The notes under the pieces are model-generated. The model was not told where the DNA came from. It did no database searches and saw only the letters and a list, made by a program, of their open reading frames with translations. Below, piece by piece: positions 1-35,607 of a DNA stretch of 35,607 nucleotides. The stretch is from Actinomycetota bacterium (lineage in GTDB: Bacteria; Actinomycetota; Acidimicrobiia; IMCC26256; PALSA-555). Where the stretch lies: positions 1 to 35,607 of the forward strand of contig VGCA01000009.1 of assembly GCA_016870245.1 (NCBI GenBank), given 5' to 3'. The translations under genes and the position numbers were made by a program. Position 1 is the stretch's first letter. Each line of letters starts with the position of its first letter.

Positions 1-227
1 TGGTGGGCCTGCCCGACCCGCAGTGGGGCGAGACGGTGTGCGCGGCCGTGGTGGTCCGGCCCGGCCACCCCGCGCCGTCGCTCGACGACCTCCGCGACCA
101 CGCGGGCCGCACACTCGCCAAGTTCAAGCTGCCGCGGGCGATCGCGGTGGTCGACGCGATCCCCCGCACGCCGGCCACGGCCCAGGTGCAGCGCACGCTG
201 CTGGTGGAGCAGCTGACCGGCCGATGA
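1..227 (+). CDS. AMP-dependent acyl-CoA synthetase/ligase, C-terminal fragment (5' truncated by window edge)
   Basis: C-terminal ANL-family sequence 'GLPDPQWGETVCAAVVVRPG...LAKFKLPRAIAVVDAIPRTPATAQVQR' (KFKLP...IPRT..GKV-like tail). Confidence 0.85.
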   Translation, partial: VGLPDPQWGETVCAAVVVRPGHPAPSLDDLRDHAGRTLAKFKLPRAIAVVDAIPRTPATAQVQRTLLVEQLTGR

Positions 228-270
228 CCGGCCGCTGACGGGCAACCGACCGGCCGGGCCGGCGGTCCGA

Positions 271-1164
271 TCAGGCGACGCCGAGGATCGCGAGGGTCTC
301 GGCGGGCGTGGCCGGCTCCCTCCCGACCGCGGCCGCCATCTCCACCGCCCGGGCCACCAGCTCCGCGTTGGTGGGCCGCGCGCCGTCGGCCTCGACGGGG
401 TTGTCGCCCAGCCCCACCCGGACGTGCGCGCCGCGGGCGAGGGCGAGGCGGGCGATGTCCCAGTGGCTCGGGCCGTAGGTGTACGCCATCCACGTGTACG
501 GGATGTCGTCGGGCACGAGGCCCAGGTAGGTGTCGACGGCGGCCTCCGACGGTGGCAGGCCCCACAGCGCCTGGTCGGCCAGGTTCAGCTTGAACAGCAC
601 GGTCCCGGTCATCCAGCCCTTGCGGTGCGCGGCGACCGTGATCCGCACGTGCCCGGGCTCGCGCACCACGACGCTGTACTGGATGCCCTTCTCGCGGGCC
701 AGAGTCAGGAAGTGCTCGAGGTGCGAGTGCGGCACCCCGAACAGGCCGTCGCCCCGGATCTCGAGCGTGTCCTCGTCGAAGAAGCTGAACACGGCCGCCC
801 CCGGATCGATGGTGGCCGACCGCAGGTGCACGGTCGGATCGTCGGCGAGCTCGCCGAGGAAGGCGAAGCGGGCGACCGGGTCGGCGCCACCGGTGTACGT
901 GGGGTACACGAGCAGGTCGGGGCGCTCGGCGTTGATCAGCCGCATCGCCTCGGCGTAGACCTCGGTGCCCGGGCTCAGCAGCGCGCCGGTCTGCGGGTCC
1001 CGCGCGTGGAAGTGCACGATCGCCGCGCCCGCCTCGGCCGCAGCGAGGGCGTCGGCCGCGCACTCCTCGGCCGACACCGGCACGTGCGGGTTCTGCGCCT
1101 TCGACGACTGCTCGTTGATCGCGGCCTCGATGATCACCTGGTCGGCGGGGACGAACACGGGCAC
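271..1164 (-). CDS. 3-keto-5-aminohexanoate cleavage enzyme family (BKACE, DUF849)
   Basis: N-term 'IIEAAINEQSSKAQNPHVPVSAEE...AGAAIVHFHARDPQTG' with the HxHARD motif; C-term 'VRVGLGDNPVEADGARPTNAELVARAVEMA'. Confidence 0.88.
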   Translation of the reverse strand: MPVFVPADQVIIEAAINEQSSKAQNPHVPVSAEECAADALAAAEAGAAIVHFHARDPQTGALLSPGTEVYAEAMRLINAERPDLLVYPTYTGGADPVARFAFLGELADDPTVHLRSATIDPGAAVFSFFDEDTLEIRGDGLFGVPHSHLEHFLTLAREKGIQYSVVVREPGHVRITVAAHRKGWMTGTVLFKLNLADQALWGLPPSEAAVDTYLGLVPDDIPYTWMAYTYGPSHWDIARLALARGAHVRVGLGDNPVEADGARPTNAELVARAVEMAAAVGREPATPAETLAILGVA

Positions 1165-1174
1165 TCCTCCGGCA

Positions 1175-2359
1175 TCAGTAGGACCGGGGCAGCCCGAGGT
1201 GCTGCTCGCCGATCCGGTTGCGGACCATCTCGTTGGTGAGCGGCGAGAACGACCACAGCCGCACGTCGCGGAACAGTCGCCCCATCGCCACCGCCCGGGT
1301 GTAGCCCAGGCCGCCCATCAGCTGCATGCCCTTCAGGGTGAGGTCGACCGCCGCCTCGCTGGCCACGAGCTTGGCCATGGCGGCGAGCACCCCGGCGTCG
1401 CCCCCGGCGACCTCCACCTCGGCGGCCCGCCACATGAGCGAGCGGGCCGACTCCAGCGCGACGGCGCCGTCGACGAGCCCGTGCTGGGGACCCTGGAACC
1501 CACCGATCGGCCGGCCGAACACCTCGCGCTCCCGGGCATAGCCGGTGACGAGGTCGAGCGCGGCCCGGCCCACGCCGAGGCACGCAGCGGTGGCGTTGAG
1601 TCCCTCGCGGTTGATCGTCGCGAACACCTGGCGCATCCCGCGATCGACCTCGCCGAGCACGGCGTCGGCCGGGAGTGCGACGTCGTCGAGGAACACCTCG
1701 CAGGTGGAGCAGCCCCGGATGCCGAAGGTGTCGATCGTGCGCACCTCGACTCCCGGCGCGTCGCGGGGCACGAGGAACATGGTGACCCCGTGCACCGGGC
1801 TCGCCTCGATCGGCGCGGTGCGGGCGAGCACGACGATGGCCTCGGCCTCGCGGGCGCCCGAGGTCCACAGCTTCTGCCCCGCGAGCCGCCAGCCGTCGCC
1901 GTCGGGCACCGCCCGCGTGCGCATCACCCGGGCCACGTCGGTGCCGCCCGCCGGCTCCGAGAGCGCGAACGCGCACCGGGTGGCGCCGGCGACCAGCCGG
2001 TCGACGAGGTCGGCGTGGGCGGGGGTGTGCCCGTACGCGGCGAGCACCTGGGTCACCGCGTAGTGGGCGATCACGAACGCGGCCATCGACGTGGGGCCCG
2101 CGCCCAGCTCCTCGACCACCACGAGCTGGTCGCGCCCGTCGCCCGCTCCGCCCGCCGCGGCCGGAGCGCCGATCGCGAGGACCCCCGCGGCGCCGAGGGC
2201 CGCGAAGAGGTCGACGTCGAACTCCTCGGCCTCGTCCAGCGCGGCGATGCGCTCCGCGGGCGACACGGTGTCGACGAGGCGACGCAGGGTGTCGCGCAGG
2301 GCCGCCCGCTCCGGGGAGTCGAGGACGGGGTCGGGGCCGGGCGCGGGATCCACCTGCAT
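1175..2359 (-). CDS. acyl-CoA dehydrogenase
   Basis: 'FALSEPAGGTDVARVMRTRAVPDGDGWRLAGQKLWTSGA', 'FGRPIGGFQGPQHGLVD', 'LMGGLGYTRAVAMGRLFRDVRLW'; start set at MQVDPAPG. Confidence 0.88.
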   Translation of the reverse strand: MQVDPAPGPDPVLDSPERAALRDTLRRLVDTVSPAERIAALDEAEEFDVDLFAALGAAGVLAIGAPAAAGGAGDGRDQLVVVEELGAGPTSMAAFVIAHYAVTQVLAAYGHTPAHADLVDRLVAGATRCAFALSEPAGGTDVARVMRTRAVPDGDGWRLAGQKLWTSGAREAEAIVVLARTAPIEASPVHGVTMFLVPRDAPGVEVRTIDTFGIRGCSTCEVFLDDVALPADAVLGEVDRGMRQVFATINREGLNATAACLGVGRAALDLVTGYAREREVFGRPIGGFQGPQHGLVDGAVALESARSLMWRAAEVEVAGGDAGVLAAMAKLVASEAAVDLTLKGMQLMGGLGYTRAVAMGRLFRDVRLWSFSPLTNEMVRNRIGEQHLGLPRSY

Positions 2360-2417
2360 CGGCCGCGGAGCGTAACCTGTGCCCACACCCGAGGGGGTCG
2401 ACGTCGAAGGGGGTCCG

Positions 2418-3659
2418 ATGACGACGACACTGCAGCCGAACGACCGCTATCTCGTCATCTCGAGCGACGGTCACGCCGGAGCCGACCTGCTCCAGTACCG
2501 CGAGTACCTGCCGGCGCGCTGGCACGACGAGTTCGACGCGTGGGCGGCCGCCTACAGCAACCCGTTCGCCGACCTGCTGGAGGCCACCGCCTACCGCAAC
2601 TGGGACTCGGATCGGCGCCTGGCCGAGCAGGACGCCGACGGAGTGGCGGGGGAGGTGCTGTACCCCAACACGGTGCCGCCGTTCTTCGAGCAGGGCAACC
2701 TCGTCGCGCGGCCGCCGACCGAGGCCGACTACGAGCACCGCTGGGCCGGCCTCCAGGCCCACAACCGGTGGATGGTCGACTTCTGCGCGCAGGCGCCCGA
2801 CCGGCGGGCGGGGATCATCCAGATCTTCCTGAACCGGGTCGAGGACGCGGTCGCCGAGATCCGGGAGCTCGCGCCGCTGATGAAGGTGAACGGCGGCGTC
2901 CTGCTGCCCTCGGTGTCGCCCAACTCCGGGCTGCACGAGCTGTGGGACCCCTACTACGAGCCGCTGTGGGAGGTCTGCGAGGAGCTCGACCTGCCCCTCG
3001 ACATCCACTCGGGAAGCGGCCTGCCCGACTACGGCGACCTGCCCGCGGCGCGGGCGGTGATGCTCGTGGAGATCCCGTGGTTCGCCCACCGGGCGCTGTG
3101 GCACCTCATGTTCGGCGGGGTGTTCGACGCCCATCCGGGGCTGCGGGTCGCCCAGACCGAGCAGGGGGTCGCCTGGGTGCCCCGGGGCCTCGATACCCTC
3201 GACTGGTTCTACAAGCGGATGACCACCGGAGGCGCGGCCGAGGCGGTGTTCTTCGGTGCGGTCGCCGAGAGCATGCAGATGCTGCCGAGCGAGTACTTCG
3301 CGCAGCACGTGTGGATCGGCGCCAGCTTCCTGCGGCCGAGCGAGGCCCCCCTGGTGGCCGACATCGGCGTCGACCGCATCATGTGGGGCCACGACTACCC
3401 GCACAGCGAGGGCACCTACCCGTACACCACAGAGGGCCTGCGGGTCGCGTTCGCCGGGATGCCGTCCGACGACGTCGCCCGCATGGTCGGACTCACGACT
3501 GCGGAGTTCTACGGCTTCGACGTCGACGCGCTGCGGCCGATCGCCGACCGCATCGGTCCCACCGTGGCCGACGTCGACCGTCCCCTCCCGCCGTCCGAGT
3601 ACCCGACCGACTCCACCTGCAACGCGTTCGAGCGCGAAGCCGCGATCAAGGCCTGGTGA
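2418..3659 (+). CDS. amidohydrolase_2 (ACMSD-like) metal-dependent hydrolase, paralog 1
   Basis: 'YLVISSDGHAGAD', 'LDIHSGSG', 'MWGHDYPHSEGTYPY'; SD AAGGGGG upstream of ATG 2418. Confidence 0.85.
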   Translation: MTTTLQPNDRYLVISSDGHAGADLLQYREYLPARWHDEFDAWAAAYSNPFADLLEATAYRNWDSDRRLAEQDADGVAGEVLYPNTVPPFFEQGNLVARPPTEADYEHRWAGLQAHNRWMVDFCAQAPDRRAGIIQIFLNRVEDAVAEIRELAPLMKVNGGVLLPSVSPNSGLHELWDPYYEPLWEVCEELDLPLDIHSGSGLPDYGDLPAARAVMLVEIPWFAHRALWHLMFGGVFDAHPGLRVAQTEQGVAWVPRGLDTLDWFYKRMTTGGAAEAVFFGAVAESMQMLPSEYFAQHVWIGASFLRPSEAPLVADIGVDRIMWGHDYPHSEGTYPYTTEGLRVAFAGMPSDDVARMVGLTTAEFYGFDVDALRPIADRIGPTVADVDRPLPPSEYPTDSTCNAFEREAAIKAW

Positions 3660-3661
3660 GC

Positions 3662-4636
3662 ATGTTCACGATGCGATTCGACCTCCGGGTGCCCGGGATG
3701 ACCCCGGCCCAGGTCGCCGACGAGTACGCCACCGCGATCGAGATGGCCGAGTGGGCCGAGGACAAGGGGTGCGTCGCCGCGGTGATCTCCGAGCACCACG
3801 CCTCGCCCGACGGCTACCTCCCTGCGCCGTTGATCCTCGCGACGGCGATGGCCGCCCGCACGAAGACGCTGGCGATCGCGGTCGGCGCGGCGTTGCTGCC
3901 GCTGTACGACCCGGTGAAGCTGGCCGAGGAGATGATCGTCCTCGACCACATCAGCCGGGGCCGGGTCTCCTACGTGTTCGGGATCGGGTACCGCGAGGAC
4001 GAGTACGACCTGTTCGGGGTCGACTACGCCGCCCGTGGCCGCGTCGCCGACGAGAAGCTCGACAAGATCCTCGCGGTGCTCGACGCCGCGTCGGTGGCCA
4101 CCGACCGGGTGCGCATCACGCCGGCGCCCTACACGTCGCCTCGCCCCGCGATCGCGTGGGGTGGCGCGTCGAAGGCCGCGGCCCGGCGGGCGGGCAGCCG
4201 GGGCCTCGACCTGTTCGGGTCGGGCACCTGCGACGGCATCGAGGAGGCCTACGCCGAAGCGGCGCGGGCCGCGGGGCACGAGCCCGGCCAGTGCACGGTC
4301 CCGCAGCCGGGCGTGCCGATGACGGTGTTCGTCAACGACGACCAGGACGCCGGCTGGGCCGACGTCGGGCCGTACCTGATGAACGACGTGCTCTCCTACG
4401 CCGAGTGGAACGAGGACTCGAGGAACGTCGCGAGCCTGTCGTACTCCAAGACCGTCGACGATCTGCGGGCCGAGCGCGGCGCGCACCGGGTGATGACCGT
4501 CGACGAGGCCGTCGAGTTCGTGGGCACCCACTTCGTGCTGCCGCTGCACCCCCTGTGCGGCGGTACCCCGCCCGACATCGCCTGGCCCTACCTCCGCCGC
4601 GTCGTCGACGAGGTCATGCCCCGCACCCACCCATAG
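3662..4636 (+). CDS. LLM-class flavin-dependent oxidoreductase
   Basis: 'AEWAEDKGCVAAVISEHHASPDGYLPAPLILATAMAARTKTLAIAVGAALLPLYDPVKLAEEMIVLDHISRGRVSYVFGIGYREDEYDLFG' luciferase-like monooxygenase signature. Confidence 0.88.
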   Translation: MFTMRFDLRVPGMTPAQVADEYATAIEMAEWAEDKGCVAAVISEHHASPDGYLPAPLILATAMAARTKTLAIAVGAALLPLYDPVKLAEEMIVLDHISRGRVSYVFGIGYREDEYDLFGVDYAARGRVADEKLDKILAVLDAASVATDRVRITPAPYTSPRPAIAWGGASKAAARRAGSRGLDLFGSGTCDGIEEAYAEAARAAGHEPGQCTVPQPGVPMTVFVNDDQDAGWADVGPYLMNDVLSYAEWNEDSRNVASLSYSKTVDDLRAERGAHRVMTVDEAVEFVGTHFVLPLHPLCGGTPPDIAWPYLRRVVDEVMPRTHP

Positions 4637-4722
4637 ATGCGCTTCTCACCGTCGATACCCAGTGCGACGATGCGCTTCTCACCGTCGATACGAGTCGGTC
4701 GATCGACGGTGAGAAACGCATC
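4636..4722. repeat. Dispersed 21-bp repeat locus A: direct copies 4636-4656 and 4669-4689 plus inverted copy 4702-4722
   Basis: GATGCGCTTCTCACCGTCGAT twice, then ATCGACGGTGAGAAACGCATC; same unit as 25831-26063. Confidence 0.95.
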
Positions 4723-4731
4723 GGGGGTGGG

Positions 4732-6192
4732 TCAGGCGGGGGCGGAGGCGAGGCGGCCGTCGGCGATCGCCTGCACGAACGCGGCGTGGTCGGCCTCGTT
4801 GCGGTCGGCGTAGTCCTGGGCGAACGCGGTGAGCGAGCGGTCGAGCCGGTCGCTGGTGCCGACGTACGCGTCGATCGCGACCGCGTCGCCCGAGCGCGCA
4901 TGGCCGCGCGCCAGGGTCCACGCGCACGTGGCCGCGTGGTTGCGCAGCTGGCTGGGCGTGACGGTGCCGAGGTCGACGCTGAACTTCCAGTCGCGCAGCT
5001 GGCGCACGTAGAAGTGGGTGCCCGCGGGGCCGACGGTCCACCCGAGGAAGATGTCGCTGACCGCCTGCGCGAGCCGCTGCCCCTCCACGACCCGTCGTCC
5101 GTGGTGGTCGTAGTGGCTGGGGGCGAGGACGTCCTCGTAGACCGACCGCGTCGCCTCCTTCACCTGGAGGAAGAGCGGGTCGTCGCGGTCGTGTCCCTCG
5201 AGGAGCACGACGAGGCAGCGGGTGCCGACGCTGCCGACGCCGACCACCTTCAGGCCGACGTCGAGTGGGCGGTAGCGCTCGAGCACCGAGCGCCGGTCGT
5301 CGTAGAGCGTGTCCTTGTAGGCGTCGAACGTGGCCCACGCGGCCTCGATCAGCTCGTTGCCGTCGACGTCGCCGTAGCCGTGGTCGCCCAGATCGTGGAG
5401 CGAGTGCAGCAGTGGCGGCGAGTTCCGGAAGCGGAGCGTGCCGTCGACCTCCTCCGTCAGCTTCCGCACCGCATGCAGGTGGTCGTGCGTGTAGGCCGTG
5501 TGGGCGACGCGATCGAGCTCGCGACGCGTTCGCTTGACGACGGGCACGTAGTCGCCCCGGCCGAGCGCGTCGATCGACAGGTAGCGGTACCAGAGCTCGA
5601 GCACGGGCATCGTGGCGAAGCGGGCCATGCCCGCCCGGTACGTGGCCACCGCGAACGTGGTCATCTCCATGACGTCGCGCCGGGGCATGCCGCGGTCACG
5701 TCCGCAGATCGCGATGCTCGCCGTCAGCCGCTTCAGGTCCCACTCGAACGGTCCGGGCAGGGTCTCGTCGAAGTCGTTGGCGTCGAACACCAGCTGGCGC
5801 TCCGGCGACGCGTAGATGCCGAAGTTGGCGAGGTGCGCGTCGCCGTCCATCTGCACCGTGAGGTCGGTACGGGGCGCGTCAGCAAGGTCGACCGCCATCA
5901 CCCGCGCCGCTCCCCGGAAGAAGGCGAACGGGGAGGCCTCCATGCGGGCGTGGCGGATGGGGACCAGCCAGGGGATCCGGGCGGCGTTCTGCTGCTCGAT
6001 CAGGGCCACCGGGTCCGGACGGTCGGCCGCCGGGCTCCAGTCGCCGTGGGCCGACCGCGGCACCGCGGCCCGGGAGGCGCGGCCGCGCTCCGACCGTTCG
6101 GCGATGCTGCGCCGGGGACCGCCGTGGGGAGCGGTGGGGAACGTGGGCTCGGCGATCGGATCCTCCTCCGCTCGGACGGGCCAGGATGCCAC
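4732..6192 (-). CDS. DUF2252 family protein (start uncertain: GTG 6192, or an SD-associated ATC at 6156)
   Basis: 'RMEASPFAFFRGAARVMAVDLA', 'VQMDGDAHLANFGIYASPERQLVFDANDFDETLPGPFEWDLKRLTASI' typical of DUF2252. Confidence 0.85.
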   Translation of the reverse strand: MASWPVRAEEDPIAEPTFPTAPHGGPRRSIAERSERGRASRAAVPRSAHGDWSPAADRPDPVALIEQQNAARIPWLVPIRHARMEASPFAFFRGAARVMAVDLADAPRTDLTVQMDGDAHLANFGIYASPERQLVFDANDFDETLPGPFEWDLKRLTASIAICGRDRGMPRRDVMEMTTFAVATYRAGMARFATMPVLELWYRYLSIDALGRGDYVPVVKRTRRELDRVAHTAYTHDHLHAVRKLTEEVDGTLRFRNSPPLLHSLHDLGDHGYGDVDGNELIEAAWATFDAYKDTLYDDRRSVLERYRPLDVGLKVVGVGSVGTRCLVVLLEGHDRDDPLFLQVKEATRSVYEDVLAPSHYDHHGRRVVEGQRLAQAVSDIFLGWTVGPAGTHFYVRQLRDWKFSVDLGTVTPSQLRNHAATCAWTLARGHARSGDAVAIDAYVGTSDRLDRSLTAFAQDYADRNEADHAAFVQAIADGRLASAPA

Positions 6193-6337
6193 CGCGACCG
6201 ATCCGGGCGCACCTCCTCCGTCGCCTCCGATCCCGCGGGCGTCGTATCCCGGGTGCGACCGCCGGCCGGGTCGTCCCGTCGCCCGGCGCGGTTCGCTAGC
6301 GTGCGCTGCTCGACGCCTCCGAAGGGAAGGGAGCACC

Positions 6338-6891
6338 ATGGCGAACGAAGAGTGGGGCCGCTGGCCGCGCTGATCGGCGACTGGCAGGGTGAGGGCGGCC
6401 TCGACACCGCGTTCTCGCACTCGAAGCAGAAGGTGCTCGACACGCCCTTCAGCGAGAAGGTCGCGATGAAGCCCTTCGGGCCGGTCGACAACGGCCGTCA
6501 GCACCTCTACGGCCTCGACTACAAGACCGCCATGTGGCGGGGCGACGAGGAGGACCCCTTCCACACCGAGGTGGGCTACTGGCTCTGGGACGCCGCCACC
6601 GGGGAGGTCCTCCGTGGCTTCGTGGTGCCCCGCGGCATCACCGTCCTCGCCGGCGCGATCGGCGTCGCGGCCGACGCCACCGAGTTCACCCTGAGTGCCA
6701 CCACCGGCGGCGAGCTGTACTCGATCGCGGAGAACCAGTACCTCCGGGCCAACGCCAGCACGGTGAGCTACGAGGTCACGATCACCTCGGGTGACGACAC
6801 GTGGTCGTACCACGAGACGACCATGCTGCGGATGAAGGAGTTCCCCGAGCTCTTCCCGCACGTCGACCACAACACCCTGACGCGCGCCTAG
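6338..6891 (+). CDS. heme-binding beta-barrel (nitrobindin/FABP-like, DUF1794) protein; apparent 1-nt frameshift near 6354-6358
   Basis: ATG 6338 with SD AAGGGAAGGGAG reads MANEEWG, then frame changes to 'PLAALIGDWQGEGG...FGPVDNGRQHLYGLDYKTAMWR...NTLTRA'. Confidence 0.75.
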
Positions 6892-6905
6892 GCACGCGAC
6901 GCGCA

Positions 6906-6939
6906 ACCGGGGGGGACGGTCGTGCACCGTCCCCCCGGT
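6906..6939. terminator. Bidirectional hairpin between convergent genes
   Basis: ACCGGGGGGGACGGT-cgtgc-ACCGTCCCCCCGGT, 14-bp stem with one bulged G, between genes ending 6891(+) and 6947(-). Confidence 0.75.
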
Positions 6940-6946
6940 GCCGCGC

Positions 6947-7957
6947 TCACCGTGCGGCCGTGAGGAGTGCCGCGAGGAACGCTTCGGCCGCGGCGGCATC
7001 GGGCGCGAGGAACGCCCCGGCGATGCCGCCGGCCACCCAGACGTACAGGACGAGCTCGCCGCTCCTGAACCGCCGCACGTCGACGCCGCCCACGGTGACG
7101 GGCTGGCTGCTCCCGTACCCGCGGAGCGCGCCGGCATACGAGTCGGCCGTGGTCCCGACCGGCGCCTGCGCGAGCACCAGCCCACCGATCTGTCCGTCCC
7201 GGTCGGCGACCCGGTGGAGCGACGACGCGACGGCGCCGAACGGCGCGGTGACGAACTCGTCGGTGACCTCCGGGGAGGCGTAGTCGGCGAACAGGTACCC
7301 CGGAACCGGCACCAACCAGCGTGAGATCGGCTCGGTCTCGCCCGGGGCGAGATCGGGTGCCGCGAGGTACCGCCGCAGCCAGCGCTCCATGGCCGGCCGG
7401 GTGGCCCCGTCGAAGCCGCCCTGCACCCCGTGCCGGAGCCAGGCATACGTGTAGCGGCTGTCACGCGAGGACGGGTCGGTGAAGAGGTAGACCGTCTGAC
7501 CGGCGATCTCCAGGGTCTTCGGCCGTCCGCGTCCGGCATGGCCCAACGTGGCGACCTCCCGGTCCATCCCGGCCGGCGGGACCTCGACGAAGGTGTGCAG
7601 CTGGAGGAGCCCGACCTCCCGCCCCGTCTTGGTGCGGGCGGTGTTCTGCGACGCCTTGTCCGCGACCACGCTGTGCAGCGCCACCGACGAGAAGAAGTCG
7701 CTCCCGAGCTGGCCTTCCGCCCGGTCGAGGATGTCGAGCGCTGCCTCCACCTCGGCTTCGGGCACGTCGACGTAGCAGTAGCCGGGAACCTCCACGAGCT
7801 CGGCCGCGATCTCGCGGGTCTCGCCGGCGGCGAGGGCGGTGGCGTGGTCGGAGGCGCGACAGGCGCCCGACGGGCCCGCGGCCGCGTGCGCGGCCGCCGG
7901 AGCTGCGAGCACCACGGCGGCGCACAGCACAGCGGAACAGAGCCGGGGTCGGGACAT
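6947..7957 (-). CDS. secreted protein of unknown function (signal peptide)
   Basis: 'MSRPRLCSAVLCAAVVLAAPAAAHAAAGPSGAC' signal peptide; SD AGGAGGGTGGTC-ATG. Confidence 0.8.
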   Translation of the reverse strand: MSRPRLCSAVLCAAVVLAAPAAAHAAAGPSGACRASDHATALAAGETREIAAELVEVPGYCYVDVPEAEVEAALDILDRAEGQLGSDFFSSVALHSVVADKASQNTARTKTGREVGLLQLHTFVEVPPAGMDREVATLGHAGRGRPKTLEIAGQTVYLFTDPSSRDSRYTYAWLRHGVQGGFDGATRPAMERWLRRYLAAPDLAPGETEPISRWLVPVPGYLFADYASPEVTDEFVTAPFGAVASSLHRVADRDGQIGGLVLAQAPVGTTADSYAGALRGYGSSQPVTVGGVDVRRFRSGELVLYVWVAGGIAGAFLAPDAAAAEAFLAALLTAAR

Positions 7958-8085
7958 GACCACCCTCCTGGCGTCCTGGGTGGGACACGGCCTGTCCTGA
8001 GTGTCCCGAGCGCGCGGGACGGGCGGCAGGGCCGGACTTCCCGGTTCGAAGGGGCTTCTTCCCGGTCGGGCGTGCCGCGGGCGGC

Positions 8086-9510
8086 TCAGAGGCGCGCGTC
8101 GCGCAGGGCCGAGCGGCGCACCTTGCCCGCGTCGTCGCGCAGCGGCGCGTCGACCAGCTCGACCGTGCGGGGCACCTTGTAGGCGGCGATCCGGTCGCGC
8201 AGGTGGGCCCGGAGCGCCTCGCTGGTCGCCTCGACCGCGACGGGGTCGGTCGTATCCACGCCGGGTAGGTCGACGATCGCGTGCACGCGCTGGCCCAGAT
8301 CGTCGTCGGGGAGGCCGATCACCGCGCACGAGCGCACGCCGGGGTACTGGTCGATCGCGGCCTCGACCTCGGCGGGGAAGACGTTCGCGCCGCCGCTCAC
8401 CACCATGTCGGTGCGGCGGTCGACCAGGTAGAGGTAGCCGTCGGCGTCGAGGTACCCAAGGTCGCCGATGGTCTCCCAGCCGTCGTGCGACCGGGCCTCC
8501 GCGCCAAGGTAGCGGTACGTGGATCCGGGTCCGCCGGCGGGCATGAAGTAGATCTCGCCCACCTCGCCGGTCGGCACGTCGTCGCCGAGCTCGTCGAGGA
8601 TCCGCACCGCGCACCCGCCCTGGGGCAGTCCCACCGAGCCGGGATGGGTGAGCGACTCGGTGCCGGTGATCGAGGTGCCGCCCTGACTCTCGGTGCCGCC
8701 GTACCCCTCGCGGATGCGCTCGGGCCCGAGCCACCGGATCCACTGTTCCTTCAGCCACACGGGCCACGGCGCGCCGGTGCTGAAGACCTGCCGGAGCGAG
8801 GAGAGGTCGTAGGACTCCCGGTCGGGCAGGTTCCAGATGCGATGCATCATCGTCGGGACGAAGAAGACCCAGGTCACCCGGTGCTCCTGGATCCGCCGCA
8901 GCGCCTCGGCCGCGTCGAACCGTTCCATCACCACGAGCGTGGAGCCCACGAACAGGCCCGACACCGAGAAGCTGAACGGGCCGTTGTGGTACAGCGGACC
9001 CGGCACGAGCTGCACGTCGCCGTGGCGCATCTGCACGACGGGGACGTCGGGGTCGAACTCCGACGGGCTCTTCGCCACGATCAGCTTCGGACGCCCGGTC
9101 GAGCCCCCCGAGGCCAGCGCCTTGAAGGAGGCGCCCACCACCGCGGGGACCGGATCGACCGGCGTATGGAGGTCGGGCAACGAGTCCTGGTCGACCACCA
9201 CGGCCGGTCGCCCGAGCTCGATCAGAGCCGCCCGCTCGGGCTCGGGGAGCCGATAGGGGAGCGGCTGGGGGGTGGCACCCAGCTTCCAGGCCCCGAAGGT
9301 GGCGGCGTAGAAGTCGACCGAGTTGGGCAGGGCGATCGTCACGAGGTCGTCGACGGAGACCCCGTGGTCGCGGTAGTGGTGGGCCAGCCGGTTCGCCCGG
9401 GCATCGAGCTCGGCGAAGGTGACCGTCTCGTCGCCGCAGATCACGGCCGTCCGCCCGGGGAGCCGATCGGCCCAGTACGCGAGCAGGTCCCCCATCGGCA
9501 CGGCCGTCAC
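8086..9510 (-). CDS. AMP-dependent acyl-CoA synthetase/ligase
   Basis: 'TVTFAELDARANRLAHHYRDHGVSVDDLVTIALPNSVDFYAATFGAWKLGATPQPL', 'ALASGGSTGRPKLIV', 'DGWETIGDLGYLDADGYLYLVDRRTDMVVSGGANVFPAEVEA'. Confidence 0.93.
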   Translation of the reverse strand: MTAVPMGDLLAYWADRLPGRTAVICGDETVTFAELDARANRLAHHYRDHGVSVDDLVTIALPNSVDFYAATFGAWKLGATPQPLPYRLPEPERAALIELGRPAVVVDQDSLPDLHTPVDPVPAVVGASFKALASGGSTGRPKLIVAKSPSEFDPDVPVVQMRHGDVQLVPGPLYHNGPFSFSVSGLFVGSTLVVMERFDAAEALRRIQEHRVTWVFFVPTMMHRIWNLPDRESYDLSSLRQVFSTGAPWPVWLKEQWIRWLGPERIREGYGGTESQGGTSITGTESLTHPGSVGLPQGGCAVRILDELGDDVPTGEVGEIYFMPAGGPGSTYRYLGAEARSHDGWETIGDLGYLDADGYLYLVDRRTDMVVSGGANVFPAEVEAAIDQYPGVRSCAVIGLPDDDLGQRVHAIVDLPGVDTTDPVAVEATSEALRAHLRDRIAAYKVPRTVELVDAPLRDDAGKVRRSALRDARL

Positions 9511-9515
9511 GCGCG

Positions 9516-9522
9516 TAACCTA
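9516..9522. promoter_or_regulatory. Candidate shared bidirectional -10 element TAACCTA
   Basis: TAACCT-N7-ATG(9529,+) and TAGGTT-N6-GTG(9510,-) within an 18-bp divergent intergenic region. Confidence 0.6.
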
Positions 9523-9528
9523 CGCCGC

Positions 9529-10701
9529 ATGGACCTGAGGACGCTGCACATCATCGACGTCGATGCTCACATCACCGAGCCCCACGACCTGTGGACGCGC
9601 AACGCCCCGAAGGGCTTCGAGGACCGGGTGCCGCGCGTCGTCGCCGTCGACGGCACCGACCAGTGGGTGGTCGACGGCGTGCCGATCGGCCGGGCCATGG
9701 GGGCCAGTGTCATCAAGCCCGACGGCGTGAAGCATCCCGGCTTCGACTTCATCACCTGGGGGGCCGACGACATCGCGGCGGCGTCGTACGACATGACGGC
9801 GCGCGTCGAGGTCATGGACGAGCTCGGTCTCTACGCCCAGATCCTCTACCCCAACACTGCAGGCTTCGGAGCGCAGAAGTTCGGTGAGGTCGAGGACCCC
9901 GAGCTCCGCCGGCTGTGCGCGACCCTCTACAACGACGCCATGGTCGAGATCCAGGAGGCCTCGGGCGGCCGGCTGCTCCCCATGGCGCTGATGCCGTGGT
10001 GGGACGTCGACGCGTCGATCGCCGAGGTGGGCCGCGCGGCGGCCAACGGGCTCCGAGGCGTGAACATGTGCACCGACCCCCAGCACCGCGGGCTCCCCGA
10101 CCTGGGCGAGCGCGCGTGGGACCCGTTCTGGGCCGCGTGCGAGGAGCACGGCATGCCGGTGAACTTCCACATCGGTGCGAGCGACACCTCGCTCACCTGG
10201 TTCGGCACGTCGCCGTGGCCGTCGCAGGACGACGAGCGCAAGCTCGCGATCGGCTCGGCGATGATGTACCTGTCCAACGCCCGAATCCTCGCCAACCTGG
10301 TGTTCTCGGGCGTGTTCGAGCGGTTCCCGAGCGTGCAGTTCGTGTCGGTGGAGAGCGGGATCGGCTGGATCCCCTTCTTCCTCGAATCCCTCGACTACCA
10401 GCTCTACGAGAGCGCTCCCAGCGCGGTCGACCAGCTGTCGATGAAGCCGTCCGAGTACTTCCGGCGCCAGGTCCACGGCTGCTTCTGGTTCGAGGGCTAC
10501 GCGCTGGCGCCGGTCATCGAGGCGCTCGGGCGCGACCGGATCCTCTTCGAGACCGACTATCCGCACCCCACGTGCCTGTACCCGGACCCCCTCCCGCGCG
10601 TCGCCGAGGCGGTCGCAGGGCTCGACGACACCACGGTGCAGATGATCATGCAGGACAACGCGGCGGCGCTCTACCGGATCCCGCTGCCCGTCAGCGTCTG
10701 A
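9529..10701 (+). CDS. amidohydrolase_2 (ACMSD-like) metal-dependent hydrolase, paralog 2
   Basis: 'HIIDVDAHITEPHDLWTRNAP', 'VNFHIGAS', 'RILFETDYPHPTCLYPD'. Confidence 0.88.
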   Translation: MDLRTLHIIDVDAHITEPHDLWTRNAPKGFEDRVPRVVAVDGTDQWVVDGVPIGRAMGASVIKPDGVKHPGFDFITWGADDIAAASYDMTARVEVMDELGLYAQILYPNTAGFGAQKFGEVEDPELRRLCATLYNDAMVEIQEASGGRLLPMALMPWWDVDASIAEVGRAAANGLRGVNMCTDPQHRGLPDLGERAWDPFWAACEEHGMPVNFHIGASDTSLTWFGTSPWPSQDDERKLAIGSAMMYLSNARILANLVFSGVFERFPSVQFVSVESGIGWIPFFLESLDYQLYESAPSAVDQLSMKPSEYFRRQVHGCFWFEGYALAPVIEALGRDRILFETDYPHPTCLYPDPLPRVAEAVAGLDDTTVQMIMQDNAAALYRIPLPVSV

Positions 10702-10768
10702 CGACCACACCCGGCGCTCGCCGCGACGGGAGGCCGCGCCGCGCGGCGATCCGGGTTACGGTGCCGCC

Positions 10769-11161
10769 GTGGATCCGACTTCGGCCGAGGCGACGGTGGC
10801 GCGGTTCTTCGACCGCATGGCGGTCGGGGACTGGGACGCGATGGCCGCGTGCGTGGCCCCCGACGTCGTGCGCGTGGGCCCGTACCGCGACGTCAAGACC
10901 GGACGCGACGACTACCGCGCCTTCCTCGCCGAGACGATCGAGGCACTCGAGGACTACCGGCTCGACCTGCAGCGGATCTGGACCGACGGCAGCCGGGCGG
11001 TGGCCCAGCTCTCGGAGACGCTGCGCATGGACGGCCGGCTGCGGCGCACCGACGAGGCCATCGTGTGCGACCTGGGCGACGACGGCTTGATCCACCGCGT
11101 CGAGGTGTACCTCCAGCGCGGGTACTTCGTCGACGACGAGCCCGAGATCCCCCGCGGCTGA
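10769..11161 (+). CDS. SnoaL-like / NTF2-fold protein
   Basis: 'ATVARFFDRMAVGDWDAMAACVAPDVVRVGPY...DDGLIHRVEVYLQRGYF'. Confidence 0.8.
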   Translation: MDPTSAEATVARFFDRMAVGDWDAMAACVAPDVVRVGPYRDVKTGRDDYRAFLAETIEALEDYRLDLQRIWTDGSRAVAQLSETLRMDGRLRRTDEAIVCDLGDDGLIHRVEVYLQRGYFVDDEPEIPRG

Positions 11162-11188
11162 CCGCCGCCCGCCCCAGGAGGAGCGTCC

Positions 11189-12253
11189 GTGCGCACGCCG
11201 CCGACCGGGGGACCGATCGTCCTCGCCATCCTCTATCCGTCGCAGTGGTTCGGGGGCGACGCCGCCATCGCCGAGGTCGCGCGCTCCGTGGAGGCACTCG
11301 ACCCCCGGGTGGAGGTGCTCACCGTCGTGTACGAGGAGGGGCAGCACCTGCGCACGCTCCGGGGCAGTCCCGAGGGGGCGGAGGAGGCCCGCAGGATCGC
11401 CCCGGCCCTGACCGACGAGCAGGCGGCGATGTTCGCGCGGGTCCATGGCGTGATCGCGATCGACCTGCCCTTCGACGTGGCCGAGCTGGCTCCGAACCTC
11501 GCCTGGGTGCAGGGCGTGGGCGCGGGGACCGCCCAGCTCCAGACCGCCGGCCTCGCCGAGGCCGGGATCGTGCTCACGTCGGGCGCCGGTACGAACGCGG
11601 TGGGCATCGCCGAGTTCGTGATCGGTCGCATCATCGAGGAGCGCAAGCGGTTCCCCCAGCTCCGGGAGTCCCAGCGGCGCCACGCCTGGGAACCCCAGTT
11701 CGGGCTCGAGCTCGCGGGCACGACGGTCGGTCTCGTCGGGTTGGGGGCGATCAACGCCGCCGTGGCCCACCGCCTGCAGGCGTTCGCCGTCGAGGTGCTC
11801 GCCTGCCGTCGCAGCGCCAGGCCGGGCGACACCGCGCCCGACGTCGACGCCCTCTATCCGACGGCGCAGCTGCACGAGATGCTCGGGCGCTGCGACACCG
11901 TCGTCGCGGCCGTGCCCGAGACTCCCGACACCATCGGCCTCATGGATGCCGCCGCGTTCGCGGCGATGCCCGCCGGGTCGTTCTTCGTCAACGTCGGCCG
12001 CGGGACGCTGGTCGACGAGGCCGCGCTCGTCGACACGCTGGAGCGCGGTCACCTGCGCGGCGCGGCGATCGACGTCGCGAGCCAGGAGCCGTTGCCCCCG
12101 GAGCACTTCCTGTGGGACGCCCCGAACCTCACCATCTCGTTCCACTGCTCGGCGTCGCCCTCCGCGATGGCGGGGAACCTCCACCGGCTCTGGATCGAGA
12201 ACGTGCGCCGTTGGCTCGCGGGCGAGGAGCTGGTCAACGTGGTCGGTGGCTGA
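11189..12253 (+). CDS. D-2-hydroxyacid dehydrogenase, NAD-binding
   Basis: 'AGTTVGLVGLGAINAAVAHRLQAFAVEVLACRRS', 'FFVNVGRGTLVDEAALVDTLERGHLRGAAIDVASQEPLPPEHFLWDAPNLTIS'. Confidence 0.88.
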   Translation: MRTPPTGGPIVLAILYPSQWFGGDAAIAEVARSVEALDPRVEVLTVVYEEGQHLRTLRGSPEGAEEARRIAPALTDEQAAMFARVHGVIAIDLPFDVAELAPNLAWVQGVGAGTAQLQTAGLAEAGIVLTSGAGTNAVGIAEFVIGRIIEERKRFPQLRESQRRHAWEPQFGLELAGTTVGLVGLGAINAAVAHRLQAFAVEVLACRRSARPGDTAPDVDALYPTAQLHEMLGRCDTVVAAVPETPDTIGLMDAAAFAAMPAGSFFVNVGRGTLVDEAALVDTLERGHLRGAAIDVASQEPLPPEHFLWDAPNLTISFHCSASPSAMAGNLHRLWIENVRRWLAGEELVNVVGG

Positions 12254-12280
12254 GCCGGGCCGGCACCGACCTTCGGCGCG

Positions 12281-13435
12281 TCAGTACTGCGCGAGGAAGT
12301 AGGTGAGCTGCGCGATCCGGCCGTCGACCACCTCGAACAGATCGATCACATGGACGGGATCGCCCCCGGCGATGCGGATGTCGATCTCCGCGGCAACCCG
12401 CGTGCCCTGCACCAGCAGCGGCCCGCGGGGCGTGGGCACCGGCGCCGCGGTCTCGTTGATCTGCGCGTAGAAGGCGTCGATCGCGGCCCGGCCCTCGGTG
12501 ATCGTGCCGAGGCCCACGAGGCGGGCGTCGTCGGCGAACAGCTCGGTGAGCCGGGGGTCGCGTGTCCGGACCCGGCGGAAGTACTCCTCGACGAGCCCCC
12601 GCGGGGTCGACGGCGCGGCGGCCACCCCGGCCGCGGCCGCCTCGAGGAGGTCCACGTGGGTGTCGGTGCCGGGGACGGTGGGCACGAACCCGCCGACCCA
12701 CTCAGGGGCCACGACCGGGTCGGCCTCGTAGGCGGCCAGGACCGCGGCGACGGCGTCGGCGCACGACTCGGGATCGGCCTCCACGAACCACAGCTGCAAG
12801 AAGCGCGACGCCGGGTCGGGGTCCACGGGCAGATCGGGCGGCCGCTCGCCCTCGAAGGGCCGCATGGTGAACGTGAGCACGGACGGGAACGGCGAGCCCG
12901 CGACGAGCTCGGGGAGCAGGGCGTCGCGCAGGTGGGTCAGGACCTCGGCCCGTCCGACGTCGGCCCGGCCGCGGCCGACCACGGTCAGGAGGCCCGGGTA
13001 CCGGTGGTCGAGGGTCTGCACGGCCGGCACCGGTTCGCCATCGCGGTACACCGCATGGGCATAGTCGACGAAGCGGGTGAGGACGTGGTCGCGCTCGGGC
13101 CACAGCCGCCCGTCGGCTCCCAGCCGGTGCACGGCGTCCGACGCGGCGGCGTCCCACTCGGCGGTGCGGTCGGCGTCGACGTAGTAGGTGGTCAGGAACG
13201 ATCCCCGGACGGGATCGGGGACCATCGGCGAGGCGTCCGGTCCCCGGAGCGCCTTGAGCGCGGGGGTCGCGACCCAGCGCTGGCCGCTCAGCGTGCCGGG
13301 GAGCGTCATCACCCCCGAGTAGAAGTGGTCGCGCTCGTACCACCGGTTGTAGGCCCGGTGGCGCCCCGGGTGGGGCTCGATGAGCGTGTACAGCATCATC
13401 CCGATGCGGACGGGCGGCTCCTGCATCGGGATCAC
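12281..13435 (-). CDS. two-domain protein: EthD-like/dimeric alpha-beta-barrel-like N-term plus SnoaL-like C-term
   Basis: N-term 'IGMMLYTLIEPHPGRHRAYNRWYERDHFYSGVMTLPG'; C-term 'EEYFRRVRTRDPRLTELFADDARLVG...IDLFEVVDGRIAQLTYFLAQY'; GTGA overlap with upstream stop. Confidence 0.72.
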   Translation of the reverse strand: MIPMQEPPVRIGMMLYTLIEPHPGRHRAYNRWYERDHFYSGVMTLPGTLSGQRWVATPALKALRGPDASPMVPDPVRGSFLTTYYVDADRTAEWDAAASDAVHRLGADGRLWPERDHVLTRFVDYAHAVYRDGEPVPAVQTLDHRYPGLLTVVGRGRADVGRAEVLTHLRDALLPELVAGSPFPSVLTFTMRPFEGERPPDLPVDPDPASRFLQLWFVEADPESCADAVAAVLAAYEADPVVAPEWVGGFVPTVPGTDTHVDLLEAAAAGVAAAPSTPRGLVEEYFRRVRTRDPRLTELFADDARLVGLGTITEGRAAIDAFYAQINETAAPVPTPRGPLLVQGTRVAAEIDIRIAGGDPVHVIDLFEVVDGRIAQLTYFLAQY

Positions 13436-14184
13436 CCGTCCTCGTAGTGGTTCCAGACGATGACGTCGGCGACGGGCCTGCGGGGCGAGGGCCGGAAGTC
13501 GCCACCGGTCGTGTAGGCGACCGGGATCAGGGCGACCTGGAACCAGTCGAGCGGCAGGCCGAGGATCGCGGCGACGTCGGCCTGACGCAGCTGGTGCGCG
13601 GTGGTCAGGGCTGACCCGAGCCCCCGGGAGTGGAGCGCGAGCTGGAAGCTCCAGACCGCCGGCAGGATCGAGGCGAACATCCCGCTGTCCATGTGGGTCG
13701 ACAGCCCGAGCGGGCCCGGTTCGGGGATGAGGGTCTGGTAGCGCACCAGCGCGGCCTTCACGTCGTAGCAGGGGATCACGAGCGCCGGGACGTCCTGGAG
13801 CCGGTCGGCGAGACCGAGGATCGACCGCGAGATCCGGGCGCCGGCCTCGTCGCCCTGCGACTCCTTCACCGCGAGCATCTGGGTCACCCGGGGCACGAGG
13901 ACCTCGCGGTAGACCTCTGCCACCGCGGCCTTGCGGTCGGGCGCGTCGACCACGACCCAGTGCCACTCCTGCGCGTTGGACGCGTTGGGCGCGAAGCAGG
14001 CGAGGCGGATGCACTCGCCGAGCACCTCGCGCGGCACCGGCCGCGACAGATCGAGCCGGCTGCGGACCGCCTTGGTGGTCGTGAGCAGCCGGTCGACGGT
14101 GGCGAGATCGAACGGGGTCGACGCGTCGGTGGGCCCGGTCACGGGATCAGACGTTGTATCCGAAGCCCGAGGTCGAGCCGCCAC
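13432..14184 (-). CDS. nitroreductase family protein
   Basis: 'TTTKAVRSRLDLSRPVPREVLGECIRLACFAPNASNAQEWHWVVVDAPDRK...LPLDWFQVALIPVAYTTGGDFRPSPRRPVADVIVWNHYE' (true start may be a downstream GTG). Confidence 0.85.
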   Translation of the reverse strand: MAARPRASDTTSDPVTGPTDASTPFDLATVDRLLTTTKAVRSRLDLSRPVPREVLGECIRLACFAPNASNAQEWHWVVVDAPDRKAAVAEVYREVLVPRVTQMLAVKESQGDEAGARISRSILGLADRLQDVPALVIPCYDVKAALVRYQTLIPEPGPLGLSTHMDSGMFASILPAVWSFQLALHSRGLGSALTTAHQLRQADVAAILGLPLDWFQVALIPVAYTTGGDFRPSPRRPVADVIVWNHYEDG

Positions 14185-14941
14185 CCGGGAGGCCCGGCTC
14201 GAGCCGACCGGTCATGGTGCCGCCATCGACCACGAGCTCGGTGCCGGTGATGTAGGACGCGGCGTCGCTCGCGAGGAACAGGACGGCCTCGGCGATCTCC
14301 TCCGACTCGCCGATGCGGGCGATCGGCTGGAACTGGTACGGCCCCGTCTTCATCTCCTCCATCTGCGCGGGGTTGCCCATGACGGTGTTGACGCCGCCGG
14401 GGTGGATCGAGTTGACCCGCACGCCGAAGCGGCCGAACTCCATGGCCGCGACCTTGGTCATGCCGCGCACGGCCCACTTGGATGCCGCGTAGGAGATGAG
14501 GCCGTTGCTGCCGCGCATCCCGTCGATCGACGAGATGTTCACGATCGCGCCGCCGCCGTTGTCGCGGATCGGACCGACCGACATGCGCATGCCGAGGAAG
14601 CAGCCGACCTGGTTGACGTGGATCACCGAGAGGTAGTCGTCGAGGGACGTGTCCTCGATCGCCGCAGGCCGGATGATGCCGGCGTTGTTGACCAGCACGG
14701 TGAACGGGCCGAGGGACTGGGCGGTGGCGATGGCGTTGGCCCAGTCGGCCTCCTGGCTCACGTCGAGGTGCACGTAGGTGCTCGCCCCGCCGATCTCGGC
14801 CGCGACGGCCGCACCCTCGTCGTCGAGCACGTCGCCCAGGACGACGGTCGCGCCCTCCTCGGCGAACCGCCGGGCCTCGGCGGCGCCCTGGCCTCGGCCC
14901 GCGCCCGTCACGATCACGACCTTGCCGTCGAAGCGGCCCAT
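14147..14941 (-). CDS. SDR family oxidoreductase
   Basis: 'GKVVIVTGAGRGQGAAEARRFAEEGA', 'LVNNAGI', 'YAASKWAVRGMTKVAAMEFGRFGVRVNSIHPG', 'GTELVVDGGTM'; SD GAGGGGG. Confidence 0.93.
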   Translation of the reverse strand: MGRFDGKVVIVTGAGRGQGAAEARRFAEEGATVVLGDVLDDEGAAVAAEIGGASTYVHLDVSQEADWANAIATAQSLGPFTVLVNNAGIIRPAAIEDTSLDDYLSVIHVNQVGCFLGMRMSVGPIRDNGGGAIVNISSIDGMRGSNGLISYAASKWAVRGMTKVAAMEFGRFGVRVNSIHPGGVNTVMGNPAQMEEMKTGPYQFQPIARIGESEEIAEAVLFLASDAASYITGTELVVDGGTMTGRLEPGLPGGGSTSGFGYNV

Positions 14942-15003
14942 GGATCCCCCTCGGATCTCGATACCGGTGTGGTGGTGGCGGGACCCTATTACGTTTGGAA
15001 ATC

Positions 15004-15831
15004 GTGAAGGTCGGCATCCACCTGCCCCAGTACGGATCGGCCCTCGGGGGCGACGCGGTGCGGCGGGTCGCCCGTGCCGCCGAGGAGATGGGCTTCGCCG
15101 ATCTCTGGGTGAGTGACCACGTGTGCCATCCGGCGGAGCAGACCTACCCGTCGCCGTACCTGCTCGACCCGCTCATGACGCTCGGCTGGGGAGCCGCCGT
15201 GACCGAGCGCATCGGTCTCGGCACCAGCGTCCTCGTGCTCCCGCTCCACGAGCCGGTGTGGACCGCGAAGGCGCTGGCGAGCCTCGACGTGATGAGCGGC
15301 GGTCGCCTCACCGTCGGCGTCGGCGTCGGATGGTCGGAGCGCGAGTACGAGGCCGTCGGCGCGTCGTTCGCGACACGCGGTGCGCGGCTCGACGAGGCCA
15401 TCGACATCCTGCGCACCTGTTGGCGCGACGACCCCGCCTCCTACTCCGGTGAGCACTACGCCTTCCGGGACATCCGCGTCGTGCCGCGCCCGGAGGGGCC
15501 GATCCCGATCTGGGTCGGTGGTCGCAGCGACGCGGCGTTTCGGCGCGGCGTCACGAAGGGGGACGGGTTCCACCTCATCGGCCTCACGCCGGAGCAGGCC
15601 GCGACCCACGTGCAGCGGCTGCGCCGCGACCGGCCGGAGGACGCGTTCACCATCTCGTTACGCACCGGCTGGGATCCGCTGGGGATGGAACCCGACCTCA
15701 TCCGCCGGGAGCACGAGGAGTTCGCCGCCGCCGGCATCCAGCACGTCGTCTCCGCCCCATGGCGGACGACGTGCGACGAGTGGCTGCGCTCGATGGAGGT
15801 CCTGGCCGGCATCGTCGGCCTGCACCCCTGA
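15004..15831 (+). CDS. LLM-class F420-type oxidoreductase
   Basis: 'VKVGIHLPQYG...MGFADLWVSDHVCHP', 'LDVMSGGRLTVGVGVGWSEREYEAVG', 'RPEGPIPIWVGGRSDAAFRR'. Confidence 0.9.
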   Translation: MKVGIHLPQYGSALGGDAVRRVARAAEEMGFADLWVSDHVCHPAEQTYPSPYLLDPLMTLGWGAAVTERIGLGTSVLVLPLHEPVWTAKALASLDVMSGGRLTVGVGVGWSEREYEAVGASFATRGARLDEAIDILRTCWRDDPASYSGEHYAFRDIRVVPRPEGPIPIWVGGRSDAAFRRGVTKGDGFHLIGLTPEQAATHVQRLRRDRPEDAFTISLRTGWDPLGMEPDLIRREHEEFAAAGIQHVVSAPWRTTCDEWLRSMEVLAGIVGLHP

Positions 15832-15928
15832 GGTTCGCCGGACCGCGCGCGACGCTCCATGCCGTGGATATCCGGCGGGTCGCCGACGCGTGCAACACTC
15901 TCACTTCGGCCCGACGTTGGAGGTGGCC

Positions 15929-16351
15929 ATGGCCCAGCGCAGCTCGAACAGCGGCAGCGAGCGCGGTCTCGACCGGCTCTCGGCGAAATCCGAGCGAGTC
16001 ATGAACGACATCGGCGAACAGCTCCGCCGCCTCGAGGAGCAGGTGCGGGATTCGGTCTCGCGTGGCCAAGAGGCGACGGAGCGGCTCCTCGAGAACGCCC
16101 AGCGGGAGATCCGGAGCCAGCTCGACGGGCTGCGCCGGGAGATCGACGGGTTGACCCGCCGGGTCCGTGCCACGGCCGCGAAGAAGGCCCCGGCCAAGAA
16201 GCCCGCTGGCAAGAAGGCCCCGGCCAAGAAGCCCGCGGCCAAGAAGGCCCCGGCCAAGAAGCCCGCGGCCAAGAAGGCCCCGGCCAAGAAGCCCGCGGCC
16301 AAGAAGGCCCCGGCCAAGAAGCCCGCAGGCAAGAAGGCCCCCACCAAGTAG
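15929..16351 (+). CDS. coiled-coil (phasin-like?) protein with KAPAKKPA-repeat basic C-terminal tail
   Basis: SD TTGGAGG, ATG 15929; 'RVMNDIGEQLRRLEEQVRDSVSRGQEATERLLENAQREIRSQLDGLRREIDGLTRRV' then (KKAPAKKPAA)n; 30-bp DNA period. Confidence 0.82.
   Translation: MAQRSSNSGSERGLDRLSAKSERVMNDIGEQLRRLEEQVRDSVSRGQEATERLLENAQREIRSQLDGLRREIDGLTRRVRATAAKKAPAKKPAGKKAPAKKPAAKKAPAKKPAAKKAPAKKPAAKKAPAKKPAGKKAPTK
16181..16350 (+). repeat. 30-bp in-frame coding tandem repeat, about 5.7 copies (aagaaggccccggccaagaagcccgcggcc)
   Basis: Unit starts at 16181, 16211, 16241, 16271, 16301, 16331. Confidence 0.95.
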
Positions 16352-16371
16352 GTCCGGCTGGAAGCCGGGCC
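16351..16371. terminator. Hairpin between convergent genes
   Basis: GGTCCGGCT-gga-AGCCGGGCC between genes ending 16351(+) and 16380(-). Confidence 0.6.
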
Positions 16372-16379
16372 GACTGAGC

Positions 16380-16874
16380 TCAGGCGGGCGCGGGGCCTGC
16401 GGCGGTCGACTCGAACGCCGCGAGCAGCTGGTCGACGACTCGCGCCGTCGTGCGCTGCTGGGCGTCGGAGAGGCCCAGTGACTCCTCCCAGGCGTGGAGA
16501 TCGGCATTGACCCGGGTCGCCACCGCGAGCCCTTCGGGGGTGAGCTCGACGACGACCCGGCGGCGGTCGTCGGGGTCCGCGGACCGGCGGAGCCAGCCCG
16601 CCTTCTCCAAGCGGTCGAGGGCCAGGGACATCCCCCCGCTCGTGCGGTCGAGGATCTCGCAGATCCGTCCAGGGGTGGCCCGCTGGTCGGGGGAGCGGCG
16701 GACGACCGCCAGCACCAGGTAGTCGGCGGCCGACACCCCGGCCGTCCCGGCGATGTCGTCGAGCACCCGCTGCAGGAGCAGCTGGAGCCGCACGAGGCGG
16801 GCCAGGATGCCGACGTCGGCCGGCAGTCCCAGCTCGGCGGCCCAGTCGCGCGTCGGGGCGTCGAGCGGGCCCAT
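16380..16874 (-). CDS. MarR family transcriptional regulator
   Basis: 'GVSAADYLVLAVVRRSPDQRATPGRICEILDRTSGGMSLALDRLEKAGWLRRSADPDDRRRVVVELTPEGL' winged helix; start abuts upstream stop (TGA-ATG). Confidence 0.92.
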   Translation of the reverse strand: MGPLDAPTRDWAAELGLPADVGILARLVRLQLLLQRVLDDIAGTAGVSAADYLVLAVVRRSPDQRATPGRICEILDRTSGGMSLALDRLEKAGWLRRSADPDDRRRVVVELTPEGLAVATRVNADLHAWEESLGLSDAQQRTTARVVDQLLAAFESTAAGPAPA

Positions 16875-18095
16875 TCAGGCGCTGACGCCGAAGCGCTCGA
16901 GCCCGTAGGCCCGCACGGCGTTGCCGCGGACCAGCATCCGCACCTCGTCGGCGTCCAGGCCGGCGGCCTCGGCCAAACGGTGGGCGACGGCCCGAGAGCC
17001 GGGCCAGGAGCCGTTGGGGTGCGGGTAGTCCATCTCGAACACGATCTGGCCCATGCCGATCTCGTCGCGGCTCTTGAGTCCGTGCAGGTCGTCGAAGATG
17101 CACCCGAAGACCCGGTCCCGCACGTAGGACGACGGCGGGTGGGGGAGCTCGACGCCGCCGACCCCCTCGTGCCAGACACCGTCCATGCGCTCCATCTGGA
17201 ACGGCATCCAGCCCACCTGGCTCTCGGCGTACGCGAGCTTGAGGGTGGGGAAGCGCTCCAGGGTGCGCGACCAGATGAAGTCGGCGAGCGACCCCTGGGC
17301 GTTGTGCGCGTTGAGCGACATCGACACCGCGAGCGGCGCGTCGGGCGACGTGCTCGGCATGCTCGACGACGAGCCGATGTGCATCGAGACGGTCGTGTCG
17401 GTCTCGACGCAGGCTTGGAACACCGGGTCCCACTTGCCGGTGTACAGCGATGGATACCCGAGCTTCGACGGGTTCTCGCTGAAGGCGATCGACGCGCTGC
17501 CCTTCGCCGCGCAGCGTCGCACCTCGTCGGCGGCGAGGTCGGGGTCCCACAGCGGCACGACGGTGAGGGGGATCAGGCGGCCCGCGCCGGCGCCGCCACA
17601 CCACTCCTCGATCATCCAGTCGTTGTAGATCTGCAGGCAGGCGAGGCCCAGCTCGTGGTCGGCCCGCTCGGCGAAGCCCTGCCCGGCGAAGCGGGGGAAG
17701 GTGTTGGGGTAGTTGATCGACACCTCGACGTGGCCCTCGTCCATGTCGGCGAGCCGGGCGGCCTGGTCGTAGGTGCCGGGCCGGAACTCGTCGTAGATCG
17801 CCGGCCGGTTCTCGTGCTGGTCGACCGGGAGCCCGCCGCACGCGTGGAGCATCCCGGTGGGGAGGACGAGGTCGTCGAAGAGCCAGATGTCGCACCAGTC
17901 GCCGTCGGGCACGTCGCGAGCGAGGTGGATGGCGCCGCCCTCGAACGAGAGCTTCGCCCTCTCCCGCACGACGCGGGGACCCCGCTCCTTCATCGATACC
18001 GGCAGCTCCCGCTGCCAGAGGTCCTGGGGCTCGAGGACGTGGTCGTCGACCGAGATGATGTCGGGGAACTCGGACTCGGGCGGGGTGACGGACAT
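16875..18095 (-). CDS. amidohydrolase_2 (ACMSD-like) metal-dependent hydrolase, paralog 3
   Basis: 'DIISVDDHVLEPQDLWQRELP', 'VSMHIGSSS', 'QIVFEMDYPHPNGSWPGS'; SD GAGGAG. Confidence 0.9.
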   Translation of the reverse strand: MSVTPPESEFPDIISVDDHVLEPQDLWQRELPVSMKERGPRVVRERAKLSFEGGAIHLARDVPDGDWCDIWLFDDLVLPTGMLHACGGLPVDQHENRPAIYDEFRPGTYDQAARLADMDEGHVEVSINYPNTFPRFAGQGFAERADHELGLACLQIYNDWMIEEWCGGAGAGRLIPLTVVPLWDPDLAADEVRRCAAKGSASIAFSENPSKLGYPSLYTGKWDPVFQACVETDTTVSMHIGSSSSMPSTSPDAPLAVSMSLNAHNAQGSLADFIWSRTLERFPTLKLAYAESQVGWMPFQMERMDGVWHEGVGGVELPHPPSSYVRDRVFGCIFDDLHGLKSRDEIGMGQIVFEMDYPHPNGSWPGSRAVAHRLAEAAGLDADEVRMLVRGNAVRAYGLERFGVSA

Positions 18096-18162
18096 GGCGG
18101 GCTCCTCGGCGGGTCGGGCGGCACGGCCGGGTGGGGTCGGACGGCACGGTGGGAGGTGGCTG

Positions 18163-18176
18163 TCTTTGCCCAAAGA
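18163..18176. promoter_or_regulatory. Candidate MarR operator, palindrome TCTTTG-CC-CAAAGA
   Basis: Perfect dyad just downstream of and touching a predicted minus-strand promoter TTGACC(18205-18200)-N18-AAGTAT(18181-18176) upstream of the amidohydrolase-marR operon. Confidence 0.65.
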
Positions 18177-18255
18177 TACTTGTCGCAAAGCCACTCCCCG
18201 GTCAAGCGCCGGCCGAAGTGCGGTCACCCCGGCCGGATCGGGCAGGATCGCGGGC

Positions 18256-19032
18256 ATGACCCGCCCCCGTGTCGTGGACACCCCGCCCGGCACCGGACCG
18301 CTCACGATCCGCCTGGTGCTGCGCCACGCCTACGGGATGTGGCGGGCCCGGAGCCGGCGCATCGCCGCGGCCGCCTTCGTGTTCTTCGTGCCCCCGGCCC
18401 TGCTGTTCGTCGCGAGCGAGACCCTCCGCGACGCCTACGAGGACTCGTCCGGGACCGCGCGCTGGATGCTCCTCGCGGCCCTGGTGGCCGCCGCCAGCTT
18501 CGCCCGGTTCCTGGGCACCATCTTCTTCGCGGGGTTCCTCGACCTCGCAATCGGCGACGACTACTTCCGCGGCGAGCCGCGCACCCTCGGCGGGGTGATC
18601 CGCGACCTGCCCTGGTGGCCGCTGCTGGTGGTCGACGTGGTCGTCAACGTCACCGCGACGATCGGGCTGGCCTTCTTCCTCGTGCCCGGGATCGCCGTCT
18701 ACACCCTGTGGGGCCTGGTCGGGCCCGTGGTCGTGCAGGAGCGCGGCGGCCCGTTCGCCGCCCTCTCGCGCACGGCCCAGATCTCCCGTCCCCACTGGAG
18801 GATGGTCCTCGGCCTGGTGGTCGTCCCCCTCGCCGTCGAGCACGCGCTGGCCGAGTTCGTGCGCCACCTCGTGGAGAGTGACGGGGTGCTGGTCGTCGTG
18901 GTGACCGAGTGGCTCATCGCGATGACCATGCTGGCCGCCGTCGGCGTCACCGAGGTCGCCCTCGCGACCGAGCTCATGGCCCGCTCGCCCCGGTCGCAAC
19001 GCGACGTCGTCGCCGACGCAGTCGCGCCTTGA
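18256..19032 (+). CDS. multi-pass membrane protein of unknown function
   Basis: Hydrophobic segments 'AAAAFVFFVPPALLFVAS', 'WWPLLVVDVVVNVTATIGLAFFLVPGIAVYTLWGLVGPVVV', 'LAVEHALAEFV', 'WLIAMTMLAAVGV'. Confidence 0.75.
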   Translation: MTRPRVVDTPPGTGPLTIRLVLRHAYGMWRARSRRIAAAAFVFFVPPALLFVASETLRDAYEDSSGTARWMLLAALVAAASFARFLGTIFFAGFLDLAIGDDYFRGEPRTLGGVIRDLPWWPLLVVDVVVNVTATIGLAFFLVPGIAVYTLWGLVGPVVVQERGGPFAALSRTAQISRPHWRMVLGLVVVPLAVEHALAEFVRHLVESDGVLVVVVTEWLIAMTMLAAVGVTEVALATELMARSPRSQRDVVADAVAP

Positions 19033-19036
19033 TCCC

Positions 19037-19182
19037 GGGTCGCTGCGCTCCCTACTCCGGGGTCGCTCCGCTCGCTGCGCTCCCTACTCCGGGGTCGCTC
19101 CGCTCGCTGCGCTCCCTACTCCGGGGTCGCTCCGCTCGCTGCGCTCCCTACTCCGGGGTCGCTCCGCTCGCTGCGCTCCCTA
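19037..19182. repeat. 32-bp tandem array, about 4.6 copies, between convergent genes and containing the minus-strand stop codon
   Basis: CCTACTCC at 19051, 19083, 19115, 19147 and degenerate CCTAG at 19179; exact 32-bp period. Confidence 0.95.
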
Positions 19183-20288
19183 GAACAGGGTCTTGGCCCA
19201 CTCCACGTGGTGCTGCGGGTTGACCATGGCGTGCTGGGTGCCCGCGTGGATGTCGCGGAAGGCCCGCTCGAGCGGCCCCGAGCGCAGGGCGGTGGTCCCC
19301 GCCATGAGGTAGCAGGCCCGCACGATCTCGGCGCCCTCCTCGGTCACGTACGCCGTGGTCGAGCGCACCTCGGCGCTCAACGCGGCGTCGGCCGTGCCCA
19401 GCTCCGCCGCCTCCTCGGCCCGGCGGAACACCTCGTGGGCGCGGCCGGCCGCGGCCCGGCCCCGCTGCTCGAGTCGCGCGAGATCGTGCAGGAACCGCTC
19501 GCTCTCGGCGAGCGTCGTGGCCGAGCCCATGCGGTGCTTCGTCGGTGCGAGGGCCCGCACCTCGTCGAGCGCCCGCCGGGTGATCCCGATCGCCCACGCC
19601 GTGTGCCCCACGCAGGTGAGGATCAGGATGCCGAGGTCGTACTTCGGTCCACCCCGACGGTGCAGCGGCGCCATGGAGCCCGGTGCCGCGAACGAGAACG
19701 ACGCCTCCTCGGGGACGAACACGGAGTCGGCCACGTAGTCGTAGCTCGCGGTGGCCCGAAGCCCCATCACGTCCCAGTTGCCGGTGAGACGGACGTCGGA
19801 CTTGGGCACCACGCCCATGCGGTACTCCGCGGGGGCGTCGCCATCGGTGACGATGAACCCCATGCCCACCCAGGCCGCGTGGTCGATGCCGCTGCCGAAC
19901 TGGAACGCGCCGTTCACCAGGTACCCGCCGTCGGCCTTGGTCGCCTGACCACTGGGGGCGAGCTGCCCGGCCATCAGGGGGATCCCGTCGGCGAAGGCCC
20001 GCTCGACGAATCCGTCCTCGCACCACGCGCCGAAGAAGGCGCTCGTGGTGCCGCACGCCAGGTAGGTCCACGCGGTCGACCCGTCGGCGTAGGCGATCTC
20101 CTCGATGATGTCGAGGTTCTCCTCGATCGACAGCTCGAGGCCGCCGACCTCCTTCGGGACCAGGGCGCCGTACAGGCCGGCCTCGGCGAGGGCGGCCACC
20201 ACCTCGTGGTCGACCGGCGTCGCGTCGGCGTGCGCGTGGGCCTCGACGAGGGGGCGCAGGGCCCGGGCGGGTCGTGGACGGTCGTCAT
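19180..20288 (-). CDS. acyl-CoA dehydrogenase family protein, apparent 1-nt frameshift close to the 5' end
   Basis: 'HEVVAALAEAGLYGALVPKEVGGLELSIEENLDIIEEIAYADGSTAWTYLACGTTSAFFGAW', 'FRDIHAGTQHAMVNPQHHVEWAKTLF'; ATG 20288 (MTTVHDP) lies in a different frame. Confidence 0.82.
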
Positions 20289-20353
20289 CGGGATCCCCCT
20301 GGGTCGCGCGCCCGGCGGAGGGGCCGAGCCGGTGCGAAGAGTACGGTGCAGCC

Positions 20354-20917
20354 GTGCCCGACGCCTCCTCCAGCCCCGCCACCGCGCCGCCCGCGAGCCC
20401 CAAGGTCGACGGCCGCGAGCCGGTGTTCCGGCGCTTCGACGACCCCGACGTGCCCTGGCAGCGGGTCAAGGCCCAGCGCAACGCCGACGGCACCGAGTCG
20501 TCGGTCTGGGAGAAGTGGTTCGCGTTCTCCGCCGAGCCGCAGTACCTGTCGCTCTACGCCAGGTACGACCCGGGGATGATCGTGCGCCGCCACGGGCACT
20601 TCAGCCCCCACATCGTGTTCGTCCTCGAGGGCGAGGCGTGGTTCGGCGACGAGCACTGCCCGGCCGGCACCCACATCGAGCTGCCGCTCGGCGCCGCGTT
20701 CGGGCCGGTCGTCGCCGGCGACGAGGGCTGCGTGATGTTCGAGGTCATGCTCGGCGACCCGCGCTCGTGGGGCGATGAACCGGAGCGGTTCGACGTCGCC
20801 CTCGCCGAGCGGGGCGCGGAGAAGCTGCCCGACCCGCCGCTCGAGTTCCCCGAATGGCTCCAGGACCTCCGGTCCCACTGGGCCGGAGCCGCCGAAGGAA
20901 AGGGAGACGACGCGTGA
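20354..20917 (+). CDS. cupin-domain protein
   Basis: 'YARYDPGMIVRRHGHFSPHIVFVLEGEAWFGDEHCPAGTHIELPLGAAFGPVVAGDEGCVMFEVMLGDP'. Confidence 0.82.
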   Translation: MPDASSSPATAPPASPKVDGREPVFRRFDDPDVPWQRVKAQRNADGTESSVWEKWFAFSAEPQYLSLYARYDPGMIVRRHGHFSPHIVFVLEGEAWFGDEHCPAGTHIELPLGAAFGPVVAGDEGCVMFEVMLGDPRSWGDEPERFDVALAERGAEKLPDPPLEFPEWLQDLRSHWAGAAEGKGDDA

Positions 20918-22056
20918 GCCCCGACGCCGACGACGCCGCACGCCCCGAGGACATGGCTCGGCCGCAGACGAGCACCCGGGACCGCGACGAGGTCCGGGCG
21001 CGCCTGGAGGCCTGGCTGGCCGGCCGGCACGGCGACAAGACGCCGTGGGTGCACGAGCTCGCCGTCCCCGACGGCACCGGGATGTCGAGCGAGACGCTGC
21101 TCTTCGACGTCACGTGGAGCGACGGCACGCACGACCGGCTCGTCGCCCGCCTCGCGCCCGACGCCGACGCGGTGCCGGTCTTCCCTCGCTACGACCTCGA
21201 CCTGCAGTACGCGACGATGAGCGAGGTCGCGGCGCGCTCGGCGGTCCCCGTGCCCCCGCTGTACGCCTTCGAGCCCGACCCCGTCCACCTCGGCACCGAG
21301 TTCCTCGTCATGCACCGCGTCGAGGGGGTGGTCCCCGCCGACATTCCGCCCTACGTGTTCGGCGCCGGGTGGCTGGCGGAGGCGGCGCCGGAGGATCGGC
21401 TGCGCCTCCAGCGCAACGTCGTGCAGGTGCTCGCCGACCTCCACGCGATCGCCGACCCCGAAGCCGCCTTCCCGTGGTACGTCCCGCCCGCGGGCACCAG
21501 CGCCCTGCGGGCCCACGTCGACTCGCAGCGGGAGTTCGCCGACTGGGTGCTCGACGGTCGTGACGGCCCGCTGATCGAGGCCGGCTTCGCGTGGCTCGAC
21601 GAGCACTGGCCCGCCGACGAGGGCGAGACCGTCCTGTCGTGGGGCGACGCCCGCATCGGCAACATCATGTTCGACGACTTCGCCCCCGTCGCGGTGCTCG
21701 ACTGGGAGATGGCGAGCCTGGCGCCTCGGGAGGTCGACCTCGGCTGGACGATCTACCTGCACCGGTTCTTCGACGACATCGCCCTCCAGTTCGGCCTCCC
21801 GGGCATGCCCGACTTCATGCGGCGCAGCCACCTCGCCGGCCTCTACCACGAGCTCACCGGGCATGCCCCGCGCGACCTCGACTGGTACACGGCCTACGCC
21901 GCGCTGCGGCACGCGGTGATCATGACCCGCATCGGGACCCGCTCGGCCCGCTTCGGAGAGGCGGAGATGGCCGACGACATCGACGACCTCATCACCCATC
22001 GGGCGGCGCTCGAGGCGATGCTCGCCGGCACCTACTGGGGCTCGGTGCCTGCATGA
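20914..22056 (+). CDS. phosphotransferase (APH/ACAD10-like) family protein
   Basis: 'FLVMHRVEGVVPADIPPY', 'LSWGDARIGNIMFDDFAPVAVLDWEMASLAPREVDLGW' kinase catalytic/Mg loops; GTGA overlap. Confidence 0.92.
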   Translation: MSPDADDAARPEDMARPQTSTRDRDEVRARLEAWLAGRHGDKTPWVHELAVPDGTGMSSETLLFDVTWSDGTHDRLVARLAPDADAVPVFPRYDLDLQYATMSEVAARSAVPVPPLYAFEPDPVHLGTEFLVMHRVEGVVPADIPPYVFGAGWLAEAAPEDRLRLQRNVVQVLADLHAIADPEAAFPWYVPPAGTSALRAHVDSQREFADWVLDGRDGPLIEAGFAWLDEHWPADEGETVLSWGDARIGNIMFDDFAPVAVLDWEMASLAPREVDLGWTIYLHRFFDDIALQFGLPGMPDFMRRSHLAGLYHELTGHAPRDLDWYTAYAALRHAVIMTRIGTRSARFGEAEMADDIDDLITHRAALEAMLAGTYWGSVPA

Positions 22057-22109
22057 GCGAGCCCGTCGGCGGAGACGGCCGTTCCGTGCGCCGAGCGGGG
22101 CCCGAGTGG

Positions 22110-22128
22110 CCCGGCGCGAAGCGCCGGG
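22110..22128. other. Perfect GC hairpin in 82-bp intergenic gap
   Basis: CCCGGCGC-gaa-GCGCCGGG. Confidence 0.8.
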
Positions 22129-22138
22129 AGCGGGAGTC

Positions 22139-22846
22139 GTGATCGCCCACGACCCGTCGGCCGGGGCCGACTCGGTGCCCGCGGCCACGCGACGTCCGGT
22201 CTCCCGGGCGCGGGTCGACGCGGCCGGCGAAGCCCGGCGCCTCGCCCACGGGATCGTCGCCGCCGACGCCGACGACGCCACGTTCTCCGCGGTCGCGGGG
22301 CTGCTCGCCGAGGCCAACGCGATCCTCGCCGCGGTGCCGCACCTGCCGCGGCCCGAGTTCGACCCGGCCCGGCTCGAGCAGGCCCGCACGGAGCTCGGGA
22401 CGTCGGACATCGACGCCATGGCCGACCGCGCCGTCGCCGGGCCCGCGAACCCGACCAGCGTCGACCTCGAGGCCCGCACCCTCGACGACGGCGCCGAGGC
22501 GGAGGTCGTGTTCGGCCCGGCGTTCGAGGGCGCGCCCGGCCGCGCGCACGGGGGCGTGGTTGCCGCGGTGTTCGACGACCTCCTCGGCATGGCGATGGCC
22601 GGGACCCGGTCGATCGGGTTCACCGGCCGCCTCACCGTGCACTACCGCAACCCGGTCCCGATCGAGACTGCGATCACCTTCCGGTTGCGCACCGGCGAGA
22701 GCCAGGGCCGCAAGCTGCACGTGCACGGCGACGCCCGGCTCGGCGACCAGGTGCTCGCGACCGCCGACGCCCTGATGATCCTGGTCGATCCCGAGCACTT
22801 CAAGATCCACGCGCGGGACCTGGTCGCCCGCGGGGAAGGAGCCTGA
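22139..22846 (+). CDS. PaaI/hotdog-fold thioesterase family protein
   Basis: 'FEGAPGRAHGGVVAAVFDDLLGMAMAGTRSIGFTGRLTVHYRNPVPIETAITFRLRTGESQGRKLHVHGDARLGDQVLATADALMILVD'. Confidence 0.88.
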   Translation: MIAHDPSAGADSVPAATRRPVSRARVDAAGEARRLAHGIVAADADDATFSAVAGLLAEANAILAAVPHLPRPEFDPARLEQARTELGTSDIDAMADRAVAGPANPTSVDLEARTLDDGAEAEVVFGPAFEGAPGRAHGGVVAAVFDDLLGMAMAGTRSIGFTGRLTVHYRNPVPIETAITFRLRTGESQGRKLHVHGDARLGDQVLATADALMILVDPEHFKIHARDLVARGEGA

Positions 22847-22847
22847 C

Positions 22848-23846
22848 ATGGGCCGGCGCATCATCAGCGTCCCCGTCCTGTACCTCCTCGCGCTCGGGTT
22901 CCTCGTCCTGCTCCCGATCTGGCTGCCCGTCACCGTGATCTGGGACCTGGTGACCGGGCCCCGCCGAATGGCCCACACCCGGCTCCTCGCGTTCGGCTTC
23001 TGGTGGTCGTGGCTGGAGTCGATCGGCCTGACCGTGTCGTTCTGGTTCCTGGTGACCGGTCGGGCCAAGCGGACCGAACCGCACTTCCGGCTCCAGCGGT
23101 GGTGGGCCAACGGCCTGGTCGTCGGTCTGCGTCTCACCTGCCGGCTCACCCTGGAGCCCCGCCATCTGGAGGTGCTCACCCCGGGCCCGGTGATCGTCCT
23201 CCCGCGCCACGCGAGCCTCGCCGACGCGCTGCTCTCCGCCTGGTTCGTCACCCAGCCCGGGCTGCGGCCGCACTACGTGCTCAAGCGCGAGCTCCTGGCC
23301 GACCCCTGCCTCGACATCGTCGGCAATCGCCTGCCCAACCACTTCCTCGACCGCGGTGCCGTCGACGCGAAGCCGGAGCTCGACGCGATCCGAACGATGG
23401 CCGAGGGTGTGCGGGGCGTCGACGAGTGTGCGGTGATCTTCCCCGAGGGCACGCGCGCCAACCCGGAGAAGCGGGCCAAGGCCATGGCCCGCCTCGCGGA
23501 GCGCAACGCCGAGCGGGCGGCGAAGCTCTCGGCCCTCGAGCACCTCAACCCGCCGCGGCCGGCGGGCACGCTGGCCGTGCTCGACGGCGCACCCGACGCC
23601 GACATCGTCATCATGGCCCACGCCGGCTTCGAGGGGCTCGACACGTTCGGCGGCATCCTCAAGGCGATCCCGGGCACGGCCCCGGTCCTGCTCGACTGCG
23701 TGCGCATCCCCCGCAGCGAGGTCCCCGACGACGACGAGGGCCGCATCGCCTGGCTCGACGACCAGTGGCTCGCGCTCGACCGTCGGGTCGACACGCTGCT
23801 CGCCGAACGGGCGGCGATGACCGCCGCGGTCGAGACGTTCCGATGA
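22848..23846 (+). CDS. 1-acyl-sn-glycerol-3-phosphate acyltransferase-like (PlsC family)
   Basis: 'VIVLPRHASLADALLSAWFV', 'VIFPEGTRANPEKRAKAMARL'; N-terminal TM segment; SD GGGGAAGGAG. Confidence 0.85.
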   Translation: MGRRIISVPVLYLLALGFLVLLPIWLPVTVIWDLVTGPRRMAHTRLLAFGFWWSWLESIGLTVSFWFLVTGRAKRTEPHFRLQRWWANGLVVGLRLTCRLTLEPRHLEVLTPGPVIVLPRHASLADALLSAWFVTQPGLRPHYVLKRELLADPCLDIVGNRLPNHFLDRGAVDAKPELDAIRTMAEGVRGVDECAVIFPEGTRANPEKRAKAMARLAERNAERAAKLSALEHLNPPRPAGTLAVLDGAPDADIVIMAHAGFEGLDTFGGILKAIPGTAPVLLDCVRIPRSEVPDDDEGRIAWLDDQWLALDRRVDTLLAERAAMTAAVETFR

Positions 23847-24634
23847 GCGACGCGGCGACCGCGATGCTCGTGGCCGCGGCCACGATCGCGGCGCTGATGC
23901 TCGTCACCTGGCTGGTCAGCCTGCCGCTGCGCAACGCCTCGATCGTCGACCTGATCTGGGGCCTCGGCTTCGTCCTCGTCGCGTGGGCGGTGCGCCTGAC
24001 GGTCGACGGGAACTCGGCCCGCCAGTGGCTCCTCGTGGCGATGGTGACCATCTGGGGCCTACGGCTGTCGATCTACCTCACGTGGCGCAACCACGGCAAC
24101 GGCGAGGACTACCGCTACCAGGCGATGCGCCGGCACTGGGGGCCGCGGTTCTGGTGGGTGAGCCTGTTCACGGTCTTCGTCCTCCAGGGCGTGCTCATGT
24201 GGACGGTGTCGATCGGCGTGCAGCTCGGGCAGGTGCCCGACACGCCCGGGCTCGGGCCGCTCGCCGCACTCGGGGTGCTCGTGTGGCTCGTGGGGATCAC
24301 CTTCGAGGCCGTGGGCGACGCCCAGCTCGCCCGGTTCAAGGGCGACCCCGCGAACCGGGGCAAGGTGATGGACCGCGGTCTGTGGCGCTACACGCGCCAC
24401 CCCAACTACTTCGGCGACGCCTGCGTGTGGTGGGGGATCGCCCTCGTCGCCGCCGAGAGCGGACTGGGCGCGTTCGGCATCATCGGCGCCGTCGTGATGA
24501 CCGTGCTGCTGCGGCGGGTGTCGGGGGTGACGCTCCTCGAGAAGTCGCTGAAGAAGCGCCGTGAGGGCTACGAGGAGTACATCGCCCGCACCAGCCCGTT
24601 CGTCCCGCGCCCACCGCGCACGCCCTCGACCTGA
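23843..24634 (+). CDS. DUF1295 / steroid 5-alpha-reductase-like membrane protein
   Basis: 'NASIVDLIWGLGFVLVAW', 'RWYRH'-type 'GLWRYTRHPNYFGDACVWWGIAL', 'KKRREGYEEYIARTSPFVPRPPR'. Confidence 0.9.
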   Translation: MSDAATAMLVAAATIAALMLVTWLVSLPLRNASIVDLIWGLGFVLVAWAVRLTVDGNSARQWLLVAMVTIWGLRLSIYLTWRNHGNGEDYRYQAMRRHWGPRFWWVSLFTVFVLQGVLMWTVSIGVQLGQVPDTPGLGPLAALGVLVWLVGITFEAVGDAQLARFKGDPANRGKVMDRGLWRYTRHPNYFGDACVWWGIALVAAESGLGAFGIIGAVVMTVLLRRVSGVTLLEKSLKKRREGYEEYIARTSPFVPRPPRTPST

Positions 24635-24665
24635 CCCGCCGGTCGATCCGGGAGGAGACCCGACC

Positions 24666-25826
24666 ATGAAGTCGCTGGGGCCGCTCACCGCGGCCGACGA
24701 GATGATGACCCACCAGATCGTCGACACCTTCGCGTCGGTCGGGCAGACCGACCGTTCGTGGACCGAGAAGGTCTGCGCCATGGCCTGCGCCAAGGACGGC
24801 TCCCTGTACCTCGGCTTCGGCCTCGGCAAGTACACCAACCGGGGCGTGATGGACGGGTACGCGGCGATCTCCAGAGGCAAGGAGATCCGCGTGGTGCGCG
24901 CGAGCCGCGAGCTCGGTGCTGACCCGGTGACCACGTCGATCGGGCCGATCCACTACGAGGTGCTCGAGCCCCTGCAGCGCGTGCGGTTCGCGCTCGACGC
25001 CAACGACGCGCAGCCGATCGCGTTCGAGTGGATCTTCGAGTCGGTGGTCCCGCCGTTCGTCGAGCACCCGGAGCAGGCCCGCAGCCGCGACGGCCTGCGT
25101 CTCGACCAGGACCTCATCCGCTACCACCAGTCCGGCGTCGCGCACGGCTGGGTCGAGATCGAGGGCGTGCGCACGGAGTTCGACACCGACTCGTGGGTCA
25201 GCACGCGCGACCACTCGTGGGGCGTCCGCCACGGCGTGGGCGCGCCCGACCCCGACGTGAAGGAGGCCGACCGCCCGGCCGAGCTCGCGATCCTCGTCAA
25301 CTGGAGCCCCATCGTCTGCGAGCGGCCCGACGGATCGCGCTACGCGCTCCACTGGTTCTGGCAGCGCCAGCAGGTGCCGGGCTGGCAGAACGAGCACTTC
25401 CAGGGCGGGGTGGAGCACCCCGACGGCACCAAGGAGCCCTTCACCGCGATCGAGCCGGAGTTCGAGGTCGACCCGGTGACCCGCCGGGTGCGGCGAGGCC
25501 GGGTGACGTTCCGCCTGGCCGACGGGTCCACCCGACCGATCACCATCGAGAAGCTCGACGACACCGGCCTGCCCCTCGGCGCCGGTCTCTACTTCGGGCT
25601 CGACGGCAAGTTCCACGGCTCGTACCGCGGTGTGCTCGAAGTCGAGGGCGAGCACGTCCCCGACGTGACCGAGGCCGCCGCGGCCCGGCGGCTGCACCAG
25701 CTCGTCGACCACGTCGTCCGCGTGGAGGACCCGGTCGGCGGCGGGATCGGCGTCGGCAACCTCCAGACCCTGTTCGTCGGCCCCATCCCCGACATGGGCC
25801 TCGACCAGGAGTCGTCCTTCCTCTGA
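24666..25826 (+). CDS. conserved hypothetical protein (lipocalin-like, unassigned)
   Basis: SD GGGAGGAG, ATG 24666; 386 aa 'MKSLGPLTAADEMMTHQIVDTFASVGQTDRSWTEKVCAMACAKDGSLYLGFGLGKYTNRGVMDGYAAI...'. Confidence 0.8.
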   Translation: MKSLGPLTAADEMMTHQIVDTFASVGQTDRSWTEKVCAMACAKDGSLYLGFGLGKYTNRGVMDGYAAISRGKEIRVVRASRELGADPVTTSIGPIHYEVLEPLQRVRFALDANDAQPIAFEWIFESVVPPFVEHPEQARSRDGLRLDQDLIRYHQSGVAHGWVEIEGVRTEFDTDSWVSTRDHSWGVRHGVGAPDPDVKEADRPAELAILVNWSPIVCERPDGSRYALHWFWQRQQVPGWQNEHFQGGVEHPDGTKEPFTAIEPEFEVDPVTRRVRRGRVTFRLADGSTRPITIEKLDDTGLPLGAGLYFGLDGKFHGSYRGVLEVEGEHVPDVTEAAAARRLHQLVDHVVRVEDPVGGGIGVGNLQTLFVGPIPDMGLDQESSFL

Positions 25827-25830
25827 CCCC

Positions 25831-26063
25831 GATGCGCTTCTCACCGTCGATCCGGCCGATGCGCTTCTCACCGTCGATGCGGCCGATGCGTTTCTCACCG
25901 TCGATGCGGCCGATGCGCTTCTCACCGTCGATGCGGCCGATGCGCTTCTCACCGTCGATGCGGCCGATGCGCTTCTCACCGTCGATCGACTCCCGGCACC
26001 CGTACCGGGGCCGAAGCCCGTGGGGCCCGTGATCGGCCCTCGATCGACGGTGAGAAACGCATC
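25831..26063. repeat. Dispersed 21-bp repeat locus B: six direct copies (27-bp period) plus one inverted copy
   Basis: Direct copies start at 25831, 25858, 25885, 25912, 25939, 25966; inverted ATCGACGGTGAGAAACGCATC 26043-26063. Confidence 0.97.
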
Positions 26064-26138
26064 AGCGGGCTCGGTCGGTCATGGTGGTCGTGGCGCGACC
26101 CTGAGCCACCCCGGCCGGGCGCGTGAGAGGATGCGCGG

Positions 26139-26951
26139 GTGACGCTCGAGACGGTCCCGCTGTCAGCGGCCCTGGGGGTGGAGGTGCGCGGCGTCGACCT
26201 GCACGCGGACCCCGAGCCCTGGAGCGAGACGCTGCGCGACCTGCTCACCCGTCACCACCTGCTCTGCTTCCGCGTGACGGACCTGGCCCCCGCCGAGCAG
26301 CAGCGGCTCCTCGCCGGCTTCGGCCCACTGCTCGACGAGAGCTTCGACGGGTCGGGCTACAGCCTCGTGTCGAACGTCGAGGCCGGCGGGGTGCTGGGGG
26401 AGTGGGAGTACCTGTTCCACTCCGACCTCGAGTTCACCGACGACCCGATTCGGGTCATCAGCCTCTACGCACTCGAGCTCCCGGACGCTCCGACGTCGAC
26501 GCGCTTCGCCAACACCGCACGGGCCGCCCGGCGGCTCGACGCGGCGACCCGCGACCGCGTGGAGGGCCGCACCGCCGTCCACGTGTACCCGCTCACGAGC
26601 GCCCGGGGCGACGTGCGCTTCCGCCTCGCCGACGTCGACGCCGGCGCCGCCACCGCCGAGCACCCCGTCCTCATGGCCCACCCGGTGACCGGCGAGGACC
26701 TGCTGTACGTGGGTGCGATGCAGACCGACTCGATCGTGGGCCTCCCCGACGACGAGAGCGAGGAGCTCCTGGCCCGGTGCTGGGACGTCCTCTACGCCCC
26801 CGACAACGTCTACGAGCACGTGTGGTCCGCGGGGGACCTCCTCGTCTGGGACAATCTCGCCCTGCACCATGCCCGCAGCGCCGTCTCGGGCCGCCGCACC
26901 CTCCGGCGCGTCCCCGTTGGCTCCACCGTCGCCCGCCTGCGCACCACCTGA
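26139..26951 (+). CDS. TauD/TfdA-family Fe(II)/2-oxoglutarate-type dioxygenase
   Basis: 'LGVEVRGVDLHADPEP', 'YLFHSDLEFTDDP' (HxD), 'LLVWDNLALHHARSAVSGRRTLRRVPV' (distal H and R). Confidence 0.88.
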   Translation: MTLETVPLSAALGVEVRGVDLHADPEPWSETLRDLLTRHHLLCFRVTDLAPAEQQRLLAGFGPLLDESFDGSGYSLVSNVEAGGVLGEWEYLFHSDLEFTDDPIRVISLYALELPDAPTSTRFANTARAARRLDAATRDRVEGRTAVHVYPLTSARGDVRFRLADVDAGAATAEHPVLMAHPVTGEDLLYVGAMQTDSIVGLPDDESEELLARCWDVLYAPDNVYEHVWSAGDLLVWDNLALHHARSAVSGRRTLRRVPVGSTVARLRTT

Positions 26952-26970
26952 TCCGAAAGCGAGTCCACCG

Positions 26971-28731
26971 ATGCACGACCTCGTCATCCGGGCCGGCACC
27001 GTCGTCGACGGGACCGGAGCCCCGGGGGTCACCGCCGACGTCGCCATCGACGACGGCATCGTCACCGACGTCGGCCGCGTCGGGAAGGGCCGCCGCGAGA
27101 TCGACGCCGACGGCGCGCTCGTCACCCCGGGCTTCGTCGACGTGCACACCCACTTCGACGGACAGGCCACCTGGGACCCGCACCTCACACCGTCGTGCTG
27201 GCACGGGGTCACCACCGCGGTGCTCGGCAACTGCGGGGTGGGGTTCGCGCCGGCCGACCCCACCAAGCACGATTGGCTGATCGGGCTGATGGAGGGGGTG
27301 GAGGACATCCCCGGCACCGCGCTGCACGAGGGGATGACCTTCGACTGGGAGTCGTTCCCCGAGTACCTCGACGCGCTGGAGCGCATGCCCCGGGCCATCG
27401 ACATCGGCACCCACGTGCCCCACGGCGCGGTCCGGGCCTACGTCATGGGCGAGCGCGGCGCCCGCAACGAGGCGAGCACGGCCGACGACATCGCCGCCAT
27501 GGCCGACATCGTTGAGGACGCGTTGCGAGCCGGCGCCCTCGGGTTCTCCACCAGCCGCACGATGGGGCACCGGGCGATCGACGGCGAGCCCGTCCCCGGC
27601 ACGTTCGCCGCGGAAGACGAGCTGTTCGCGCTGGGCGAGGCGCTGCAGCGAGCCGGTCACGGGGTGTTCGAGCTGGCGCCCGCCGGCACCGGCGGCGAGG
27701 CCGCCGGCGACTCGCCCGACGCGCACGCGACCGAGATCGACTGGATGGTGCGCATGGCGGAGGCGACCGGCGTGCCGGTCACGTTCCTCGTGATGCAGTC
27801 GCACGTCGATCCCGACCGGTGGCGCCACCAGTTCGCCGTGGCCCGGGAGGCCCGGGCCGCGGGCACACCGGTGTATCCGCAGGTGGCGTCTCGGTGCTTC
27901 GGCATGCTCGTGGGCCACCAGTCGCGCGCCAACCCGTTCCGTACGCGGCCCGGCTACCAGGCGTTGATCGACCTGCCGTTCGCCGACCGCATCGCTCGGC
28001 TGCGCGACCCCGCGGTTCGGGCCCGCATCCTCGCCGAGGGGCCGCCGCCGGCGACGCCGGGCACGCTCTCCGCGCAGATGCAGTCGTCGATGTTCGACGC
28101 GCTGTACCCGATGGGCGACCCGGCCGACTACGAGCCCACCGACGACATGACCCTGCGCGCGATCGCGGCCCGCGAGGGTCGGACCGTCGAGGAGGTCGCG
28201 TACGACGCGATGCTCGCCAACGACGGCTACGAGCTGCTCCTCTACCCGCTGCTCAACTTCGGCGGCGGCAGCTACGACGCGCTGTACGAGATGATGACCG
28301 ACCCGATCACGGTGCAGGGGCTGGGCGACGGCGGCGCGCACTGCGGCATCGTGTGCGACGCGAGCATGACCACGTACCTGCTGTCGTACTGGGTGCGCGA
28401 CCGTGCCCGCGGCCCCCGGCTCGAGCTGCCCACCGCGGTCGAGCGCCTCACCCGAGGCCCCGCTGCGCTCTACGGGTTGCACGACCGCGGTGTGCTGGCC
28501 CCCGGCATGCGCGGCGACGTCAACGTCATCGACTTCGACGGGCTCGGCATCCTCCGTCCGGAGATGGTCCACGACCTCCCCGCGGGCGCGGGCCGGATGA
28601 TCCAGCGCTCCACCGGGTACGTCGCCACCGTGGTGGCCGGCGACACCGTGGTGGATGCGGGGGAGTGCACCGACGCGATGCCCGGCGGCCTGATCCGCGG
28701 TCCCCAGGCCGGTCCCGGGGCGGCCGCGTGA
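26971..28731 (+). CDS. N-acyl-D-amino-acid deacylase family amidohydrolase
   Basis: 'DLVIRAGTVVDGTGAPGVTADVAIDDGIVTDVG', 'TPGFVDVHTHFDGQATWDPHLTPSCWHGVTTAVLGNCGVGFAP', 'LGDGGAHCGIVCDAS'. Confidence 0.93.
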   Translation: MHDLVIRAGTVVDGTGAPGVTADVAIDDGIVTDVGRVGKGRREIDADGALVTPGFVDVHTHFDGQATWDPHLTPSCWHGVTTAVLGNCGVGFAPADPTKHDWLIGLMEGVEDIPGTALHEGMTFDWESFPEYLDALERMPRAIDIGTHVPHGAVRAYVMGERGARNEASTADDIAAMADIVEDALRAGALGFSTSRTMGHRAIDGEPVPGTFAAEDELFALGEALQRAGHGVFELAPAGTGGEAAGDSPDAHATEIDWMVRMAEATGVPVTFLVMQSHVDPDRWRHQFAVAREARAAGTPVYPQVASRCFGMLVGHQSRANPFRTRPGYQALIDLPFADRIARLRDPAVRARILAEGPPPATPGTLSAQMQSSMFDALYPMGDPADYEPTDDMTLRAIAAREGRTVEEVAYDAMLANDGYELLLYPLLNFGGGSYDALYEMMTDPITVQGLGDGGAHCGIVCDASMTTYLLSYWVRDRARGPRLELPTAVERLTRGPAALYGLHDRGVLAPGMRGDVNVIDFDGLGILRPEMVHDLPAGAGRMIQRSTGYVATVVAGDTVVDAGECTDAMPGGLIRGPQAGPGAAA

Positions 28732-28753
28732 GCGACCGGACCCCGAGGCACCG

Positions 28754-29476
28754 ATGACCACGCCCGGCCTGGCGCCGGTTCCCGAGGACTGGTCCCGCGC
28801 GCTCGCGGTCGTGGCCCATCCCGACGACCTCGAGTACGGCGCCGCGGCCGCGATCGCCCGCTGGACCGACCAGGGCAAGTGGGTCGGCTACGTGCTCGCG
28901 ACCTCGGGTGAAGCGGGCATCGACGCCATCGCCCCCGACGAGGCGGCCCGGCTACGCCAGGACGAGGAACGGCGGTCGGCCGCGGTCGTGGGCGTCGACA
29001 CGGTCGAGTTCCTCGCGCACCCCGACGGCCTGGTCGAGCCGTCGATCGCGCTGCGCCGCGACCTCGCCTCCGCGATCCGCCGCCACCGGCCCGAGGTGCT
29101 CGTCTCCATCCACTACGGCGAGCGCTGGCCCGGCGGCCTCAACCACGCCGACCACCGGGCCGTGGGCATCGCGCTCCTCGACGCAGCCCGCGACGCCGCC
29201 AACCGCTGGGTGTTCACCGGCGCGGGCGGGGATCCGTGGAGCGGCGTGCGCTTCGCCCTGTTCGGTGGCTCGCCCGACGCCGACCACTACGTCGACGTCA
29301 CCGGCACCATCGACCGGGGTGTGGCGTCGCTGCGCGAGCACGCCGTGTACCTCGACAACCTCGCCGACGGGACCGTCGGCAAGGACCCCGAGCCCTTCCT
29401 GCGGGGCATGGCCGAGGCCGCGGGCGCCGAGTGCGGCGTGGCCGCCGCTACGACGTTCCGCCTCGAGCCCCTCTGA
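28754..29476 (+). CDS. PIG-L family deacetylase
   Basis: 'ALAVVAHPDDLEYGAAAAIARWTDQGKWVGYVLATSGEAG', 'NHADHRAVGIALLDAARDA'. Confidence 0.92.
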   Translation: MTTPGLAPVPEDWSRALAVVAHPDDLEYGAAAAIARWTDQGKWVGYVLATSGEAGIDAIAPDEAARLRQDEERRSAAVVGVDTVEFLAHPDGLVEPSIALRRDLASAIRRHRPEVLVSIHYGERWPGGLNHADHRAVGIALLDAARDAANRWVFTGAGGDPWSGVRFALFGGSPDADHYVDVTGTIDRGVASLREHAVYLDNLADGTVGKDPEPFLRGMAEAAGAECGVAAATTFRLEPL

Positions 29477-30506
29477 CCCGGCGCCGGGCGGCCGGCTCGG
29501 CGAGCCAGGGTCGGGTCCACCCCGCGTCGGCCACGGGATCGACGTCGATGCCGGGCGGTACGAGCGCGTCGACCGCGTCGAGCACCTCGGCGTCGAGCAC
29601 GAGGTCCGCCGCGTCGAGCAGGTCGTCGAGCTGCTCCGCGGTGCGGGGCCCGATGAGCACCGACGACACCGCCGGGTGCTCGGCGGCGAAGGCGAGGGCC
29701 AGATGGGTGAGCGAGATGCCCGCGTCGTCGGCGACCGCACCGAGCGCGGCGACGATCGCGTGCTTGCGCTGCACCTCCGGCCGGGCCTGGTCGAAGGTCG
29801 CCCGCTGGCGCTCCCAGCGGACCGCGCGTGAATCGCCCGGGGCCGGGGTGCCCGTGTACTTGCCGGTGAGGAAGCCGCCGTTGAGGGGGCCCCACACCAT
29901 GACGCCGAGTCCGTAGCGGGCGCAGGTCGGGAGGACGTCGCGCTCGATGCCGCGGTTGAGGATCGAGTACGGCGGCTGCTCGACCCGGGGCCGTTCACGG
30001 TGCCGGCGCTCGGAGGTCCACACGGCGTCGACGATGCCGTCGGACGGGAACGTCGAGATGCCGACGGCCCGGACCTTGCCCTGGTGCACGAGATCCGACA
30101 TCGCGCCGAGCGACTCGTCGAGGTCGGTCGCCGGATCCGGCTTGTGCAGGTAGTAGACGTCGAGGTGATCGGTGCCGAGGCGGGTGAGCGACTCCTCGCA
30201 GGCCCGCACGATCCACCGGCGCGACGACCCGGCGCGGTTGGCGTCGGGCCCCATCGGCCAGAAGCACTTGCTCGCGAGCACGACGTCGTCGCGCCGGTCG
30301 GCGAGCGCGCGGCCCACGATCCGCTCCGACTCCCCGCCGGAGTAGATGTCGGCGGTGTCGACGACGTTCACACCGCGGTCCAGGGCCGCGTGCACGATCC
30401 GGACGCAGTCGTCGACGTCGGTGTTGCCGAGGGGTCCGAACGACATCGCCCCCAGCGCGAAGGCGCTGACCGTGATGCCGGTCGCGCCGAGCCGGCGTTG
30501 CTCCAC
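29448..30506 (-). CDS. aldo/keto reductase
   Basis: 'VEQRRLGATGITVSAFALGAMSFGPLGN', 'GVNVVDTADIYSGGESERIVGRAL', 'LGTDHLDVYYLHKPDPATDLDESL'. Confidence 0.93.
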   Translation of the reverse strand: MEQRRLGATGITVSAFALGAMSFGPLGNTDVDDCVRIVHAALDRGVNVVDTADIYSGGESERIVGRALADRRDDVVLASKCFWPMGPDANRAGSSRRWIVRACEESLTRLGTDHLDVYYLHKPDPATDLDESLGAMSDLVHQGKVRAVGISTFPSDGIVDAVWTSERRHRERPRVEQPPYSILNRGIERDVLPTCARYGLGVMVWGPLNGGFLTGKYTGTPAPGDSRAVRWERQRATFDQARPEVQRKHAIVAALGAVADDAGISLTHLALAFAAEHPAVSSVLIGPRTAEQLDDLLDAADLVLDAEVLDAVDALVPPGIDVDPVADAGWTRPWLAEPAARRRVRGARGGTS

Positions 30507-30508
30507 CG

Positions 30509-31708
30509 TCAGGCCTCCCCGACGTCGAGCGACGCGGGGGTCGGTCCGATGGTCGCGGCGCGCCGCGTGAGCGCGTCGGCATCGAGCCGGTAGGCCGCGG
30601 CGAGGTTCGTCCCGAGGATCGCCCGCGCCTCGGTCTCGGGCACGCCGGCGAACAGGGTGCGCAGCGTGTCGGCCACCCGCGGCCAGCTGCTCTCGAGGTG
30701 GGGGAAGTCGCTGCCCCACGCGAGCACGCCGGTCCCCACGGCCTCGCGCGCGTCGACGTCGGCCCGGGTCATCAGCGAGTTGCCGATCGTGCAGTGCCGC
30801 GCGAACAGCTCGCTCGGGAGCGCGGGGAGCGGGTCGACCTCGGTCCACTTCATCATCGTCGACTGCGCGGTCCCGTCGAGCCGGCGCAGCAGGTCGGGCA
30901 CCCACGACGACCCCTGCTCCGTGAACACCACCCGCAGGTCGGGGTGCCGCTCGAAGACCCCGCCGAAGACGAAGCACCACAGCGGACGCTGCGCGTAGAA
31001 GTTGATCTCCGACAGGTAGACCGCCGCGGCCCGCCACCCCTCGCCGAACCACGGTGGGCCGCCGTCGCTCGCGTGCACCGTGACCGTGACCCCGAGCTCG
31101 TCGCAGACGTCCCACAGCGGCTCGTAGCGCGGGTGGTGGTACAGCGGGAGGTCGTAGCTCAACGGCAGGAACAGACCGCTGGTCAACCCGTCGCGGTGCG
31201 CGCGCCGCACCTCGGCGACCGCGCCGTCGACGTCGGCCAGGGAGCCGAGGAGGATCTGCCCGAGGAACCGGTCGGGCGCGGCGTGACAGAACTCGGCGAG
31301 CCAGCGGTTGTAGGCCCGCGCGCCGGCCATGCGGAGGTCGGCGGGGTAGACCCGGTCGAGCGCCTCGGGGGCGACGCCCGCGAGCCACGGCGGCGTGTTG
31401 CCGTTCTGGTCGTCGGGGAAGAGCACCTCGGCGACGATGCCGTCGACGTCGAGCTCCGCCGCCCGGCGCACGGGGTCGAACAGGCTCGTGTACGCGTCGT
31501 CGGTCGCCCGCGGGTGCTCCCGCTGACGGGCGCGGGTCGACGCGCGGAACATCGAGTCGGGGCTCTCCGGCGTCCAGCGCAGCGTGTGCCCGGTGAGGAA
31601 CCCGTCGAACTCGTCGCGCAGGTCCGGATCCAGGTACGGCCGGTAGTCCTCCATGGGCGGTCCGACGTGACCGTCGGCCGACACCACGACGAGGCGCGGT
31701 TCGTCCAT
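30509..31708 (-). CDS. amidohydrolase_2 (ACMSD-like) metal-dependent hydrolase, paralog 4
   Basis: 'RLVVVSADGHVGPPMEDYRPYLDPDLR', 'VTVHASDGG', 'VLAWGSDFPHLESSWP'; SD GAGGAGG 6 nt from ATG 31708. Confidence 0.9.
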   Translation of the reverse strand: MDEPRLVVVSADGHVGPPMEDYRPYLDPDLRDEFDGFLTGHTLRWTPESPDSMFRASTRARQREHPRATDDAYTSLFDPVRRAAELDVDGIVAEVLFPDDQNGNTPPWLAGVAPEALDRVYPADLRMAGARAYNRWLAEFCHAAPDRFLGQILLGSLADVDGAVAEVRRAHRDGLTSGLFLPLSYDLPLYHHPRYEPLWDVCDELGVTVTVHASDGGPPWFGEGWRAAAVYLSEINFYAQRPLWCFVFGGVFERHPDLRVVFTEQGSSWVPDLLRRLDGTAQSTMMKWTEVDPLPALPSELFARHCTIGNSLMTRADVDAREAVGTGVLAWGSDFPHLESSWPRVADTLRTLFAGVPETEARAILGTNLAAAYRLDADALTRRAATIGPTPASLDVGEA

Positions 31709-31719
31709 GGGCATCCTCC

Positions 31720-32574
31720 TCACGCGGGCGCGCACGACGCGCGCAGGTCGAGCACGGTGGCGTCGTGCTGGTTCCGGGTGCGGACCGACCACGCGCCGTC
31801 GTCGCCCTCCGTCCACGAGGCGAAGAGGGCGTCGCCGGGCCACACCTGCGCCCGGAAGCGCGCGGTGAGCTCCCGCAGCGGCGGGGTGGGTCGCGCGTCG
31901 ACGAACGCCCCGACGGTCAGCCCGAGCGTGAGCATGCCGGGCGCGAAGATCGACGGGTAGCCCTCCGCCCGCGCGAACGCGTCGTCGTGATGCAGCGGGT
32001 GGAAGTCGCCGGCCGCGGCCACGTAGAGGACGATGTGGGTCGCGGTCAGGGACTCGACCAGCACGGGCTCGCCGTCGCGCGCCGGGACGACCGGTGCCGG
32101 GTCCGGGGTCCGCTGCGCGTTGGTGAGCCCGGTGTGGTCGGCGGCCGTCTGCACGTCGACCCACCCCGTCGCGACGCACAGGCGGCCGTCGGCGTCGAAG
32201 AGCTCGGTGCACTCCTCCACGAACGTCAGCGCGCCCGACCGGCCCTCGCGGTGCCAGGTCCGGCCCGGCCCCCGCCGGGCGGTGAGCGTCGCGCCGACGG
32301 TGAGCGGCGCGTGGAAGGTGAACCACTGCTCGACGTGCAGCCAGGTCGCGGGAACGCCGTCGGTCCACGCGCGGCCGACCGGTGGGCGCCGGGGGTACTC
32401 CGGGTCGAACCGGTCGGCGACGACCGCGAAGGTCGGCGGCGGCTCCGAAGGGTCGGGCCGACCGACCGCGTGGGCGAAGGCGGCGACGAGCCCCTGCTCG
32501 ACGGGCACCGTGAACTCGCGCACGGCTCCGTGGAACCCGTGCGCCGTCGCGTCGGGCGCAGCTGCGCCCGTCAC
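31720..32574 (-). CDS. MaoC-like (hotdog) dehydratase family protein
   Basis: 'THIVLYVAAAGDFHPLHHDDAFARAEGYPSIFAPGMLTLGLTVGAFVDA'; double-hotdog length; GTGA overlap with LysR stop. Confidence 0.85.
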   Translation of the reverse strand: MTGAAAPDATAHGFHGAVREFTVPVEQGLVAAFAHAVGRPDPSEPPPTFAVVADRFDPEYPRRPPVGRAWTDGVPATWLHVEQWFTFHAPLTVGATLTARRGPGRTWHREGRSGALTFVEECTELFDADGRLCVATGWVDVQTAADHTGLTNAQRTPDPAPVVPARDGEPVLVESLTATHIVLYVAAAGDFHPLHHDDAFARAEGYPSIFAPGMLTLGLTVGAFVDARPTPPLRELTARFRAQVWPGDALFASWTEGDDGAWSVRTRNQHDATVLDLRASCAPA

Positions 32575-33485
32575 CCGGCCACCGTCTCGGCCAGTCCGCG
32601 CGGCGCGCCCGCCACGCGCCGCCGCACCAGATCGAACAGCACGTCGAGGACCCGATCGGCCGCGTCGCACCGGCGCACGCCGAACCGGCCGAAGCGCGGG
32701 CCGTCGTCGACCTCCACGAACGCGAGCCCGGGCACCGAGCGCGTGTCCGTCACGGGCTCGGGCACGACGCCGACCCCTTGCCCGGCCAGCACGCGCGAGG
32801 CGACGTTCTGGAACCCGACGGTGACGCCGACCAGGCTCCACGACGCGTCGAGCGCGTCCATCGATTCGCGGAACGTGTCGTACAGCTGTGGGTGCACGGC
32901 GCGCGGCCACCCGATCAGCGGCTCGTCGGCGAGGCGGCGGAGGGTCGTCCGCCCGTCACCGGCGAGCGGGTGGTCGACGGGGACGACGGCGACGAGCGGG
33001 GCGGATCCGAGGTCGACGTACTCCAGCGCGTCCCGACGCTCGGGCAGCCAGCAGAGCCCCGCGTCGAGGCGGCGCCGCTCGATGGCGTCGAGCTGCGCCG
33101 CGGTCCCGAGCGGGTGGAGGGTGAGCACCGCGTCGGGGCAGCAGGCCCGCAGCTCGGGGACGAGGCCCAGCAGGTGATCGCCCGGGTCCATCGCGTGCCC
33201 CAGCCGGATCGTGGTGCGCTCGCCGCGCGCGAGACGGCGTCCGGCGCGGTATGCGTCCTCGACCTGTGCGTACGCGGGGCCGGCCCGATCGAGGAACGCC
33301 CGGCCCAGGGGTGTGAGCGTGACGGTGCGGGTCGTGCGTGCGAACAGGGGCCCACCGAGCTCGCGCTCGAGCCGGCGCACCGCCTCGCTCACGGCCGACT
33401 GCGACAGGTGGACCCGCTCGGCGGCCCGGCCGAAGTGGAGGGTGTCGGCGACGGCCAGGAAGCACTCGAGCTGGCGGAGGTCCAC
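32571..33485 (-). CDS. LysR family transcriptional regulator
   Basis: 'VDLRQLECFLAVADTLHFGRAAERVHLSQSAVSEAVRRLERELGGPLFARTTRTVTLTPLGRAFLD'. Confidence 0.95.
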   Translation of the reverse strand: MDLRQLECFLAVADTLHFGRAAERVHLSQSAVSEAVRRLERELGGPLFARTTRTVTLTPLGRAFLDRAGPAYAQVEDAYRAGRRLARGERTTIRLGHAMDPGDHLLGLVPELRACCPDAVLTLHPLGTAAQLDAIERRRLDAGLCWLPERRDALEYVDLGSAPLVAVVPVDHPLAGDGRTTLRRLADEPLIGWPRAVHPQLYDTFRESMDALDASWSLVGVTVGFQNVASRVLAGQGVGVVPEPVTDTRSVPGLAFVEVDDGPRFGRFGVRRCDAADRVLDVLFDLVRRRVAGAPRGLAETVAG

Positions 33486-33487
33486 GC

Positions 33488-33916
33488 TCAGCCCCCGTCC
33501 GCCAGGCGGGGATCGCGCAAGGGCGAGGAGTAGTGCCGCACGACGACCGGGTCGACGACGAGCACGACCCGGCTGCTCCAGCGGCGACGGGGGAACGGCG
33601 TGCCGAGGTAGCGCAGCGACATCTCGTCGAGGACGGCGAGGTCGTCGTCGGGCCGCACCTCGGCGACGACCCCCCGCACGAGCAGCTGCTCGTACGGGTC
33701 GTCGAACGCGGTCACCGAGAGCGCGACGCGGGCATCGGCGTCCACGTTGCGGGCCTTCAGGGACTTGGCGTCGGTGGCGACCAGGATCCGGGTGCCGTCG
33801 AGCCCGACCCACACCGGGTCGACCTTGGGCTCGCCGCCCGGCATCAGGGTCGCCAGGTGGCCGAAGTTCGCCTGGGTCAGCATCTCCCGGGCCCGGGGCG
33901 ACAGCTCGGACGGCAC
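33488..33916 (-). CDS. PPOX-class (F420-dependent) pyridoxamine-5'-phosphate-oxidase-like protein
   Basis: 'LSPRAREMLTQANFGHLATLMPGGEPKVDPVWVGLDGTRILVATDAKSLKARNVDADARVALSVT'. Confidence 0.88.
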   Translation of the reverse strand: MPSELSPRAREMLTQANFGHLATLMPGGEPKVDPVWVGLDGTRILVATDAKSLKARNVDADARVALSVTAFDDPYEQLLVRGVVAEVRPDDDLAVLDEMSLRYLGTPFPRRRWSSRVVLVVDPVVVRHYSSPLRDPRLADGG

Positions 33917-33972
33917 GGGCCCAGCACAACACACACGGGTGACCGGGTGCAACGAAGAGTCGGGCCGCATTC

Positions 33973-33987
33973 ATCGGCGCGGCCGAT
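33973..33987. promoter_or_regulatory. Candidate LysR-type binding site ATCGGC-GCG-GCCGAT (T-N11-A)
   Basis: Perfect interrupted palindrome in the 128-bp region between the LysR operon (first gene starts 33916, -) and the enoyl-CoA hydratase start at 34045 (+). Confidence 0.6.
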
Positions 33988-34044
33988 CAGTGTCGGGCAG
34001 TCTCGCGCGTGCTGCGGGCGCCGGGGTGACCCATGATGACCCCC

Positions 34045-34815
34045 ATGGCGATCGAGACCAGGATCGACGAGCACGGCATCGCGACCGTGACGATGCACCA
34101 CCCGCCGGTGAACGCGATCACCGTGGCCGACACGTGGGCGATCCGCGACGCGTTCGCCGCGCTCGGCGCCGATCCCGACGTGCGGGCGGTCATCCTCACC
34201 GCCGAGGGCCGGGGCTTCAACGCGGGCATCGACATCAAGGAGATGCAGTCGACCTCCGGGTTCGACCACCTGCTCGGCTCGGGGGCCGCGTGCTTCGCCG
34301 CGTTCGAGCAGATCTACCTGACGCCGGCCCCGGTGATCGCCGCGGTGAACGACTTCTGCATGGGGCTCGGCGTCGGTCTCGTGGGAAGCTGCGACATCGT
34401 CGTGGCCTCCACCCAGGCGCGGTTCGGGCTGCCCGAGGTCGACAACGGCGCGTTGGGGTGCGCGTCGCACCTCGCCAAGCTGGTCCCGCCGATGAAGCTG
34501 CGCCAGATGGTGCTCACCTGCGAGCCCGTGACCGCCGCGCAGCTGTACGAATGGGGCACCGTCTACAAGCTGTGCGAGCCCGAGGAGCTGATGGCGGTCG
34601 CCCACGAGACCGCCCTGCGCATCTGTGAGAAGCGCTCCCGGGTCGTCCGGGCGGCCAAGCACGCCCTGAACCTCATCGACATCTACGAGATGCAGAAGCA
34701 CTACCGCCTGGAGCAGGGCTTCACCTACGAGCTCAACCTCCACGGCGACGGTGGCGCGGCGCGCGACGAGTTCATGGCCGGCACCCGGGTGGTCACCAAG
34801 GACGCCGACCGGTGA
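34045..34815 (+). CDS. enoyl-CoA hydratase/isomerase family protein
   Basis: 'HGIATVTMHHPPVNAITVADTWAIRDAFAALGADPDVRAVILTAEGRGFNAGIDIKEM', 'FCMGLGVGLVGSCDIVVAS'; ATG 34033 is an alternative start. Confidence 0.93.
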   Translation: MAIETRIDEHGIATVTMHHPPVNAITVADTWAIRDAFAALGADPDVRAVILTAEGRGFNAGIDIKEMQSTSGFDHLLGSGAACFAAFEQIYLTPAPVIAAVNDFCMGLGVGLVGSCDIVVASTQARFGLPEVDNGALGCASHLAKLVPPMKLRQMVLTCEPVTAAQLYEWGTVYKLCEPEELMAVAHETALRICEKRSRVVRAAKHALNLIDIYEMQKHYRLEQGFTYELNLHGDGGAARDEFMAGTRVVTKDADR

Positions 34816-35594
34816 CGGCCACCGGCCGCCTCGCGGGGAAGGTCGCCGTGGTGACCGGAGGAGCGCGCGGCATCGGCGAGGCGACGGCGCGCCGGTTCGC
34901 CGCGGAGGGGGCCCGGGTCGTCGTCGCCGACCTCCGCGACGAGCTCGGCGACGCGGTGGTGGCGTCGATCAACGCCGACGCGGGCGACGCGGTGGCCGAG
35001 TTCGTGCCCACCGACGTGACGGCCGACGACGCCTGGCGCACGCTCGTCGAGACGACCGTCGACCGGTTCGGTCCGGTCGACGTGCTCTGCAACATCGCCG
35101 GGATCATCCGGGTGGTGCCGCTGCTCGAGACCGACCTCGATCTCTTCCGGACCGTCCTCGAGACCAACCTCGTCTCCGCCTTCCTCGGCATCCGCCACGT
35201 CGCGCCGGTCATGGCCGAGCGGGGTGGCGGCTCGATCGTCAACGTGTCGTCGCCCCAGGGCCTCGAGGGCCGCGAGGGGATGGCGGCCTACACGGCGTCG
35301 AAGTTCGGCGTCCGGGGCCTGACCCGGACCGCGGCGATCGAGCTGGGGCCGGCCGGGATCCGCGTCAACTGCGTCGTCCCCGGACCGATCCGCACCGCGA
35401 TGACCACTCGCAAGGGGTGGACCGACGCCGACTACGACGCGGCGTACGGCGGCTACCCGCTCGGACGCCGGGGCGAGCCCGAGGAGGTCGCGGCCGTCGC
35501 CCTCTTCCTCGCGTCCGACGAGTCGTCGTTCTGCACCGGCGCCGACTACGCGGCCGACGGCGGCGTGCTCGCCGGGAAGCCGCGCCCGACGTGA
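34812..35594 (+). CDS. SDR family oxidoreductase
   Basis: 'GKVAVVTGGARGIGEATARRFAAEGARVVVADL', 'YTASKFGVRGLTRTAAIELGPAGIRVNCVVPGPI'; GTGA overlap with upstream gene. Confidence 0.94.
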   Translation: MTATGRLAGKVAVVTGGARGIGEATARRFAAEGARVVVADLRDELGDAVVASINADAGDAVAEFVPTDVTADDAWRTLVETTVDRFGPVDVLCNIAGIIRVVPLLETDLDLFRTVLETNLVSAFLGIRHVAPVMAERGGGSIVNVSSPQGLEGREGMAAYTASKFGVRGLTRTAAIELGPAGIRVNCVVPGPIRTAMTTRKGWTDADYDAAYGGYPLGRRGEPEEVAAVALFLASDESSFCTGADYAADGGVLAGKPRPT

Positions 35595-35607
35595 GCGCGG
35601 CGCGCGA

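Follow-up and report, generated by a model that had tools for sequence, protein, structure and literature searches.

The window analysed here, 35,607 nucleotides long, is the whole of contig C9 in a 3.36-Mb draft genome (G000; 385 contigs, 95% complete, 72% GC). Between a gene without a Pfam match and a dioxygenase-like gene read in the same direction, it carries an array of six direct copies and one inverted copy of a 21-bp unit; a smaller locus of the same unit lies between two convergent genes. Genes were called with our own codon-usage caller and their individual boundaries are approximate.

3656-4636, forward strand: luciferase-like gene, convergent neighbour on the left of the smaller locus
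4636-4722, no strand assigned: second locus of the family (++-), with a pair of direct units at a 33-bp period and a single inverted unit
4732-6192, reverse strand: DUF2252 gene, convergent neighbour on the right of the smaller locus
24666-25826, forward strand: gene upstream of the array, 386 aa, without a Pfam match (open reading frame and codon-usage call, Pfam)
25831-25986, forward strand: six direct 21-bp units with a 27-bp period, GATGCGYTTCTCACCGTCGAT (sequence match)
25987-26042, no strand assigned: 56-bp loop from the last direct unit to the inverted unit
26043-26063, reverse strand: one inverted 21-bp unit (sequence match)
25966-26063, no strand assigned: predicted hairpin, 24-bp stem with one C/A mismatch and no U-tract behind it (fold)
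26139-26951, forward strand: next gene, same direction, TauD/TfdA dioxygenase-like, starting 75 nt past the array

The geometry described in the sequence-only reading was reproduced in every detail. All seven copies are exact (direct starts at 25831, 25858, 25885, 25912, 25939 and 25966; inverted copy at 26043-26063), the array begins 4 nt past the stop at 25826, and the spacers between direct units are GCGGCC in four cases and CCGGCC in one. The 56-bp gap is exact, the stem formed by 25966-25989 and 26040-26063 with its single C/A mismatch is real, the third unit (25885) is the T variant that pairs perfectly with the inverted unit, and no U-tract lies behind the array on either strand. The stretch 25955-26075 folds at -72.8 kcal/mol (z -5.0); the loop itself is neither conserved among loci nor more structured than shuffled sequence. 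The proposed competition of six 5′ arms for one 3′ arm does apply to this array, yet it does not extend to the family, because other loci show the reverse imbalance (one plus arm against two to five minus arms) or a plain plus-minus pair. At the second locus, the last base of the TAG stop of the gene at 3656-4636 is the first base of the first unit. Across the window there are 10 matches with at most three mismatches, where shuffles predict 0.01, and three of them make up this second locus.

Two other tandem repeats were also observed in the window. A convergent gap at 19040-19182 is filled by 4.5 perfect copies of a 32-bp repeat, TCGCTGCGCTCCCTACTCCGGGGTCGCTCCGC, whose sub-word GGTCGCTCCGCTC is also found between genes on contigs C5, C8, C21 and C54, as 74-87 bp tandem arrays. 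At 16181-16352, 5.6 copies of an in-frame 30-bp repeat of the AAGAAGGCCCCGGCC type, rich in Lys, Ala and Pro, lie at the 3′ end of a small open reading frame (15890-16351).

Genome-wide, 126 matches to the 21-mer were obtained at up to two mismatches and none with the reversed pattern as a control, while about 1e-6 exact matches per genome would be expected from composition alone. In 1.65 Mb of genome stretches, comprising every listed place with an exact copy and many of the largest other contigs, 124 copies with at most three mismatches fall into about 43 clusters, and 102 of the 124 have no mismatch to GATGCGYTTCTSACCGTCGAT. The mismatch distribution is sharply bimodal, with copies at 0-1 and background at 5-6. 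The 21-mer was absent from three congeners and from the remainder of 40 relatives, and a search of 58 genomes of the order returned a single other copy, with one mismatch. A further search of 257 Gb of species genomes, which may omit records very close to the window's own genome, gave seven isolated single matches, and viral contigs gave two; these were treated as chance without individual inspection. The sequence-only reading had staked itself on the unit not being confined to two loci without a bias to stop codons, and the unit occurs at far more than two, with such a bias. The array is thus one locus of a dispersed family that, among the genomes sampled, is restricted to this one.

The clusters take the form (+)n(-)m, with n and m ranging from 0 to 6, and plus units precede minus units in all 30 clusters that hold both orientations; about 10 clusters are single-orientation, several of them at contig ends. 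Of 51 intervals between direct units, 30 measure 33 bp, with 18, 27, 32, 34 and 41 bp seen as well; facing units stand 26-33 bp apart at 17 loci (32-33 bp in 11 cases) and 42-77 bp apart at 12, and one exceptional pair overlaps, at 15 bp. The spacers vary in sequence from locus to locus and are C-rich: 61% of their bases are C and 21% are G, while the DNA behind other stops has 44% C and 34% G. A C stands before 64 of 72 outer units. What is kept is therefore the unit and its spacing, while the spacers drift in sequence. Several contigs (C53, C118, C183, C256 and C286) end in or near units, so the copy numbers of the longest arrays are unreliable. Arrays with an 18-bp period, in which units share GAT ends, occur at C118:9252-9344 and C256:3828-3920; the former contig breaks inside its array and the latter a few bases after it, and their true lengths may exceed those seen. 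In the otherwise near-invariant unit, position 7 is polymorphic across all loci (76 C, 48 T), the base being common to tandem neighbours in 30 of 41 comparisons and different between facing arms in 16 of 30. Copies inside genes were found at C213, C15 and C30, those at C15 and C30 carrying one or two mismatches. The intragenic copies were considered as the family's origin and set aside: the one at C213, inside an acyl-CoA dehydrogenase-like gene, offers no hint of a source.

The family is strongly tied to gene 3′ ends. Of the 35 clusters away from contig edges, 20 are flanked by convergent genes, compared with 243 of 1507 adjacent gene pairs overall (16%; P=4e-8), and 48 of the 52 units within 60 bp of a gene 3′ end read in the sense of that gene. 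Relative to the stop codon, most outer units begin at -2 to +17 nt, and five loci have a stop codon to which the unit itself contributes. The convergent gap left outside the element has a median of 12 nt, against 39 nt in other non-overlapping convergent pairs. Minus units are also present without a convergent next gene, namely at C8, at C80 and in the window array. In the congener G001, the syntenic counterparts of two element-bearing convergent pairs overlap tail to tail with no repeat at either, so that the element coincides with newly gained space between the stops; this is consistent with insertion, although the gene ends may instead have been remodelled. No equivalent repeat family was found in 203 kb of G001, a sample expected to hold just a few loci.

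The clusters fold strongly, with a median z of -7.6; the value is close to 0 in coding sequence and -0.85 in native convergent gaps. Single units, which are not palindromic, fold at merely -1.5 to -3.0 kcal/mol. Conserved structure was sought in the long loops and not found (z near 0), and Rfam gave no match. Despite the strong stem, TTTT is absent from all of 25 elements, which accordingly lack the U-tract of an intrinsic terminator. Facing innermost arms covary at position 12 (C/G; 3 mismatches against 7.7 expected, P=0.0095), at positions 19-21 (P=0.001) and over all positions except 7 (P=5e-5). However, the loci at C6, C8 and C165 have related loop sequences and, judging by these loops, probably descend from one another, which weakens the covariation test; inverted duplication or common descent may account for part of the covariation. 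The related loop is at the same time the best sign that whole doublets are copied.

Native convergent gaps in this genome tend to fold more strongly than its other gaps, with 29% of them at z below -2 against 4-9%, and T-tracts are rare in them (3%). In convergent gaps free of the 21-bp element, a second family was observed, a fixed stem-loop of the form CGTTYTGGCGTCCCC...GGGGACGCCARAACG whose arms begin at an interval of 36-37 bp and whose total length is 51-52 bp. It has 37 arm matches in this genome versus 0-2 in each relative, and 8 of 11 placeable elements sit in convergent gaps, at 0-14 nt from each of the two stops. Sites include C1:24404, C6:36012, C10:14506, C30:5003, C33:1983, C33:7529, C36:14374 and C80:7016. 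Together with the strong folds and rare T-tracts of the native gaps, this second family indicates that the genome uses, or tolerates, strong hairpins without U-tracts at convergent ends, where two word families have multiplied.

The usual account of REP-like elements invokes RAYT transposases and units that are themselves palindromes. The REP/BIME resemblance suggested in the sequence-only reading stands as regards extragenic position, 3′-end bias, converging units and hairpin formation, and falls with the non-palindromic unit and the transposase: a Y1/RAYT search of the genome and 40 relatives found none in the genome, genus or family, although a copy may lie in the 5% missing from this 95% complete genome. 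Adjacent target-site duplications were seen at 0 of 29 loci, with no excess over shuffles when offsets were allowed, and complementary outer flanks did not occur beyond shuffles. The 21-mer has no multi-copy occurrence in the species genomes and viral contigs searched, although a parent insertion sequence could have been lost. A unit pair around a gene was seen solely at C128; the gene between the two close clusters there was considered as a mobiliser and rejected, its product being RraA-like. We regard the family as REPIN-like rather than as a REPIN, and as RAYT-less, because the single unit is no palindrome and the searches of genome, genus and family yielded no Y1 transposase; the family appears to have multiplied recently in this lineage.

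The reading to which we give a roughly even chance is that this dispersed REPIN-like family provides transcripts with a bidirectional 3′-end hairpin lacking a U-tract. The core element would be two 21-bp units facing across a loop, settling directly behind stop codons and mostly between convergent genes, with extra direct copies arising by local tandem duplication. Once transcribed, the facing arms are predicted to pair into a hairpin of 21-28 bp that lacks a U-tract and might either pause RNA polymerase or, after Rho has released the transcript, block 3′-to-5′ exonucleases; both of two facing messages would then end at the hairpin. In a genome that encodes Rho and has 72% GC, the exonuclease block would be the favoured variant. 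Mycobacterial RNA polymerase reportedly needs a U-tract, which makes direct termination doubtful. An RNA-level function of the hairpins is suggested by stem strength, placement in sense at both stops, covarying arms, the presence of Rho and the precedent of Streptomyces, where stem-loop 3′ ends without U-tracts are an established class (PMC8269248). Against the hairpin stand the single-orientation clusters and the position-7 base that differs between so many facing arms. Moreover, the hairpin alone does not explain the strict conservation of the word and its 33-bp spacing, and a protein-recognition model stays alive.

In such a model, a polar DNA-binding protein on the non-palindromic unit would form a transcription roadblock behind genes, the hairpins being incidental; conservation at near-every unit position, spacers that vary in sequence and not in length (33 bp, about three helical turns) and tandem copies in gene sense would suit it. 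It is nevertheless rather improbable, since minus units occur without a convergent next gene, facing arms covary, periods of 18 and 27 bp occur too, and there is no candidate protein. We put in the same improbable range the idea of a lineage-specific gene-end system, whose factor (a polar roadblock protein, or a non-Y1 mobiliser aimed at the stops of convergent genes) would recognise the unit at about three-turn spacing, tandem sites ending the transcription of two facing genes; the two unrelated word families in the same habitat would then be its successive generations. A selfish repeat without host function, its doublet mobilised in trans by some enzyme and its 3′-end habitat reflecting low-harm insertion sites, is unlikely but carries real weight: it would accommodate the restriction to one genome, the near-identical copies, the related loop at three loci and the existence of a second family. 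It sits badly with the strict sense orientation and closeness to stops, with drifted spacers and loops against unchanged units, which argue for selection on the units, and with the lack of target duplications and of a Y1 transposase.

The sense orientation, the Rho gene and the C-rich composition of the spacers could also speak for repeats of a C-rich, pyrimidine-rich unit plus spacer on which Rho loads, tandems adding loading sites. This is quite improbable, as a rut site needs no invariant word, strong structure such as that of the units hinders loading, and minus units occur without a convergent gene. In terminators, uptake words are often arranged as inverted pairs, and a competence word kept as inverted pairs at gene ends would likewise be a species-specific repeat in this habitat, yet with just about 126 copies in some 43 clusters, and a length of 21 bp that is long for such a word, DNA uptake is very hard to credit. 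As for an assembly artefact or misassembled tandem array, to which the contigs ending in or near units might point, about 30 clusters, both window loci included, have unique sequence flanking them on either side, and periods, spacers and variants differ among loci; this contradicts an artefact for the family, leaves the six-copy count correctable, and makes the explanation barely conceivable.

Set beside known systems, the family shares with the uptake sequences of Neisseria and Pasteurellaceae a species-specific repeated word, but theirs are shorter and far more numerous, uptake motifs numbering hundreds to thousands (PMC2346458). Like MITEs, the elements are short, non-coding, bounded by 21-bp inverted repeats and probably transcribed with their neighbours, and unlike them they have no target-site duplication or common internal sequence, yielded no parent element in the searches, and carry several direct copies of the terminal word. 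With the U-tract-less terminators of the I-shaped type they have in common a strong GC-rich stem-loop at 3′ ends that would be bidirectional at convergent genes (PMC8269248); those terminators are not one repeated word, whereas some 43 loci here have the same 21-mer. Mycobacterium tuberculosis has few canonical terminators (PMC10937400).

The closest likenesses are to REP-type elements, above all to REPINs. A literature search for REP-type repeats in Acidimicrobiia returned no papers. Tagged REP units are stem-loops of 20-40 bp that carry an unpaired tag, GTAG or CGTC, and they seldom form head-tail dimers (PMC3733652). GTAG/CGTC REPs and BIMEs resemble the present family in their preference for 3′ ends and convergent gaps, in termini that supply stops and in being species-specific, and CGTC-type REPs likewise lack a dedicated transposase (PMC3733652). 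The family shares their extragenic, high-copy, 3′-end and convergent location; it differs in that the lone unit hardly folds and has no terminal GTAG, CGTC lies inside the word, and direct arrays are common. REPINs are REP doublets that form hairpins (PMC3116915), and the family, with facing units in 30 clusters, matches them in a short invariant word that is paired in inverted orientation across a spacer under weaker conservation, in extragenic position, many copies, some tandem clusters and a predicted hairpin (PMC3116915). It departs from REPINs in a 21-bp unit that is no REP palindrome, in the absence of a RAYT from the genome, genus and family searched, in common direct tandems of single units and in a very strong stop-codon bias. 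REPIN-type spread, habitat and hairpin are thus combined with neither a RAYT nor a self-palindromic unit, and a second, independent family occupies the same genome, which makes the family a clean test case for REP-like spread without RAYTs and a test case for how transcripts end without U-tracts in very GC-rich bacteria.
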